A stretch of 64,000 nucleotides of DNA from Spartobacteria bacterium LR76 (GTDB lineage Bacteria > Verrucomicrobiota > Verrucomicrobiia > Chthoniobacterales > Terrimicrobiaceae), in the NCBI GenBank assembly GCA_003054655.1, contig QAYZ01000013.1:1-64000 (forward strand). The letters are read 5' to 3'. Positions 1 through 64,000 of this stretch are shown here, in pieces. The notes beneath the pieces are model-generated. The model was not told where the DNA came from. It made no database searches and saw only the letters and a program-made list of their open reading frames with translations. The translations under genes were made by a program, and so were the position numbers. Numbering within the stretch: position 1 is the stretch's first letter; each line of letters opens with the position of its first letter.

Positions 1-54
1 GGTCTTGAGGTGATGGCACATTTTCGCGCCGGGCACCATCACTCCCTGGGACTG

Positions 55-350
55 AACATCTAGCTGGACCGCTCTTCCCTGCAGTACCAGACGCTGAGCC
101 GTGACAACACGGCCTTGCGCGAACGCTTGCGCCACTGGGGGGTTCAAGCCGCGCTGGGGTACTCCCATCCCTCACGACCTGCTTCGCGCCGAAGGCCTCG
201 TCCTCAACCATAACGCACCGCGTGGAAGGCCTCTCCCTTCGTCGCAAACGCCGCAGCAAGCTTCCAACCGTGACTCGCGTCCCCATCCCTTCGCCGTAGA
301 GGCTTGATGAACTCTGGTCGACGGACTTCATTCACGATCAGTTCTCCACC
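55..350 (+). pseudogene. Degenerate IS3-family transposase (OrfB) remnant
   Basis: Two forward frames together give a recognisable IS3 OrfB N-terminal half. The pieces are a stretch reading SRDNTALRERLRHWGVQ, then HDLLRAEGLVLNH in another frame, then GLSLRRKRRSKLPTVTRVP and finally DELWSTDF, the start of the DDE catalytic domain. Frame changes and stop codons separate the pieces, and the second and third catalytic acidic residues are absent. No full-length product is possible. The 5' part of the element lies before the window or has been lost. This is a dead mobile-element fragment. Confidence 0.7.
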
Positions 351-420
351 CAGTTCACAAACCCATTCAGCGCGCCGACCGGATGACGCCGCGCGAGTCC
401 AAAGCAGTTCATGCCCGGGC

Positions 421-461
421 GAAGAAACTGACCCACCAGGACGCATGAGGTGGGTTTCTTC
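421..461. terminator. Hairpin between IS remnant and symporter gene
   Basis: The inverted repeat ACCCACC (431-437) / GGTGGGT (449-455) has an 11-base loop. Outside it, GAAGAAA and TTTCTTC can also pair. It lies about 50 bases past the stop of the leftward symporter gene and just past the IS remnant, so it could end transcription in either direction. The T-tract is weak. Confidence 0.4.
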
Positions 462-508
462 TAGCTGTCAATACGCGCACACCAACTCCCAAACCAACGA
501 AGGTTCTT

Positions 509-2458
509 TTAATGATCGCTTTGGTTGTGGTGATTGACCACCATTCCATTGTCTTCGGCATCGGGGCGTTCCTGGCGGAGGCGGGAGAAAAAGAGCCGCA
601 TGTCTCGGATGCCTCCCCACGTGAACCATATTGCAGTCACAACCGCGAAGAAGACCGGAATGCCGATGCCAACGACGAACCAGAAGCGTGACCATACCGC
701 AATGGGCCATGGCGCAATAAGGTTCCAGATGGACCCCATGACAAGCACGCCAAACCATAGCATGCTCCAGCAGAAAAGGCCGCCGGCCAGAAACTTGTCG
801 CCCAGCGTGAAGTGTTCATCAAAACCGATGAGCCGACCCCAGGTGACCCGTTTTGCCGAAACCGTTTCGTAGCCCTGCTCGGTCTTCACCGCGTACTTTC
901 CGCGATGCAGCATGCGCTCCATGTCGAAATCCTTCCGGCAGGTCAGCAAGGAAACGACGCCATAGACGAGGCATGCAGAGATCGCGCCAAAGAAACCGAT
1001 TTGCGCTCCATTGACCGGGAAGGCATCACCCCAGATCTGGCGGGCAATGATGCCACTGGTGACCAAGCCGGAACCGGTCAGCAGCCCGGCCCAGGCTCCT
1101 GCGGTGGTTCCCTTTTTCCAGTAAAGTCCGCCGATGATCGCCACTCCCGCGCCGCCGACATAGATCGCTTCAGTCACTGCCCACCACATCATGACGTACT
1201 CGGTTTGCTTAAAGAGACAGCCGAAGCAAAATGCGAAGACGGCCACGCCCACCATCGAGAGGCGCAGTAGCCGGATGTGCTGCTTTGGCGTGAAGGGTTT
1301 TTTGCGCAGGGGCAGGATGACGTCTTGAATGAACAGACTGCCCCAGGAAAGCAGGTGAGTGCCGTCACCCCCGAAGATGCCCATGAGCAGGATGATGCAG
1401 AGCAGCCCCTTGATTCCCTCGGGCAACATGTGCACGACGGCGATCGGGATGGTCATCTGCTCCTGCAACTGCGGCTGGCCGATCTCGGCCACCTGCTGCT
1501 TGACCACGGCGGCCTGCGCGGTGAAATCGGGATGCGCCAGGTAAGTCATCGCGCAGACGGCGAGCAGCGTAATGATGGCGGAATTGCCTAGCCCCTTCCA
1601 GTTCCCCATCACGCCACCCATGCGGGACTCGTGCGGGGTCACCGCCGCCGTGGTGTAGGCTCCCTGGTTTTGCCAGGCCATGGTGCGGTAGACCGCGCCA
1701 AACAAGCCCATCAGCACATACCAGATGTTGAAATCCTTCAGCCCCATGGAATCAAAGGGGTTGAGGAGCGATTCGCCAGCGGGCCGGTTTTCCAGCACGG
1801 TGGAAATCTCCGACCAGCTGAACATCGTAAAGAGAAATGCAATGATGACGAGAAAGAGCACCATCGAAATCATGCCCTCAAGGCAGTTGGTCACCATGAG
1901 CGTGATCAGACCACCAGAGAGCGTGAGAGCGAGGCTGATCGACAACAGCAGCGCCATCAGCGGGATGTAGGTAGCCACTTCCCAGCCAAAGACGTAAATA
2001 GTCTGCGGAAGACCGAGAAAATACATCATGAAACGTGCACCCACAACCGGGATGATGCCGAAATTGGCGATACCCGCGGCGAAGCCCAGAAACCCCGTAA
2101 AAATACGAAACCTCTTGCTGTACCGAACCTCAAAGAACTGCGCCAGCGTGAGCGCCCGCGTTTCGCGGAACCGATAAATCACCCATCCACTGATCGCCAC
2201 GATAAGCGCCACCGGGACACTCAGCCATCCCCACCATGTGAGCACGAAACCAGACTTTGAGATCACCTCGAAGGTTGCTACAAAAACCACCGCCCCCACT
2301 CCCTGTTCACCTTTCGCCACCGCCAGGAGATACCTTCCGGCCATGCGTCCTCCAGAAAGAAAGTCCGCAACGCTCTTCAGATAACTCCGCGTATAAATTG
2401 CGACGGCAAGCAATAGTAAAAGAGGGAAGCCGATGAGGAGCCAGTCAATAAGATGCAT
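509..2458 (-). CDS. Sodium:solute symporter family transporter (paralogue 1)
   Basis: A 649-residue polytopic membrane protein with about fourteen hydrophobic segments, longer than typical SSS transporters of about 500 residues. It should use the sodium gradient to import a sugar or related small solute; the substrate cannot be told from sequence. It begins MHLIDWLLIG and carries the signature KSVADFLSGGRMAGRYLL at the first loop, FRETRALTLAQFFEVRYS, and IYVGGAGVAIIGGLYWKKG late in the protein. Two close paralogues lie at 7681-9747 and 61411-63417. All three end in a related cytoplasmic tail, here DNGMVVNHHN. The ATG at 2458 is the natural start. A decayed peptidase gene and a large secreted glycosidase lie upstream in the same direction, which suggests uptake of sugars released by that enzyme; this is inference. 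Confidence 0.9.
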   Translation of the reverse strand: MHLIDWLLIGFPLLLLLAVAIYTRSYLKSVADFLSGGRMAGRYLLAVAKGEQGVGAVVFVATFEVISKSGFVLTWWGWLSVPVALIVAISGWVIYRFRETRALTLAQFFEVRYSKRFRIFTGFLGFAAGIANFGIIPVVGARFMMYFLGLPQTIYVFGWEVATYIPLMALLLSISLALTLSGGLITLMVTNCLEGMISMVLFLVIIAFLFTMFSWSEISTVLENRPAGESLLNPFDSMGLKDFNIWYVLMGLFGAVYRTMAWQNQGAYTTAAVTPHESRMGGVMGNWKGLGNSAIITLLAVCAMTYLAHPDFTAQAAVVKQQVAEIGQPQLQEQMTIPIAVVHMLPEGIKGLLCIILLMGIFGGDGTHLLSWGSLFIQDVILPLRKKPFTPKQHIRLLRLSMVGVAVFAFCFGCLFKQTEYVMMWWAVTEAIYVGGAGVAIIGGLYWKKGTTAGAWAGLLTGSGLVTSGIIARQIWGDAFPVNGAQIGFFGAISACLVYGVVSLLTCRKDFDMERMLHRGKYAVKTEQGYETVSAKRVTWGRLIGFDEHFTLGDKFLAGGLFCWSMLWFGVLVMGSIWNLIAPWPIAVWSRFWFVVGIGIPVFFAVVTAIWFTWGGIRDMRLFFSRLRQERPDAEDNGMVVNHHNQSDH

Positions 2459-2699
2459 GTGTGATTATTGGAAATAAATTTGCTAGCGCGACTGAGCAAA
2501 CCCCTCGCCCGGAGGGCGGGCCGCCATGTCGCAAAAATACGATCGCGTCAGCAGGAAAAGCGCGAATGGTTCGATTTCTAAAAAAAACCACAAAGCTCTT
2601 TCGACCATCATAACCGCTTCGGAACCGAGACTTTCTTCATAGTCCGTTTCCTCCGGAAACTTTCCCAGCTCTGACGAGAACTGACACCTAAAAGCCTAT

Positions 2700-3418
2700 C
2701 GCCGCGTAGATTTTGCCAGACCTCCACGGCAATCCTCTTACATCTGCCAAAAGAGAATCCATGGATCGAGATAAATAAGCTCCCCATGACTGAAAACGCT
2801 GAAGCCGAAGTGAGAATGATCGTGGCCCCACGTACTGACACCGGCTCCCAGCGTATAATTGGTTCCGCATTCAACCGCCTCCTATTCATCAACCAGCATC
2901 GTCGGCATGTGGCACAATGCCAGCACTCATTCCGAGCCGTCATCCCATCGCCGGAATCCCCTCCAGCAATTGTTATTGTGCCCCATATCAAGAGAATTGC
3001 AGAGAAGCCGTCGATCGAGGTCGATTGCATACAGCGGAGTACCCCGGGGAAGATTGATATCGATCCCTCCATGCGCTGAGGCGCCATCATACCCGCCGAG
3101 CCCGATGCGTACGTCACAAATCACCCTCGGTTGGTAGAATGTAGCCTGCGTTCCGACTATTTGCTCAGGTCGTCTGACTTCTCCGTCAAACTCCAGATCC
3201 GCCCAAAAGTGATAGGTCGGCATCGCCTTTCGTTCTTCAACTCCGGGAACATACAAAGTCGTCGAAAGGATTTCGGCTCCGGTATCAATCAAACGAATCC
3301 GATGCATATCACCAGATACGAGTTCAAAATGCAACGTCGCTCTGTGATTCAGCTCAACCGCCGTAAGCGTTGAAGCCGCCTTGCGCCGGACCTCGGTTTG
3401 AATGGGAAGCTCCATCAT
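2700..3418 (-). pseudogene. M23-like (LytM-type) metallopeptidase-domain protein, broken by in-frame stops
   Basis: The open part (3418-2930) has an N-terminal beta domain and then SAHGGIDINLPRGTPLYA, an H-x-x-x-D zinc motif like that of M23 peptidases, ending WRGFRRWDDGSE. The same frame continues after a TGA (2927-2929), a TAG (2882-2884) and a TAA (2738-2740). It still encodes the second zinc motif as GHDHSHFGF, followed by LDPWILFWQM. All the decay is nonsense mutation; no frameshift is needed between the pieces. The segment between CDVRI and GGYDGASAHGG looks short compared with my memory of relatives, so an internal deletion is likely. The start at 3418 follows an in-frame TAG directly. 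The intact relative would be a soluble M23-fold protein of unknown substrate. Confidence 0.75.
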
Positions 3419-3513
3419 ATGCTACGCCGTTGAAAGGCGCGCTAAACTCTGGCCGTACGCCCAGTTATCACGTCCGCAATCCCTCAGCTGGCCTACCTTG
3501 TGAATTTACGCGA

Positions 3514-6500
3514 CTAATCCGTGAGGATCAGATCCCCTACTGGATCGACCTCCTTGCTCTGAATGTCGCCAAACCAGGTCATGAAACCATCGCGCTTGGG
3601 TTGATCGTCTTCGTTCATGATCACCGCCATGCCCAGATTAGCGCCAACCGCTGGATGAAAAGGCGAAAGCCGAGACCACGGTATCGCGATTTCATAGGTC
3701 ATTCCTCCAGCCCCCTTGCCGGACGGTACTGCGACGATCTTGATCTCCTTTACCTCGCCTGACGGGGCCTTGCCGTCGGCAGTAAGGTAACACCAGGCTA
3801 TGGTGCCATTACGATTCTTGCCCAAGGCGTAATCGTATTTTCCACTCTTCTCACTGCTGCTGCGAGCAGGGTCGATCAGGAGTTGAATCCCATCCCCAGC
3901 CCAGATCAAATCGTCTGCCGCCTCATTATGAAAGACATCGTCCTGCGTCGTGATTCCGATGTAAAGATAGTGATCATCCCACAGGAATCGGAGTTCGCCT
4001 GAAAGGTCCTCCGGTCCATTCCATTTGCTGGACGCGAACAGGTCGCGAAACTGATTTGTTTGGTTGATCTTTTGCACTGTTGAACGCATCCATTCTCCTT
4101 CATCCAGCTTCCCATCGAGGACCACAGGTGCCTTTGCTTTCGGAACGGTCACGAATCCGCCAACGAAACGGTCCATAGCCAAGGACCGCCCAGCCTGATC
4201 TGTGAGCATTGCCTTTATCTTGTAAGAGGTTACCGGGTCCGTTCCCTCGATCGGCACACGGATGCGCGCCTCCCCATGCGCATCGATGGTCACCTTACCC
4301 TCCGCAGCATCACCGAAGTAGGCGCCAGGAGGAGTTGCCTCGGTCAGTGCGTAAAGGCCAGCCTTGGGTGAAACCTGCAGGGTTAAAGCGAGATTCCACG
4401 CCACTTCCTCCGCCTTTGCATTGTTATTGTGCAAAATCAACTCAACAGCGGGACGACCATCGGGCGTCACCGTCGCCACAACCTCACCGGACACCTGTCC
4501 CTGCACAGGCACGACGAGATCCATGTCTCCGCCAGCTTGGAGCAGCCTAATCGGGACATACCTTGCTCCCGAATCTGAGGGAGCGGTAATCTCCGATGAG
4601 AAAACTCCGTCCTTTAGAACCAGAGGAGTTGACTGCCATCCTGGCGGCAGGCTGAGCGTCAGCCCCTTCTGCGATGGAGCAGCGACGCTCACAGAGAACG
4701 TTTCCCCGCGTACGATCTTTTCCGGAACGGAGATTAGCTTCACCTCCGGTGCGGAAAGTTTTTCCGGCAGGGACTTTTGCGTACCCTTGTAACTGAGCAG
4801 GATCGGATCCTCACCAATACGAAGATCCAGGCCATCCCCCAATGTTTGCAGGGAAACAATTGTGCCGTCAATGCGAGTCAGCTTGATCGGACTGTCGGAT
4901 TTAATCGGGAGCCGAACATCGCCAGCACCGTGATCTTTCCACAGGATCTGAAGGTTATCGCCATACTTGTCCAGGAAAAGGAAAGACTGAATGCCATCTT
5001 CATATTCACGATGCTGCACGAATTTCTTGATGCAAATATTGTTGACTACATTGTAGTAGGCGATCGCATCCAGCCGCGGGCTATAGTTGCCATACAGACC
5101 GTCAAAGAGATTGAACGCATCTTCCGAGGAACCGCGCAACTTTCCATCGCGGTCGGGATAGCAAACTCCAAACCAAGAACCATTCTCGCCGCCGAAACTG
5201 AAGAACCAGGCGAACTTCTTGATTAACTCGGAAGCCACGACGCGCCGCGAAAGCCCCTGGGCATTCAAGCCCATCTCAGTCGACCAAATCGGCTGCTTGC
5301 CGCCATATTTGGCAAACAATTCCTCGTATTTTGCAAAGATGTCGCGGAGTCCCTTGCTGTCCTCATAGGTGTGGAAATCCACTGCGTCGCTGTATTTCTG
5401 AAATCCTTGCTTGAAGTATTCCTCGGCAGGACCAACTGAAGTTCCCACGACAAAGGTTTGCGGAGAGAGTTTTTTCACTTGCTCGTACATTACTTTGTAC
5501 GCCGCAACATTGCGCTCAACAGTCGGCCCCGTAGACTGAGGCTCGTTCCCCAGCGTGACAACAAAATCGTTGTTATTGCCAAACTCCTCAAAGAACGCAG
5601 CCATGCCGGCGCGCAAAACCTCATCGGTAAACTTCTCGTAGTCATCCCGATGATGCTCGATCAGGGCGACAGGCGTGCGAGTCAGCATGGTCATCCCGAG
5701 TTTCTTCGCGAGTTCAAACATGGGAGCGGATGGCTTGTACGGGGGGGCGGACTTCCAACCTCCCCAAATGCCAACGAGCCGGATGCCAACCCGATCGGTC
5801 AGCGTGATATAGGCGGGAATACGGTTATCCCAGTTGCGACCGCTAAAGGGAACTTCCTTCCACGAGTACTTCTTGGTGACAGCCTCGGGCAGAGATACGA
5901 ATGCACTGGATTCCTTCACCGAGTCGCCCACGCCGCTATCCATAAGCGTGCGCAACTCATAATACTTGCCCGTTTCCGGCTTGAAATCGCCAAGATCGAT
6001 TGCCGCACTGCTCTGATAGAGATCCTTTGCCCGAGGGGCGCTGGTCAAGGCATAGGTCTTGGGAGCAGATTGCTCGGCACCCCAGTAGTCGGTAATCCAA
6101 GCCACGATTTTCTGATGTTGCGCATCGAGAGGTCTCTCGGATTGAACGGTGACGTCAAAGGATGCCGTCTGCCCGGGAAAAAACATATTTCCCACTTCAC
6201 TCGACTTGATCAGCACGCGCTGCACAGGGTTGCGCGGCGCAAATTTGACCTCCGGGGCAGACAGCTTGATATCATCCCCCCGGAAGCTGCCGACGGCCTT
6301 GTTGAGTATCACCCGCAGTTGCGCCGCCGTGGTGCCAAGGGGGAATGAGAGCGATTTTCTCACCGGCGCCCAGTTGGATTTTCCGGAGATACTGGCCAGC
6401 TTCATCGTATCCAGAACGTTTCCACCGCCATCCAGGGCTACAATCTCGACCGTGGCATTGAACGAGGAGTCGGGAGATTCCAGATCGGACTTGAAAGCTC

Positions 6501-7332
6501 CGGTAAAGTCCGCACGCCCGTCCCGCACCGGGATCCTGGGGCTGGTGAGCGAGGTTTCCGTATCGAAGTGCTCGCGATCCCGCCTCAGGATGAAAGCGGA
6601 TTCACCGCCAAACTTTTCATCCCGAACTATCGCAACGTCGCCCTTTGCCACCCAGCCATCCGGCAGAGCAGAGGAATCAAACCCCTCCTCCAGATAGCTG
6701 ACGGCGGGAAGATCACCTACAGGAACCACCTCTGCCCGCAAATCGCTAAAAAGAATCTCTCCATTGCGGGACTCCGGGAGGGCTCGCTCCGTGATGCTAA
6801 TGAAAATCTCCTTGGCCGGGCCGTGCCACCTTGCATCGTTGGCACCGCCCCAATGCTCACCTCCGGAAAGCTTTTCGATGGTGAACTCATAGTCATGCCA
6901 TTGACCGTCCGCCTGAATGGGGACATCTTTTGTCTGATGGGTCTGATTGCTCGCGTCCGTGAGCCGGAAGGTCAGGTTCCTGATATCCGCCGTCTTGATC
7001 TTCATCCTGAAAGCCACCGTGTCGCGCAAGTCCAAGGTGGGAAGCAATTTCCCGAGCCCGACATACTTCCCCCCTCCAGCGAGATCCGCCGACAGCTTCA
7101 ATGCAGGGCCCCCGCCCTCCCCTGCGCCCTCCGCCAGGGCCAGTTCCCCCTTCGCTCCGGGGAATTCATTGCCTTTGCTAAATGTCCAATCGAGGCCATC
7201 CCGGGCAAAATCATCCAACCGCGCCTCGATCGGTGCGCCCGCGCCCTTCGCATCGGCAGCAAACATGGAGGTACTTGCAAAACAAAGGAGCGATAAACCG
7301 CCAAGCCAGAGGGAACGATAAATGGTATTCAC
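3514..7332 (-). CDS. Large secreted clan GH-A-like glycoside hydrolase with carbohydrate-binding domains
   Basis: About 1272 residues. A signal peptide (NTIYRSLWLGGLSLLCFAST, cleaved near AADA) supports the GTG at 7332 rather than a TTG 48 bases upstream. Residues about 30-210 and 215-380 look like beta-sandwich carbohydrate-binding modules. The middle is a TIM-barrel glycosidase of GH39/GH5 type. The likely acid/base is the Glu of TLGNEPQS (about residue 596) and the likely nucleophile the Glu of IWSTEMGL (about 685). Beta domains follow. The last 200 residues form a CBM9/DOMON-like domain (VVLDGKLDEGEW through GDGIQLLIDP to the end). It should be exported and act on plant or microbial polysaccharide; the bond cleaved is not determinable. 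It stands back to back with the symporter at 7681. Confidence 0.8.
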   Translation of the reverse strand: MNTIYRSLWLGGLSLLCFASTSMFAADAKGAGAPIEARLDDFARDGLDWTFSKGNEFPGAKGELALAEGAGEGGGPALKLSADLAGGGKYVGLGKLLPTLDLRDTVAFRMKIKTADIRNLTFRLTDASNQTHQTKDVPIQADGQWHDYEFTIEKLSGGEHWGGANDARWHGPAKEIFISITERALPESRNGEILFSDLRAEVVPVGDLPAVSYLEEGFDSSALPDGWVAKGDVAIVRDEKFGGESAFILRRDREHFDTETSLTSPRIPVRDGRADFTGAFKSDLESPDSSFNATVEIVALDGGGNVLDTMKLASISGKSNWAPVRKSLSFPLGTTAAQLRVILNKAVGSFRGDDIKLSAPEVKFAPRNPVQRVLIKSSEVGNMFFPGQTASFDVTVQSERPLDAQHQKIVAWITDYWGAEQSAPKTYALTSAPRAKDLYQSSAAIDLGDFKPETGKYYELRTLMDSGVGDSVKESSAFVSLPEAVTKKYSWKEVPFSGRNWDNRIPAYITLTDRVGIRLVGIWGGWKSAPPYKPSAPMFELAKKLGMTMLTRTPVALIEHHRDDYEKFTDEVLRAGMAAFFEEFGNNNDFVVTLGNEPQSTGPTVERNVAAYKVMYEQVKKLSPQTFVVGTSVGPAEEYFKQGFQKYSDAVDFHTYEDSKGLRDIFAKYEELFAKYGGKQPIWSTEMGLNAQGLSRRVVASELIKKFAWFFSFGGENGSWFGVCYPDRDGKLRGSSEDAFNLFDGLYGNYSPRLDAIAYYNVVNNICIKKFVQHREYEDGIQSFLFLDKYGDNLQILWKDHGAGDVRLPIKSDSPIKLTRIDGTIVSLQTLGDGLDLRIGEDPILLSYKGTQKSLPEKLSAPEVKLISVPEKIVRGETFSVSVAAPSQKGLTLSLPPGWQSTPLVLKDGVFSSEITAPSDSGARYVPIRLLQAGGDMDLVVPVQGQVSGEVVATVTPDGRPAVELILHNNNAKAEEVAWNLALTLQVSPKAGLYALTEATPPGAYFGDAAEGKVTIDAHGEARIRVPIEGTDPVTSYKIKAMLTDQAGRSLAMDRFVGGFVTVPKAKAPVVLDGKLDEGEWMRSTVQKINQTNQFRDLFASSKWNGPEDLSGELRFLWDDHYLYIGITTQDDVFHNEAADDLIWAGDGIQLLIDPARSSSEKSGKYDYALGKNRNGTIAWCYLTADGKAPSGEVKEIKIVAVPSGKGAGGMTYEIAIPWSRLSPFHPAVGANLGMAVIMNEDDQPKRDGFMTWFGDIQSKEVDPVGDLILTD

Positions 7333-7680
7333 GTTGGGAGAGGACGAGGAGATTCTCGATATTACTGCCCTGCGCCTCAAGCACCTCCTCTTCTCGAGCT
7401 TTCATTTTCCGTTATCCAAATGCGATTATTTGAACCAAGCTTGAAATATCCTCCGGCACGAGCCTGCCCTCCTGCTTCCTTCTCATTCGGCACACTGTAT
7501 TGACATTCCCTCCGTCCCTTGCTGCGAGCCAGGCATTCGCGATGCCGCCTTCTTCGGAGACATCAGCTTTGGTGATCATGAGATGTCGCGTTTAATAAAA
7601 ATTTATCTCTTTTTGACTTTTCACAATAACCTGTTGTTCGTAAAAGCAACGGGGATATAGCTCGGAGCAACCCCTGTTTC
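7333..7680. promoter_or_regulatory. Divergent intergenic region with an A/T-rich motif
   Basis: This 348-base gap separates the leftward glycosidase from the rightward symporter and must hold both promoters. It contains TTATCTCTTTTTGA at 7603-7616, an exact match to 13591-13604 in the other divergent intergenic region with an AraC gene. A small hairpin GGCAT/ATGCC lies near 7531-7545. I see no open reading frame or RNA gene here. Confidence 0.4.
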
Positions 7681-9747
7681 ATGCCTGTTCCATCCGCGCA
7701 ATCCTTCGCTCCTTTGCCATTAGCATCCTCACTCCAGTTGCTGGACTGGGCGTTCATTATCCTGTCTCTGGGGATCGTGATTTCCATCGGCGCCTTTGCC
7801 CGCCGCTATATGAAAAGCGTGGCGGACTTCATGTCTGGCAGCCGATTGGCAGGACGTTATTTGCTGGCCGTGGCCAGCACGGAAATGGGTGCCGGGGCGG
7901 TCGTCTTTGTTGCGATGTTTGAAAGGGTGGCGGTATCCGGCTTTTCCCTTACCTGGTGGGGTTGGCTTTCCGCCCCGGTGATGCTGATTTTCACCATCAT
8001 GGGATGGGTGACGTACCGGTTCCGGGAAACGCGCTGCCTCACACTGGCGCAGTTCTTTGAGGTTCGGTACAGCCGGAGCTTCCGCATCTTCAATGGCGGT
8101 CTGGCCTTTCTCGCCGGCATCGCAAACTTTGGGATCATTCCCGCCGTAGGCGCCCGATGCATGGTCTTCTTTTTCGGCCTGCCCCAGACCATTTCTGTGG
8201 GTGGCTTCCACATCGAGACTTTCATCCTGCTGATGGCGCTCTTTCTCACGATCACGCTGTTCATTACCCTCGCCGGCGGATTCATCACCGTGATGGTCAC
8301 GGACTGCGTGGAGGGCATCCTGTCCCAGATCTTTTACCTGGTCATCATCGCGACGCTGCTCCTGCTCTTCAGCTGGCAGGATATCAGCAGCACCCTGGCC
8401 GTGGCCGAACCAGGAAAATCCCGCCTGAATCCCTTCGACTCCTTCGGACTCTCGGACTTCAACCTCTGGTATGTTCTCATGGGTCTTGCGGTAACCGTCT
8501 ACGGACGCATGGCTTGGCAAAATGCCGGGTCCTACAACACTGCGGCGATCACCCCGCATGAAGGGCGAATGGCCGGAGTACTCGGAGCCTGGCGAGAAAT
8601 GGGCAAGACCTCGGTCGTCGTACTGCTGGCGGTGTGTGCAGTGACCTTCCTGAACGATCCAAAGTATACCGCAGCAGCCGCGCCAGCGCATGAAGTCATC
8701 TCGCAGCTCGAGTCTCCACAGATCCAGAAACAGATGACGGTACCGGCGGCACTCTCGGAGTTTTTACCCGCGGGGGTGAAAGGCATGCTCATCGCGATCC
8801 TGCTGATGGGAGTGTTTGGCGGTGATTCCACCCATCTCCATTCCTGGGGCAGTATTTTCGTGCAGGACGTGGTAATGCCACTGCGTCGTAAGCCGTTTTC
8901 TCCCAAGAATCATATCCTTGCCTTGCGGCTCGGCATTATCGGCGTCGCGTTGTTTTCCTTTGTCTTTGGCTCACTCTTCCGACAAACGGAGTACATTTTC
9001 ATGTGGTGGGCGGTGACGACCGCGATTTACGTAGGAGGAGCCGGCTCTGCGATCATCGGCGGCCTCTATTGGAAAAAGGGAACAACTGCCGGAGCCTGGG
9101 CGGGCCTGATCACGGGCTCGATCCTTTCGGTCACGGGCATCATCCTTCGTACGACGTCGAACGGCCAATTCCCGCTGAACGGCATCCAGATTTCGTTCTG
9201 TGCGATGCTGGCGGCCATCATTGTATATGTAACCGTTTCGCTGCTCACCCATCGCAAGGATTTCAACCTGGAGAAAATGCTCCATCGCGGCCGGTATGCC
9301 ATCGCTCAGCCCGAGGTCGAGGAAGCAGCCCTCCTGTCAGTCCCGCAAAAACGCAGCTTCTGGCTCAAGGTCATCGGCATCGACGATGAATACTCCCCCA
9401 AGGACAAGCTGATCGCGGGCGCGCTCTTTGGCTGGAGTATGAGCTGGTCCATCGTATTCCTCGTCGGAACGGTATGGAATATCATCATCCCGTGGCCGCT
9501 GGCCTGGTGGTCGGGCTTCTGGCACATCGCAGGCATCGGCATCCCGATTTTCATTACGCTGGTCACCAGCGTCTGGTTCACGTGGGGAGGCCTGCACGAC
9601 ATTCGCGCACTATTTCACCGGCTGCAGCACCATAAGTCGGCGTCATCGGACGACGGCTTTGTGGTCGGTCACCAGAATCTCGATGAAATCCATGGCCACT
9701 CCGGCGAGGTAACAGCGGCCAAGCGGGAATTGCAACTCAAGCGCTGA
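7681..9747 (+). CDS. Sodium:solute symporter family transporter (paralogue 2)
   Basis: A 688-residue polytopic SSS-family protein, the longest of three paralogues in the window. An extra 20 residues of N-terminal sequence precede LQLLDWAFIILSLG. Shared signatures include KSVADFMSGSRLAGRYLL, FRETRCLTLAQFFEVRYS, MGVFGGDSTHLHSWGS and IYVGGAGSAIIGGLYWKKG. The cytoplasmic tail carries DDGFVVGHQN, matching DDGTVVGHQN in paralogue 3. It probably imports a monosaccharide or uronate with sodium ions. It diverges from the secreted glycosidase at 3514-7332, the likely source of its substrate. It converges with the GH42-like gene at 9804. The ATG at 7681 has only a weak GGAG about 12 bases upstream. Confidence 0.9.
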   Translation: MPVPSAQSFAPLPLASSLQLLDWAFIILSLGIVISIGAFARRYMKSVADFMSGSRLAGRYLLAVASTEMGAGAVVFVAMFERVAVSGFSLTWWGWLSAPVMLIFTIMGWVTYRFRETRCLTLAQFFEVRYSRSFRIFNGGLAFLAGIANFGIIPAVGARCMVFFFGLPQTISVGGFHIETFILLMALFLTITLFITLAGGFITVMVTDCVEGILSQIFYLVIIATLLLLFSWQDISSTLAVAEPGKSRLNPFDSFGLSDFNLWYVLMGLAVTVYGRMAWQNAGSYNTAAITPHEGRMAGVLGAWREMGKTSVVVLLAVCAVTFLNDPKYTAAAAPAHEVISQLESPQIQKQMTVPAALSEFLPAGVKGMLIAILLMGVFGGDSTHLHSWGSIFVQDVVMPLRRKPFSPKNHILALRLGIIGVALFSFVFGSLFRQTEYIFMWWAVTTAIYVGGAGSAIIGGLYWKKGTTAGAWAGLITGSILSVTGIILRTTSNGQFPLNGIQISFCAMLAAIIVYVTVSLLTHRKDFNLEKMLHRGRYAIAQPEVEEAALLSVPQKRSFWLKVIGIDDEYSPKDKLIAGALFGWSMSWSIVFLVGTVWNIIIPWPLAWWSGFWHIAGIGIPIFITLVTSVWFTWGGLHDIRALFHRLQHHKSASSDDGFVVGHQNLDEIHGHSGEVTAAKRELQLKR

Positions 9748-9790
9748 CACGATGGGCCGTGCCGTGCGGCCCGGGAAAATCCTTAAGGAA

Positions 9791-9808
9791 GATAGCTCCC
9801 CAGCTATC
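9791..9808. terminator. Hairpin in the gap between convergent genes
   Basis: GATAGCT (9791-9797), CCCC, AGCTATC (9802-9808) is a perfect 7-bp stem that overlaps the stop codon of the leftward GH42-like gene. A second stem, GGGCCG (9754-9759) / CGGCCC (9767-9772), lies just after the symporter stop. Together they probably separate the two convergent transcripts. Neither has a strong T-tract. Confidence 0.4.
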
Positions 9809-11888
9809 CAAGCAGGAACGCCGCGTGCCGCCCGGGCAGGTGGAAACCATCGAAGCCTTCGAAAGTACTGATTGAGCGCCCCGGTTGATCGGCCAACGTC
9901 ACCGTATACGGAGTATGGTTGATCATCAGGATTCCATTCTCGAAGGCTACGGTCTCAATGCCTCTGCGGCGGCGCTCAGCGATCCCGACCTCGATCATGA
10001 CACGCTCCACCGGCGTGCGCGCAATGATCGTGAGCGGATAATGATTTTCCTTTTTGTACTCCCGAGCCACGGGCAGATGTTCCCTGCTGGCATAGGCAGC
10101 GCCATAATAGAAACCAAACGAATGTACCGCACCTCGGCCAGGATGATGAATAGTGTAAACCCCGGCACCGTCGCAAAGATAGCGTGCCTGGATGTCACCG
10201 GAATCGTAAGCGGCAAACTCGGGCGATCCCGTAACGACCTTTTCCTCCCAGACGAAGGAATCCGCGCAATGAGGAAGAGCTTCCATGCCGAAAGCGTAAT
10301 GAACCGCCTCGGCCATGCCATGCAAGAGCAGGCCCCCGCCCTCCACATACTCGCGAAGCCTCTTTTCAAACAACTCATCCCGCATCGCCCAGTAGTGAGG
10401 ATCTGCCGATACAACCACGCAGTCGTATTCGGCGAGCGTCTCAGCGTGTGACGGATGAATAATGTCGGGATTCAGGCCCAGATCGGCGAGTTGCCGGTAC
10501 CACCCGAGAAAATCGTCGCGAAAGGCGTTGTATTGCCTCGTATCCGTGGGCTGCGCGGAAAGCGTGTAAGAAGCAAATGGGTAGACCATCGCCACCCTGC
10601 GCGTTTTGAGCCTCCGACCCGCAACACCCCGGACCTCCGAGAACCAATCCAGCGCCCCGCGCAATGAGTCCCTCTCAGGCACATCCCATTTGCCAAAGTT
10701 TCCGCCGTCGTCCAACCCGTTGTAGCCATAGAAATACAAATCCGTAGCCCCGGCGCCAAAGGCAGACGCGATGACCTCCGCCGGGCTGCAGACGGCATAG
10801 ATGTCATTGGCCATGTAGCGACCGAGGAAAAGAGAACCCACGAAATCCCGATCCCTGGCCGCACTCCGAAGCATCGCCATCTCACAGGGGACAACATACG
10901 GCTCGATATAGCCGTGGTTGTCGATCGGCATCGTGATAAACGAGGGCGAGTCCAAGATCGCGCCGAGATCCCAAAGATCCCAGCCGCGATTCTGAATATG
11001 CACATAATCGCTGAAAAACACCTTCCATTGCGAAAGGGCCGCATAGAGGTAAAAGCGCGCGTCCTCCTCCCGAAGTCGACCTGCCACTCGCGCAAAATAG
11101 TCGCGCATGACGCGGCGCTTGTAAGCCTGGTTATCGGCGTACTTCCGCACCGCAGCCGTGCGTCCCTCGTAGTCAGCGAAGGCTGGTACATGCCGGTGGG
11201 CTTCCAGCGGATCGGCCGGGTTTGTCCAGTAATCCTCGGCTCCCAGTTGATCGAGCGAGACAAATGCCGATCCGTACCGGTCATTCACTTCCTCAAGCGA
11301 ATAGCGGGAGCGCAGCCATGCCAGATAATGTTCGCGTCCATCATCATCGAAGGACGGGGAAAAGATCGGGCTGTGATAAAAGTAGAAGGGCAGTCGCTCC
11401 CGCCCGGCCTCATCCGTGACGGAGGCAGCGGCATCTCCGGCAATGAAGCGGTAAAGCTCCAGACAGTGTCTCACATGCTCCTCGGCCTGAGCGACGGACC
11501 AGTGACGGTAACCGCGATAGGGTTGCTGCCAGTAATCCACCGGTTGATCGACGAACTCCGGAGGGTGATCGTAGATTTCGGGATAGAGGTTATCCCCAAT
11601 GGCAAACAACGCCAGAAAGGACACTCCCATGCCATTGTCGCGACAGCAGCGGGTGATGAAATTCTGCATCGCAACGTATTGACTTTCCTCCCTTGTGCGG
11701 AAGAAATGCGTAAAGTCGCTCCATAGCTTGGAATCGAGCACGATCGAATTGAACCCCAGTCTCCGCATGTCCTCGATGCCGCTTTTCACGGCCTCCCTGC
11801 TCGAGAAATAGGGCTCAAAGAAGTTGCCAAACCATGCCATGAACGCAGGTCGGGGTCCGGAAACGCATCGTTCAGTGCTATAAAGCAT
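9804..11888 (-). CDS. GH42-like beta-galactosidase family protein (cytoplasmic)
   Basis: 694 residues with no signal peptide. The first 400 residues look like a TIM barrel (MRRLGFNSIVLDSKLW, then YLAWLRSRYSLEEVNDRYGS, a phrase typical of GH42). Residues about 430-560 resemble the GH42 trimerisation / glutamine-amidotransferase-like domain (RRVAMVYPFASYTL; EYVEGGGLLLHG). A C-terminal beta domain ends FHLPGRHAAFLLG. The enzyme probably hydrolyses a beta-galactoside or related glycoside in the cytoplasm; I could not pin both catalytic glutamates. AAGGA stands about 9 bases before the ATG at 11888, which supports this start. It lies 49 bases downstream of the FAD oxidoreductase in the same direction, so the two probably form an operon next to the AraC gene. 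Confidence 0.7.
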   Translation of the reverse strand: MLYSTERCVSGPRPAFMAWFGNFFEPYFSSREAVKSGIEDMRRLGFNSIVLDSKLWSDFTHFFRTREESQYVAMQNFITRCCRDNGMGVSFLALFAIGDNLYPEIYDHPPEFVDQPVDYWQQPYRGYRHWSVAQAEEHVRHCLELYRFIAGDAAASVTDEAGRERLPFYFYHSPIFSPSFDDDGREHYLAWLRSRYSLEEVNDRYGSAFVSLDQLGAEDYWTNPADPLEAHRHVPAFADYEGRTAAVRKYADNQAYKRRVMRDYFARVAGRLREEDARFYLYAALSQWKVFFSDYVHIQNRGWDLWDLGAILDSPSFITMPIDNHGYIEPYVVPCEMAMLRSAARDRDFVGSLFLGRYMANDIYAVCSPAEVIASAFGAGATDLYFYGYNGLDDGGNFGKWDVPERDSLRGALDWFSEVRGVAGRRLKTRRVAMVYPFASYTLSAQPTDTRQYNAFRDDFLGWYRQLADLGLNPDIIHPSHAETLAEYDCVVVSADPHYWAMRDELFEKRLREYVEGGGLLLHGMAEAVHYAFGMEALPHCADSFVWEEKVVTGSPEFAAYDSGDIQARYLCDGAGVYTIHHPGRGAVHSFGFYYGAAYASREHLPVAREYKKENHYPLTIIARTPVERVMIEVGIAERRRRGIETVAFENGILMINHTPYTVTLADQPGRSISTFEGFDGFHLPGRHAAFLLG

Positions 11889-11937
11889 AGGGGATATCCT
11901 TCCTTGGCTGTGAGAAGCCTTCTTGGAAAGAGAAATT

Positions 11938-13473
11938 TTACGGGTGTACCAGGGCCTCGGCCTCGGTGATGCCCACGATGAACGCGGTCGCCTCCGGCGG
12001 ACGGCTCAACACCTGACCGGCCTCGAGCAAGGCTGCCTGCAGATCAGGGTACGGCACTTGCTGAACGGAGACCCCCAGGTCCAGGGCGATCGACGCTGCC
12101 ACCGAGGCGGACTGGCCGAGAGTCATAAACACCGGTTCCATGCGGATCGAACCAAATGCGATGTGCGATGCCGAAATACAAAATGGGGCCAGAAGATTTG
12201 CGCACTCAGCCTCGCGCGGCACGATGGCGCGGTACGAGATCGGATAGGGCAATATCCCGCCCACCTGGACATCCCCTTCATTGACTACCACGCCGTTTCG
12301 CACCATGCGGCGACAGTGATGCGAGTCCATGCCGTAGGCCGCCATGCCGATGGAGTCCTCGGCGACGGAATGGCCGCGGCAGTTGTGCTCAGTCATCACG
12401 TAATCGCCAAGCATCCGCCGGGCCTCGCGAACGTAGAGGGCGTGGGGCCATCCTCCGCTTTCCGGAAATTCATCTGCACACAGCCCCCAGGAACTCATCG
12501 GTTCCCGGATTGCCGCGGGCACTTCGGAATCATTTGCGAGACACCACATGAGTCCCTGCTGCCAGCAGACGTGCCGTTGGAAAATGTGCTCTCGCTCTAC
12601 GTAGCTGCCAGCGGCCCAGCCGTAGTTCTGCCCAATGAAATCCGTGGACACAGCACCGTGATTGTTCGTATCGGTCTTGCCATTCCGGATCTCGTCAAAC
12701 TTCTGAAACGCCTCGTTCCACCCCGTAGCCAGAAAGCGCTTCAAGAGAATGTACCAGGATTCATCATACCCTTCGGGCTGAGGGAAAGGCATCCGGATGT
12801 CGTCCCGTTGGGTCAGGCACATCCGAAAGTTGTAGGTCTGTACTCTATTATCTCCAGCCCCTTGCGCAAACGACGGATCAGGATCGATGCCAGGAAGAAG
12901 TCCGCTCGCTGGCACGCCCGGGATGATGTAGGGATCGACCGGGGTCTCAAACTGGTGACCGCTCTCGATCTGCGCGCCGTTGATAGTTTCATTGTAGCGG
13001 GAATTTCCCTCTCGCCCGATAAAATGCGAGACGCCCGCCAGTGCGAGCAGATCGCCCTCATAAGATGCGTCAATGAACATCGCGGCCCTCACCGCGATCC
13101 CGCTTACGGTGCGAATCGCCACGATACGGTTTCCCTCCTTGGAAACCTCATCGATGAACTGGCGCTTGAACACGCGGACATTTGCCTCAAGCAGCCATTG
13201 CTCAAAAGTCTCCTCCGCGACATGCGGCTCAAACCTCCACTCCTCAAGGGTGCCGTATCGCCTGCCTACCCGGCGGTAAAACTCGCGGGAAAGGCCACCG
13301 ATCACGTGCTTGTTGCCGACATCCGTCATGCCCAGCCCTCCCGCGGTCATTCCTCCGAGATGGGCGCTCGGCTCGAGCAGCACGACGCTCAGCCCCCGAT
13401 TTGCGGCGTCAAGAGCGGCAATGACGCCACCAGACACACCACCATAGACACAAATATCCGCCGAGAGGCTCAT
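11938..13473 (-). CDS. FAD-dependent oxidoreductase (FAD_oxidored family)
   Basis: About 511 residues. The N-terminus SADICVYGGVSGGVIAALDA is a Rossmann dinucleotide-binding motif, with the downstream acid as LLEPSAHLGGMTAGGLG. Further family features are AAMFIDASYEGDLLALAGV and the late PIAYR-like stretch YPISYRAIVPREAECANLL. These proteins occur beside polysaccharide lyases and glycosidases; the substrate is usually unknown, though oxidation of a sugar or polyol is plausible. No signal peptide is evident. I chose the ATG at 13473 because it gives the short leader usual before the FAD motif. An in-frame ATG at 13560 would add 29 residues. The gene diverges from the AraC regulator at 13608, which probably controls it. 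Confidence 0.8.
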   Translation of the reverse strand: MSLSADICVYGGVSGGVIAALDAANRGLSVVLLEPSAHLGGMTAGGLGMTDVGNKHVIGGLSREFYRRVGRRYGTLEEWRFEPHVAEETFEQWLLEANVRVFKRQFIDEVSKEGNRIVAIRTVSGIAVRAAMFIDASYEGDLLALAGVSHFIGREGNSRYNETINGAQIESGHQFETPVDPYIIPGVPASGLLPGIDPDPSFAQGAGDNRVQTYNFRMCLTQRDDIRMPFPQPEGYDESWYILLKRFLATGWNEAFQKFDEIRNGKTDTNNHGAVSTDFIGQNYGWAAGSYVEREHIFQRHVCWQQGLMWCLANDSEVPAAIREPMSSWGLCADEFPESGGWPHALYVREARRMLGDYVMTEHNCRGHSVAEDSIGMAAYGMDSHHCRRMVRNGVVVNEGDVQVGGILPYPISYRAIVPREAECANLLAPFCISASHIAFGSIRMEPVFMTLGQSASVAASIALDLGVSVQQVPYPDLQAALLEAGQVLSRPPEATAFIVGITEAEALVHP

Positions 13474-13607
13474 CACCTTAAAAGGCGCGGGAAGAAAATA
13501 ACGGGGAACCAGTTTCACTACAGTGATCGAATTCTCCCCTGCAGTCAGAAAACTGGCCATTTCATAAGCTTGCCTTAGTTATATATTTAGTTATCTCTTT
13601 TTGAGTT

Positions 13608-14495
13608 ATGGATTTGCTCTCTCGTCACTGGCAAAGCCCGCTATACCGCTGGTCCAGCCTTCGCACCGAACTGCTTTGGATTTACGAGGGACCCATCGCG
13701 GCTGGCTCGACCAGTGAGCGACAGGATCATAGCCTCGGGTATTGGGTCTGGCTGCTCCGCCGGGGGACCGTGCGTCTCGAAATGGAGGGAAAGACGTGGC
13801 AGGCCAATGCGGGTCAGTGGATGATTTCCCCGCAAGGAAAGACTCTCCAGGAGTTCTCTTCCGACGCCCGCATCCTTTCCGTCCACTTTAGGTGCCAGTG
13901 GCCTACAGGGAACAACCTTTTCTCCGGGCGCGACGCCGTAGTTCTAGATGCCAGCCAGTTTCCCAAGCTGGAGAAAAGCGCCACCGCACTCACCCGCCTC
14001 GTCCACCGGCATTTTCCCAAGGTGCGGCTGGAACTCACGGAGCAGCAGATCGACTACCCGGTTTTTCTGCGGTTCGAACAGCGTTTCCAGCAATGGCTCA
14101 TTGACTTTCACCATGCCATGACCCAGATGGGGCGCGCCCTGGCCCATGCGGGGCTAAGTGACGAACGTCTGATGAGAGCCGCGCATCTGCTGCACGAAAG
14201 CCCTCTCTCTGAGCCCTTTCCAGGCTTGCAGCTCCAGCGTGAGACCGGCCTCGGCCGCGCACATCTCGACCGGCTGTACTGGAAGGAATTTGGCATTACC
14301 ACACGGGAATATTGGGAGCGGCTGCGTCAGGATGTCGCCACGCGCAAACTGGAATCCACCGGACTTTCCATCAAGGAGATCGGTTACGAGCTCGGCTTCA
14401 AGCAGGCATCCCATTTCACCAAGTGGTTCTTCAATCGCCTAGGGAAAACCCCCAAGGCTTACCGGGAGGAATCTCCCACCAACCGGGCGTACTGA
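13608..14495 (+). CDS. AraC-family transcriptional regulator
   Basis: 295 residues. An N-terminal cupin-like sensor domain contains the phrase WVWLLRRGTVRLEMEG followed by GQWMISPQGK. The C-terminal double helix-turn-helix runs from about residue 205 to 290, with LGRAHLDRLYWKEFGITTREY in the first half and SIKEIGYELGFKQASHFTKW in the second, close to the AraC signature. It should bind DNA in response to a sugar ligand. It diverges from the FAD oxidoreductase and GH42-like genes, its most likely targets. The start ATG at 13608 lies 4 bases after the TTATCTCTTTTTGA motif (13591-13604), so that motif overlaps the translation start region. It converges closely with the Verru_Chthon run (17-base gap). 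Confidence 0.9.
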   Translation: MDLLSRHWQSPLYRWSSLRTELLWIYEGPIAAGSTSERQDHSLGYWVWLLRRGTVRLEMEGKTWQANAGQWMISPQGKTLQEFSSDARILSVHFRCQWPTGNNLFSGRDAVVLDASQFPKLEKSATALTRLVHRHFPKVRLELTEQQIDYPVFLRFEQRFQQWLIDFHHAMTQMGRALAHAGLSDERLMRAAHLLHESPLSEPFPGLQLQRETGLGRAHLDRLYWKEFGITTREYWERLRQDVATRKLESTGLSIKEIGYELGFKQASHFTKWFFNRLGKTPKAYREESPTNRAY

Positions 14496-14512
14496 GCCGA
14501 TCGTCTGTCATT

Positions 14513-15028
14513 TCACTGGACAGACCAGTTCTTTATCTCAATCACACAATCGCCAAGGTAGGGAGGTACAGAGAAGAAAATTATCACGCTTTTGATAGGA
14601 GTATTGTCAAAGCTCTCTCCAGAATCCGACGCCGCAGCCGCAAACTCGACCAAGTAGTTTGTGAACGCCGGTCCCTCATTTGGAAGAGTCTGCCTGATTT
14701 TGACACCGGTCTCCAGCTCGCCTCCAGCCGCGAGCTCGCCAACTTGAGTCTGGCTGAAATCAAAGCTGACCGACTCGGCCTTGACCGGTTTTTCAAAAGT
14801 GTAGGTAATCACAGCATGCCAAAGATACGAATCATCGTTGCGGCAGGATATCTTTATGCCTCCATCGGTGTTTTCTATCACCGGTTTCTTGAGGCCAAAG
14901 ATGTTCAAGCGTTTGTCCCCGTACTTGAGCGGCATGACGATCTTTTCACTCGCAGTCTGGGCATTGACAGCCGCCATTGACCCGAGTCCAAGGCCAGCGA
15001 GGACAATCAGTGGAATTATATGTTTCAT
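14513..15028 (-). CDS. Small secreted protein, function unknown
   Basis: 171 residues. The start at 15028 is set by a clear signal peptide, KHIIPLIVLAGLGLGSMAAV, cleaved near NAQ. The mature part is predicted all-beta and looks like a carbohydrate-binding-type sandwich (WHAVITYTFEKPVKAESVSF; VIEIKNWSV at the end). I recognise no family. It is the last gene of the leftward run that starts with the Verru_Chthon cassette and lies 14 bases after the lipoprotein gene, so it should be cotranscribed. Its role may be a periplasmic or surface accessory to the pseudopilin-like complex, which is inference from position alone. Confidence 0.65.
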   Translation of the reverse strand: MKHIIPLIVLAGLGLGSMAAVNAQTASEKIVMPLKYGDKRLNIFGLKKPVIENTDGGIKISCRNDDSYLWHAVITYTFEKPVKAESVSFDFSQTQVGELAAGGELETGVKIRQTLPNEGPAFTNYLVEFAAAASDSGESFDNTPIKSVIIFFSVPPYLGDCVIEIKNWSVQ

Positions 15029-15042
15029 TTTTTGAGAGACAG

Positions 15043-15717
15043 CTATCGCCCGTAGCTCTTGCGCGGCACCAGAGCTTCCCGGCATCTTTCCAAAGCTGCG
15101 GCGAATTCAGAATCCGGAGCGTAAGCGCGATCAGGCAGGGGCAGATCGAAGGCAAATACTCCGGCGGCGCCGCCACCGACCTTCAATGCAACTGGCCGAT
15201 TGGTTTGGTTGTCGATCCAGGCTTGAAAGACAATCTTCTCTCCTCCGACCAACATCTGTTCAAAAACATAGTGACGGCAGGATCTGCCGCCAAAGGTCTC
15301 CATCCCAAGAAATGTATCCCTACTCACCCACTGAAATGCCGCTGCGTCGTACCGTTGACCATCGAAATAGCCGCTCCGGAATGCGTTGGCCCTCTCGCCA
15401 TCCATCCTGAAGACAACCAACCCAGCCCGGGCTGGCCACCATATCTCCGCCTTGGAACCATTGGCGTAGTTCACAATATCATGCCTCCCGTCGGCCATCC
15501 GGACGATTTCGATTTTTGCAACCTGGCCAGCCACAGTTTTCTCCTTCGCACTGTCTGCTCGTTGAGTCGCGGCCCCTCCCCGGTCCTCGCCAAAAGTGAT
15601 CGTCCAGGCAGCATCTCCCGAGGGAAAGGATACCTCATGCGTGGTTGGTTCCTGCGCGCAAAGCGTACAGCCGAGCAAGAGCGCTGCTACAACGGCACCG
15701 AAAAATACTCTATTCAT
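15043..15717 (-). CDS. Lipoprotein of unknown function downstream of Verru_Chthon cassette
   Basis: 224 residues. The start at 15717 gives a lipoprotein signal (GAVVAALLLGC, Cys about 16), so the product should be anchored in a membrane. The frame runs open further upstream, but that part lies inside the cassette A gene and has no protein character. The mature protein has alternating beta strands with phrases such as GKAEIWWPARAGLVVFRMDG-like text (KAEIWWPARAGLVVFR) and RSCRHYVFEQMLVGG. It loosely recalls outer-membrane lipoprotein folds that bind hydrophobic or extended ligands, but I cannot assign a family. The gene overlaps the end of the cassette A gene by 8 bases, so translational coupling is likely. 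Confidence 0.7.
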   Translation of the reverse strand: MNRVFFGAVVAALLLGCTLCAQEPTTHEVSFPSGDAAWTITFGEDRGGAATQRADSAKEKTVAGQVAKIEIVRMADGRHDIVNYANGSKAEIWWPARAGLVVFRMDGERANAFRSGYFDGQRYDAAAFQWVSRDTFLGMETFGGRSCRHYVFEQMLVGGEKIVFQAWIDNQTNRPVALKVGGGAAGVFAFDLPLPDRAYAPDSEFAAALERCREALVPRKSYGR

Positions 15718-18700
15718 AGACTGGCTCCATTTGCGCGCTGACCAGTTTTCCCGTGATGCGATCGACCGAGACATGCAGCCAATACCTCCGCTCTCCTTCC
15801 ACGATGAAGTCCTGGAGGCCCGTTGCGTTGACCGCAAGGCGCCCGGACTGGGCAACCACGTCCACCAGGAGGTTCCAGGTCCGGATATCTGCGACATCTG
15901 CCAGAGCGCGAATCGGAGCCTCTCCATAGGACTTGTTGCGAAATGGCTGGTTCAGCGGGGTGTTGTTACCGTTGACGGAGGTGGCAGCTGTATTAAAAAC
16001 GCCGCCCAGGCGTGAAGATATGGCCGATGCGTCACGCAGCGCACCGTTCGTACGAATCTCGCCGACCGCCTCGCGCGCCAAAGCGGTTGCCTCATTGGCC
16101 GTAAGCGCACTGCCAGCGACATTATTGACCTGCTTTGTAACGTTTCGCAGGATGGCTTCCACCACGCTCTCAGTCGTTGAGTTGATGTTGACTTTTCCTG
16201 CCGCCACCATCGCCTGGTCGCTCACCGAGAAAAGGTCGAGCAAAGCCGCATCGGCGCTCTTGTCCGACCAGAGGTCCAGAGTCTTGAACGGTTGATCACG
16301 AAAGACGTAGCCTAACTCGCCCACGGATTGGAACGCTCGATTGAGTATGTACGGACGACGGCGGGCTTTGGAACCGGGCAGATAATCACTCGTGCCTGAT
16401 GTCAGCATGTATGTCCCCATGCCATCGCCAGACGTGTCTCCCGTGGCCGAGGCCCTGAAGGCGTCTCCGGGACGCGTGATATTATCCAGATCGGAATAAC
16501 GGAAGTCCGACGAGGCGATATTTTGCATCCAGGCATCAAACATACATTTGCCACCAGCCGCATTGACAAATCCCGCCGACGCCCGCGGCCATGCTGACGA
16601 GATCACCCCTCTTCCGATGTTATTCCCATCGTCATACGTGCTTTCGACGCTCGTCCGGATGGAGTAGCCCATTTGCCAGCTCGGAGTATTGGGTCGGACC
16701 ATGGACGAGCTTACAGAAAAGCGGTCTGTCCGCGGATCCACGCGGGCTATGATCGATCCCCAGTATCCCCCATACTTTGACCCTGTACTCCAGCCATTCT
16801 TGTTCATGGCGCGCACTCGGCTAATCACTGAGTACGGCAGCCATTGGCCATTTTTATCCTCATACTCCAGAGCAAAGGACAGATAGCCGCCCTCGGCCAG
16901 ATCGGGAATGACCGACACCGAATGCTGGGACGTACCTGTGGCTGGTATCGTGCGGGTAAGAGTGCCCAAATATACTCCCAGATACGGCGTCCGCTCGACA
17001 AAGGTATCGAACTGCGTCTTTGTCGCATTGGATTTGTAACGATTGTTCGCATCGTAGAGAGACACATTGACCGCATAGTCCAGCAGCGGATTGTTCATGG
17101 CGGAACCCGGAGAGCCGGCGGAGCAATAGCCGGTCAAAGGTACTGGCTTGCTAAAGAATGACAGAGGCGCCGTGGATGTCGGGGGAGGATTATTGAATCC
17201 GATCATACCCCGGGCGCTCGGTGCCGCCGGGTCGCGCCCGAAGCTCATCACCACGGGATTCGAACCCATCTGGCTCGTCGTTGGAACATTTGATCCGCTT
17301 TCATCCAGCCTGAGAGACGCCCCGCCGTAGGTCACGAAGCGCAACTGGCTCGGCGTATCCGGATAGGCAGCGGGGTCTGCCGTAGAGCTGTCGTGGGGAT
17401 TCCACACCTCGGGTTGCAGGAATACCCGCATGTCCCCTGGTCCCGTCGGTGCCGGAGTGGTACCACTCCCATGATCCGGCCAGTAGTGATTAATGAGGCC
17501 GACGCGAGTCAATACCGGAAGATTCTCAACCCCGAAGACATAGTTGTACAACTCGTCATCCGGGGAAATCTCCTGGTTGCTCATCTGGTATATCGCCGTG
17601 GGATAGTTATCGGCATCGGCTTGATCGATGATATTGGCTCCGATCTGGAGAATCTGCCGGTCCTTCTTGTTTGCGATCTGCTTGATATCGCCAAGCACTC
17701 CTTCCACGGGAACGGAAATATCCGTGGCCGAGGTCGGATCACCGGGATTTGTCCCGAGCGAACCCTCCATGATCCCCGCACGGAGAAGCTCGAAAAAGTC
17801 GGGGCCGCGTTTGAGATTCCGCACTTGATCGAGGCTCAGGATGCCATGCTCGTCTCCATGATCGTAGTCCCAGCGATGTTTGGCATCATTCCACTTGAGT
17901 CCGAAACATGTCTTGATGGCCCGCTCCCGATCACTGGCGGAAAGAGAGGGATCAAAGGCCGCCACGTTCGGTCCGTCATGTCCCAGCCATGCGAGTCTGG
18001 CGAGGGAGAAGGGGCGGCGCACGAGCGGAGAATTCGCCGTGACAGCTTCACTATCCCATGTGCCGTCGTCATGGTAGTGCCAGATCACTCCGTCAAATGC
18101 CTTAACGCCGGGCAGGGATCGATTATAACTCGCCGGGTCATCCGCCTTGTCACCATAGGGCGCGACACCACCGCTGTCGGTGGGGAGGTTGGTCGGGCCA
18201 TACGACGGCGCCGTAGCCGACCGTAACCGATGAACAAGGTTGGGCGCAGCGTTTGTCATTCCCGTCCGATTCAGGTAGCGGAGCAGGTCGCTACGGCTCA
18301 GGAAGGAATTATCACCGATCACTGTCCCGAGATGGCCTTCGGAACCGATCCGCGCTGCGGCTAGGATATCGCTCGCATTCGTCGAAGCCTTTCCGGTCGC
18401 CCATGCCTCAAAGAGCGCTTCACTGCTCCCGGTCTTTTTGTTTCTCCATGCGATCAGGGCATCGATTTGCTGGGTGGAAAGCCCCAGCGCCGTGAGATCT
18501 GCGTACGAGATGGACTCCTTCGTCTGGTACTTCGCTGCCGGAAAAGTGGAGGGGTAGCCCGCGACGTTCGCGTCCAGCAACCCTCCGATATTATATACCG
18601 TGTAGCTGAATCTCCCCACTACGGCATTCGTGGCCGAGGGAATATTGTTTCCTGCGCCCAAGGATTGAACGATCGTCCCGGAGCGCGTCAGATAGGTCCA

Positions 18701-19192
18701 CGTAGGCAGGTCCGCAGTGCCGAGTTGCGGACCATTCGCAAACCATTGCGACAGCATGCGCCCATTCCTCCCCTTGGCATCGATCCGCACGGTAGATCCG
18801 AAGGTCTTGCCATTGACGCCGGGATCAATCCTGTTGGTCGCTCCGGATATCTTCGCGATAACCATCGCTCCATTGGAGTCGGCTCCGGTCACGCCCACCT
18901 GGGCAGGAACCATGTTCGACGAGGCCAGGGGGCGGTAGACGCCGTTCGTGGCGGGATTGGAGTAGTCAATGATTTCCTGCCGGATCTCTCCGACCACGAC
19001 ATCCATTGCCATGCGGGCCAGCATGTCGGACTTGATTTGATTCGTGCTGGTGAAGGAAACCTGACGATTCAGCAAAGCACGGGAGAAAAACGCGAGGACG
19101 ATGACTGTGATCAGGACAATCGCCGCCATCGCGATGACCAGGGCGAACCCTCTCCCGCCCATCCCCGCAGTTCTGGGAATCACTCTCTTCAT
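15710..19192 (-). CDS. Verru_Chthon cassette protein A (GspK-like giant pseudopilin)
   Basis: 1160 residues. The start at 19192 gives an ATGA overlap with the C gene. The N-terminus is RGFALVIAMAAIVLITVIVL, a prepilin-like membrane helix that lacks the usual Glu at position 5, as GspK does. Near the C-terminus GKVNINSTTESVVEAILRN resembles the GspK phrase around NINTA. Near residue 240, YNIGGLLDANVA followed by a helical segment LGLSTQQIDALIAWRNKKTG recalls the GspK helical domain. GspK is usually near 300 residues, so a large insertion is present here. The family is known by name only, with no known function. I infer a tip subunit of a pseudopilus complex made with C, B and D. Confidence 0.85.
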   Translation of the reverse strand: MKRVIPRTAGMGGRGFALVIAMAAIVLITVIVLAFFSRALLNRQVSFTSTNQIKSDMLARMAMDVVVGEIRQEIIDYSNPATNGVYRPLASSNMVPAQVGVTGADSNGAMVIAKISGATNRIDPGVNGKTFGSTVRIDAKGRNGRMLSQWFANGPQLGTADLPTWTYLTRSGTIVQSLGAGNNIPSATNAVVGRFSYTVYNIGGLLDANVAGYPSTFPAAKYQTKESISYADLTALGLSTQQIDALIAWRNKKTGSSEALFEAWATGKASTNASDILAAARIGSEGHLGTVIGDNSFLSRSDLLRYLNRTGMTNAAPNLVHRLRSATAPSYGPTNLPTDSGGVAPYGDKADDPASYNRSLPGVKAFDGVIWHYHDDGTWDSEAVTANSPLVRRPFSLARLAWLGHDGPNVAAFDPSLSASDRERAIKTCFGLKWNDAKHRWDYDHGDEHGILSLDQVRNLKRGPDFFELLRAGIMEGSLGTNPGDPTSATDISVPVEGVLGDIKQIANKKDRQILQIGANIIDQADADNYPTAIYQMSNQEISPDDELYNYVFGVENLPVLTRVGLINHYWPDHGSGTTPAPTGPGDMRVFLQPEVWNPHDSSTADPAAYPDTPSQLRFVTYGGASLRLDESGSNVPTTSQMGSNPVVMSFGRDPAAPSARGMIGFNNPPPTSTAPLSFFSKPVPLTGYCSAGSPGSAMNNPLLDYAVNVSLYDANNRYKSNATKTQFDTFVERTPYLGVYLGTLTRTIPATGTSQHSVSVIPDLAEGGYLSFALEYEDKNGQWLPYSVISRVRAMNKNGWSTGSKYGGYWGSIIARVDPRTDRFSVSSSMVRPNTPSWQMGYSIRTSVESTYDDGNNIGRGVISSAWPRASAGFVNAAGGKCMFDAWMQNIASSDFRYSDLDNITRPGDAFRASATGDTSGDGMGTYMLTSGTSDYLPGSKARRRPYILNRAFQSVGELGYVFRDQPFKTLDLWSDKSADAALLDLFSVSDQAMVAAGKVNINSTTESVVEAILRNVTKQVNNVAGSALTANEATALAREAVGEIRTNGALRDASAISSRLGGVFNTAATSVNGNNTPLNQPFRNKSYGEAPIRALADVADIRTWNLLVDVVAQSGRLAVNATGLQDFIVEGERRYWLHVSVDRITGKLVSAQMEPVYE

Positions 19193-20109
19193 TCTTTTAT
19201 CAGCCCGTACGGGTTGATCGGAAATGCTCTCTGGAAAACGCGCACCGACTGACGCGCAAAGAGGGGCACTCCCGAAGGCAATCCGCCGACGTTTTCTGCA
19301 ATCGGAGACCACACCGCCACGGGATACTGCCCAGTCTGGGGAACCGGAAAACTGGTCGCCAAGGCTGTCACCTCGGAGGCTTTCAGCCGCTTGACGCCAT
19401 CGGGATCGATCGCGACCACGCCGACAATGAGACTGCTAACACGACTGAGATCAATCGCCGCCGAGGGATTCTTGTCAGAGTCCAGCCGGACAGGCGGAGA
19501 ATATACCACCTGGCCCCAAGCCAGGAGCAATGTACCATCGGACAAAAGCACACTCTCGCCACTGGGATAGAGTTGGTACCCGACAACCACCCGTATCACA
19601 GCGGGAGCCAGCACATCAAAGTCTCCGGGATTCAGAGTCACCCCGATATTGGCCAGCGATACAGGCAGCCCATTGGTCTGGTAGCCTGTCACACTCGCTG
19701 CACTCGTCCCCTGCCATGCGATCGGAACAGCGCCCCGCAGCAGACATGGCGTGGGCGTATCGGTCGTGCCATTTATCTGATAGCCAACGAGAGAGTATCC
19801 ACGGTTATTTGTCCCGCTGAGTCCGGCGGACATCACTCCCGAGACGAACACCAATCCGTAAGGCGGCGCAGCTCCGAATGAACTCGTTGATTGAAAATCG
19901 ATATCGGGTCTGCGAACCATGGCCGCCAGATCGATGCCCATGCGATCAAAGGCCAGCCTGGCCTGCGCCGCCGCATCGATGCCTGCATTGCTCATGCGAG
20001 ACGCACTGGAGGTGGCGGTAATGATCTGCACGATCAGCAGCCCGACGATGGCCAGGATCGCCACCCCGACCAGGATCTCGATCAATGTGAAGGCCCGGTG
20101 TCGCGTCAT
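19189..20109 (-). CDS. Verru_Chthon cassette protein C (GspJ-like pseudopilin)
   Basis: 306 residues. The ATG at 20109 overlaps the B stop as ATGA. The prepilin motif is HRAFTLIEILVGVAILAIVG near the N-terminus, with Glu at position 5 after the predicted cleavage site, then a membrane helix and an amphipathic stretch ASSASRMSNAGIDAAAQAR. The beta-rich body ends SVRVFQRAFPINPYGLIKE. It should be processed by a prepilin peptidase and assembled in the inner membrane with its neighbours. The order after D and B, and the size, fit the minor pseudopilin GspJ. The longer frame upstream of 20109 lies in the B gene and is not coding. Confidence 0.85.
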   Translation of the reverse strand: MTRHRAFTLIEILVGVAILAIVGLLIVQIITATSSASRMSNAGIDAAAQARLAFDRMGIDLAAMVRRPDIDFQSTSSFGAAPPYGLVFVSGVMSAGLSGTNNRGYSLVGYQINGTTDTPTPCLLRGAVPIAWQGTSAASVTGYQTNGLPVSLANIGVTLNPGDFDVLAPAVIRVVVGYQLYPSGESVLLSDGTLLLAWGQVVYSPPVRLDSDKNPSAAIDLSRVSSLIVGVVAIDPDGVKRLKASEVTALATSFPVPQTGQYPVAVWSPIAENVGGLPSGVPLFARQSVRVFQRAFPINPYGLIKE

Positions 20110-20642
20110 GGTGCTGGAAACGATACCAAGGCCTCGACCGATCCCCTCACCTTGGCAGGATTGAAGACATCGGCCGCATTGGAGGTGTTCGTGGCTGGCC
20201 AATTCACCACGAGACGTGCCAGCATCGGCTTCACTCCTGAAGCCCCCGGCACCTCAAGATAGGAAACTGATGCCTGAAACCGCGGTCTCCCGCTCGATAG
20301 TGAAACCGGCATCTCCGCATCATTCACGCCCGTGGAGAAAAAGTCTCCCGCCTGGATCGCCGGATCGAAGGTCACTCCGTTGGACGTAGCGCGATACGGC
20401 AAAGGGAGCCCGAAAAGCGACGATTTTCCGCCGTTCAGGCTGGAATGCGTGTTTCGCAGGTCAGCTTCCAGCATCGTCAACATCGAGGCAGCCCGGGTTT
20501 CCTCGACGGAAACCTGGTTGCTCTTGAGGCCGACCCCGAGCAACCCCACGACAGAAATGATAACGAATGCGAGAATGCCAACAGCGATCGCAACCTCAAC
20601 GAGGCTGAATGCGCGCGCACGGATGGAGATGTCTCGGACCAC
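20106..20642 (-). CDS. Verru_Chthon cassette protein B (GspI-like pseudopilin)
   Basis: 178 residues, the smallest of the four cassette proteins. The N-terminus reads RARAFSLVEVAIAVGILAFV, a clear prepilin signal with Glu at position 5. A short body contains SMLTMLEADLRNTHSS and ends with a beta region. The start appears to be the GTG at 20642; no ATG in this frame lies between the D stop and the motif. The size and second position in the cassette fit GspI, which nucleates the pseudopilus tip with GspJ and GspK. It is coupled to C by an ATGA overlap. Confidence 0.8.
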   Translation of the reverse strand: MVRDISIRARAFSLVEVAIAVGILAFVIISVVGLLGVGLKSNQVSVEETRAASMLTMLEADLRNTHSSLNGGKSSLFGLPLPYRATSNGVTFDPAIQAGDFFSTGVNDAEMPVSLSSGRPRFQASVSYLEVPGASGVKPMLARLVVNWPATNTSNAADVFNPAKVRGSVEALVSFPAP

Positions 20643-20691
20643 GAAGATTCAGGAGAAAGAATGGACTCACATGCAACAGCCTGGCTGTCAC

Positions 20692-21399
20692 CTAAAGTGC
20701 CACCTCGCCATCCCGGAGAACGCGAATCGAACCGTTGATCCCGGAAAGCCGAAGGATGAACGGATTCTTACCCATGGCGGATGACGCGTTGCTGCCAGCT
20801 GGTTGATCGATGGCGATTTTAATATAGCGAGCCGGTTCCTCGAACGAAACTCTCGCCTCCCCTATCGGAGAAAACTGAATCACTCCCGTGAAATCCGTCG
20901 GGCCGAGACCTGAGATGGAGCGCTTGAGGGGCGACATGACCGCTCCCAGCACATTGGAGCCGAACGGAGTGACATCATTGCGTGTATCGATCGGCTGACT
21001 GCCCTGGAGGGAATCGAAAATGCGCAGGTTTTGCAGCACGAGAGGCCGACTGAGAGCGGGCCATGCACTCGTATCGGTCATATCTCCCGATGTGGAACCA
21101 TTCGCGGAAAATATCGGTTGGGCCACCAGAACGGGAAGCACCTGACCATTTGCAGCCGGAGCATTCCCCAGCAGGATGCGCACGTAGGTGCGGTTGGCCA
21201 TGGCATAGGCACGAGCCATCTCGAGAGTGCTGGAGAGATCCGCTACAGCTTTGTTCACCGTGCTGCCGCCACGGATCGACTGAAGAGCAGGTACCGAGAC
21301 AGCACTCAAGGTAACGATAATCGCCATCACGGTAAGCAGCTCGATGAGCGAAAATGCCTCGCATCGGAACCGCGAAGAACGTTGAGGGGGATAACTCAT
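20692..21399 (-). CDS. Verru_Chthon cassette protein D (GspH-like pseudopilin)
   Basis: 235 residues from the ATG at 21399; an alternative start at 21447 would add 16 residues. The prepilin motif is CEAFSLIELLTVMAIIVTLS, followed by the typical helix SIRGGSTVNKAVADLSSTLE and then ARAYAMANRTYVRI, a phrase often seen in GspH-type proteins. The body is beta-rich and ends INGSIRVLRDGEVAL. It is the first cassette gene. An A/T-rich upstream segment (about 21455-21490) with TTATCTAATTTCAA may hold the promoter. A terminator at 21534-21555 separates it from the PEP-CTERM repeat gene, so the cassette probably has its own transcript. Confidence 0.85.
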   Translation of the reverse strand: MSYPPQRSSRFRCEAFSLIELLTVMAIIVTLSAVSVPALQSIRGGSTVNKAVADLSSTLEMARAYAMANRTYVRILLGNAPAANGQVLPVLVAQPIFSANGSTSGDMTDTSAWPALSRPLVLQNLRIFDSLQGSQPIDTRNDVTPFGSNVLGAVMSPLKRSISGLGPTDFTGVIQFSPIGEARVSFEEPARYIKIAIDQPAGSNASSAMGKNPFILRLSGINGSIRVLRDGEVAL

Positions 21400-21533
21400 T
21401 CGAAGTATGTACAGAGTCGCCTGCCGAGGGGAAAAGCGCAAGTTCACGGTTTAGCTAACATTGCATTTTACGTTATCTAATTTCAATATGAAATCCACTT
21501 TAGTACCGAGTCTTTTCCCCTAAAAAGGCAAAA

Positions 21534-21555
21534 CGCCGCACCTTTCGATGCGGCG
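21534..21555 (-). terminator. Rho-independent terminator of the PEP-CTERM repeat gene
   Basis: CGCCGCA (21534-21540) and TGCGGCG (21549-21555) form a perfect 7-bp stem with an 8-base loop. On the minus strand the stem is followed by TTTTGCCTTTTT. It lies 27 bases past the stop of the leftward gene ending at 21582. Confidence 0.85.
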
Positions 21556-21581
21556 TCTACAGACCTGATCAGAGACGCTCC

Positions 21582-24275
21582 TCATGCCCTCGCTACACGC
21601 CTGCGGAAGACGGTTAGAAACGCCAGGCCGAGGCCAACTAGCCCCCACGCTCCTGGCTCAGGAACTGCGGCCACGACCAGATCGCCCGTAGCTTCGGTAA
21701 AGGTGAAATCCTGTCCACCCGCAAACGATTTCCAGACACCGGAACCCACCGAGGTCTCCGCCCATGATCCCGTGTAGAATCCGCCGGTAAAAGCCAAGGA
21801 GTCAAAGCCACCAAGATCATAACCTGTCGTAAAGTCAAAGAGGTTGTAAGTGGCGCTGGCGATCGCCGTAGTCATCGTGAACCTCAAGACACCATCGTAG
21901 GTAAGAAACTGTGATGCCCCGACATTGATTGCATCATAACCGCCAAGCACCCCACGGCTCGTCCCACTGATCTCCAGCGAGGTCAATGCCGTATTGCCGC
22001 TCAAAGTGAGAGCATTGGTAAAGGTAATAAGGCCCTCAGAGTTTCCCGGCGAGAGCACTCCGGTAACCGTGGTCACACCGCCGACAGTGCCCACACCGCC
22101 GAGCGTACCAGACACCGAAACAGCCGCTGCGACATTTGTCGAGCCGTTAACCTTCAACGTCGCACCTGCCGCGACATCGATGGCCCGGGTGTTGGCCAGA
22201 CTCCCGGCAATGACAAGCGTACCGGCGTTTACAGCGGTATCGCCGGTGTAGGTATTCGTGTTTGCAAGCACCACCGTACCCGAGCCAGCCTTGGCCAGGC
22301 TGCCCCTCTGGGCGGCCAAGTTTGTAGCTGCATAGGTTTCGCTCACCACACCGGAAACTGTGAGCGTGTTGGAGCCGGTGACCTCGATCGTCCCGGTACT
22401 CGTCAGGACGATACCGCGATCATTCGTTCCTGCGCCTCCATTATTCAGACCAAAGGTCGACGTGGCCTGTAGCGTGCCATTATTCAGATTTACCGATGCG
22501 CCCGTCGCCTGAGCTCCGAGATTGGCGTTCGAACTGACGCTCAATGTACCTTCATTGACAAAGGTTGCGCCAGTATACGTATTCAACCCGCCCAATGTCA
22601 AAATGCCTGCGCCTGTTTTGGTCAGCGCATTGGTTCCACTGGCACCGATCACGGAATTGATGACCAGCGAGTCAGAGACCGAATCTGTACGCACCACCAG
22701 TTCAACCCCGGTATTACCCCGAATCGTACCGCCGCTGATCGTGGTGGCACCTCCTCCTGCCCGCAGCAACCCGCCACTAGCCAATGCGAGGGTGGCGTTG
22801 CTGGCGAGCCCCAGATCCACCGCACCAGCCCCGTCAAATTTGATGGTATTGACTGTGACATTTGCCTGATTGGTAATCGAGGAACTTACGAGGTTGTGGC
22901 TGGATGCGGTCAAGGAACCAGAGGCGTTCACAAAACCTGCGTCCGAACCGTAGACCGCCGCTCGAATGTATGATCCGCTGGCGTTCATGTAGCCGTAGTT
23001 TGCACCATTCACGAAAACACCCTGGTTAACAAATCCCGCGCTCACACCTGTAAGGTTCATACTGTTATCTGTACCGACCGTACCGTCTGAGTAAACGAAA
23101 TTGGCCGTGGCACCCACCGTCCGGGCGGCCAGAGAGCTAAAGGTCAGCGAACTGCTGGTCGCGGCACCCTTGGTGGACTCAACGATATTGTTGCCCCTGG
23201 AGAAGGTCAATGTGCCAAGAGACTGCGTCTTTACGCCGGAGGCATTCGTGTTGTCGTACCAGAATCTCGCCCCTTGCATGTTCACCGTCCCGGTGGAAGC
23301 CAGAGATCCTGTGCTGCCATCAAGTCTCAAATTTCCACCCGCAATCACGGTGCCTCCGGTATAGGTATTGGCTCCCGCCAGCGTTTGCGTTCCGGTCCCG
23401 CTCTTGATCAAACCAATCGTGCTGGTCGCATTGCCATTCTGGATAATCCCGCTGAAACTATAATTCCCATTCCCCGCCAACGCCGTCCAACGATTACCAT
23501 TACCCGTTCCACGGGTATACAATCCCCCGCCACTCGCTCCATCATTGATGCCAGCGACGGTAAAGAGGTTGCTCGAATTTCCACCATCGCCACGACTGAA
23601 CGTGGCCCCGGCATTTACGTATAGAGTATTGGACGCACTCAATGCAGTAACCGGATCCGCATTGAAAGAAGCGACCGCCAAGGTTCCTGAGTTGACCCGG
23701 ACTGCCCCAGAAAATGTATTGGTGCCTTTCAATGTCACAGCGCCGGATCCCGTCGAGTTAATGTCGATCTCCGCAGATGCACCTGTGATGTTGCCGCTTA
23801 GCGTGAGCATGTTCGCCGAGGCGTTGTTGAAGACAAGATTACCGTTCATCTGTATCCCTGTCGTGATGGTATTTGCCCCGCTTGACGATACCTGGTTGAT
23901 CTGCGCGGCGGAGCTGCCGTTGTCCAGGATCAGGACCGCCCCTCCGGAAGACGCCAGAAAATATGAACTCTTAGGAGTCGTCAAATCCGTGTCGCCGATA
24001 TTGAGAATTCCCAACGTTCGCGACGTGGAATCAATCGTGATAGTCCGGTCGGGAGAAATTTCACCGGTCAGATACCCCGTAGAACCCTGGCCATCTGCGA
24101 TGATGCCGTTAAGCCATTTAGAGGAATCGCTCCAGTTGCCATTTTCGTTTGAGATCCACGAACCGCTGTCGGCGCGGGTATTCGCTACCAGGCATGTGGC
24201 GATGAAGGCGATGATCGCAGTAACCCGGGCGCGATTCACGCGATTTAATTTCGGAGAATGAGAACCATGTTTCAT
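21582..24275 (-). CDS. PEP-CTERM surface protein with autotransporter-type beta-strand repeats
   Basis: 897 residues. A signal peptide (VTAIIAFIATCLVANTRA) leads into GSWISNENGNWSDSSKWLNG, a common opening for these proteins. At least four passenger repeats resemble one another: GAVTLKGTNTFSGAVRV, TQTLAGANTYTGGTVIAGG, ILTLGGLNTYTGATFVNEG and TVVLANTNTYTGDTAVNAG (roughly residues 175, 295, 565, 680). They predict a long beta-helix. The C-terminus is VPEPGAWGLVGLGLAFLTVF then RRR, a standard PEP-CTERM sorting signal read by an exosortase; no exosortase gene is in the window. The mature protein should be displayed on the surface or in the extracellular matrix. Its position directly upstream of the Verru_Chthon cassette suggests a shared role. 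Confidence 0.88.
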   Translation of the reverse strand: MKHGSHSPKLNRVNRARVTAIIAFIATCLVANTRADSGSWISNENGNWSDSSKWLNGIIADGQGSTGYLTGEISPDRTITIDSTSRTLGILNIGDTDLTTPKSSYFLASSGGAVLILDNGSSAAQINQVSSSGANTITTGIQMNGNLVFNNASANMLTLSGNITGASAEIDINSTGSGAVTLKGTNTFSGAVRVNSGTLAVASFNADPVTALSASNTLYVNAGATFSRGDGGNSSNLFTVAGINDGASGGGLYTRGTGNGNRWTALAGNGNYSFSGIIQNGNATSTIGLIKSGTGTQTLAGANTYTGGTVIAGGNLRLDGSTGSLASTGTVNMQGARFWYDNTNASGVKTQSLGTLTFSRGNNIVESTKGAATSSSLTFSSLAARTVGATANFVYSDGTVGTDNSMNLTGVSAGFVNQGVFVNGANYGYMNASGSYIRAAVYGSDAGFVNASGSLTASSHNLVSSSITNQANVTVNTIKFDGAGAVDLGLASNATLALASGGLLRAGGGATTISGGTIRGNTGVELVVRTDSVSDSLVINSVIGASGTNALTKTGAGILTLGGLNTYTGATFVNEGTLSVSSNANLGAQATGASVNLNNGTLQATSTFGLNNGGAGTNDRGIVLTSTGTIEVTGSNTLTVSGVVSETYAATNLAAQRGSLAKAGSGTVVLANTNTYTGDTAVNAGTLVIAGSLANTRAIDVAAGATLKVNGSTNVAAAVSVSGTLGGVGTVGGVTTVTGVLSPGNSEGLITFTNALTLSGNTALTSLEISGTSRGVLGGYDAINVGASQFLTYDGVLRFTMTTAIASATYNLFDFTTGYDLGGFDSLAFTGGFYTGSWAETSVGSGVWKSFAGGQDFTFTEATGDLVVAAVPEPGAWGLVGLGLAFLTVFRRRVARA

Positions 24276-24627
24276 GGAAATGAGATGTTGGAGGGTTGGG
24301 GGAGAGACCTATCGGAAACGCCACAAGCAAGTAAGCTCCTGAGAGAGAAATCTCGCGAGTAAATAGGCCTACCGAATTATCGTAAATAATTATCTATATT
24401 TAACTTTGTCGATCAAAAACGATCACCCGCCTCGTGACTCAGCAGGTTTCTTCCTGAAAAAGCCTCACATGCTCCTGTGTGGAGATGCCGACGCCTCGAT
24501 GAAACAAGAAAGTCTCCAGCGCATTCACCTTTATTGATAGAACTCAACGATGTGCTACCTGCGATAATGTGGTCCATCTAGCGTATGGGTGCCCGACGAG
24601 ATGACCGCCTGGCACGAAACATCCTGA
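24276..24627. other. Intergenic region without a recognisable gene
   Basis: This 352-base gap holds the promoter region of the PEP-CTERM repeat gene, with A/T-rich sequence around 24355-24410 including TTATCTATATTTAA. It also holds the 3' flank of the leftward glycosidase at 24628. A weak hairpin (about 24468-24488, imperfect stem) is followed on the minus strand by CTTTTTC and may be its terminator. No open frame or RNA gene is visible. Confidence 0.4.
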
Positions 24628-25932
24628 TTACTTTTTTATGACCAGATACTGAGGAGCCCCGGAGATCATGATCTCCACTACGCCACCCCTCGCCTCAGCA
24701 CGGCCGAGCTTTCCGTAAATATCGATCACCTCAATCTCGCCCATGGCGTTCACAGGGATTTTCGCGACATGCGGGGTGGTCTTGTCGACCGTCTGCATCG
24801 GCGGCGGCGAGGTCCACACCACCACCTTTTCCGCACCGGACGGCGTGGTGAAGCTCATAGCAAAATCCCGCGTGTTACCGATGGCAATACGCTTGTTCAA
24901 CGAGTACCCCTTGAGCTGCTCGATCAGCACCCGGCACGCGGTATTCACGGGTAGCTGCTTGTCAGGCTTATAGAGAGAGAATCCCTCGCTGTCGCTGCCC
25001 ATCCACTCATACCAGATGGTCACATTCACATTGCAGTAAAGATCGATGATGTACTGGCGCACGAGATGCCACGACTGATACTCTGCGGCTAGAGCTTCAT
25101 CACCTCCAGCGTATCCCTCGGCTTTGCCCAAGGGAAAGCCTCGCTCGGAATTCACCACAGGGATGTCTGCAGGACCGCCGTTTTTCGCCATCGACTTGCG
25201 CATGATGTCATACGCCTCGATGTAGTCCTCCGGGCTCTTGAGACCATACGGATGCACCGACCACCCATCGATACCTGTCTTGAGGACGCCCATGGCAAAG
25301 ATCGCGTCCATCCAGTTGTACGACTCGCTCCACATGTTTGAGACAGAGCCTCCGAGGACGATGCATTTTGGATTGGCCTTCTTCATCTCCGGCACCGTGG
25401 CCTTGACCAGACCGTAATACTCCGCAGCGTACTCTGGAGTATTTCCCTTCTTTCCATGCTTGCCCCAGAAGGTCATCACATTGGGCTCGTTCCAGATTTC
25501 CCAGATGATATCCTCATCCTTATACCGCTCAGCCAGCGCAGCGGAAAACTTCGCGTAACCCGTGCGACCCGGCTCGTCCTTGGCGTGCGTGCCGTAGAGT
25601 CTGTTGCTGAAGGCGATGCACCCGATAATTTTTAGGCCCCGTTTTTTGCACTCCGCTATGAACTGATCGTACTTCGAGAAATCATAGACGCCCTGCTCTT
25701 TCTCGACAGCCTCCCAGATAAATCCCCGCCGCACCCAGGTGAGACCCAAATCCTGGATCAGATCAAGGTTCTCTGGCGACTCATTGTTCCCCTTGAGCTG
25801 TACACCGAATCCAGCCGGAATCGGTTTGCCCGTGGGAGGCCATTCAACGGCGGCCATGGATGCTGAAGTCGCAAACATCATGGCCGCGCAGGCCAGCGCC
25901 GAAAGAGGAGAGAAAGGACTGAGGGAGATCAT
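24628..25932 (-). CDS. Secreted clan GH-A glycoside hydrolase (GH39/GH5-like)
   Basis: 434 residues from the ATG at 25932, chosen because it opens a signal peptide (SPLSALACAAMMFATSASMA). The mature protein is a TIM barrel. GFGVQLKGNNESPENLDLI starts the barrel and LGLTWVRRGFIWEAVEKEQG follows. The acid/base Glu is in IWEIWNEPN (about residue 148) and the nucleophile candidate in VVNSERGF (about 261). A short C-terminal beta domain follows. It should cleave a polysaccharide outside the cytoplasm; the bond is unknown. The reading frame stays open another 75 codons upstream without protein character. A motif TTATCTCTTTTAAA (25980-25993) lies about 50 bases upstream of the start and may be part of its promoter. 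Confidence 0.8.
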   Translation of the reverse strand: MISLSPFSPLSALACAAMMFATSASMAAVEWPPTGKPIPAGFGVQLKGNNESPENLDLIQDLGLTWVRRGFIWEAVEKEQGVYDFSKYDQFIAECKKRGLKIIGCIAFSNRLYGTHAKDEPGRTGYAKFSAALAERYKDEDIIWEIWNEPNVMTFWGKHGKKGNTPEYAAEYYGLVKATVPEMKKANPKCIVLGGSVSNMWSESYNWMDAIFAMGVLKTGIDGWSVHPYGLKSPEDYIEAYDIMRKSMAKNGGPADIPVVNSERGFPLGKAEGYAGGDEALAAEYQSWHLVRQYIIDLYCNVNVTIWYEWMGSDSEGFSLYKPDKQLPVNTACRVLIEQLKGYSLNKRIAIGNTRDFAMSFTTPSGAEKVVVWTSPPPMQTVDKTTPHVAKIPVNAMGEIEVIDIYGKLGRAEARGGVVEIMISGAPQYLVIKK

Positions 25933-26199
25933 GTAGCGTGAGAATGCGCCAAAATCCCGCCAGACTCTAGCATCAGAAATTATCTCTTTTAAACATTCTG
26001 CAACCTTCAATTGATGGTTGAGAGAATTGACTGACTTTTGAAAGCACGGAGTGGATACCGTCGATCGCCCGATAGAGGGAATCCCGCAGAGACCGCCCGC
26101 TTCGCAGTTTTTCATTGGCAGCCACCATCCAGATATATCCATAGGAGCACACTTCATGGGAATCTCATCCCACCCGTTTCGAGACGGGCCGGTTGCTCG

Positions 26200-29049
26200 T
26201 TACCAATCCTGAACGAATTTTTCCCAATAGCGTTTTGATTCCCCTCCCTGCCCTCCGCCGGTATCCATGCCTTGGCCACGCAGAGCACTCATGCTTTTGA
26301 GAGCTGATTCCTGCCCTTGCCCATTGCCCTTCTCACTCCCGGCCTCATTCTTTCCCTCCTGCTGCCCGTTGCCCGCTTCGCTCCCTCCATCGGGAGCACT
26401 GGCGGCAGCCGTTCCCTGCACCTTTTCCAATTCGCCGCGAACCGCTCCCATCAGGGTCTCCGCCTTTTTAAGATCCTCCTGATATTTCGAATTCTCGGGC
26501 TTCATTCCAGCGGCCGCGCCGAGATTTATCATCGCCTTTTCCAAGCTCGCCGACGCTGCGCGAAGTTCGCTCACCGATGCCTTGGGCATTTGGTCCTGAG
26601 ACGCATTTTCTCCCTGTGTCTGGGTCGCATCCGGCAGCTTTCCGTTCAAGGCAGACTCCACCTTCCCCATCTCCTTGTTTCCCGCCTTGGAATACAACTC
26701 CGGGAGAAGCGCATTCGCCTCATCCAGACCCTTTTTGGCCGCTTCATTTGTCGGTGCCATGTTGAGCGCGTTGGAGTAGTTAGTCGCCGCATCCAGTGCA
26801 TCCTGAAGCTGTGAGTCCGCCGGGCCACCGTTCGGATCTGTCTTCTTGCCCGCTTTTTCATCAGCTTCCGCCCGGGCTTTGTCGGCATCAAGGCTCTTCT
26901 TGAGGTGTTTCATGGCGAGGTCACCATTCGCCATATAGGCGTCCTGCAATTTGGCATTCACCTGTGCTTCAAGCTCGGCGGCCTCCTTGTTATCAGCATT
27001 CAAAGCCTGGGCTTCATCCAGTTTGGCAACGCCGTCTTCGAGCCTTTTAAGCTGATTATTGCCAAAAAAGTTGTCGGTCTTCATAGCATCTGCGGTCTGG
27101 TCTCTGGCCGCACGGGTGAGCAGGTCCGAAAGATCGGCCTGCTGTTTTTTCAAGGCTTCCTTCAGCCCCTGGTCGTCGGGGGTAAGTCCTATTGCCTCCT
27201 CCAGCTTGCTGATGATGGCCTCGCGTTGATCGTACAGCCTTTGGAGATCCTTTTCCCCGACTGTCTTCAGCTCGCTTTGCGTCTTGTCGACTTCTGCGTC
27301 TGCCTTGTCCGCATTTTTCTTCAGTTCACTGCTTAGCAGCTTCTTGGCGTTGTCGACCAGTGGCTGATTCTTGCTGTTCAGCTCCGTGGCGCGCTCGTAG
27401 GCCTGAAGCGCTTCACGGAGGGTCTTTTCCGTGTAGGCTCTAGTCCGCTCGCCCCCAATCTCGAGAAGCACCTTTTCGAGTTGGGCCTTCACAGTATCCA
27501 GGTTGGCTTTTGCCTCACGGCTCCCCTGCACCTGCATCTGAGCCTCATAACTGCTGAGCGCCTCCTCAAATGCACGGACCGCGCCGAGACTGCTGCGATC
27601 GGGGCCCGGCTGCAAGGAGGCAACTCCCTTGCGCAATGCAATTGTCCCCAGTTGGAAAAGAACCTGAGCTTTCAGCTTCGGATCATCGACCAGGCTGTCC
27701 ACGGACTGAAATATGGTGTTGGCCTCGTCGTATCGGCCCGCTCGATAAAGACCGAGGGCGTAGTTGTAGCAGGCATAGGGATCGGTCGGATTCTCCCCGA
27801 CCTTCTCCTTCAATATCGCCACGGCTTCATCAGCCTTTCCGGCGTCGAAGAGCTTCTCCGCGTCGGCCGCAGGGTCCTGGCTCGCTTGTGCGGAACCGAA
27901 ACCCGCGAGCACCGCCGCAGCCATCAATGCCCGCACCCCGGTCGCAACCGGACGTTTTTTCGGTGAGGAATAGGAGACAGGCTTTACGACGGGCACCCCC
28001 GTCTGAACGGTTCCCGTCTTCTTGCGCGGACGCCCGAGCAGCGGCTCCAGAACCATGAGCAAGATCGCAGCCGCCAGCGGAATCTGAAACCATTCGTCGT
28101 AATCCCGGGTCTTGATGCGCTGGGTCTTCTCAAGCAGCGACCGGACATTCTTTGCCCGAATGTCCTGGAAGAGGTTTTCCCCCGGATGAAACTCAAAGTA
28201 CTGCCCGCCGCTCACACTGGCTATGGCCCGCAGGGCCTGGCTGTCGAGGCGACTGACCACCTCGCTTCCATATTGACTACGCACCCAGGGAGCGGGCTTG
28301 TTGTCGCCCGGTTTCAGCCGTTCCAGGTCCGGCACCCGGCTCCCCGCAGATGTACCCACGCCCACGGTATAGATGGTAAGCCCGTCCGTCTGCCTGGCCT
28401 TTCGCGCAGCGGCAATGGAGTCTCCCTCGAGATTCTCACCGTCGGTAATGAGGATAAGGATTTTTGATTCGATTTTCCGGCTCCGCATCATTTGCGCCGC
28501 AGTTTCGATGGCCTCGGGAATATTGCTTCCCTTCTTGGAGATCGACCGGGGACTAGCGTCCCTGAGGACAAAATCGAGTGCGGTGTAGTCGTGGGTCAGC
28601 GGTGCCTGAACGAAAGCCTTGCCCGCGAAAAGGACAAGCCCGATGCGGTCGCATTTCTGGCTGAGGATCCATTCGCTGAGGGCCTTCTTCACGGCATCGA
28701 GCCGGTTGGGTGGCACATCCTCCGCCCACATGCTTTTGGATACATCGAGGGCTATCACGATATCCGCGCCGAGCCGTTCATCCGCTTCGCTCCTCGGGCC
28801 GGTCAGCGGGCGCGCCATCGAGATCGCTAGCAGGGCGAGTACTCCGCCGGTGAGCAGGAACCTATAGCGCTTTCGCTTCCAATCCACCGAAGCCACGATA
28901 CCAGGCAGTAGCGATGGAGAGAAAAACCTCTCGATCCTGCCCCGCGCAATCCGCCGCGAGAGCTTCCACAAGGCCAGGCCCAGAGCCGGAATGACCAACA
29001 GCGACAGGAACCATGCCGGGGTGGCAAAAATCAGGGAACCCGCGACCAT
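26200..29049 (-). CDS. BatB/BatC-type protein: membrane vWA domain fused to TPR region
   Basis: 949 residues from the ATG at 29049; the frame extends 7 codons further. Two membrane helices (about 7-28 and 64-80) precede a von Willebrand A domain with an intact MIDAS motif, DVSKS at 102-106. A third helix (near 330) follows, then a C-terminal half of TPR-like helical repeats (DPYACYNYALGLYRAGRYDEA) rich in Lys, Glu and Gln. The tail is Gly/Gln-rich. In Bacteroides-type Bat operons BatB and BatC are usually separate, so this looks like a fusion. The protein probably works with MoxR and the neighbouring vWA protein in envelope stress or protein-complex assembly. It is the last gene of the operon and overlaps batA by 19 bases. 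Confidence 0.82.
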   Translation of the reverse strand: MVAGSLIFATPAWFLSLLVIPALGLALWKLSRRIARGRIERFFSPSLLPGIVASVDWKRKRYRFLLTGGVLALLAISMARPLTGPRSEADERLGADIVIALDVSKSMWAEDVPPNRLDAVKKALSEWILSQKCDRIGLVLFAGKAFVQAPLTHDYTALDFVLRDASPRSISKKGSNIPEAIETAAQMMRSRKIESKILILITDGENLEGDSIAAARKARQTDGLTIYTVGVGTSAGSRVPDLERLKPGDNKPAPWVRSQYGSEVVSRLDSQALRAIASVSGGQYFEFHPGENLFQDIRAKNVRSLLEKTQRIKTRDYDEWFQIPLAAAILLMVLEPLLGRPRKKTGTVQTGVPVVKPVSYSSPKKRPVATGVRALMAAAVLAGFGSAQASQDPAADAEKLFDAGKADEAVAILKEKVGENPTDPYACYNYALGLYRAGRYDEANTIFQSVDSLVDDPKLKAQVLFQLGTIALRKGVASLQPGPDRSSLGAVRAFEEALSSYEAQMQVQGSREAKANLDTVKAQLEKVLLEIGGERTRAYTEKTLREALQAYERATELNSKNQPLVDNAKKLLSSELKKNADKADAEVDKTQSELKTVGEKDLQRLYDQREAIISKLEEAIGLTPDDQGLKEALKKQQADLSDLLTRAARDQTADAMKTDNFFGNNQLKRLEDGVAKLDEAQALNADNKEAAELEAQVNAKLQDAYMANGDLAMKHLKKSLDADKARAEADEKAGKKTDPNGGPADSQLQDALDAATNYSNALNMAPTNEAAKKGLDEANALLPELYSKAGNKEMGKVESALNGKLPDATQTQGENASQDQMPKASVSELRAASASLEKAMINLGAAAGMKPENSKYQEDLKKAETLMGAVRGELEKVQGTAAASAPDGGSEAGNGQQEGKNEAGSEKGNGQGQESALKSMSALRGQGMDTGGGQGGESKRYWEKFVQDW

Positions 29050-29987
29050 ATCGTATTGCCTCCTATCCATCCGCCGAGGACCGTCAGGAAGGCGCCTAGC
29101 ACCACCCAGGGAAAAAGCTCCTCGTACATACGTGATTGCTTTTGTTCAAACTTTGACCTCTCAAGACGATCGATCTCCCGGTAAATGGAAACAATGCTCT
29201 CCAGCGAGGCAGCCTGAAAGTACATGCCGCCAGTCTTGGACGCGATGCGGCTCATGAGAGAGTTTGCATTACCTATTCCCACCGAACGAGGACTCATAAA
29301 CTGCACGGTGTAGACCCGGATGTTGTCCTTTGCCGCCACCTCCGCTGCCTCCAGCGGCGAGATGCCGTAGTTATTACCGCCATCCGAAGTGACGATGATG
29401 ACCCGCGACTTGGCCTCCGATTGCTTGAGCAGATCGACCGAGGAGAGGATCCCCTCCCCGATTGCCGTCCAGGCCTGGAGCTTGATATCCTTGAGTACTT
29501 CCTTGATCCAATCGCCATCGATCGTAAGGGGACTCAGGATATAGGTATCGGCCGCGAAACCGATCATGCCAAAGCGGTCGTTTGGCCGTTTGTCGACCAT
29601 GTCGTTGATCGCCATGATGTAGGCGTCCCGCTTGGATACCATCCCCGTCTTGGTGGGAAAATCCCGGGCATCCATCGAACCCGACACGTCGACGCAGAAT
29701 ACGATGTCCACACCATTCCGAGCGTCGGGCGACTCTCCCACATCGAGCCTCGGACGGGCCATTGCGATGACACTGAACGCGAGCGCCACCAACCCGAGGT
29801 GTTTGATCCAGGTTCCGGGGCCGCGACGGGGTGCCATGCCCAATTCACGCACCAGGCGCAGGGCGGAATACGGCACAGTCTCGACCTCGCCTCGTACGCC
29901 GCGCAGCCAGGCGGCAAGCGGTACCAGCGCGAGAAGCAAAAGCCACCACGGCTGGCCAAAACCAAAGGATGTCAGACGCTCGATCAT
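29031..29987 (-). CDS. BatA-type membrane vWA-domain protein
   Basis: 318 residues. It has an N-terminal membrane helix pair (WWLLLLALVPLAAWL and LGLVALAFSVIAMA), then a vWA domain with the MIDAS sequence DVSGS at 100-104 and a typical second motif in TAIGEGILSSVDLLK. A C-terminal helix VVLGAFLTVLGGWIGG anchors the end. The layout is that of aerotolerance operon protein BatA. The start ATG at 29987 overlaps the stop of the preceding DUF4381-like gene as ATGA. It should sit in the inner membrane with its vWA domain in the periplasm or cytoplasm and bind a partner through a divalent metal. Confidence 0.85.
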   Translation of the reverse strand: MIERLTSFGFGQPWWLLLLALVPLAAWLRGVRGEVETVPYSALRLVRELGMAPRRGPGTWIKHLGLVALAFSVIAMARPRLDVGESPDARNGVDIVFCVDVSGSMDARDFPTKTGMVSKRDAYIMAINDMVDKRPNDRFGMIGFAADTYILSPLTIDGDWIKEVLKDIKLQAWTAIGEGILSSVDLLKQSEAKSRVIIVTSDGGNNYGISPLEAAEVAAKDNIRVYTVQFMSPRSVGIGNANSLMSRIASKTGGMYFQAASLESIVSIYREIDRLERSKFEQKQSRMYEELFPWVVLGAFLTVLGGWIGGNTIWSRVP

Positions 29988-30520
29988 GCAGCGGCGGGCG
30001 TGGACTCCGCCATCGGTCGTGGCGTGGTATCATGGACGAACCTTTCTGCCGTAGCGAAAAGGATCTCCATCTTTTTGAGCGCAGCGGAACGCCGGGCGAA
30101 CTTCACCAGATCACATTGCCGGAGAAACTCGCCCAGCAACTCACGGTATTCCGGCGAAAGCGCATCGCTGATCCTTGCCTCCTCGAGAAACTCCTCGGTC
30201 GACCTATGCGGCGCGCGCAACTCGAAACGATCCTGGATGTAAACGCGCAGGATACGGGAGACCTCGATGATAAAATCCATTTCCCGCTCCTCAGACAGCC
30301 GGGCCTGTAGCCGGCGTAATGCCTCGAGCGCCTTTTCGTGGGCGGGAGGCTCGGGCTGAGCCGCAACGGCAGCGAGCTTGCGTTGACGAAACCACAGGAA
30401 AGTCGCCACACCGGCAGCCGCAAGCAGGACAGCCGTCACCACCCATATCCATACCGGCAGCCCCTCTCCGGGAGCGTATGCCCATTTCAGATTATCCACG
30501 ATGACCGGGTTTTCACTCAT
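29984..30520 (-). CDS. DUF4381-like membrane protein of the moxR-bat operon
   Basis: 178 residues. One strong transmembrane helix near the N-terminus (VWIWVVTAVLLAAAGVATFL) is followed by a helical cytoplasmic domain with ALEALRRLQARLSEEREMDF and SRILRVYIQDRFELRAPHRS, the typical text of DUF4381-type proteins. These occur between DUF58 and vWA genes in MoxR operons. The molecular role is not known. It overlaps both neighbours by four bases (ATGA at 30517-30520 and at 29984-29987), so the operon is tightly coupled. The position fits this family better than BatD, which is much longer. Confidence 0.75.
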   Translation of the reverse strand: MSENPVIVDNLKWAYAPGEGLPVWIWVVTAVLLAAAGVATFLWFRQRKLAAVAAQPEPPAHEKALEALRRLQARLSEEREMDFIIEVSRILRVYIQDRFELRAPHRSTEEFLEEARISDALSPEYRELLGEFLRQCDLVKFARRSAALKKMEILFATAERFVHDTTPRPMAESTPAAA

Positions 30521-31392
30521 CGCCGTCGCATCCTTCGATCGAAGAAGCTTTTCAACGCCAGCTGAAAGGGCTTTCCGGTTTCAAGCTCTATGATGTCGAG
30601 CCCCGTTCTCTCCAAGACACGCCGCCGCTCTGCTCGCTCGCTGAGCGCACGCTCGTGGAATGCGCTGCGCAAGGCAGCATCCGAGGTGTCGACCTCCATC
30701 CAGTCACCCGTCTCCGCATCCTCGAGCGAGATCACGCCCACGTCGGGCAACTCCACTTCACGGCGGTCGAAGATATTCACCGCAATCACATCGTGCCGCT
30801 GGTTCGTGACGCGCAAGGCCTTCTCAAATCCCTCATCGAGGAAATCCGAAATCACAAACACCACCGCCGGACGCGTCATCATGAGATTCAGGTAATCCAG
30901 GGCGTTCTTGAGGCGGGTTCCCTTGTGGGCCGGTCGGAAAAAGAGAATCTCGCGAATGAGCCGAAACACATGGGAGCGCCCCTTGCGAGGAGGCACAAAG
31001 GACTCCACCTGATCGGTGTACAGGATCAATCCGACCTTGTCGCTGTTGCGGCACGCACTGAAGGCAAAGACCGAGGCCACCTCCGCGGCCAGTTCCTTTT
31101 TGCTCTGGGCTCCCGACCCGAGCTGGTCCGAGGCGCTCACGTCCACGAGCACCATGATACTTAGTTCGCGCTCCTCCCTGTATTTCTTGATGTGGGGTGT
31201 CCCTGTGCGAGCCGTGACATTCCAGTCGATATTGCAAATGTCGTCGCCCGGCTGATACTCGCGCACTTCCTCAAAATCCATGCCCCGGCCCTTGAAGACC
31301 GAATGGTACGCGCCCGCCAGGAGATTCTGCGCCATGCGATTGGTGCGGATCTCGATACGGCGGATCTTCTTGAGATATTCGCGGGGAATCAT
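30517..31392 (-). CDS. DUF58 (vWA-like) protein of the moxR-bat operon
   Basis: 291 residues, soluble. It begins MIPREYLKKIRRIEIRTNRM, then SVFKGRGMDFEEVREYQPGD and IDWNVTARTGTPHIKKYREE, the hallmark block of DUF58 proteins. A vWA-like fold follows, with MVLVDVSAS as the metal-site motif and VVFVISDFLDEGFEKAL later. The family accompanies MoxR ATPases almost everywhere and is thought to act with them in chaperone-like assembly or envelope maintenance. It lies 48 bases downstream of moxR and overlaps the DUF4381-like gene by four bases. Length and motifs are normal. Confidence 0.9.
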   Translation of the reverse strand: MIPREYLKKIRRIEIRTNRMAQNLLAGAYHSVFKGRGMDFEEVREYQPGDDICNIDWNVTARTGTPHIKKYREERELSIMVLVDVSASDQLGSGAQSKKELAAEVASVFAFSACRNSDKVGLILYTDQVESFVPPRKGRSHVFRLIREILFFRPAHKGTRLKNALDYLNLMMTRPAVVFVISDFLDEGFEKALRVTNQRHDVIAVNIFDRREVELPDVGVISLEDAETGDWMEVDTSDAALRSAFHERALSERAERRRVLERTGLDIIELETGKPFQLALKSFFDRRMRRR

Positions 31393-31440
31393 TCTCGATG
31401 TGAAGAGGTTCGTCTCACGAGACGGTCCGTTTCCCGCGGA

Positions 31441-32484
31441 TCACGGTACGGGAACACGATCCAGTATCCAGCCGAGGATCTGCTCGGTGCTCACCTCCTC
31501 CGCCTCAGCCTCGTAGGTGAGCAGCAGGCGGTGACGCATCACATCGAGCGCGATGGCACGCACGTCCAACGGCGTCACATAAGCGCGTCCTTGCATGAGC
31601 GCATGAGCCTTGGCAGCGAGCGTGAGATTGATCGTAGCTCGCGGGGAGACTCCATAGCGGATGAGTCCCTCCAGCTTTTTATCCACATTGCCCGGCCTGC
31701 GGGTCGCATACACCAGCTGTATGATGTAGTTCTTGATGTTGGGATCGAGATAGATGCGATCCACCAGCGTGCGGAGATAGAGGATCGTAGCGGTATCGAT
31801 GACCGGCTCGATCGAAATCCGGGGAGCCGTGGACGCCATCATGTCGAGAATGCGTAATTCCTCTTCCTCCGAGCCGAAGTCCACAATCACCTTAAGCATG
31901 AAACGGTCGACCTGGGCTTCCGGCAGAGCATACGTTCCCTCCTGCTCCAGCGGATTTTGCGTAGCAAGCACGAGAAAGGGCTCAGGGAGCGGATGCGTCT
32001 GATCACCGATCGTCACCTGATGCTCCTGCATCGCTTCAAGCAATGCACTCTGAACCTTTGCCGGGGAGCGATTGATCTCATCAGCCAGGACGAGGTTGGC
32101 AAAAATCGGCCCACGTTTTGTCGAGTAGGAATGCTCCCTCGGATCGTAAATCAACGTTCCCACCACATCGGAAGGCAGGAGATCGGGAGTGAACTGAATG
32201 CGCTTGAAATCCGCCTTTACTGTCGCGGCCAGGGCTTTAATCGTCGTGGTCTTCGCCAGTCCCGGCACGCCCTCCAGCAGCACATGTCCATTGCTCAAGA
32301 GCCCGATGATCAGGCGCTCCACCAAGTAACGCTGACCGACCACCATTTTGGACATCTCATCAATGACCGCAGGAATCCACCCGGCAGCTGCGGTGATTTC
32401 TGTCTGGAGAGCGTCTAGATCGGAAGGCGACGAGGCAGGGGCATCGGCCTCCAAGAGTTCAGAATCAGGGTTTGCGGAGATCAT
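31441..32484 (-). CDS. MoxR-family AAA+ ATPase
   Basis: 347 residues. The Walker A is EGVPGLAKT at about 71-79, and Walker B is LVLADEINRSPAKVQSALLE. A sensor-1 stretch reads LVLATQNPLEQEGTYALPEA, and the lid domain contains GVSPRATINLTLAAKAHA. The family drives ATP-dependent remodelling or metal-dependent maturation of partner proteins, usually the vWA proteins encoded beside it. Here it is the first gene of a five-gene leftward operon with DUF58, DUF4381-like, BatA and BatB/C. The 42 residues before the core are poorly conserved and acidic. The start ATG at 32484 is supported by lack of an earlier in-frame start near it. Confidence 0.93.
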   Translation of the reverse strand: MISANPDSELLEADAPASSPSDLDALQTEITAAAGWIPAVIDEMSKMVVGQRYLVERLIIGLLSNGHVLLEGVPGLAKTTTIKALAATVKADFKRIQFTPDLLPSDVVGTLIYDPREHSYSTKRGPIFANLVLADEINRSPAKVQSALLEAMQEHQVTIGDQTHPLPEPFLVLATQNPLEQEGTYALPEAQVDRFMLKVIVDFGSEEEELRILDMMASTAPRISIEPVIDTATILYLRTLVDRIYLDPNIKNYIIQLVYATRRPGNVDKKLEGLIRYGVSPRATINLTLAAKAHALMQGRAYVTPLDVRAIALDVMRHRLLLTYEAEAEEVSTEQILGWILDRVPVP

Positions 32485-32826
32485 CGTAAAAAATACGCGG
32501 TGAGAGGGGAATTTTTACCGAGTGAATTCAGACCATCAACATTATCTCCCCTCCGTTGAGTAGCGATTAAATAAAATTATCCTTTTTCAACATTCCCTGC
32601 ACTGTATCTCCTGTCGCACCTACAGATAAAGAACCCCAAAAGGACGACCTTTCAAAAGCGGAGAATTTCAATCGAAAGATATAGGGCACCGACGCGAAAT
32701 AACGTCCCCTTCCCTCCATCTCCAAAGCAGTTCCACGCCAGCTTACCGCCTGGGACGGGATCCAGCCGAAGCGACTGGATTCACCGCCCCTAGGATGAAA
32801 ATCGCCCCCCCTATGCCGACATATTT
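32485..32826. other. Intergenic region upstream of moxR
   Basis: The 342-base gap holds the promoter of the moxR operon, probably in the A/T-rich part near 32560-32600 (TTATCCTTTTTCA at 32578-32590). A stem ATCCAG (32760-32765) / CTGGAT (32775-32780) lies 47 bases past the stop of the isomerase-like gene. On the minus strand one frame stays open from the end of that gene to a TAA near 32571 with no start codon; I do not regard it as a gene. Confidence 0.4.
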
Positions 32827-34590
32827 TTAAGGTCGCACATACGCCTTGATCGTGGCATGGCGTTGCTTTCCGGTCGGAGTCACCCGGTACGCACCCACCG
32901 CAGCGGGGACAATGAAGGTCTCAGCGTAGTGAATGGGAAATGGTTCAAACGCATCAGTAGGGCTTTCCACTACGGCCTCTGCACCTTCGACCAGATTCAA
33001 GACGTTAACCGTGCCCGCCGTGTGATGGTGTACCTGTCGGGTAAACCAATGTCGCCTCGACTCTATAAACTGCGTCTTGTAAAGTCCCGTCCGCTCTTCT
33101 CGCCATCCATCGCCACACGCAACTTCTTCGACCGCGTTGGTCAGATGCGCGTTAACCTTCTGTTCGTCCCAAGACCAGTCGATAACATCTCTCCCCCGAG
33201 CAAGATTGATTGGCCTGGGCTTTCCATCCAATCCCATTCTGCTCCAGTCCCACAGCTTGAAGGTAAAAATGTAGGGTGTGGCAGAGATTTCCAAGACCAT
33301 GCACCCAGAGCCTGAACAATGAAGGGTTCCGGCAGGAATGAGAAAGTGGTCGTGCCTCTTCGCAGGCCAGCGAGCGATAAATCTCTCATCGTCGAACGGA
33401 ATGCCGTCTTCGTTCGCCTTTCTGAGACTCTCCATCATGGCATCAAAATCTGTGGCGTTTTTCCTTCCCAGATACACATTAGCCCCAGCTTCAGCGTCCA
33501 ACAGATAGTAACTCTCGTCCTGGGTGTAGCTCAGGCCAAAGTGCCTGCGGGCGTAATCCTTGATCGGATGCACCTGAAAGGACAGATTGCCGCCTCCCAT
33601 CGTATCCAATAAATCAAAACGAATGGGAAACTCCGCTCCAAAGCGATCGTAAACCGATTGCCCAAGGAGCGCCACAGGCTGGTTGAAAACGAGATTCATG
33701 GCTGGTATCTCAACCGTCGTGTCGGCGAAGCCAAGAAGAAGACTATTCTCCTCCGGTACGCAGTCAAAACACCAGGCATAGTTTGGCGGCGAAGGATTCA
33801 GTGCAAATTTTTCCTTCATCCATTGCCCACCCCATGGACCAGGATCGAAGAAAGGGACCACCCGAAACGGTCGTTCTACCGCGCTTCGAAGCGCCGCCAG
33901 ATGAGCTTTACCTGTGATGAGCTTGGGCAAGGAGAGCGACGTCGTATCGAGAAGGAAATCCCATTTCTCCATCGTCTCCTGCTTAACCCGGTCTGCCATC
34001 CGCCAATCCACGAAGAAGGACCGTTTGTACTGCAGGGATGCCGCTAGCATCGGATTATCGACGCCGAGATTGGAAACCTCATTGCGTCGCTGCCGAAGCT
34101 GTCCCTCCCAGCGTGGCATGTCTGCGTAGACCAGGAGGTCTGATTCGGGAACGAGCAAAGTGGCGGCTGGACCGACAACGAGTACAAGGCCGGAGCGACA
34201 AGTGCGGACGCGTGATCTCACGGCCCCCACCTTGCCCGAATCAAGGAGGACATCCATACGCAGGGGTGTCAAAAAACCGAATACAGGATCATCTCCGCCG
34301 AGGTAGGGGGCAAGAATATGGTCGATCTCCTCTGGCTCTCGGAAAGCATCTGCAGTCGCAATGACAAGCGACGGCTTGAGTATATCGGCTATTTGATCCC
34401 GGATCTCATCATGATGCACTCCCGGGTAGCACTCGACCGCAATAACTGGAGCGCGTCGGCCCTTGCTGTAAAGCGATTCGACTTCCAGATTCAGGCGGCC
34501 ACAGATTTCTTCCCACCCTTGCCAGCAATCTCGGGCAAATAATGACGGAACGGGAAGAGCAGGATACCTGTCATAATTGGATAGTCTCAT
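32827..34590 (-). CDS. Class I mannose-6-phosphate isomerase-like protein with extra N-terminal domain
   Basis: 587 residues from the ATG at 34590; an overlapping TTG at 34605 is possible. The C-terminal 350 residues are a cupin-type phosphomannose isomerase. The zinc site is formed by GGGNLSFQVHP (Gln and His), a Glu in the following segment, and the His of IPAGTLHCSGSG. The first 200 residues look like a degenerate P-loop kinase fold: VIAVECYPGVHHDEI stands where the Walker A would be, with the Lys-Ser/Thr missing, and VGPAATLLVPESDLLVYADM follows. Normal class I isomerases are 300-400 residues, so the fusion is unusual. It should convert mannose-6-phosphate to fructose-6-phosphate, completing a pathway with the mannosidase and kinase upstream. 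Confidence 0.8.
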   Translation of the reverse strand: MRLSNYDRYPALPVPSLFARDCWQGWEEICGRLNLEVESLYSKGRRAPVIAVECYPGVHHDEIRDQIADILKPSLVIATADAFREPEEIDHILAPYLGGDDPVFGFLTPLRMDVLLDSGKVGAVRSRVRTCRSGLVLVVGPAATLLVPESDLLVYADMPRWEGQLRQRRNEVSNLGVDNPMLAASLQYKRSFFVDWRMADRVKQETMEKWDFLLDTTSLSLPKLITGKAHLAALRSAVERPFRVVPFFDPGPWGGQWMKEKFALNPSPPNYAWCFDCVPEENSLLLGFADTTVEIPAMNLVFNQPVALLGQSVYDRFGAEFPIRFDLLDTMGGGNLSFQVHPIKDYARRHFGLSYTQDESYYLLDAEAGANVYLGRKNATDFDAMMESLRKANEDGIPFDDERFIARWPAKRHDHFLIPAGTLHCSGSGCMVLEISATPYIFTFKLWDWSRMGLDGKPRPINLARGRDVIDWSWDEQKVNAHLTNAVEEVACGDGWREERTGLYKTQFIESRRHWFTRQVHHHTAGTVNVLNLVEGAEAVVESPTDAFEPFPIHYAETFIVPAAVGAYRVTPTGKQRHATIKAYVRP

Positions 34591-34601
34591 AGGAGAGTGT
34601 G

Positions 34602-35567
34602 TCAAAAAGAGAGGTTCAAATGAGGGTAGTCGAAACTTACGCCTGCTTCCTTGGCCGCCAGAGAAACAGCTCCGACCACCGGCGGTGCTTCACGCTGGCG
34701 GATACGTGCCCCAGGCAACTGATCGAGGATTTCTCTTCTGACTCTTTCGGAATAGTCAGAGCTATGCTCGAGCAGCCCGCCGGAAAAAATGATTTCAGGA
34801 TCTCTTGCCGGGAAAACGCGGATTTGTACGGCTGTCACCATGTCTGCCAATTGCCTGGCCGCTTCATTCAGGATTACCCGGGCGACTGAGTCCTTCCGGG
34901 AAGCAGCCTCAAATACCAGCGGAGCAAGTGCCGCGATTTCGTGGCGCCGCCATTTCGGACGATGCAGCTTGACGGCAAAATCCGCAATATTATCGACGCC
35001 AAGAGCGCCAAAACACAACTCTCTCAAGAAGGTCTTCTCGCCACGCCCATCAGCTTCTCGACAAGCTGCGGCCAATCCTTTCTGCGCAATATCGTATCCG
35101 CTACCGAGATCGTCCAGAAGCTGATCCCACCCCCCGGCCTGCCAGGTTTCCCCCGACGAGTTTCTCCCATAGCATGAAGATCCCGTTCCCGCTATGAGGG
35201 CGATTCCAGCGCGTCCTCCCAGCCCGCCCTCCAAGGCGATGCGAATGTCGTGATCAACACCGACAGCACATCCGGGTCGGAGAGGCCATGCTTTCACCAA
35301 AGACTTCACGGCTTCGCGGTCGCTCGCAGTGACGATGCTCGCCGCGCCGACATACAGTCCGACAATATCGGAAATGGAAATCCTGGCTTCCTGACAAGCA
35401 GCATTGACTGCTTCCAGAAACGAAATCCCTGATCGTTCCCAGCCATAGTGATTGGGATTCCCTCCGGAACTATGGCCTTTTCCGAGGCGCGAGCCGTCCG
35501 CTGATACCACCATGGCGCGACAGGACGTTCCACCTGCGTCGATACCGCACAAGACCGGACTGCTCAT
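34602..35567 (-). CDS. BadF/BadG-family sugar kinase (N-acetylglucosamine kinase-like)
   Basis: 321 residues with the ASKHA fold. Phosphate-1 motif: LCGIDAGGTSCRAMV. Phosphate-2: IALIAGTGSSCYGRN, then AGGWDQLLDDLGSGYDIAQK, which is typical of the BadF/GlcNAc-kinase group. The adenosine motif is IIFSGGLLEHS. It should phosphorylate a hexose or amino sugar with ATP in the cytoplasm. Between an alpha-mannosidase and a mannose-6-phosphate isomerase-like gene, mannose is the best guess. GGAGG lies about 8 bases before the ATG at 35567, a good ribosome site. It starts 14 bases after the mannosidase stop. Confidence 0.88.
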   Translation of the reverse strand: MSSPVLCGIDAGGTSCRAMVVSADGSRLGKGHSSGGNPNHYGWERSGISFLEAVNAACQEARISISDIVGLYVGAASIVTASDREAVKSLVKAWPLRPGCAVGVDHDIRIALEGGLGGRAGIALIAGTGSSCYGRNSSGETWQAGGWDQLLDDLGSGYDIAQKGLAAACREADGRGEKTFLRELCFGALGVDNIADFAVKLHRPKWRRHEIAALAPLVFEAASRKDSVARVILNEAARQLADMVTAVQIRVFPARDPEIIFSGGLLEHSSDYSERVRREILDQLPGARIRQREAPPVVGAVSLAAKEAGVSFDYPHLNLSF

Positions 35568-35581
35568 GAGAGGTACCTCCG

Positions 35582-38029
35582 CTAGGAAGTCCGCGTTCGG
35601 AAAGATTTCAGCCCCAAATTAAGACTTCGGCACTGCGATATGGCCTTGATCGGATCGGCGAGATGGCGACCGCACTCGATACGATAGGTGAACTCGTGGA
35701 AGCCACCGAGATTCGCCTCGAAGTTTGTTTCCCAATAATTTGTCATCACCCAGCTGTATGGACGGGCATTCTCTTGCTTGAGATCTGGGTGCCCCATGAG
35801 TCGGCGTTTTCCAAAGGCAAGCGGCCCGAGTTGTAGCAGTGGCGCGTCTGGAGTGGAGACGGAAAGTCCAAGATCGGATCGGCAAGAAGCAAAGCCTTCC
35901 TGAATACAGACCCAATCCGTCAGTGTGTCTGGGAGTTGGTCTTTCCAAGGCCGTATCGGTCCACCAGGTTTGTCGACCCATAACTCTCCACCCGGCACGG
36001 CGAATGGTAGTGCAAGGTAAAGATTCTCGGGATCCCACACCGAGTGTTTCTGCAGCCTCAAAGTCAAGTCGATGCGAGGCAAATCACGCCATACCCAAAG
36101 AAAAAGCTTAACCCAGGAACATCCCTCCAGCGAAAATTCGATCTCCACTGGTATTCTGATTTCCTGATCTTGGGGGAAACGAAGCAAACCCGGCGTACCG
36201 ACATGGCGCTCAACATTTTCCCCCTTGCGGTTCCGCCCGAAAGTTCGCCGAATTTCCATCTGACTGCGCCCCTTTGGAGGTGTTATTTCATATATAGGAG
36301 TAAACGGCGCGTGATTTCGATTCGGGTCCAACAGTTCACATCCGCTGGTCTTTTCTATCAGCGATGTCATCTCGCCGTTCTCGGCAAAGTCCAGACGGAG
36401 CCAGGGCGTCTCGATGCCCGATGGGCTTGCACTGAAATTCCGTTTATCCACCTCGATTCCTTCGACGTCGTAAGTTGCCGTGATCTCGGCAAAATGTCGT
36501 CGGACACTACGGAGGGTCGCGTTCCCGGCGCTCAGTTCAAAGACGGCCTCTTCTCGAGCATCAAGCTTGAGAGCAAAATCAAAGCTCCTCCCGCGGGGGG
36601 CAGGACTTGAGGAACAAGGCAAAACCTCCTGCGTCCGCAGATCAGTCACTACTTGAGCGAATGGTACTCGGTTAAAGTCCTTGGCCTCCAGGTAAAGCCT
36701 TGCAAGGTCCACGACCGGCTCATCAGATGGGTTGACGACCTTGTATCGAAATCGCTCAGAGTTCTCGGGGGCCACATTAGGAGCCCCTCCCATCTCCGCG
36801 AAAAGAGCGTCCTGCAAGCCAAGAGCCGCATCGTAAGCGGCATAAGCAGTGGCCTTTTTGTTGCCGCCAACAGCTTTTGTGGTCAAATCCCAAGGTGTCG
36901 ACATGGCGCCGGAGTGATTGAAAGTGTGCTCCGTGTAGAGAAGAAGGTTCTGTTCCAGCCGCTCAACTTCCTTGTGGGGTAGAGTCTTTCCGCTCTGCAC
37001 CGCACGTGACGAAACCCATCCGCCCGTACGCATTGCTTCCCGTGCAAGGCGCGTCTCATCGGGCGTAGAGACCATTCCATCCGACCACCAGTCCGGCCAG
37101 TCGCCCCGGTAATGCGGGATGGGCGCAGAATGTTCTCGCACCTGCTTGCAGAAAGCTGATGGTGAACTCCCAATGATCAAAATTTGGTCGCCATGCCGAG
37201 CATTCCATTCACTGGCAAAACGAAAGATGGCCTCCGATGGGGGCGCGTTATCAGTCATGGCGCCCGAAACATGGATCGGTACAAAGTCGTATGGATAGTC
37301 GTCCAGCTCAAGCTGTCGGAGATAACGAGGCAGGCGCTCTACCGCTACGGGATAATTATCAAACTGCCGGTTTGCAGGCACAATTTCATCCTGAAAGAGA
37401 TAAGTAAGTATGGCTCCGGGCGCCAGTCCAAGCGAATTGCCCAAGTTATAGTGCTCGCCATTCCAGACAAGAATCTCACCGCCGCTTGGGGTTTCCCAGA
37501 AAAACGGCGTCTGTCTCCTTCCCAGAGCGGCGAGACCATGATGAGAATGGACGCAAGTCACCAAATTGGAAATGCCCGCCTGGAGCAGGGCTTCAGCATA
37601 TCCCCAACTGAAGCCATTGACATCTGCTGAGATCGCGGTGTCTATCGAGAATCCGTGCGCTTTCGCAAACGCAGTAATTCGGGAGAGTGCTGCCCGAGTG
37701 AGGGCGTCATCGATTAATTCGGTGAAGTGAGCGTAAGTGCCCGAAAGTTCGATAATGCCATCATTGATACAGGCAAGCAGTTCCTCCAAGCGATCCTTGC
37801 CCCGTAATAGCAGCCACTGCTCAATGGACCAGAAACATTCATTGGTCCATTTGAGTCCGGAAACCGAAGAATCCCCCGAACGAATTCTCGGCGCCATATC
37901 CAAAACCTGATCAATAAAATCGGCATGAAATCGCGCAATTCTGCTTTGGGATTCCGTATACCCTATATCAGTGTGCGTATGATGAATGAGATGGATGGTC
38001 CAAGCCCTCTGGGTAGGGAAATTACTCAT
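35582..38029 (-). CDS. GH38-like alpha-mannosidase (DUF5054-type), cytoplasmic
   Basis: 815 residues from the ATG at 38029, chosen because the conserved core starts just after it (TIHLIHHTHTDIGYTESQ); an ATG at 38086 adds 19 residues. HTHTDIG supplies the zinc-binding His and Asp of GH38. TNECFWSIEQWL and DTAISADVNGFSWGYAEAL are further family blocks, the latter with the Asp expected near the nucleophile. A large beta C-terminal domain follows. There is no signal peptide, so it acts on imported oligosaccharides. It heads the mannose operon and diverges from the AraC gene at 38122, its probable regulator. Confidence 0.8.
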   Translation of the reverse strand: MSNFPTQRAWTIHLIHHTHTDIGYTESQSRIARFHADFIDQVLDMAPRIRSGDSSVSGLKWTNECFWSIEQWLLLRGKDRLEELLACINDGIIELSGTYAHFTELIDDALTRAALSRITAFAKAHGFSIDTAISADVNGFSWGYAEALLQAGISNLVTCVHSHHGLAALGRRQTPFFWETPSGGEILVWNGEHYNLGNSLGLAPGAILTYLFQDEIVPANRQFDNYPVAVERLPRYLRQLELDDYPYDFVPIHVSGAMTDNAPPSEAIFRFASEWNARHGDQILIIGSSPSAFCKQVREHSAPIPHYRGDWPDWWSDGMVSTPDETRLAREAMRTGGWVSSRAVQSGKTLPHKEVERLEQNLLLYTEHTFNHSGAMSTPWDLTTKAVGGNKKATAYAAYDAALGLQDALFAEMGGAPNVAPENSERFRYKVVNPSDEPVVDLARLYLEAKDFNRVPFAQVVTDLRTQEVLPCSSSPAPRGRSFDFALKLDAREEAVFELSAGNATLRSVRRHFAEITATYDVEGIEVDKRNFSASPSGIETPWLRLDFAENGEMTSLIEKTSGCELLDPNRNHAPFTPIYEITPPKGRSQMEIRRTFGRNRKGENVERHVGTPGLLRFPQDQEIRIPVEIEFSLEGCSWVKLFLWVWRDLPRIDLTLRLQKHSVWDPENLYLALPFAVPGGELWVDKPGGPIRPWKDQLPDTLTDWVCIQEGFASCRSDLGLSVSTPDAPLLQLGPLAFGKRRLMGHPDLKQENARPYSWVMTNYWETNFEANLGGFHEFTYRIECGRHLADPIKAISQCRSLNLGLKSFRTRTS

Positions 38030-38121
38030 ATTTTCGACGTACGTTTGTCTGCCGTGATACTCTTTCGGGGGCTTCCGAATGACCATTGGTAAAAACGATC
38101 ATTTGTGGTAGAAATTCACCA

Positions 38122-38943
38122 ATGCCCAACGAATGTCTGATTCCCTGGAATGGATCGATGGAGTTGCACAACGTCGGCTGGTTTTCCATGAAGTGCGGAA
38201 GGGATCACGTTTACTGCGATTCTACCTATGCCATTCACGTTCATCAGTATCGCTGCACGTTGTCCATAGGCGACAAGGTTCTCTCCATCGAACCTGGCGA
38301 CATAACCGTGACGCCCCCTTTTATCGAGTCGCGGTACAAGGTGGTAATGGATGGCCAACATTGGTGCGCTCACTTGAGCGTGCGCCAGAATGGGTCAACC
38401 ACGCTTCGGCTGCCACTCTGGCAACGGGCAGCAGGCCACTCTGGAGCCATTGTCCAACGTCTCTCTTGGCTGGCGGAACTTTCCCGAATGAGACGTGGGC
38501 CGCAGAAACGACTCGCCACCCAAGCTCTGGAAACTGGCATAAAAGACATGCTGCTCTGGCTCCACTTTTTACCAAGGAAGAGTTGCCCCCTCAAAGGCGG
38601 TCGAGCGATACAGGCGGTCAACAAACTCGTTAATGAGCTGGAAAAGGAATATGATCGCGATTGGTCCATCAAGACATTCGCCGCAAATGCAGGGATGAAT
38701 GCCAACTACATTGCATTATGTTTTCGAAAAGCCACAGGCTGCACCGTTGATTTCTTTTTGCGGAGGAGACGGATTGAAGTCGCCCAGCATCTCCTACTGT
38801 CCACGACATTACGAATCAAAGAGATCGCGTGCTCAGTCGGGATTGCCGACCCACAAAAATTCAACAAAGCTTTCCGCAGTATTGCCGGGTGTAGCCCGAC
38901 CGAATTTCGCCTCCGATCAAGATGGCCGACATCAGCCATTTGA
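38122..38943 (+). CDS. AraC-family transcriptional regulator of the mannose locus
   Basis: 273 residues from the ATG at 38122. An open extension to a TTG at 38086 overlaps the start of the divergent mannosidase and is unlikely. The N-terminal half is a cupin-like sensor (HVHQYRCTLSIGDKVLSIEP). The C-terminal domain has WSIKTFAANAGMNANYIALC in the first helix-turn-helix and RIKEIACSVGIADPQKFNKA in the second, which fits the AraC signature. It faces away from the GH38 / kinase / isomerase operon across a 92-base gap and most likely senses mannose or a mannoside. A series of IS remnants starts 66 bases past its stop. Confidence 0.88.
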   Translation: MPNECLIPWNGSMELHNVGWFSMKCGRDHVYCDSTYAIHVHQYRCTLSIGDKVLSIEPGDITVTPPFIESRYKVVMDGQHWCAHLSVRQNGSTTLRLPLWQRAAGHSGAIVQRLSWLAELSRMRRGPQKRLATQALETGIKDMLLWLHFLPRKSCPLKGGRAIQAVNKLVNELEKEYDRDWSIKTFAANAGMNANYIALCFRKATGCTVDFFLRRRRIEVAQHLLLSTTLRIKEIACSVGIADPQKFNKAFRSIAGCSPTEFRLRSRWPTSAI

Positions 38944-39008
38944 GGCCGAAATTCACTCCCCCTTCATTTTTGTGCAGCAGATTTCTCATCGACGTTAAAC
39001 CCTGAGAT

Positions 39009-39300
39009 TGGACCGTGGAGGATTGAGAATTTTGGGGTGGTCGTCCGTAAGAAAGGATGACCGATGAAACAAAAAAGATGCACGCCTGAGCAGATCGGTT
39101 ACGTGTTGAAGCAGGCTGAAGCCGAGGAGAAGATCGTGGAGATCTGCCGGAAAATGGGAGTGAGCGAGTTAACCTTTTACGGGTGGCGCAGGATGGGGGG
39201 GAGAGAAGTTCGGGAGTTGAGGCAATTGCGCGAGGAGAATGCGAAACCGAAAGCGCTGGTAGCCGCTCTGAGCCCGGACAAGCGCATGTTGTAGGAGTGA
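39009..39300 (+). pseudogene. IS3-family OrfA remnant
   Basis: The open frame 39064-39294 encodes a helix-turn-helix OrfA of IS3 type: CTPEQIGYVLKQAEAEEKIV, then CRKMGVSELTFYGWRRMGG and REENAKPKALVAALSPDKRM. It stops at a TAG where relatives usually continue with Gln-Glu. No matching OrfB follows, since the sequence turns into unrelated sequence near 39310. A TG-starting end sequence TGGACCGTGG begins at 39009. The element is therefore a 5' fragment of an IS copy, oriented rightward, and cannot move by itself. Confidence 0.75.
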
Positions 39301-39355
39301 TTGATAAAAAAGCTCTAGAACTCGCAGCGAATGACGTTTATTGGATACAAAGACC

Positions 39356-39485
39356 TGCTAACAAAAGTGCTAACATTTCCATCGTGTTGATGGCGTCCAT
39401 CGCGTTTCGCAGCGTTGATTCTCAGCAGTTTATTCTTTCTTTGTCTGGCAAGATAGTATCGCGAGTTCGAGTCTCGTCACCCGAT
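39356..39485. other. tRNA-3'-end-like sequence with short direct repeats (possible attachment-site relic)
   Basis: GCGAGTTCGAGTCTCGT (39461-39477) can fold as a T-arm with the TTCGAGT loop, followed by CACCCGA (39478-39484), the size of an acceptor 3' strand. The rest of a tRNA is missing and no CCA follows. Upstream, TGCTAACA occurs twice (39356-39363, 39368-39375), as arm-type sites of integrases often do. It may be a relic of an integration site between two IS remnants. The reading is tentative. Confidence 0.3.
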
Positions 39486-39490
39486 CCGCC

Positions 39491-39510
39491 TTCCACAAAC
39501 TCTTGTGGAA
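39491..39510. repeat. Perfect 8-bp inverted repeat
   Basis: TTCCACAA (39491-39498), ACTC, TTGTGGAA (39503-39510) form a perfect stem-loop. It lies 12 bases outside the presumed ISL3-type end at 39523, where it could be part of the target site or of the old element. No T-tract follows. Confidence 0.5.
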
Positions 39511-39568
39511 GAGCGCATTAAAGGCTCTCCGCCAAAAAATGGGGACGAGGTCAATTGTTGATGTTGTG

Positions 39569-40255
39569 TTATCCGCATTGGGCGATGACGCGCAAGCGGT
39601 AGTTGTGGAAGTTTTTGAAGCCGTAGGCTCGTCTTTGGATGAGTTTCATTTTGCGGTGGAACCCTTCGGTGATGCCGTTGTTTCTGGTAAAGCGCCACAT
39701 GGTGACGAGGGCCTCCCTCCAGTGGTGGAAGGTCTTGGCCAGGATTTCCAGGACATCGGTGGCCCGGATAGCCTGGTCCGCATCGATGCGGTGGCATTCC
39801 CGGGTGTATTCGTCGATCAGGTTGAAGACACGCAACTTGCCGCCTCGTTGCGTATAGTCGCTCATGAAGTCCCAGCACCACACATGATTGCGGTACTGCG
39901 CTTTCTGGGGCAGTCCGGTCGATAGCCCCTGCCTTCGCTGGCGCGGCTTTGGCGGCGGCACCTGCAACCCTTCCTCGCGCCGCACCCGCTGCACCTGCTT
40001 TTTGTTTATGCGATACCCTTTGTCGCGGAGCAACCGCGTGATCTTCTTGTACCCCATCGTTGGATGCTCCTCCGACATCCGTACTATTGCCTGCTCCAGC
40101 AGCCGTTGCCGATCCGATACTGGCCGGGGACGATACCTCATCGTCGAACGATGGAACCCCAGCCACCGACACGCTTTGCGCCCGGAACACCGCAGCGCGG
40201 CCTGCACCTTCTCGGCCAGACCGCGCTGCCGCTCCGGGCTTAGATGTTTTTTTCC
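39569..40255 (-). pseudogene. Chimeric transposase frame: IS3 OrfB N-terminus joined to ISL3 transposase C-terminus
   Basis: From about 40255 the frame reads as IS3 OrfB: KKHLSPERQRGLAEKVQAAL, then SEEHPTMGYKKITRLLRDKG, HVWCWDFMSDYTQRGGKLRV (first catalytic Asp) and IDEYTRECHRIDADQAIRAT. After about ATDVLEILAKTFHHW (near 39740) the text is that of ISL3-family transposases, FTRNNGITEGFHRKMKLIQR then RAYGFKNFHNYRLRV. The switch is in frame, so one continuous reading frame covers both. The IS3 part lacks its second Asp and its Glu, and the ISL3 part lacks its own N-terminal two-thirds. The product should be inactive. The open frame runs further upstream in the orfA region without coding character. 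Confidence 0.75.
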
Positions 40256-40506
40256 AGCGCAATTTCCAAGGCCCGCGCCTTCAGCATCTGGTCGGCCAGC
40301 ATCTTCTTTAACTCCCCGTTCTCCTTCTCCAGATCCTTCAGCCGCTGCGCTTCCTTCAAGTCCATACCCCCGTACTTCGCCTTCCCCCGATAATAGCTCT
40401 GCGCACTCACGTTGTGCCTCCGGCACACCTCTTCCACCCCGACTCCCGTATCCGCTTCCCGCAAAATGCGGATGATCTGTTCCACGCTTCTCCGATTCTT
40501 TTTCAT
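40240..40506 (-). CDS. IS3-family transposase OrfA (apparently intact)
   Basis: 88 residues. The helix-turn-helix reads RSVEQIIRILREADTGVGVE followed by EVCRRHNVSAQSYYRGKAKY, then a leucine-zipper-like coiled coil GGMDLKEAQRLKDLEKENGE. It ends just where OrfB normally continues in another frame, the arrangement for programmed frameshifting to OrfAB. OrfB is truncated, so the protein has no functional partner in this copy. Translation starts at the ATG at 40506. Confidence 0.85.
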   Translation of the reverse strand: MKKNRRSVEQIIRILREADTGVGVEEVCRRHNVSAQSYYRGKAKYGGMDLKEAQRLKDLEKENGELKKMLADQMLKARALEIALEKNI

Positions 40507-40575
40507 TGGTGTTTTTCCTTCTTTTTCGGAAATCCACCTCCCGGTTTCAAACCGGACCTATTTCAGGGGGCCCAA

Positions 40576-40654
40576 TCACTCGATGTTGGCTCCCTCCTGC
40601 GCTTCCAGCAGCACGGCGATGATCCGTCCTACAGTGTGTCTGGCACTTTTTCAT
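40576..40654 (-). pseudogene. N-terminal IS3-family OrfA fragment, cut by the IS insertion
   Basis: From the ATG at 40654, after one-base slippage, the minus strand reads RHTVGRIIAVLLEAQEGANIE, matching the start of an IS3 OrfA. The match ends exactly at 40579, where the left end of the next IS begins (TGATTGGG, 40578 downward). This suggests that the second IS inserted into the first. The fragment has about 25 codons and includes a frameshift. Confidence 0.55.
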
Positions 40655-40724
40655 GGATTGGGATCGGTATGCCTCTTTCCAAGCCCATCCTCAACCCTGC
40701 TCTGGCCTATTCAATACGGCAAGA

Positions 40725-42539
40725 TCACCGGCTTTCCCAGATAAGGACGACCTCCCAGGCGTGGGCCTCCAGTTGAAGGTACTTGAGAGATTCATGTTCA
40801 GATACATTCCCGGTGAGCGGGTTCAGGCGCATCATTCTACCCTTTACCGGGAACGCGATCTCTCGACTCAATAACTCTGAGCCTTCATTGAACATGAGGA
40901 ACACGTGATAGTTACCGCCTCCGGCCAAGAGATGCCGACAACGCAATGAGGCAGCAGGCCGATCCAGCCGAACGACAGGCGTTACTCTATCGAAGAAATC
41001 CTGCGGTGGAATTTCGCCCCATTTCACCACGGGAGCTCCCGGCGGCAATTCCACTTCATAGCCTTGCTCGATCAAAATGGCCCGATAACGCCCCGGTCCG
41101 ATACACAAACAATCCTCAACAACGGCTGAGGATGCAATGTCCCTCGCAGTGACGTAGTGAAAGTCGACTTGGTTCTCGAAACAAGCCTTGGCTGCGCGCC
41201 AAGGCAGCTCAATAGCCCCGCCGAGAATGGCCACCTCGCAAACAGGCTGACCGATGACATTCAGCCAACAAAGACGACGCGTAAAATCCGCCCATGTCTT
41301 GTACTCCGCCCACCAGGCGCTGTTTGGCCCGACGTCTGGCGGACGTTCGTGCCGCCGGACACCTCTCAGGGAATAATAAAACGCGTGCGGCACCAGTAGA
41401 TTACAGCCGCGTATAATCAGCCAGGAGGCGAGCCATTGAAGCTCTTCAAATGTGAGCGACTCTCCGTAAGCGCCGGCAAATTCATTCAGGTTTCTTGTCC
41501 TGCTTTCATGATAGGCGACCGACGCCGCGGCCTTGGCCATCGTGGACGGAGCTCCCTCCAGTGCGGTGGTCCTACCGGGTTCGATGTCTCTCCAGACAAT
41601 GTCCTGACCGGGAATCTGAAAATGCCGAAGGTGTCCGATATCGTCGGGACGCGCCGGATGTCCAGCTAACGCCACGCCATGGTTTGCACACCATTGGGAA
41701 AGTGGCTGGTAATACGTCTCGTCGAGACGGGCGGCGATCGCCTCATTATATAGGCGGCGGTGGGTGAGGGCATCCTGCTCGTCGTCGAACCAGAGGGTTG
41801 CCAGGAACGGGGTGAAATCCCGCCCTATGAACCTGGCGACGTGTTCAAGAATGTCGCTTGTTCCTGCGACTGCCCCTGCTGTGCGCACTCTCCCGAGGGG
41901 GTTGGGCTCGTCTGTGAATATCCCCCGGACGGTTGTCCCGAAATACTTCCCCAGTTCCTTGAAAAAACGTTCATAGACCAGGTCGATGAAACATTTCACC
42001 GCGGCGGGATTGAGCAGGTCCGCAGCAGCATGCTCCAATTCCTCGCCCTTGCCCTCATCATGATAATGGAGGCCGCGGATGACTGAATCGATCTTTTGGT
42101 CGATCACGTAGAACTCGCCTCCGCCCTGCCTTTTGATTTTCCTTAGGATCCGGCGATCCAGCGGCCCTCCTTCCTCTTGTTCTCCGACCCTTTCACAAAC
42201 GAGGCCACGCGCATGAAACCTGGCATCAGATGCCACCACCTGACCCGCCGAGGAACCACTGGGGTACATTCCCTCGTCGTATAACATGACCCACATCCCG
42301 TGCTTCCTTGCCTCCTCCAAGGCGATGCGCATAAAGCCAAACAACTCCTCGCTAAGCCAGCCGCTTGTCTTTGGCAATCCAAGCCGGGGGTGGATTACGA
42401 ATGCCTCCACTCCATGGTCTCGGAAGTCCGCCATCTGACGGACGATCTCCCTCTCCTCCAGAGCGTCATTCCAAAACCAGAAAGGGCACTGCGAGTACTC
42501 GGAGGAAGGGATTTTGAACGGCGAAAGATCAAGCCTCAT
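40725..42539 (-). CDS. GH106-like glycoside hydrolase family protein (putative alpha-L-rhamnosidase-like)
   Basis: 604 residues from the first ATG at 42539, without a signal peptide. The opening CPFWFWNDALEEREIVRQMA, VEAFVIHPRLGLPKTSGWLS and GMWVMLYDEGMYPSGSSAGQ is the block found in GH106-type and related putative glycosidases. RGIFTDEPNPLG and YHESRTRNLNEFAGAYGESL supply candidate acidic residues. Relatives I remember are often 800-1000 residues with added beta domains, so this copy is short. The C-terminus (LEAHAWEVVLIWESR) looks like a natural end. An IS3 fragment lies 70 bases downstream. It is the last gene of the left arm of the LacI locus, 89 bases after the preceding gene. Confidence 0.65.
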   Translation of the reverse strand: MRLDLSPFKIPSSEYSQCPFWFWNDALEEREIVRQMADFRDHGVEAFVIHPRLGLPKTSGWLSEELFGFMRIALEEARKHGMWVMLYDEGMYPSGSSAGQVVASDARFHARGLVCERVGEQEEGGPLDRRILRKIKRQGGGEFYVIDQKIDSVIRGLHYHDEGKGEELEHAAADLLNPAAVKCFIDLVYERFFKELGKYFGTTVRGIFTDEPNPLGRVRTAGAVAGTSDILEHVARFIGRDFTPFLATLWFDDEQDALTHRRLYNEAIAARLDETYYQPLSQWCANHGVALAGHPARPDDIGHLRHFQIPGQDIVWRDIEPGRTTALEGAPSTMAKAAASVAYHESRTRNLNEFAGAYGESLTFEELQWLASWLIIRGCNLLVPHAFYYSLRGVRRHERPPDVGPNSAWWAEYKTWADFTRRLCWLNVIGQPVCEVAILGGAIELPWRAAKACFENQVDFHYVTARDIASSAVVEDCLCIGPGRYRAILIEQGYEVELPPGAPVVKWGEIPPQDFFDRVTPVVRLDRPAASLRCRHLLAGGGNYHVFLMFNEGSELLSREIAFPVKGRMMRLNPLTGNVSEHESLKYLQLEAHAWEVVLIWESR

Positions 42540-42628
42540 AAGACATGCCGGTTGAGCGGAGGGGAAGGCCGATGGGTCCAATGAAAGGTGCAAACAGAGT
42601 TTTCCGGACCAAATGGGCCGACCGTGCC

Positions 42629-43246
42629 TTACTTGTCTTTAACAATCTGATATCCGATCGTGAACTGGTCGCTCGTGTCACTGGCATTGGGCCCCACGCA
42701 CACATAGATCTTGTCTCCGGCCGCCAGTGTTCCGAGATCACCGGAGAGCTTCTTTTCCTTCGCCGGGGCTGCCTCGCCGGAGAACTTCAGGGTGTTCCCA
42801 ACATATACGGCGTAGTCCACACCATCCGACGCGTCGTTCTTGACCAGAATCTCGCCATTAGCGACGCGATATGATCCCGGCTCCTGAACAGAAAACGAAA
42901 AGATCACATATTTTGGCTGCCCGGCAATATTCGCCGCGCGCCCAGGATGCGCCATGAGTTTTGCCGGATCGTCACGATTCGTGCGTACCTGCAGGTAGCC
43001 GGCTTCCTTTTGTCCGCTCGGGATGACGCCATCGGCTGTCCATAATCCCCGCTCCCCGGAGGCAGGCGGGACTAGGGCCTTATAATTTGAGTCGTCTCCC
43101 AGCACCCCCTCTTCATTCCAGGAATACTCCCAACCCGAGGGGAACGCTCCGGCCTGAAAATCGGCGGCCAGATCGGCCACGACTTGCTGGGCGTGGGACA
43201 GGATGGGACTCAGCAAGAACAAGGCGGCGATAAGGATTTTTTTCAT
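42629..43246 (-). CDS. Small secreted protein of the LacI-locus left arm
   Basis: 205 residues. The start at 43246 opens a signal peptide (KKILIAALFLLSPILSHAQQ). The mature part is beta-rich with FQAGAFPSGWEYSWNEEGVL, an opening seen in secreted carbohydrate-binding or galactose-binding-like domains, and DYAVYVGNTLKFSGEAAPAK later. No enzyme motif is evident. It lies 7 bases downstream of the beta-helix lipoprotein and should be cotranscribed. A glycan-binding role is plausible but is inferred from fold impression and context. Confidence 0.7.
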   Translation of the reverse strand: MKKILIAALFLLSPILSHAQQVVADLAADFQAGAFPSGWEYSWNEEGVLGDDSNYKALVPPASGERGLWTADGVIPSGQKEAGYLQVRTNRDDPAKLMAHPGRAANIAGQPKYVIFSFSVQEPGSYRVANGEILVKNDASDGVDYAVYVGNTLKFSGEAAPAKEKKLSGDLGTLAAGDKIYVCVGPNASDTSDQFTIGYQIVKDK

Positions 43247-43253
43247 GACTTGG

Positions 43254-45113
43254 CTATTTGGTTGTAAAAATATTCTCCTCCTGCGTGACATCGGAGGCAT
43301 TGCTTCCGACGAATACCGGTCGCTTGAGGAACTGACCCGGATCAGATATCGTATTTTTGCGGATCACCACGTCGTCGCATTCCGCGAGCCACATCAGAAC
43401 ATCCTGATCGACCTTCGCGTTGCTTCCCCGGTCGGTTCCTTCGGTCATGGGGCGAATGAAATGGTTGTCCTCGATTCGCACGCCCTGGGCGGAGGTAACC
43501 AGCAGGTTAACCCCCATCTGGTCCTCGAACGTATTGCCTCTCACTACGATATTCCTGTGTCCGCCGGGGTTCCGGACAAACCCGCCATGTTCGAACGCGC
43601 CGACCGTGACCGCTCCGGCATTGGGATCGAGTGGGAAGAACATGCGGGCGCAGTCTCCGAAATGATTGTTTTCAACCACGACATTCTGAGAATAGTCGGA
43701 CTCCGCCCATCCCTCGATCTCGGGACATAAAAAGACAGCGGGGTTTGAGGTTCGCTCGATCCGATTTCTTTCAATCACCCCGTTGTCCGCCTTGGCGATG
43801 ACGCCGCGTCCTCGGAGGTCCCTGATGGTGCAATTCCTGACGGCATAGCCGCTGCCCAGGGCGTCGGCATTGGCAATGTGCCAGCCAAAACCGACGCTAA
43901 TCGGACGATCAAGCTCGATCTCGTAAAAGCGACCCTTTGCCGGATCCTGAAAGCAACGATTGGCCGCAGGCACCGCATGCGGCGGGGAATAGTCAGAGCG
44001 CTGTTGGAATGAAGTTATGCGAGCCTCCCCCGAGAGAATTCCATTTTCGTCGTAAAATCGCAAAAGGTCGCCCTTGCGGAGGTTGGGATTCCAGGAAGGG
44101 TCGCTGAACGGTCCGGCGATGTTCAATCGCATGTCCGCGACGACGACATTTCCGGCGCCTTCGTGGACGAATCCGTAAAGCCCGTGGATGGCGATGGCGT
44201 CGTCATCAGTTCCCTCGAACAGACACCCTTCAAAGACTGGGCCTTTCCGGACCATGTTGCCGTGGTATCCGTCGGCGTTGCTGGAAAGATAGGGGTCCAG
44301 CAAGGCGCCCTGCGGGCGCGGACCATAGGTGATTGCGTAATTGTAGACGCCGCCTCCATCTCCGCCGTCCTCCCTGACGCACATTCCCGCGCCGCCTTTT
44401 ACGGTCACATTGGAAAGTCTCATTCCGCTGCAGTAAAGCAGGTGAATATCGAACAGCACCCGGCTCCGGAACGCGGCGATGTCTCCCACGGCCTCGGACG
44501 ACCGCGGATCAATCGGGCGTCTGAGCCACATCCGGAAGGAATCCGGGCCGAGACGCTCGATCTTGCGCGGATAGTTCGCCGAGGAGTTCCTCTTTACCGC
44601 ACCCTGGACGCCTCGATCATGGATGGAGACAATCGGGATCCCGGGGAAGTACCGGTTGTCGTCGAGGTCCGCCGGATAACCCTGGCTGATCTTGATATCC
44701 AGATATTTGCGGTCTTTAGAAATCGCTGTTATCTCCCCTTGGGAAATCGGTGAAATCTCCCGCACCAGAGTCGCTCCCTTGAGGGTGACATTGCTGCATT
44801 CATCGAACAGGATTGAAGACTTGCTCCTATCGGAAAAAATGAACGTAACCCCGGAAGCGTTGATTTCAAAATCTTTCAGCCTGCTAAAGGAGAGATGATA
44901 TTCGTCGCCATCCCCAGGGGCTATACGATAGGTCCCCGGCGGGATTGTTATCGACTTTCGCCCGCTGGCATATGCCTTTAGGATTTCGCTTTTGATCGAG
45001 GCGCCATCAATTTTGAGTGATTCGTCCGAATGGGATTGAGCGGACTTTTGGCAGCCCGCCAGCACGACCATGAAAATCCCATAGCACAATAACGCACGTG
45101 CCTTCCTTGTCAT
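43254..45113 (-). CDS. Right-handed beta-helix lipoprotein (putative polysaccharide lyase or glycosidase)
   Basis: 619 residues. The ATG at 45113 overlaps the stop of the pseudopilin gene as ATGA. The signal is of lipoprotein type, CYGIFMVVLAGCQKS, so the protein is lipid-anchored. The body opens with SITIPPGTYRIAPGDGDEYH, the usual start of beta-helix proteins, and continues with repeated short strands such as LSNVTVKGGAGMCVREDGG, FEGCLFEGTDDDAIAIHGLY, NVVVENNHFGDCARMF and NIVVRGNTFEDQMGVNL. The GTDDDAI motif, with paired acidic residues, recalls the catalytic Asp pair of pectinase-like (GH28) folds. The substrate is unknown. It belongs to the left arm controlled by the LacI-type operator. 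Confidence 0.78.
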   Translation of the reverse strand: MTRKARALLCYGIFMVVLAGCQKSAQSHSDESLKIDGASIKSEILKAYASGRKSITIPPGTYRIAPGDGDEYHLSFSRLKDFEINASGVTFIFSDRSKSSILFDECSNVTLKGATLVREISPISQGEITAISKDRKYLDIKISQGYPADLDDNRYFPGIPIVSIHDRGVQGAVKRNSSANYPRKIERLGPDSFRMWLRRPIDPRSSEAVGDIAAFRSRVLFDIHLLYCSGMRLSNVTVKGGAGMCVREDGGDGGGVYNYAITYGPRPQGALLDPYLSSNADGYHGNMVRKGPVFEGCLFEGTDDDAIAIHGLYGFVHEGAGNVVVADMRLNIAGPFSDPSWNPNLRKGDLLRFYDENGILSGEARITSFQQRSDYSPPHAVPAANRCFQDPAKGRFYEIELDRPISVGFGWHIANADALGSGYAVRNCTIRDLRGRGVIAKADNGVIERNRIERTSNPAVFLCPEIEGWAESDYSQNVVVENNHFGDCARMFFPLDPNAGAVTVGAFEHGGFVRNPGGHRNIVVRGNTFEDQMGVNLLVTSAQGVRIEDNHFIRPMTEGTDRGSNAKVDQDVLMWLAECDDVVIRKNTISDPGQFLKRPVFVGSNASDVTQEENIFTTK

Positions 45114-45802
45114 CGAATCGCCTTCCACATATTAGGATTACCTTGTATTGCCTTCAGGGGGTCCATGGATTCGACATGCCCGTCACAGAATGAGAAATTC
45201 ATCCTTTTACCGTGTGTGTACTGTCCGTTGCTTTTCGGAATTCCTGCTTCTGTCCAGAAACTAAAAAGAAGGTACCCTGATTGATATTGGACGTTTGAAG
45301 CTCCTCCTCCAAAGAACCACTCGAGCATCAATATCGTATCCTGAGGTTTTGTTATCTGATTCACTCTCCGAGAAACCGTCTCTCCCAGGACCCCATAATC
45401 GGGGATCGTTCCTTCATTGACCGCCTTGGTGTCCAGCGGATTAAAGGCATAGGATCTGGCAAATTTCCCGGGGGATTGATTCATCACGAGCGGGCGGGGA
45501 TCCGCGGGACATTTCCACACCGGCATGGCCGTCGAGAGAGACGAAGCCCCTTTATACTCACGATCAAGATATGGCATAAGCGCAATGTCCAGCGGCGGAC
45601 TCTTGGTGACAGGGAGCCGCTGGTCGTTGTCGTTGGCGTATGCGAACATCGCCAGCGAGATCTGCCGCATATTGCTCAGGCAATGCGTCTGCTTCTCGAC
45701 AGACATGACCCCGCGAATCGAAGGGAAGATCAGCGCGGCCAATATTCCCGAGATCGCAATCGCCACCAGCAGCTCTACTGCCGAGAATCCATTCTTGTTC
45801 AT
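45110..45802 (-). CDS. Prepilin-type protein with H-X9-DG domain (DUF1559-like pseudopilin)
   Basis: 230 residues. The N-terminus NKNGFSAVELLVAIAISGIL is a type IV prepilin signal with Glu at position 5 and a membrane helix. Next comes QTHCLSNMRQISLAMFAYAN, a block seen in almost all members of this group. The C-terminus has THGKRMNFSFCDGHVESMDP, a perfect H-X9-DG motif. Such pseudopilins are very numerous in Verrucomicrobiota and Planctomycetota and have no known function. Here it lies between the PEP-CTERM protein and the beta-helix lipoprotein, with gaps of 28 and -4 bases, so it is part of the same unit. Confidence 0.9.
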   Translation of the reverse strand: MNKNGFSAVELLVAIAISGILAALIFPSIRGVMSVEKQTHCLSNMRQISLAMFAYANDNDQRLPVTKSPPLDIALMPYLDREYKGASSLSTAMPVWKCPADPRPLVMNQSPGKFARSYAFNPLDTKAVNEGTIPDYGVLGETVSRRVNQITKPQDTILMLEWFFGGGASNVQYQSGYLLFSFWTEAGIPKSNGQYTHGKRMNFSFCDGHVESMDPLKAIQGNPNMWKAIR

Positions 45803-45830
45803 GATGGGGGTGTGAGAGGGCTGCCCGGGC

Positions 45831-46673
45831 CTAGGCTTTGCGGCGCCGATACATCAGAAACATTCCGGCAACCGCTGAAAGGACGGTGAGCCCCATGGTG
45901 CCAGGCTCGGGAACGATCGCTATCGTGTCGAGAGAGAAGGTGCTGGTCGAGCTGGGGTTAGTAAATACGCCATACCCGAGGTAAGTCCCGTCGGAATTGC
46001 CCGTCTTGTTCCGGTAATTGATCCCTGTCGGAGATGTGTAGGTCGTTCCCGCCGTGATGTTGTCGATTTTGAAGCTGTAGGTGTAGCTGGTCGGATCCGA
46101 CAGGAGAGTGAATTTATAAACACTCCCGGAGACAATCGACATCGTCGTTGAGACGGTGGTCGTATTGTCCCGATAGGTCCAGGTGCTGTCGTTCTCCGAA
46201 ATTACCCAGGTATTGCTCCCCCCCGTTCCGGAGGGGGCAGATCCCACATTGTTCAGGAAGACAAACTGGCCGGTGGTGAAACTCGGCGTGGAGAAAGTCC
46301 AACTGTACGTGATGGGCTGGGTAACCGAGATTCCCGTGCTTCCATTGAACTGCCGAGTCTCAAATCCTGTCGCGGTCGCGCCAGAGCTGTTGGCGACGGA
46401 GACGGAAAGATAATCCCCGCCTGAGTTCAGCGGCGACGCCGTGGAAATGGTGCCCGTGACGTTGACGCTGCCGGGCGTGTTTGTCGTGGTCACCCATCCT
46501 GCAGACCATCCGTTGCCTGCGGCACCCGTATAACCGTCGGGATTTGTCGTATTCGTCCCTCCGGAAAAATTCGCTACAATCGGCGAGGCGTGGCCTAGCG
46601 TCGCGCTGAAAAGCAGGATGTTTAGTACAAAGGAAAAGGTGAGAGCGCCGGGGAATGTGGACGAGTATTTCAT
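45831..46673 (-). CDS. PEP-CTERM surface protein
   Basis: 280 residues from the ATG at 46673, just after the operator at 46700-46711. The frame is open further upstream, but that sequence crosses the operator and the start of lacI. A signal peptide (ALTFSFVLNILLFSATLGHA) leads into a beta-rich Ser/Thr/Gly-rich domain containing VANFSGGTNTTNPDGYTGAA. The C-terminus is VPEPGTMGLTVLSAVAGMFL then YRRRKA, a complete PEP-CTERM sorting signal. The body resembles the lectin-like or CBM-like domains common in this class. It is the first gene of the left arm of the LacI locus. Confidence 0.85.
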   Translation of the reverse strand: MKYSSTFPGALTFSFVLNILLFSATLGHASPIVANFSGGTNTTNPDGYTGAAGNGWSAGWVTTTNTPGSVNVTGTISTASPLNSGGDYLSVSVANSSGATATGFETRQFNGSTGISVTQPITYSWTFSTPSFTTGQFVFLNNVGSAPSGTGGSNTWVISENDSTWTYRDNTTTVSTTMSIVSGSVYKFTLLSDPTSYTYSFKIDNITAGTTYTSPTGINYRNKTGNSDGTYLGYGVFTNPSSTSTFSLDTIAIVPEPGTMGLTVLSAVAGMFLMYRRRKA

Positions 46674-46699
46674 GAGGGAAGTTTTATCGTGAAGCAGAA

Positions 46700-46711
46700 G
46701 TAAACGATTAC
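46700..46711. promoter_or_regulatory. Predicted LacI-type operator 1 (left arm and lacI)
   Basis: GTAAACGATTAC is a near-palindrome with the central CG typical of LacI-family sites. It is the exact reverse complement of the site at 49854-49865. It lies 27 bases upstream of the PEP-CTERM ATG and 61 bases upstream of the lacI ATG, so it can control both and allow autoregulation. Confidence 0.7.
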
Positions 46712-46772
46712 TCTGTGAATTGTCAATTTTTTTGTCGCTTTTTGAATATGCGTGCATAGTGCGTTGATTCCC

Positions 46773-47759
46773 ATGGCGACACTCAAGCAGATCGCAGCGC
46801 ATGTCGGCGTCTCAGTACGCACGGTATCCGTTGTACTCAACGACAAAGGCAAGGAACAGCGGATCAGCACGCCGGTCATTGAGAAGATCAAGCTGGTTGC
46901 AACCGAGATGGGGTACCGCCCCAATGTGATGGCGCGGGCCACCCGGCTCAGGCGGACGTCCCAGATCGGAGTGCTGGTGAGCGAATTGTCCAATCCCCAT
47001 ACCGGAGCGAACGTCGAAGCCATCGAGCGCAATCTGCTCAAGCACGGATACAAGCTGCTGCTCGGGCTGACGAATCGATCCCGCCGGACGGCTCTGGCGT
47101 ACCTGGAGGACTTTGGTTCCGGGATGGTGGACGGCGTCCTCAACCTCGACCCCCTGGTGGATGACGAGCTCATCGCGGCGAGCAAGCTCAGGGTTCCCTA
47201 TTTTCATTTCCTGAGGTCCTCACCGAAGTACCACTTCGAGCTTGATTTCAAGGGAGGAGTCAATGCCGCGCTCCGTCATCTCTCGGAGCTCGGGCACGAG
47301 AAAATCGGATTCATCTCCGGACCGCAAAAGGACATCAGCACCCACGAGCGTCTTTCCGCCTTCAACTCCTTCGCGCAGCGCAGCAAGAAGGGCGGCCGCC
47401 GGGTGATTTTCGGCGACTGGACATTGGAGTCGGGGCGGAAGGCGGCGAGACCGCTGGTGGACGCTGGTTGCTCAGCTATCCTCGGAGCCAACGACCTGAT
47501 GGCTGTCGGCGCGATGAAGGCGGCTCAGCAAATGGGTCTGAAGATTCCGCAACAGCTTTCGATCGTCGGATTTGACAATTCGCTCATCGCAGAAATCTCG
47601 GACCCCCCATTGACCAGCGTACATCTCCCGATGGATGTGGCGGCAGACGCCTTCGTGGAAGCCCTGCTCGGGCGGATCAAGGGAAAGACCCGTCACGGAA
47701 TGACGCTGCTCAAACCCGAGCTGGTGATACGGAACTCCACCACGAAGCTTCGCCCCTAG
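46773..47759 (+). CDS. LacI-family transcriptional regulator
   Basis: 328 residues from the ATG at 46773. Upstream TTG/ATG options lack the family start. The helix-turn-helix is ATLKQIAAHVGVSVRTVSVV and the hinge region follows in GYRPNVMARATRLRRTSQIG. The periplasmic-binding-protein-like sensor has LGHEKIGFISGPQKDISTHE, AILGANDLMAVGAMKAAQQM and LSIVGFDNSLIAEISDPPLT, all canonical. It should bind the palindromes at 46700, 47993 and 49854 and release them on binding a sugar. The two flanking arms encode polysaccharide-active surface proteins, so it is the local switch of this locus. Confidence 0.93.
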   Translation: MATLKQIAAHVGVSVRTVSVVLNDKGKEQRISTPVIEKIKLVATEMGYRPNVMARATRLRRTSQIGVLVSELSNPHTGANVEAIERNLLKHGYKLLLGLTNRSRRTALAYLEDFGSGMVDGVLNLDPLVDDELIAASKLRVPYFHFLRSSPKYHFELDFKGGVNAALRHLSELGHEKIGFISGPQKDISTHERLSAFNSFAQRSKKGGRRVIFGDWTLESGRKAARPLVDAGCSAILGANDLMAVGAMKAAQQMGLKIPQQLSIVGFDNSLIAEISDPPLTSVHLPMDVAADAFVEALLGRIKGKTRHGMTLLKPELVIRNSTTKLRP

Positions 47760-48063
47760 CCCGTACGAGCGCGGCATCCGTCCCGTCGGCGCGGCATGAT
47801 CCCGTGCTGGCCCTTTCCGCTCCGACGCAAGGTCCCGGAGCGCCCGCGATGAGGCCGGGCCGAGCCCTGGCCTGCCGCGCCATTCCGCAAAAGCGGTCGC
47901 GCTCCCTGCCTTTTGCGGAAGGAAGCTCATCCGCGATTTGACTGCTTCGCCGATCTGTGCGCGGGCTAACATATGGATTGGCCTTGATTTGCGTAAACGT
48001 TTATTCCAAGGTGGCGGCATCTCCCCTGAATTTGCAGATTCCGAGACTTTCACTACGACATAT
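47760..48063. other. Intergenic region with an 11-bp inverted repeat and an operator
   Basis: This 304-base gap after lacI contains a perfect inverted repeat, TTCCGCAAAAG (47883-47893) and CTTTTGCGGAA (47910-47920), with a 16-base loop. It may be the lacI terminator, although no T-tract follows. The predicted operator at 47993-48004 comes next, then the start of the alpha-galactosidase-like gene. No gene is evident; long frames on the minus strand here lack coding character. Confidence 0.5.
47993..48004. promoter_or_regulatory. Predicted LacI-type operator 2 (alpha-galactosidase-like gene)
   Basis: GTAAACGTTTAT contains the perfect palindrome TAAACGTTTA and matches the other two sites at most positions. 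It lies 60 bases upstream of the ATG at 48064. That placement supports 48064 as the real start rather than the earlier TTG at 47938, because a start at 47938 would put the operator inside the coding region. Confidence 0.7.
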
Positions 48064-49740
48064 ATGACGTTGTTTCCCAATCTCTGCCGTCAGCCAGACT
48101 CCCTGTTTTTTGTCTCTGGAGATGGCACCATCACCAAGGCGGCGCGTCGTGGCAGCAGCTCAATCTGGTCGGGAGCGAGAAGTGCGGCGACCGTGTGCGA
48201 GCAGGAAGAAATGGTGACGATCCGCATCGAGTCAGCCGTCGCCTTATGCCGCCTCTTTTTGCGGTGGAGACACGATTTCCTGGAAGAGACACGATTCCTG
48301 GGAGACACGTGGGAACGCTCCTACGGCAATCTGGAATGGCGGACAGCTTCCCCGCAGCATGTAATGCCCTGGTATTTTCTGGCGTCGCGCAAAGGGGAAA
48401 CCGCCGGCTATGGGGTCGGAACCGGCGCCGCATGCATCGCGATATGGAGGATCGATCGGGACGGCGTCACTCTGGAGCTCGACGTTCGATCGGGCGGGGT
48501 GGGAGTCGAGCTGGGAGACCGTGGTCTGGACGCCTGTACGATCCGCCAGACATTTAGCCAGCAGGAAGAAACCCCTTACAACACGGCGCGGCGCTTGTGC
48601 TCTCTGCTGTGTCCGTCACCGCTTTTGCCGAGTGAACCGGTCATCGGTCATAATGATTGGTACTGGCTCTACGGGCACAACTCCGCCGGGAAGATAGTCG
48701 AGGCCACCCGGCGCCTCGCAGATCTTGTGCCGGGAAATGCGCGGATTCGCCCTTGGTCGATCGTGGATGATGGCTGGCAATCCCCGGTTCAAGGCATTCC
48801 CGGAGGGTGTAATGGCGGCCCCTGGGACCAGGGAAACGACCTCTTCCCGGATATGGGGCAGCTTTCGGAAGACATCTCGGCACTGGGCGCGAGGCCAGGC
48901 ATCTGGATGCGCCCGCTCCTGACGGCGGCCCGACCGCCCGCTTCCTGGCTGTTGCGGTCCCCTCGTCCGGCCGATGCGGCGCAGGGCTATGTCCTCGATC
49001 CGAGCCACCCGGAAGTCCTGCGTCACGTCGAAACCGACATGCGCCGGGTGAGAAGCTGGGGCTATGAACTGATCAAACATGATTTCACGACCTTCGACAT
49101 CACCGGTCGCTGGGGGTTTGAGATGAACACCGGAGCCGGGGGATTCACCTCCGATGGCTGGAGCTTCCATACTCGCTCGCAGACGACGGCCGAAATCATT
49201 ACCGAGCTTTACCGGCGAATTCGGAAAGGGGCGGACTCCCAGGCTCTGATCATGGGATGCAATGCCGTCGGGCACCTGGGAGCAGGCCTGATGGAGCTCC
49301 AACGGATCGGGGATGACACCTCGGCGACAGACTGGGCGCGCACGCGGGGCATGGGCGTAAACACCCTTGCTTTCCGGCTCCCTCAACATGGGCGCTTGTT
49401 CTCGGCGGATGCGGACTGCATTCCGGTCAGCCCTCACATCCCGGAAAAACTGACTCTTTCGTGGCTGGACTTGGTGGCCAGAAGCGGAACGCCCCTGCTG
49501 ATATCCCTGGACCCGGCGGCGCAGAAGCCAGGCATGACTGCCGCGCTGAAACGCGCCTTTGTCTGCGCGATAGCTCCGGCGGCCGATGTCGAGCCTCTGG
49601 ACTGGATGGAAACAAGCATCCCCCGTGAATGGCGGTTTGGAAAACAAACCGAGGTGTACCGCTGGAGTGAGTTTGACACCCCGCCGTCCGCACCAGCGAG
49701 CAGCAGCCTTCACGCAGAGCCGGTGGGAGTTCCCTGTTGA
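48064..49740 (+). CDS. GH36-like alpha-galactosidase family protein
   Basis: 558 residues from the ATG at 48064. The N-terminal beta domain is followed by a TIM barrel. IVDDGWQSPVQGIPG (about residue 235) is the GH36/GH27-type substrate-binding block. YELIKHDFTTFDITGRWGFE (about 338) has the nucleophile Asp in KHDF. SATDWARTRGMG later holds an acidic candidate for acid/base. The C-terminal part GTPLLISLDPAAQKPGM ends the barrel. There is no signal peptide, so it probably acts in the cytoplasm. A ligand-specific LacI operator precedes it. It may cleave an alpha-galactoside or a related sugar; GH36 relatives differ in substrate. Confidence 0.8.
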   Translation: MTLFPNLCRQPDSLFFVSGDGTITKAARRGSSSIWSGARSAATVCEQEEMVTIRIESAVALCRLFLRWRHDFLEETRFLGDTWERSYGNLEWRTASPQHVMPWYFLASRKGETAGYGVGTGAACIAIWRIDRDGVTLELDVRSGGVGVELGDRGLDACTIRQTFSQQEETPYNTARRLCSLLCPSPLLPSEPVIGHNDWYWLYGHNSAGKIVEATRRLADLVPGNARIRPWSIVDDGWQSPVQGIPGGCNGGPWDQGNDLFPDMGQLSEDISALGARPGIWMRPLLTAARPPASWLLRSPRPADAAQGYVLDPSHPEVLRHVETDMRRVRSWGYELIKHDFTTFDITGRWGFEMNTGAGGFTSDGWSFHTRSQTTAEIITELYRRIRKGADSQALIMGCNAVGHLGAGLMELQRIGDDTSATDWARTRGMGVNTLAFRLPQHGRLFSADADCIPVSPHIPEKLTLSWLDLVARSGTPLLISLDPAAQKPGMTAALKRAFVCAIAPAADVEPLDWMETSIPREWRFGKQTEVYRWSEFDTPPSAPASSSLHAEPVGVPC

Positions 49741-49853
49741 ACAACCGCGCAGATGTCCTCCGACCTCGGCAACCGGCGAAAAAGTCCGCTATTCGGAGGT
49801 AGGGATTTGAAATAGGAATGCCAAAAAATCGTTGACTTCTCCGATAGCGTAGC

Positions 49854-49865
49854 GTAATCGTTTAC
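49854..49865. promoter_or_regulatory. Predicted LacI-type operator 3 (right arm)
   Basis: GTAATCGTTTAC is the exact reverse complement of the site at 46700-46711. It lies 38 bases upstream of the ATG of the pseudopilin gene at 49904 and so should control the right arm (49904-54986). Confidence 0.7.
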
Positions 49866-49903
49866 TCTTCATTACCAACTCCCCGCAAGTGTTTCTCCCG
49901 AGC

Positions 49904-50548
49904 ATGAAGCCGAACTGTATTCGCCGCGGTGCCTTTACCCTGATAGAATTGCTGGTTTCTATCGGGATCGTCATCTTGCTGGCATCCTTGGCGGCATCCA
50001 GCATCCGCTCTGCGACAGCGAGGGCGCAGAGCGCTTCCTGCTTGAGTCAGCTCAGGCAAATTGGAAGCGCGTTTTTGAGCTATACCGGGGAGAACAACCA
50101 GATCGGGCCATATGATGCGCGGGACGTCGGAAACCAGACCCTCTCGCTCTGGCGTTACAATGGGAAGAGCGTGATCTTCGGCCCTCTCATGCCGTATCTG
50201 GAGACGGGAGACCGATCAACCACGCCGTCATTGCTGATTTGTCCCGGGGCTTCCAGAAGCTTTCGTATGAGCCTCGCCCGTTCGAGGGACAATACCTCCT
50301 ACTGGATGAATCCCGATGTGTCCTCAAATCCAACGAACATGAAATCTCTCCTGTCCCTGCCGGGCGATCGCGTAGCTATCATGGACTGCTGCACGTGGTG
50401 GCAGGCGGGGATTTTTGGCAAGGACTACGACAACCACAGCGCGAGCGGTGCCAATGTCTTTCGGCTGAATGGGAGCGCCTCCTGGATTCCAATCGCCAAA
50501 ACCACCGGACTGGCAGCGTGGAATTGGAGTCAGCTCGATAAAAAATAA
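49904..50548 (+). CDS. Prepilin-type protein (DUF1559-like pseudopilin), right arm
   Basis: 214 residues from the ATG at 49904; a GTG five codons upstream is also possible. The prepilin signal is RRGAFTLIELLVSIGIVILL, then ARAQSASCLSQLRQIGSAFL and SYTGENNQIGPYDARDVGNQ, typical of the family. The C-terminal element reads NHSASGANVFRLNGSASWIP. It is related to the H-X9-DG motif, but the spacing is one residue longer and Asn replaces Asp. This fits a diverged or specialised variant. It is the second pseudopilin of the locus and is followed after 16 bases by the small carbohydrate-binding gene. Confidence 0.85.
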   Translation: MKPNCIRRGAFTLIELLVSIGIVILLASLAASSIRSATARAQSASCLSQLRQIGSAFLSYTGENNQIGPYDARDVGNQTLSLWRYNGKSVIFGPLMPYLETGDRSTTPSLLICPGASRSFRMSLARSRDNTSYWMNPDVSSNPTNMKSLLSLPGDRVAIMDCCTWWQAGIFGKDYDNHSASGANVFRLNGSASWIPIAKTTGLAAWNWSQLDKK

Positions 50549-50564
50549 ACTGATAAATCACATT

Positions 50565-51116
50565 ATGAAACTCCGTTACTTTTCTTCCCTGGTCGCTCTG
50601 GCCCTTGTCATCGTAACGCCTGTTTCCGCCCGTGCCGGAACAGGTTATCTCGGCAATGGCGATTTCGAGGGGGGTACGCTGAAGCCGTGGGATTGGTTCG
50701 CCGCAGGAGGAGCGAAAGCCACGGGAGCGCTCGACACCCAGGAAAAGCACAGCGGCGAATTTTCCTTTCGCATCCACAATGAATCGCCGCTGGAGCCAAA
50801 CGTCTACGGACAACTCCGGCAATATGCTTACACGCTGAAAGCCAACACCACCTACGTTATTACCGCCTGGGTAAAGGGAAATGATGTGAGCGGCGCTCAG
50901 CTCGCCCTGGGGCCGGGGTGGAAGATCATCGAGCGTCTCCCCAGCGACACCTTTGATTGGACCGAGGTGAGGAAGGAATTCACGACCGGCGATTCCACGG
51001 AGAAATACGATATCGTGTTCCTCTCCAGCTCGACCACGGAGGCATTGTGGATCGATGATGTGCAAATCGAGGAAGTTGGCGACACATCCGCAAGCGCCTC
51101 CGAGTCGTCGCATTGA
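50565..51116 (+). CDS. Secreted carbohydrate-binding-domain protein, truncated duplicate of the N-terminus of the next gene
   Basis: 183 residues with a signal peptide (RYFSSLVALALVIVTPVSAR). The single domain (GTGYLGNGDFEGGTLKPWDW to ALWIDDVQIEEVG) is a CBM4/9-type beta sandwich. It is nearly identical in sequence to residues about 27-180 of the 51435-54986 product, including SGAQLALGPGWKIIERLP. A stop ends it at 51116, where the longer gene continues, and similarity carries on in the decayed DNA after the stop. The domain looks intact, so it could still be a small glycan-binding protein, or it could be a decaying remnant. It is 16 bases after the pseudopilin gene and is probably cotranscribed. 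Confidence 0.75.
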   Translation: MKLRYFSSLVALALVIVTPVSARAGTGYLGNGDFEGGTLKPWDWFAAGGAKATGALDTQEKHSGEFSFRIHNESPLEPNVYGQLRQYAYTLKANTTYVITAWVKGNDVSGAQLALGPGWKIIERLPSDTFDWTEVRKEFTTGDSTEKYDIVFLSSSTTEALWIDDVQIEEVGDTSASASESSH

Positions 51117-51434
51117 AGCGGCAAGCCCGCCCCTGCGAAATTTGTTCCAAACGAAATAGACCTCATACCCCAGGATGCGCCGGTCCATTCGATAAAATCG
51201 GTCGCGAACCGCCTTTCGACGGGGACATCCCGATCACCGACGATCCAAAGCAGGCCATCCTGAGCCATGGCGGTAGCCGGAGCCTTTGGAAAGGAGCTAC
51301 GACGATCGCGGTACGAGCAGCACGAATGTCCTCCGGCTGGCCGGGAATGCACCCGGACTCACATCACCGGAACCGCCGGATGCGCGGCATGACATAGGAA
51401 ACCGCACGATAGAACATCACTTACCCATCTCATT
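51117..51434 (+). pseudogene. Decayed continuation of the duplicated gene (CBM9/DOMON-like start)
   Basis: Just after the stop, one reading gives SGKPAPAKFVPNE, matching SGVPASAKFYPIF in the downstream gene. A second frame gives PFDGDIPITDDPKQAIL, matching PLFGGDIQITCDRNSVF. Frame changes separate these pieces, and the match fades near 51330. About 100 bases of unrelated or promoter DNA then precede the next start. It has no product of its own. Confidence 0.7.
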
Positions 51435-54400
51435 ATGAAACGCTGTCACTTTTCTCGCCTGAATCTCGGCCTGGCCGCCGCAGCCCTTGCCTGCGCTTTC
51501 CCTGGCCCGCTCCGTGCCGGGACAGGCTATCTCGAGAATGGCGATTTTGAGGAAGGCGCGCTGAAACCGTGGGATTGGTTCGCCGCAGGGGGAGCGAAAG
51601 CGTCGGGGGAACTCGACACCCAGGAAAAGCACAGCGGCGAATCCTCCTACCGCATTCACAATGAATCCCCGCTGGAGCCAAATGTCTACGGGCAACTCCG
51701 GCAGTACGCGTATGCGCTGAAGGCCAACACCACCTACGTTATTACCGCCTGGGTAAAGGGAAATGAGGCCAGAGGCGCTCAGCTTGCCCTCGGGCCGGGC
51801 TGGAAAATCATCGAGCGTCTCCCCAATGGCACCTTTGACTGGACCGAGGTGAGGAAGGAGTTCACGACGGGCGATGCCCCGGAGAGATACGACGTCGTGT
51901 TTATCTCGGGGTCGACGACGGAGGCGTTGTGGATCGATGACGTGAAAATCCAGGAGGCTGGCGAAAAATCCGCAAGTGTCTATGAACCCTCACTTTGGAG
52001 TGGCGTCCCCGCCTCGGCAAAATTTTATCCAATCTTTCAGACCTCATCCGCAAAGGAGGCTCCGGTCCTGGCCCTGCGATCGACGGACAAGCCTCTCTTC
52101 GGCGGCGACATCCAGATCACCTGCGACCGGAATTCGGTGTTTTTCAAGATCCGGGTTTTCCAGCCGTCGGCGGTCCGCGGCACGGCGGGTGCAGGAATGT
52201 GGAATAGCGACAGCGTCCAGCTCGCGATCGACGCCGGAGCGCCCCAAACCACAGGAGGCAGCGTCAATACCTACTATGAGCTGGGATTCACGATGGCGTC
52301 GCCCACCGAAGCGGCCACCCACGCGTGGGATGGCAACTTTGACTGGTCCACTGCAAAAACCCACGGAAACCTCACGAAGGAAGGCTACGATCTGACCCTG
52401 GAAATCCCATGGCGCAGCCTCGGATATCCGGCACCTCCCGCGAGTTTCGGTCTGAACATCGTCATTAATCACAAGGGCGACGACAACGCCCGGCACTTCG
52501 TCGAGTGGACGCCGGGCACCGCCAAGGTGAAAAACCGCGACGTCTTTGCCCGAGCGATTCCCGCCACTGGCGGAGCGTCGATCGTGCAGGATCTCAGTCT
52601 GGATCACCGGCGGTACACCCCGGGCCAGATCATTCATGGACGGTGGGCGGCGTATTCCCGCGAGGGAGCATCCTTGAAAAAGATGCGGCTGGGCGTGTTT
52701 TCCCCGGACAAGACCAAGGTGTGGAGTTCGGACTGGATGGACATGCCGCAAATGGCAGCAGATACCACCCAAACGGCGAATTTCAGCCTGCCGGTGGAGC
52801 TCCTTGGCCCCGATGGCGACTATGAGATCCGCCTCCAGGAGGAGGATGGCAGGACCGAGGCCGCAGCCCCGTTTCGCGTAGAGAATCTGGAGAAGCGCAT
52901 CGCGGCGGAGACAGCGCGGATCGACGCCCGGACCGCGAAGGCGGAAGAGTTGTGGTCGTCGATGCCTGAGAAGCGAGACGATGCTTATCTAGGCTTGGGC
53001 TTCTCGGTGATTCACCATTTCATGCAGCGGCTGGCAAACCCGGGAGAGGGCTCCAGCCCGGAGTGGCGAATGCTGCAGGTGGAAGAGTTGGGGCGCGTTC
53101 TCGATTCCATCGAGCGACGTCTGGCTGCCGGCAACCCGACCGTGGTGCTTCCTCCCATTGATCCCGCCCCAGTGAGCGCCAGGGACGGCGTGCTTCTCGC
53201 CAAGCGCGGAGATGCCACCACACCCGCCTATTTTTACGGATACGGGCACTTTTCCACCGTGGCCAAAGACATTCCCCTGCTGGCGAAACTGGGCGCAAAC
53301 CTCATCCAACAGGAGGAGGGTCCCCGGGCGCTGGACAAGAACGGGCAACTGGCGGGCTCCTGCAGTTCGCTGTTTAGCGTGTTCCAGACGGCTGCGGCAA
53401 GTAACGTGAAGATCGATTTTCTCCTGGCTCCCCATTACTTCCCGGAATCCGCCTTGGAAGAGTTTGGCGACCTCCGACTGGGCAAATCGACCGGGTTCAT
53501 CAAATTCAACATCGATCATCCCGCTGCGCGGAAGATCGTGGGAGATTGGATCGCGGCGATCGTGCCGCCGCTGGCGACCAGCCCGGCTCTGCTCAGCGTG
53601 TGTCTTAGCAACGAGCCGACCTATTCGGAAAGCGGCCGGGATGCCTACAGCAGGAAGGACTGGGTTCTCTATCTCGAAAGGAAACATGGTTCGGTCGCTG
53701 CGCTCAATGCTCTTTACGGCACTGCGTACACAGCGTTCGACGAGGTGCCGACACCTGCGATCTCATCCGAGAAAAGCAACCCGCGGGCTTACTACGACTG
53801 GATACGCTTCAACCAGCAGCATTTCGCCGCATGGCACCAGTGGCTGAACGACCGGGTCAAGGCGGCGGCGCCGCAGGTGCTCACGCACGCAAAGATCATG
53901 ACCGATATCTTCGACCGGCAAAAGCTCTCGAGGGGCATCGATCCCGAGTTGATCTGCAATATCACAGACCTGGCAGGGAACGATTCCTATGCCTGGCCGA
54001 ACCCATACGGGAACTACGCTTACAATTGGCGCCAGGTGGCGATGTGGTATGACCTGCTGCATTCCTTCAAAGGGCAGCCGGTGTTCAACTCGGAAAACCA
54101 CCTTGTTCTGGACGGGTCGCCGCCCGAGTCCATTTCCCCGGAGCATTCACGCTGCGTCCTCTGGCAGGGCGCAATTCATCACCTCGCGGCAAGCGCCACC
54201 TGGGTTTGGGAAAAACCGACTGCTCCCGACTTAATCGGCAGCATTTACATGAGGCCCGCGAATATCTTCAGCATGGGCGAAGCCATGCTCGATCTGGCGC
54301 GGCTGTCCAAAGAGGTGGCAGGCATTTCCGATATGAAAGCGGAGGTTGCGCTGCTCTATTCCGTTCCGTCCCTCTACTGGGACGAAAAGTACCCCGAGAT

Positions 54401-54986
54401 CCTCGCCTCTGCGTATACGGCGCTCACCTTCATGGGGCATCCCGTGACGTTCATCAGTGAAGCCCAACTGATCGAGGGAAGGCGTTCTCCCGCCAATGAA
54501 AACATCAGCGTCATCATCTCCCCAGGCGCGCGGCATGTTTCCGACGGCGTGAATGAAGCGCTGGTTCAGTTCCAGAAAAAGGGCGGATCGCTGCTCACGG
54601 TCGGCGAAGGCAACCTTCAATACGATGAGTACGACCGGCCGAGAGCGCTGAATCGCGAGCTCACCAAGGCGGCGCATCTTTCCTGGAAAAAAGGCCAGGA
54701 CGAGCGGCTCGGCGCGAGGTTGCGCGCAGCCCTCGGTGATTCACTCGCCCCGATCCCAAGCCTTTCCGATGCCTCAGGGAAACCGGCTTGGGGCCTGGAA
54801 TATCGAGCCCTCAAGGGAGACGGATACTATCTCGTCGCCATCACCAATTTCTTAAATAAACCAAAGGTTGTCTCGCTGCCTTTCGATGGACCTGCCACCG
54901 ATCTCATAACGAGCGCGGCGGTCAATCCCAGGGAAATCTCCATCGATCCTTTGCAATACATGCTTCTGCGCATTAGTATGCGATGA
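51435..54986 (+). CDS. Large secreted multi-domain GH42-like glycoside hydrolase
   Basis: 1183 residues. A signal peptide (LNLGLAAAALACAFPGPLRA) is followed by a CBM4/9-type domain (about 27-180). A CBM9/DOMON-like domain comes next (about 200-380; GMWNSDSVQLAIDAGAPQT). A linker with beta and coiled segments leads to the catalytic TIM barrel from about 590. The Glu of VCLSNEPTYSE (about 726) is the likely acid/base, and the Glu of VFNSENHLVL (about 886) the nucleophile. KHGSVAALNALYGTAYTAFD is typical of GH42. The last 180 residues include a GH42-like trimerisation domain (VALLYSVPSLYWDEKYPEIL). It is exported and should act on a galactose-containing glycan. It is the last gene of the right arm and converges with the amber-split GH65 gene. 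Confidence 0.8.
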   Translation: MKRCHFSRLNLGLAAAALACAFPGPLRAGTGYLENGDFEEGALKPWDWFAAGGAKASGELDTQEKHSGESSYRIHNESPLEPNVYGQLRQYAYALKANTTYVITAWVKGNEARGAQLALGPGWKIIERLPNGTFDWTEVRKEFTTGDAPERYDVVFISGSTTEALWIDDVKIQEAGEKSASVYEPSLWSGVPASAKFYPIFQTSSAKEAPVLALRSTDKPLFGGDIQITCDRNSVFFKIRVFQPSAVRGTAGAGMWNSDSVQLAIDAGAPQTTGGSVNTYYELGFTMASPTEAATHAWDGNFDWSTAKTHGNLTKEGYDLTLEIPWRSLGYPAPPASFGLNIVINHKGDDNARHFVEWTPGTAKVKNRDVFARAIPATGGASIVQDLSLDHRRYTPGQIIHGRWAAYSREGASLKKMRLGVFSPDKTKVWSSDWMDMPQMAADTTQTANFSLPVELLGPDGDYEIRLQEEDGRTEAAAPFRVENLEKRIAAETARIDARTAKAEELWSSMPEKRDDAYLGLGFSVIHHFMQRLANPGEGSSPEWRMLQVEELGRVLDSIERRLAAGNPTVVLPPIDPAPVSARDGVLLAKRGDATTPAYFYGYGHFSTVAKDIPLLAKLGANLIQQEEGPRALDKNGQLAGSCSSLFSVFQTAAASNVKIDFLLAPHYFPESALEEFGDLRLGKSTGFIKFNIDHPAARKIVGDWIAAIVPPLATSPALLSVCLSNEPTYSESGRDAYSRKDWVLYLERKHGSVAALNALYGTAYTAFDEVPTPAISSEKSNPRAYYDWIRFNQQHFAAWHQWLNDRVKAAAPQVLTHAKIMTDIFDRQKLSRGIDPELICNITDLAGNDSYAWPNPYGNYAYNWRQVAMWYDLLHSFKGQPVFNSENHLVLDGSPPESISPEHSRCVLWQGAIHHLAASATWVWEKPTAPDLIGSIYMRPANIFSMGEAMLDLARLSKEVAGISDMKAEVALLYSVPSLYWDEKYPEILASAYTALTFMGHPVTFISEAQLIEGRRSPANENISVIISPGARHVSDGVNEALVQFQKKGGSLLTVGEGNLQYDEYDRPRALNRELTKAAHLSWKKGQDERLGARLRAALGDSLAPIPSLSDASGKPAWGLEYRALKGDGYYLVAITNFLNKPKVVSLPFDGPATDLITSAAVNPREISIDPLQYMLLRISMR

Positions 54987-55051
54987 GGTTCGCCCTGAAA
55001 AAGGAGGAGTGCATGAGAGTGCGTGCGTGGCTGATTTGTGACAGTCATTTT

Positions 55052-57037
55052 TCAGACAGGCTCCAGGGAAAAGTCCGGGCACACATCTCTGACGCGTGGG
55101 ATGCGCTCGGTTTGCTCTACGTCGGCTTCGAGATAGCCGTAAAGCAGCGCCTGCAAAACACCTCCTGCGCCGGTGTGAAAGACGATATTCCTGTTACCGT
55201 CGTCGCGGCATTCGCATAGCAGACGATGCGGACCACGCAAAAATGGGAGAATCCCATTTTGCAGCATGCGCATACCTTCTTCTTTTGCACCACACCTCAT
55301 CAGCAGCAGGGCCGACATGGATAGGCTCATCATTGGACCGTTGTTGAGGATCTTGCTTTCGTAATACTCTACGTTGGCACGGATCATCTCGGGAGAGGCT
55401 TTATACCCGAGAGGATAGAAAATGAGAATCAGGTCGGCTTGCTTGATGCCTTCACCATTGTAATTTGCGTGTTCAGGGATAATGCCCCGGGCGTCAGAAC
55501 CCAGTAGGAACAAGCCATCAATCACATCCTTCCATTTGAGGGGTGCGTCCACTCCCAGCCGTTTCGCACAATCGATCGCTATGTCCAGAATCGTGCGCAC
55601 TCCATGGTTCGTAAGCGTATTGTCGTCGTAAAGAGTATGTTGCACTTCTTCCACGGATTCGTTGGGGCCGAGCACCTGACGAATGTGATAAAGGCCATCA
55701 TTTTCTTTGCGCGCTCGGGAACAAAAATAATCCGAGATGGCCGCGAGAAGAGGCCACGTCACCGTGCGCAAAAAAGCAGGATCTTCACACTCTCGGTAGG
55801 CGTCCCACGCGGCCAGGGCCACCCAGATGTTATTATGCACCTCCTTGAGGTGGGGCAACGTGCGCCCACCACGCCCCTTGCCATCTACCTGCCAGGAAAA
55901 CCATCCGCCGCAACAATTGGTTGCGGCCGCGTTTTCCCTCACCGGCTCCAATGTCTGCGCACGCCAGGCAGGAATACTGCGCGCCAATTTCGGCCACAAG
56001 AGCAATGTGGCTCGAAACAACCACATATCCGCATCCCAGAATTGCCGCCCGCCCCATGCCGAGACCCACAGGCTCGTGGCTCCCAGCACGCAGGGGAAAT
56101 CACTTAGCGTTCCCAGCAGGTAATATTGCCAAATCACCAGGTCGCGTGCGAACTGCCGTCCTCCAGCGGAAAAAAGCAACGCGTCGCACCACAAACTCCG
56201 CCACTCCTCCGCGTTGTCCCTCAGCGTCACCGCCTCGGGCACCGCCAGTAAATCCTGAGCGCGATCCTCCGCCGACCGACCATCACCATAGCCGCTTTCT
56301 GGGAAAGAAAGGGAGTGGCAGAGCTTGAGTTCACCATCCGTTTCCGTGACTTCGGCCTCCGCCCAAGCCCTATCATCCTCCACTTTGACGGACCTGATCA
56401 GCCCACCCTCCAAGGACCATGAGAGCATCTGCTCCACCGGAGTACTTTCCTGTGCGCCAGGATAGACACCGACGAGGCAATCGCCACGTGACTTGGAAAA
56501 ATCCATGGCCAGCGCTCCCCGGGCCGCGTCGCCGCGCAAACCGAATTTCAAGCGAATGGGCCGTTTTTCAGTGTTGTCTTCAATCCGCAGGGACAACCAT
56601 CCGGTCAGCGGCTGCTGCCGCGGCAGAAACATGCGGATGGCGACACTCTATCGCTTGCCCGGCGCATATTCCCATTTGTCGGAGACTTCCGCTACACCGG
56701 TGCGCAGATCCAGCGTCCGCACGGCGTCGTGCTCGCCATTTTCCCAAGAATAAATGATCCCATCGATCACGATATCCACATGATTCCAAGCCGGCAAAGA
56801 GAATTGGCTGTTCCCGTCGTAACCCAAACGAGAAAGCGTGGAGAGCGCTGGCTGGCTCCAGTCAGCGATGAGCAGCCGGTCGAACTCCGTCCCGACCAGC
56901 CCGCTTCCCAGCACCACGCGCCGATAGTCGGAAAGTTCACCATTTGCCAAGCGCAGTTGCCAGAATGAGTCGTCCTGCCAGAGTATCTTCAAGGTATCTT
57001 GAGTTCGTGTGCCGCAGCACATTGAATCGTATGTCAT
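55052..57037 (-). pseudogene. GH65-family phosphorylase/hydrolase-like gene split by one in-frame amber codon
   Basis: Two open pieces share one frame. The first (57037-56651, 129 residues) is a GH65 N-terminal beta domain (SLPAWNHVDIVIDGIIYSWE). It ends EYAPGKR at a TAG (56648-56650), after which SVAIRMFLPRQQPLTGWLSL continues at once. The second piece is the catalytic alpha/alpha barrel, with AWGGRQFWDADMWLFRATLL and QVLGPNESVEEV, whose Glu fits the GH65 general acid. The total of about 661 codons is close to normal for this family. Without readthrough, only a 526-residue piece from an internal ATG at 56632 could be made, lacking the N-terminal domain. It probably acted on an alpha-linked disaccharide. 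The gene is the last of a leftward run. Confidence 0.75.
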
Positions 57038-57061
57038 TTAAATCTCAGGGGCGTTATTCAT

Positions 57062-58534
57062 TCAGTCTCCCACCACATGCTCCACGACATCCGGCTCATC
57101 GAGCAGGGAGAAATCGGCGCCATACACCACCTCATCCGGGCCGATAGAAATGCCAGACTCGTTTGCTTTTAATCCCGCAAACTCGCGGCGACCATCCACC
57201 TCTATGCTCCACATCGTTTGATTGGTTTTCCAAACGATGTTGCGGCACCTGCGGTGAACCGTCGGCAGCACTACCGGAGACGGATTTTGCAACCGGTCCC
57301 CGAGCCTCAGGATTGCGTAATACCACAGCGGAGTCGAAAATGTGCAGGCAATACGAAACAAAGGGTCTTCCCCCCGAAGATTGAGCGGCTGCGTCCCATC
57401 CGAATATACGTGGGCGGCCAGCGTCTTCTCCAAGCGTCGAAACACAGCTTCCTTCTCCCCGTCCGGATGGCGTTGCAAGTAGGCCGCCATGTTCTCCAGC
57501 AACGGAGCCAAGTCGGTCATGACGTGAGGATATAGGTCCCACCCTGCCACGCGACCTTTGTCCTCTGAATATGTCTGCGCTCCCCATGCCAGATAAAGCA
57601 GCCCGTCGGCTTCCTCGTGAACCGCGTCAAAAAGATGTCGGCAGGTGTTGTCGATGACCGAGGGCAGGCGAGCATCCCCGGTCGCTGCATGGGCTATCTC
57701 CAGCATTGTGATCACCAAATAATGGTATCCAGTCCGTTCGACGAAGTTGGGCTTGTCGCCCCGTTCGAAGAGGCCGAGAGACTCATGATAATATCGGGGA
57801 GAAATATACAAATTGAGCGTCGGCTTCCCATACCTCTGGAAATATTCGTCGTCACCGTAGATGGCGGCATATTTTGCCATTGCGGCCACCACTACCAAAT
57901 CCTGGTTTGACACACCGCAAAAGCCGGCCTGCGGCAACGGCCCCGTCCAAACGTTTCCGCGCAGCCACCAATTTTTACAGAGCCAAGCAAAATGACGCTG
58001 GAGCGCCTCCCGAATCAAGTTTCTGCGTTCCGGCCAGGCGTGAGGCCATTCAGCGTAGCATAGCAATGCCAGCGCTCCGAGTCCCTGGTGAATCGGACAG
58101 GTGAGAGACGAGGTGTATGAAGGCTCGAACTCATTGGCTGCGTGGATGAACCCTCCGTCGGGCGCTTGCAGATGCAGCACCTGCGCTGCGATATCGTCAG
58201 CCTGCCAGCGCCAGCGTTGATCAAGAGTCCTTTCATACAGTTGCATCATCCCCCGAATGCGAAAGAAGGCGTGAGAAATCATGTCTCCATGGTATCGCCG
58301 TCTTAGGCTCGATGATTCCCCCCAGCATGCATGTAAGTGCAACTGCCCAAATGCGCCAACCCCTTGTTTCCAGCTAAGCAGGTTCGCCGTTGTCAGGTTC
58401 AGCAAATCCTGCCCGAGAACACTGTCGGGATCACTCTCAATGATTGGGTAAATCCGAGGGGAAAATTTACTTCCTGGCTCGCCGCTTCGACGCAATGAGC
58501 TTTCAGCCTTGGGATGTGAAAATTCTGGGTTCAT
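57062..58534 (-). CDS. Alpha/alpha-barrel protein of unknown specificity in the GH2/GH65 run
   Basis: 490 residues, soluble, no signal peptide. The pattern of Trp, His and Tyr-rich helices (FGQLHLHACWGESSSLRRRY; NWWLRGNVWTGPLPQAGFCG; WGAQTYSEDKGRVAGWDLYP) suggests a six-hairpin glycosidase-like toroid. Such folds include lyases, GH88/105 and GH127-type enzymes. I cannot assign a family or catalytic residues. The ATG at 58534 overlaps the GH2 stop as ATGA, and the end is 24 bases before the GH65 start, so all three are coexpressed. It probably processes the same oligosaccharide. Confidence 0.65.
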   Translation of the reverse strand: MNPEFSHPKAESSLRRSGEPGSKFSPRIYPIIESDPDSVLGQDLLNLTTANLLSWKQGVGAFGQLHLHACWGESSSLRRRYHGDMISHAFFRIRGMMQLYERTLDQRWRWQADDIAAQVLHLQAPDGGFIHAANEFEPSYTSSLTCPIHQGLGALALLCYAEWPHAWPERRNLIREALQRHFAWLCKNWWLRGNVWTGPLPQAGFCGVSNQDLVVVAAMAKYAAIYGDDEYFQRYGKPTLNLYISPRYYHESLGLFERGDKPNFVERTGYHYLVITMLEIAHAATGDARLPSVIDNTCRHLFDAVHEEADGLLYLAWGAQTYSEDKGRVAGWDLYPHVMTDLAPLLENMAAYLQRHPDGEKEAVFRRLEKTLAAHVYSDGTQPLNLRGEDPLFRIACTFSTPLWYYAILRLGDRLQNPSPVVLPTVHRRCRNIVWKTNQTMWSIEVDGRREFAGLKANESGISIGPDEVVYGADFSLLDEPDVVEHVVGD

Positions 58535-61269
58535 TTTACGGGTTGAGCGCTTTTAGATCCATCACTGGCAGGCTCGTTTGCCGTGGTATAAAAGTGCTTG
58601 AGTCCGCGATGAGTATCATAACGTATCTCGAGATGTTCCCCTGGAGTTTTCGGCCACGAAAAACTAACCGATTGCCCAGGCTTGATTTCGGGAACAAGCT
58701 CAGACTTTCCGATATTATCATCCTTAATGGATAAGATGCTGACCTGCCTCATGGAGGCGCGATCGCGATTTTTTATGACCAGCGTTTCATCAGTTCTTTC
58801 AATTTCAAACGGAAGGATGAGTTCCTGCATGAACTTACGTCCTCGGGCATCCTCCATCTCGCCGTGAAAGGCATAAAAAATTCCGCCCGCCGACTGTTTC
58901 TCTTCTGAGATCAGCCTCCACTTCTTCCGAATTTCATCCTCCCAGTTGTCAAGATTTCCCTCTCTGTCCTTTTTCCCGTTTTTGGTGCCCCATTCTGTAA
59001 AAAGAATCGGTCGCTCTCCGGCCAGTTGTGAGATGGTTTTGAACTGGTCTTCAAAAACTGAAGATTTCCCATAAATATTCCAGCCAACAATATCCTGCCC
59101 TTCAAAGAAGAACCAGTTGATCGCGAAACTGTCCAGGTTTGAGTAGGTTGTCATGCGTTTGTCTGGATCAATGGACTGAAAGGCCTCTCGAGCGAGATTC
59201 AGATAATTATTCAGTACTGGCTTATCTATATATCCAGGTGTGTGGAAAATCTCATTCCCACCATTCCAAACAAGAATGTTTGCTTGATTGGATAGTATGG
59301 CCGCCATTGCGCGATGCCTGTCAGTCGCCAGCCTAAAATCCGGGTCAACCAAATCGCCAAGGCTCGTGATACTCAGATTGCAGGAACCGGCTGCCGCCAA
59401 AGGAACAACCATCATGCCATGATGGAATGCTTCTTCCATCTGCCATGTGTCTCCTCCCTCCAAACGAATGGTATTGAATCCCATTTGCTGGTAAAAACGG
59501 AGGAGGCGAAGAAATTCCTCACGGGTTTGACGATTGTCATTCTCAAGCTCAAGGCCTGGATTTGCGTTTATTCCCCGGACAAAAAATGGCTCTCCGTTGA
59601 CCCGAAGCTGCTGGTTCTCAATATCAGTCACGGCACCGTGAAACTCGACGCTTCTTTGATCTGCGAGTTCGCCATTGGACCCAAACACCGAAACCGTTGC
59701 GTTATAGTTGACGAATCGGGCAGGCAGAAGAAACTCAGCCCGGACAGAGGACCGGACTCCATCGACATTTATCGTCCTGACCTCATCATTACAGAGAAAC
59801 CTGACCTCTTTGATCTTTGCAGGATTAATCAAGTTGCATGATAGGATATGAAGAGCAAGGCCGTCATCATCCACTGTTTTAGGGGGCGTGCGCCCAACCG
59901 ACGCAATGGCGGGATTGTCGATCTGGGCAAGCATTACCTTCCCAAGCAGGCCGAAAATATTTCGAGCAGTGCGTCCGTAAGGGTGACGGAAGATCCACCA
60001 GCTCTTGACTGGGTTGCCGTAAACTCGTATCGCCAGGGTGTTTTCGCCTTGGTTTATTAATGAAGTGACGTCGTATGCGTATGGCCAGGCGTAGGAACCC
60101 GTGTGTATCGGAAGAATGAGGCGCTGCTGTTGCTTGGGCACCGCATTTGCATCGAAAGGAAAAGGAATTCCGCATCTCTCAAAAAAGTGCCATTGAACCA
60201 TTTCCGAGGCATTGCGTTCAATCCCCTTGAGGGAACGCTCCCCCCCCTGAACTATCCAATCAAGGCGTTTTTGCGAAGAGGCCTGTGAACCGACCAACTT
60301 TCCATTCAAATAAATCAGAGCGTCATCCGCGACATCGTCCAATCGTAGAAAATATCTATTATTCTGCTTATTTTCAGAAATCTGAAATTGGATTCTATAC
60401 CAATAGTACCCTCCATTCTGGTTTGGAATCTCTGCCTCCGGAACGCTGGCGGTCTCCCAATTTGCATCGTCATAGCCAGGATCTGCAAATGTGGCATTTT
60501 TGAGAAAGGAATAATCCCAAGTATTATCACCAAAATAGTGCTTTTTCCACCCCCCAGTAAATTCACGCAACTTTAGATGCAGAGCGCTTTGAATTTGCGC
60601 CCAGGATTGCGCTCGTGAAAAGTCCTCGTAATAGAGAGGTTCAATTTTTTGTGTCTCGGGCCAGTGATATTGTTCTTTATAGAAAGAGCACTTATCTTTC
60701 TCCCATCCAGGCTTGGTCGGGAATAGAGCGATCCAACGAATCCGCACAATCGCCTTTCCTTTGTCATCTCCGCCCAAGTCCTGAAGAAAAAGATACAGAT
60801 GTGAATTCGGAGTTTTTTTAGCGATTTCAGGAGAAATGCCGTCCAGATAGAACCGATAACTATGATTTCCGGTTTTCATTATTGTCCCGCCTTCCACAAT
60901 TTGCCGACTGTCCCAAAATCTGCTGGGATCTGCGATGACAGGGCACAATCTCAATATTGGAAGATCGATGTCAGCTTCCACCTCAACATAGCCGCCTTCA
61001 ATAAAATCCTCGATGTCAGCTCTTCCCAGATCAATGTGGATGTAATTGTCCGAATTTGATTTATCTGAGAATTTTATCTCCAATCCCGCAGGGGTGTCGA
61101 CGACACCAAAGACTTGAGCATCTATTGCGGGAACGGCAGTTGACGACGAGGATTGCGGTGTGAGAATCCGTTCGCCCGCTCCAAGCAGAGTGGGAATACA
61201 TGGGAAGCACACGGACAGCATTATCCATGAAATATAGAGAAGAAAGGTTCGGTGAAGAGTTCTTGGCAT
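58531..61269 (-). CDS. Secreted GH2-family glycoside hydrolase, AT-rich
   Basis: 912 residues with a signal peptide (FLLYISWIMLSVCFPCIPTL). The N-terminal jelly-roll domain has YYWYRIQFQISENKQNNRYF and DDVADDALIYLNGKLVGSQ, typical of GH2 sugar-binding domains. The barrel begins with LRVNGEPFFVRGINAN. ILVWNGGNEIFHTPG holds the acid/base Glu (about residue 671) and ILFTEWGTKNGK the nucleophile (about 757). It resembles beta-mannosidase / beta-galactosidase-type enzymes; the substrate is open. Base use is poorer in G+C than the neighbours: 60361-60420 has 20 G or C in 60. That fits recent transfer or a distinct lineage. It lies downstream of the third symporter and is coupled to the barrel protein by ATGA. 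Confidence 0.82.
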   Translation of the reverse strand: MPRTLHRTFLLYISWIMLSVCFPCIPTLLGAGERILTPQSSSSTAVPAIDAQVFGVVDTPAGLEIKFSDKSNSDNYIHIDLGRADIEDFIEGGYVEVEADIDLPILRLCPVIADPSRFWDSRQIVEGGTIMKTGNHSYRFYLDGISPEIAKKTPNSHLYLFLQDLGGDDKGKAIVRIRWIALFPTKPGWEKDKCSFYKEQYHWPETQKIEPLYYEDFSRAQSWAQIQSALHLKLREFTGGWKKHYFGDNTWDYSFLKNATFADPGYDDANWETASVPEAEIPNQNGGYYWYRIQFQISENKQNNRYFLRLDDVADDALIYLNGKLVGSQASSQKRLDWIVQGGERSLKGIERNASEMVQWHFFERCGIPFPFDANAVPKQQQRLILPIHTGSYAWPYAYDVTSLINQGENTLAIRVYGNPVKSWWIFRHPYGRTARNIFGLLGKVMLAQIDNPAIASVGRTPPKTVDDDGLALHILSCNLINPAKIKEVRFLCNDEVRTINVDGVRSSVRAEFLLPARFVNYNATVSVFGSNGELADQRSVEFHGAVTDIENQQLRVNGEPFFVRGINANPGLELENDNRQTREEFLRLLRFYQQMGFNTIRLEGGDTWQMEEAFHHGMMVVPLAAAGSCNLSITSLGDLVDPDFRLATDRHRAMAAILSNQANILVWNGGNEIFHTPGYIDKPVLNNYLNLAREAFQSIDPDKRMTTYSNLDSFAINWFFFEGQDIVGWNIYGKSSVFEDQFKTISQLAGERPILFTEWGTKNGKKDREGNLDNWEDEIRKKWRLISEEKQSAGGIFYAFHGEMEDARGRKFMQELILPFEIERTDETLVIKNRDRASMRQVSILSIKDDNIGKSELVPEIKPGQSVSFSWPKTPGEHLEIRYDTHRGLKHFYTTANEPASDGSKSAQPVK

Positions 61270-61410
61270 CGTCTTTGGTTTCTTAAGTGTTATATTTTTG
61301 TGCCCGCTTGGTCTTTAGGGTCATCTTGGAGTCGTTTACCTACAAGGCCCGAAGGTCGCAGTGAGTCAATGTGGGCGACCACCAATTATGAAGTTCGTTG
61401 ATGGCAAAGG

Positions 61411-63417
61411 CTATGGTTTCGATATTGAGGTTTCGCGCGAGAAAGGGGCCTCTGGCAACGAACTCTCATCACGGTTTTGATGTCCGACGACGGTACCGTC
61501 GTCGAGGTGGTCGATTCTTTGCTCTTTCAGCCGGACGAAGAGTCTCCGGATGTCCCTCACGCCGCCCCAGGTGAACCAGATCGCTGTCACGATGGACATC
61601 AGTACAGGCACGCCGATGCCAGCAATATGCCAGTAGGAGGACCAGACCGAGTCCGGCCATGGAGCGATGAGATTCCATATCGTGCCGATGGCAAATACGC
61701 CGACCCACAGCATGCTCCATCCAAAGAGTCCTCCGGCGATCCATTTGTCACGGAGGGTAAAGTTTTCGTCCATGCCGATGAGTTTGCCCCAGCGCAGCCT
61801 GCGTCTCGGCGGAGTCTCGACGACTTCGCCGACCTTCTCCTTGATCACCGCGTACCTGCCGCGATGGAGGAGGCGATCCATGTCGTGATCGCGGCGACAG
61901 GTAAGCAGGGAAACGACGACGTAGACGGTGATCGCGACGAGGGTGGCAGTGAAGGAGATCTGAGTGCCATTGAGCGGGAAGCTGGTGCCGTAGACCTGCC
62001 TTGCAAGAATGCCTCCGACAGATAGGCCCGAGCCGGTGAGGAGCGCGCTCCAGGCTCCGCCTGTCGTTCCTTTTCTCCAGTAAAGCCCGCCGATGATGCA
62101 GGCTCCGGCTCCGCCGACATAGATCGCCGTCGTCACCGCCCACCACATCACGATGTACTCCGTCTGCTGAAAAAGCGCGCCAAAGAAAAAGGCAAATATC
62201 GCCACTCCTACGACTGCCCAACGAAGTACGCGCACGTGCTGTTTGGGTTCGAAGGGTTTTCTCCGCAATGGCAAAAGAACATCCTGTACAAAGATGCCGC
62301 TCCAGGAGTGCAGGTGGGTCGAATCTCCGCCAAAGATCCCCATGACGAGAATGGCGCAAAGGATGCCCCTCACGCCGATGGGAAGCAGATTGGCCAAGGC
62401 GACGGGAATTTCCATTTGTTTCTGAGTCTGGGGATCGGAGATCTGGGCAAGCTGATCGCGAACCTCCATGGCTCCCTTGGCGAAATCGGGATGCGACAGA
62501 TAGGTCATCGCGCAGACCGCGAGCAGGGTCACGACCGCCACCTTGCCGGATTCCCGCCAGCGCCCGAGGATCCCGCCCATCACCGAGGCATGCGGCGTGA
62601 TCGCGGCGGAGTTGTAGGCATTGGCATTTTGCCAGGCCATCGTCCCGTACACGCCGACAAACAGGCCCATGAGCACGTACCAGATGTTGAAATCCTTTAG
62701 TTCGCCGGAGTCAAAGGGGTTGACTAGAGAATGACCCGCAGGCTGGCTTGTCAGTACCTCGCTGATCTGCGACCAGCTAAACATCGTCAGGAGCGAGGCG
62801 ATAATGATGAGGTAAAAAAACTGGGAGAGCATGCCCTCGATGCAATCGGTCACCATCACTGTGATCAATCCGCCCGAGAGCGTGATAAATACCGTGATAG
62901 AAAGAAAGACGGCCATGAGCAGAAGCGACGTCGAGACCGTGAGGGAAAAGAGATGCAGTGAGGGGGGAAGGCCAAGGAAATAAACCATGCATCGCGCACC
63001 GACAGCGGGGATGATGCCGAAATTCACGATGCCCGCACCGAAGCCCAACATGCCGGTGAAAACGCGGAATCTCCTGCTGTATCGCAGCTCAAAGAATTGC
63101 GCGATCGTCATGGCCCGTGTCTCCCGGTAGCGGTAAACAACGAAACCTGAGATAGCCACGATGAGAGTGACGGGGACGGCGATCCAGCTCCACCAGACTA
63201 GCGTAAACCCGGAGCGGGAGATCACCTCGAAGCTCGCGACGAAAACTACGGCCCCGGCCTGCATCTCACCCTTGGCTACGGCCAGCAGATAGGGGCCGGC
63301 CAGTCGGCCGCCGGAGAGGAAGTCGGCGACACTCCGCATGTACTTTTGCGTCAGCAGTCCAACACTCAGCACGAGCACCAGTGGAAGCCCAAAAACGAGC
63401 CAGTCGATTATCGTCAT
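61411..63417 (-). CDS. Sodium:solute symporter family transporter (paralogue 3)
   Basis: 668 residues with about fourteen membrane segments. It starts MTIIDWLVFGLPLVLVLSVG and shares KYMRSVADFLSGGRLAGPYL, YRETRAMTIAQFFELRYSRR, MGIFGGDSTHLHSWSGIFVQ and IYVGGAGACIIGGLYWRKG with paralogues 1 and 2. The tail DDGTVVGHQNRDESS is close to that of paralogue 2. It should import a sugar-like solute with sodium ions, probably the product of the GH2/GH65 run downstream. It follows the hydroxyacid dehydrogenase after 21 bases and precedes the GH2 gene by 141 bases. Confidence 0.9.
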   Translation of the reverse strand: MTIIDWLVFGLPLVLVLSVGLLTQKYMRSVADFLSGGRLAGPYLLAVAKGEMQAGAVVFVASFEVISRSGFTLVWWSWIAVPVTLIVAISGFVVYRYRETRAMTIAQFFELRYSRRFRVFTGMLGFGAGIVNFGIIPAVGARCMVYFLGLPPSLHLFSLTVSTSLLLMAVFLSITVFITLSGGLITVMVTDCIEGMLSQFFYLIIIASLLTMFSWSQISEVLTSQPAGHSLVNPFDSGELKDFNIWYVLMGLFVGVYGTMAWQNANAYNSAAITPHASVMGGILGRWRESGKVAVVTLLAVCAMTYLSHPDFAKGAMEVRDQLAQISDPQTQKQMEIPVALANLLPIGVRGILCAILVMGIFGGDSTHLHSWSGIFVQDVLLPLRRKPFEPKQHVRVLRWAVVGVAIFAFFFGALFQQTEYIVMWWAVTTAIYVGGAGACIIGGLYWRKGTTGGAWSALLTGSGLSVGGILARQVYGTSFPLNGTQISFTATLVAITVYVVVSLLTCRRDHDMDRLLHRGRYAVIKEKVGEVVETPPRRRLRWGKLIGMDENFTLRDKWIAGGLFGWSMLWVGVFAIGTIWNLIAPWPDSVWSSYWHIAGIGVPVLMSIVTAIWFTWGGVRDIRRLFVRLKEQRIDHLDDGTVVGHQNRDESSLPEAPFSRETSISKP

Positions 63418-63438
63418 GGTTTCCGAAAGCGAAGGGCC

Positions 63439-64000
63439 TCAGGCGAGATTGGCCAGCATGGAGGGTGACACGGCGTAGCGAAGGGCCTCCCCTTTTTCCC
63501 AAGCGCAGAACTCCTCGATGCAAAAATCTGCCATGCGCAAGACCTCATCCCCGACCGATCCTGCGATGTGCGGAGAAAGCCATACGTTGGGCAGAGAAAA
63601 GAGCGGCGAGTCCGGGTCGGGAGGTTCCGGCCAGGTAACATCGAGAAGCACGGTCAGGTCCGGACGTTTTCTCAGCACGGAGATCATTTCCCGCTCGGCG
63701 ACGGTGGCACCCCGGCCCGTGTTGATAAAGGTGGCATTTGGCGGCATGCGGACAAAGAGTCCTGCGTCGAGCACTCCCCGGGTTTCCGGCACATCGGCGA
63801 GGTGGTTGCTTACGACGTAGGCCCGCTCAAAGGCATCCCGGAGCGAGACCTTCTCCACCCCGAGCCTCACGGCGTCTTCATTGGAGAGGAATGGATCGAA
63901 CACAACCACCTTGAGCCTGAAGGGCTTGAGACGCTCGATCACAGCGCTGCCGATGGCTCCGGCACCGAGGATCGCTACGGTCGCGCCGTAGTTTCCCCGA
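63439..64000 (-). CDS. D-isomer-specific 2-hydroxyacid dehydrogenase family protein (partial)
   Basis: The gene runs off the right edge of the window, so only the C-terminal part is present. At the edge the NAD-binding motif is seen as GATVAILGAGAIGSAVIERL. VVVFDPFLSNEDAVRLGVEK follows. The catalytic Arg is in FINTGRGATVAEREMI, the Glu region is in LLDVTWPEPPDPDSPLFSLP, and the His in VWLSPHIAGSVGDE. The family reduces or oxidises 2-keto / 2-hydroxy acids, such as glyoxylate/hydroxypyruvate or sugar acids. Lying just upstream of the symporter, it could act on the imported compound, for example an aldonate or uronate breakdown product. Confidence 0.85.
   Translation of the reverse strand, partial: RGNYGATVAILGAGAIGSAVIERLKPFRLKVVVFDPFLSNEDAVRLGVEKVSLRDAFERAYVVSNHLADVPETRGVLDAGLFVRMPPNATFINTGRGATVAEREMISVLRKRPDLTVLLDVTWPEPPDPDSPLFSLPNVWLSPHIAGSVGDEVLRMADFCIEEFCAWEKGEALRYAVSPSMLANLA

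What the first reader, a model, noticed from the sequence alone, without database searches (positions are those of the whole stretch)
14513..24275. Verru_Chthon cassette reads as a minor pseudopilin tip (GspH-I-J-K-like) coupled to a lipoprotein and a PEP-CTERM repeat protein
Seen: proteins D, B and C have prepilin signals with Glu5, while A has the same type of helix without Glu5, the rule for GspK. A also has GKVNINSTTESVVEAILRN, like the NINTA region of GspK. Gene order D-B-C-A and sizes (235, 178, 306, 1160) parallel GspH-I-J-K, with A greatly enlarged. ATGA overlaps, an 8-base overlap with a lipoprotein gene and a 14-base gap to a small secreted protein suggest a single six-gene transcript. 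Known: the Verru_Chthon families are named but uncharacterised. Inference: this is a dedicated pseudopilus tip or adhesin/secretion device linked to surface display of the adjacent PEP-CTERM beta-helix protein.
Basis: partly seen in the sequence, partly recalled or inferred. Interest (0 to 1): 0.78.

Follow-up and report, generated by a model that had tools for sequence, protein, structure and literature searches.

The report
Giant-tipped pilus cassette, one of twenty
Four genes encode a pilus tip whose last subunit (a GspK-type minor pilin) carries about 650 extra residues; the genome holds about twenty such tip sets but one prepilin peptidase, so one pilus machine may wear many tips, perhaps one per carbohydrate.

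Summary
A's AlphaFold model (pTM 0.86) matches XcpX/GspK first (Z 10.2-10.7; first non-GspK row 5.6). Its C-terminal domain matches canonical GspK without the N-helix (P 2e-9). Glu5 is present in D, B and C and absent in A across relatives (60/62, 60/62, 63/66, 0/81).

Four points need correcting. (1) All four proteins score far below the Verru_Chthon cut-offs: this is a sister type (order D-B-C-A-E). (2) The 'lipoprotein' E has a LolA/RseB-like fold and its family lacks a lipobox (about 58 of 62). (3) A predicted terminator separates the PEP-CTERM gene from D, and such neighbours are uncommon (15 of 144). (4) The likely machine is not the canonical T2SS but the Amuc_1098-1101-type T4P: D-B-C-A sits inside T4P core operons in several genomes, and PilM is present in 48/48 A-bearing genomes of the class.

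The genome has about 20 dispersed cassettes, T2SS and T4P cores and one prepilin peptidase. Best reading: exchangeable, possibly glycan-specific T4P tips. Tip identity and machine are well supported; glycan specificity is inference.

The parts
20692..21399 (-). D: GspH-like minor pilin (prepilin signal, Glu5), 235 aa
   Evidence: weak hits to TIGR02596 (23 bits, below cut-off) and gspH (20.9 bits); first gene of the conserved D-B-C-A order
20106..20642 (-). B: GspI-like minor pilin (GTG start, Glu5), 178 aa
19189..20109 (-). C: GspJ-like minor pilin (Glu5), 306 aa; ATGA overlaps with B and A
   Evidence: (gspJ 5e-4; TIGR02599 34 bits)
15710..19192 (-). A: giant GspK-type tip pilin, 1160 aa, Ile at +5; pilin helix 16-76, C-terminal pilin strands 1105-1157, GspK-like helical domain about 941-1100, about 600-650 extra residues between
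16643..17512 (-). Variable beta-rich insert of A (residues about 561-850): 19% mean pairwise identity against 56% for the C-terminal pilin strands; 210-438 residues long among relatives; candidate specificity domain
15043..15717 (-).
14513..15028 (-). F: small secreted protein, found only here and in the sister species; last gene of the probable transcript, not a conserved cassette part
21531..21558 (-). Predicted intrinsic terminator between the PEP-CTERM gene and D (12-pair stem, T-rich tail; z -3.9 for the 81-nt stretch); the stem is kept in L048, the T tail less so
21448..21480 (-). Block upstream of D that is almost identical in the sister species (TTAGATAACGTAAAATGCAATGTTAGCTAAACC), candidate promoter or operator
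21582..24275 (-). PATR beta-repeat protein with PEP-CTERM signal, 897 aa; syntenic in the sister species but not an obligate partner

Best explanation
D-B-C-A encodes a complete priming and tip complex (H-I-J-K type minor pilins) for a type IV filament. A is the capping K subunit: its pilin helix and C-terminal strands sit in the filament, and the extra 600-650 residues stand at the distal end. Shown: the composition, the order and the GspK fold of A. Strongly indicated: in Verrucomicrobiota this set belongs to the Amuc_1098-1101-type T4P machine (PilB, PilT, PilC, PilM, Amuc_1100, Amuc_1099, PilQ). In this genome about 20 dispersed copies coexist with one such machine, one canonical T2SS that has its own G-H-I-J-K, and one prepilin peptidase. 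Inferred: the copies are exchangeable tips induced with local carbohydrate genes, each capturing a different glycan for retraction through PilQ into the periplasm. Inferred: E, a LolA-fold periplasmic protein made with A, is its dedicated periplasmic chaperone or carrier.
For: A model pTM 0.86; the top four structural matches are XcpX/GspK with Z 10.2-10.7 over 228-266 residues, first non-GspK row 5.6. The A C-terminus matches canonical GspK without the helix: P 2e-9, score 66.9 against a shuffled maximum of 25.5 and controls of 12-18. Glu5 rule. Order D-B-C-A in 48/71, E next in 54/73. Cassette directly after PilC/GspF and major pilins (with PilB and PilT where the contig shows them) in L196, L205, L221-L224, L226; A followed, after two small genes, by PilM-Amuc_1100-Amuc_1099-PilQ in L141/L230. 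A-like ORFs in 48 of 76 genomes of the class: all 48 have PilM, 13 lack detectable canonical GspK; Fisher P 2.5e-7 for PilM, 0.007 for GspK. About 20 cassettes in the own genome with a single peptidase and Amuc_1098/1099/1100-family proteins over cut-off. LacI genes within 10 kb of 12/20 cassettes, expected 3.5, P 2e-5; sugar regulators and glycoside hydrolases among neighbours. Parts co-diverge (Mantel r 0.65-0.80, P 0.001) and the beta insert is the most variable region. E fold. Literature: mul genes of Akkermansia, including the PilM/Amuc_1100 locus, are needed for internal accumulation of mucin products (PMC13174399, PMC12418764); interchangeable tips are known in Myxococcus Kil pili (PMC12075869).
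Against: No experiment and no predicted complex. The GspK fold is classically a T2SS subunit, and a complete T2SS core is present in this genome, so T2SS use is not excluded. The window's own cassette is not next to T4P core genes. LacI enrichment is carried by type-1 cassettes; type 2 alone is 4/9 within 10 kb (P 0.054), and type-2 loci elsewhere show no significant LacI enrichment. No carbohydrate-binding fold was identified in the insert. Most A-like calls in the class scan rest on an N-terminal match, although nearly all lie in ORFs of about 600 aa or more.
Confidence: 0.6

Rival explanations
1. Alternative pseudopilus tips of the canonical T2SS: each cassette replaces GspH-I-J-K and recruits its own set of exoenzymes for secretion, such as neighbouring hydrolases or PEP-CTERM proteins.
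For: A has the GspK fold, including the helical domain. A complete canonical G-H-I-J-K-L-M-D-E-F cluster is in the genome. Secreted hydrolases lie nearby.
Against: The T2SS has its own H-I-J-K. 13 of 48 A-bearing genomes lack detectable canonical GspK, among them G045 with many A-like genes, while all have PilM. Where cassettes lie next to a machine, it includes PilC/PilB/PilT or PilM-Amuc_1100 genes.
Confidence: 0.22
2. A surface-display device dedicated to the adjacent PEP-CTERM beta-repeat protein.
For: Same strand and adjacent; synteny kept in the sister species. PEP-CTERM neighbours are mildly enriched (15/144 against 12/318, P 0.009).
Against: Most relatives have no PEP-CTERM neighbour. 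A predicted terminator separates the two transcripts. PEP-CTERM proteins are expected to use exosortase, not a pilus (general knowledge, not tested here).
Confidence: 0.05
3. Adhesive or sensory tips for attachment to particles or other cells rather than for glycan import.
For: Tip pilins with variable distal domains are often adhesins (PMC12075869). MUL2-type loci have been proposed to serve attachment to particles (PMC13174399).
Against: Many copies lie among sugar regulators and hydrolases. PilT is encoded beside the cassette in L196, L222 and L223, which suits retraction and uptake, although adhesion also uses retraction.
Confidence: 0.13

Closest known systems
T2SS tip GspH-I-J-K (XcpU-V-W-X; 3CI0, 5VTM)
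   Same: Gene order H-I-J-K, Glu5 in three subunits and not in K, GspK pilin plus helical-domain fold of A
   Different: A is about four times longer; the set is found with T4P genes in other genomes and in about 20 copies here; E follows
Verru_Chthon cassettes (TIGR02596/02598/02599/02600)
   Same: Same four kinds of proteins; A profiles related (hhalign 98%, E 1e-13); 11 true members in this genome
   Different: Order B-C-D-A or B-C-A-D, no E; the window cassette fails all four cut-offs, A similarity mainly in the N-terminal third
Amuc_1098-1102 (MUL2) type IV pilus of Akkermansia
   Same: The same core machine is encoded in this genome (Amuc_1098/1099/1100 families over cut-off) and follows a D-B-C-A cassette in L141/L230
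   Different: The tip subunits of that pilus are not described in the papers read here
Myxococcus Kil (Tad) pilus with four interchangeable Tips (PMC12075869)
   Same: Several unlinked minor-pilin clusters with large variable end domains serving one filament
   Different: Tad/TadEFG-type pilins, predation function, four copies rather than about twenty
LolA/LolB/RseB-MucB superfamily
   Same: Predicted fold of E (Z about 10)
   Different: Sequence about 5-10% identical; no lipoprotein-carrier function shown

Membership tests
TIGR02600 Verru_Chthon_A (and TIGR02596/98/99) | Score over the curated cut-off | tested here: not met
   A 25.8/332.3, D 23/70, B 32.7/51.4, C 34/256.5 bits
TIGR02600 Verru_Chthon_A (and TIGR02596/98/99) | Full-length homology to true members of the same genome | tested here: inconclusive
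   blastp matches only N-terminal pieces; profile-profile 98% over residues about 7-327; C-terminal part 72%
GspK (T2SS minor pseudopilin K) superfamily | Prepilin helix without Glu5 | tested here: met
   0 of 81 A proteins have Glu5
GspK (T2SS minor pseudopilin K) superfamily | GspK fold: pilin domain with inserted helical domain | tested here: met
   Z 10.2-10.7 to 9a1f_T, 5vtm_X, 3ci0_K, 6utu_C, aligned range reaching residue 1160; Foldseek alone gave E 0.6-2.2
GspK (T2SS minor pseudopilin K) superfamily | Sequence homology outside the helix | tested here: met
   hhalign P 2e-9 for residues 940-1160 against canonical GspK without the helix; shuffles and unrelated controls far lower
GspK (T2SS minor pseudopilin K) superfamily | Score over the curated GspK/T2SSK models | tested here: not met
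   No hit for the window A to NF037980 or PF03934; a paralogue scores 14.8 bits as a protein against a cut-off of 24.2
T2SS tip operon | H-I-J-K order, within or near a T2SS core | tested here: not met
   The order is met; the locus is not linked to a T2SS core. The canonical T2SS elsewhere has its own H-I-J-K
T4P priming/tip complex (Amuc_1098-1101-type machine) | Encoded with the T4P core in some genomes and always co-occurring with it | tested here: met
   L196, L205, L221-L224, L226, L141/L230; PilM in 48/48 A-bearing genomes
T4P priming/tip complex (Amuc_1098-1101-type machine) | Presence at the pilus tip; required for pilus assembly | not testable with these tools
   needs genetics, microscopy or crosslinking
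Bacterial lipoprotein (E) | Conserved lipobox Cys | tested here: not met
   4 of 62 family members; absent in the 71% orthologue
LolA/LolB/RseB fold (E) | Fold similarity | tested here: met
   LolA 8cgm Z 10.2, RseB 2p4b Z 10.0
LolA/LolB/RseB fold (E) | Lipid or lipoprotein binding | not testable with these tools
   needs binding assays

The most novel reading that the evidence does not exclude
One verrucomicrobial type IV pilus uses a library of about twenty exchangeable giant-K tips, each switched on with a local carbohydrate locus and each catching a different polysaccharide for retraction-driven uptake into the periplasm: a pilus-based counterpart of the SusC/D-like repertoire of Bacteroidota, with a LolA-fold helper for one tip class.
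Probability: 0.35. Interest if true: 0.88.

Novelty: new variant of a known kind. Interest (0 to 1): 0.68.

Why it matters
How Verrucomicrobiota recognise and import very different polysaccharides with a pilus-dependent system is open: mul genes of Akkermansia are needed for internal mucin accumulation (PMC12418764, PMC13174399), but no tip is described in the papers read here. This work gives a candidate tip (D-B-C-A), a fold for its giant subunit, its core machine and a set of about twenty variants in one genome. That makes 'one machine, many glycan-specific tips' directly testable, and it gives a physical setting for the much-studied Amuc_1100 protein. It also corrects the reading of the Verru_Chthon-like genes, which no paper in the searched library mentions.

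Tried and rejected
Sequence-only search of solved structures with the A and E profiles: no useful hit. Foldseek alone on A: best E 0.4, with XcpX at rank 4 (E 0.64) among unrelated pore-forming proteins; only the second alignment separated GspK clearly. Pfam T2SSK appeared to ring in one paralogue in the genome scan but is only 14.8 bits as a protein, so it is not used as evidence. The type-1 A compared directly with GspK without the helix is weak (0.6-13.6%), so its K identity rests on the type-2 link. LacI enrichment next to type-2 cassettes in other genomes is not significant (16/308 against 12/376, P 0.24). The idea that E is a lipoprotein was dropped, and so was F as a cassette part. Small secreted proteins after the giant A in G045/G048 are not recognisably related to E. 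The complex of D-B-C-A could not be predicted with the single-chain tool.
Full report
1. The observation. D, B and C have prepilin signals with Glu5; A has the helix with Ile at +5. The pattern is not chance: among 78 related loci from Verrucomicrobiota genomes the order D-B-C-A is kept in 48 of 71 testable cases and E follows A in 54 of 73. Glu5 is kept in 60/62 D, 60/62 B, 63/66 C and 0/81 A. The parts co-diverge (Mantel r 0.65-0.67 between A and B, C, D or E; 0.80 for B-C and 0.74 for C-D; P 0.001).

2. It is not a Verru_Chthon cassette by the curated criteria. All four proteins score far below the cut-offs and only over about 55-65 N-terminal residues. The genome (4.75 Mb; the window is C10:1-64000) holds 11 full-length TIGR02600 proteins and nine of the window type. 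The true members mostly have the order B-C-D-A or B-C-A-D; the window type has D-B-C-A, usually followed by E; a few copies of either type are incomplete. The two A families are related by profile comparison (98%, E 1e-13). Orthologous pairs with a sister genome (window-L048 86%, L013-L063 90%, L018-L060 94%, L023-L095 80%) show that the copies are old and stably kept.

3. A is an enlarged GspK. The AlphaFold model (81 sequences, mean pLDDT 78.9, pTM 0.86) has a 60-residue N-terminal helix and C-terminal pilin strands. VIA-align ranks XcpX/GspK first (9a1f_T Z 10.7, 266 residues; 5vtm_X 10.5, 228; 3ci0_K 10.2, 249; 6utu_C 10.2, 231); the next row, a minor pilin, has Z 5.6. VIA only re-aligns Foldseek's list, where XcpX stood at E 0.64, so this is a second look rather than an independent search. 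Sequence agrees: without the helix, residues 940-1160 of the A profile match canonical GspK proteins of the class with P 2e-9 (score 66.9; shuffled maximum 25.5; E, LacI, B, C, D controls 12-18). Shorter relatives of 700-1140 aa, flanked by D, B and C, fill the gap between 300-aa GspK and the 1160-aa A. The beta-rich insert 561-850 is the most variable part (19% identity, 210-438 residues) and the C-terminal strands the most conserved (56%).

4. The machine. The genome has one canonical T2SS cluster with its own G-H-I-J-K, one Amuc_1098-1101-type T4P cluster (Amuc_1100 302 bits, cut-off 180; Amuc_1099 278, cut-off 50; two Amuc_1098 secretins 862 and 870, cut-off 750) and one prepilin peptidase. 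In other genomes single cassettes sit in T4P core operons: after PilC/GspF and major pilins, with PilB and PilT where the contig shows them (L196, L205, L221-L224, L226), or before PilM-Amuc_1100-Amuc_1099-PilQ with two small genes between (L141/L230). L196 and L221-L223 are from one genus, so they are not independent. In 76 genomes of the class, 48 have an A-like match; all 48 have PilM and 13 lack detectable canonical GspK (Fisher P 2.5e-7 and 0.007). In 145 genomes of the phylum, all 102 with an A-like match have a prepilin peptidase and the six without peptidase have none (P 5e-4). Caveats: most of these A-like calls rest on the N-terminal region, canonical GspK was sought with one sequence, and related genomes are not independent in the Fisher tests.

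5. E, F and the PEP-CTERM gene. E (model pLDDT 86.3) has a LolA/LolB/RseB/ependymin-type fold (Z about 10) and is an ordinary secreted protein; a lipobox-like Cys occurs in 4/62. F occurs only in the window and L048 among the loci held here. Between the PEP-CTERM gene and D lies a predicted terminator hairpin (21558-21531; z -3.9 for the stretch), whose stem, though not its full T tail, is kept in L048, followed by a conserved block before D (21480-21448). PEP-CTERM neighbours are mildly enriched (15/144 against 12/318) but absent in most relatives.

6. Context. In this genome LacI genes lie within 10 kb of 12 of 20 A genes (3.5 expected, P 2e-5), mainly at type-1 cassettes. Pfam scans of direct neighbours of type-2 cassettes list sugar-type regulators (Peripla_BP_3/LacI, AraC, GntR) and GFO/IDH/MocA upstream, and GH38, GH42, GH2 and others downstream. 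Published work reports that mul genes of Akkermansia, including the PilM/Amuc_1100 locus, are needed for internal accumulation of mucin products, and that related marine lineages take up fucoidan (PMC13174399, PMC12418764). Exchangeable minor-pilin tips are shown for the Myxococcus Kil pilus (PMC12075869) and proposed for cyanobacterial T4P (PMC12288463).

7. Mechanism. Shown: composition, order, Glu5 rule, GspK fold of A (predicted model), LolA fold of E (predicted model), multiplicity, linkage to T4P genes in other genomes. Inferred: D, B and C prime a T4P filament and A caps it; the insert meets the substrate; local regulators choose which tip is made; retraction brings a bound glycan into the periplasm; E is a periplasmic helper of A. 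The last three steps have no direct evidence.

8. Verdict. A real, ancient and expanded minor-pilin tip system, not described in the searched library, and a new variant of a known kind.

Noticed in passing
L131 (G000 C9:612000-631900) 11479-16623: Two tandem Amuc_1098-family secretins (859 and 850 aa) in one T4P cluster.
   Followed up: partly
L130 (G000 C11:10000-29900): A third filament machine with its own secretin, ATPase-like gene, GspF-like gene, minor pilins and an 842-aa protein with a pilin N-terminus; not identified further.
   Followed up: no
L187 11330-12034, L188 3700-4458, L189 2709-3458, L191 10366-11115: In other families (G045, G048) the giant K-like gene is followed by a different family of 234-252 aa secreted proteins, not recognisably related to E by sequence.
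   Followed up: partly
L185 3807-7835, L186 3361-7413: Two genomes of one genus with many sampled species (possibly Akkermansia, not verified) carry a 1342-1350 aa K-like gene without D-B-C beside it and without detectable canonical GspK.
   Followed up: partly
G000 whole genome: 128 prepilin N-methylation signals (E up to 0.05) in one genome with one prepilin peptidase; many lie outside the cassettes fetched here.
   Followed up: no
L080 1388-13184: Two type-2 cassettes in tandem.
   Followed up: no
window 11938-14495: FAD-dependent oxidoreductase-like gene and a divergent AraC-type regulator next to the cassette, kept in the same arrangement in the sister species (L048).
   Followed up: partly
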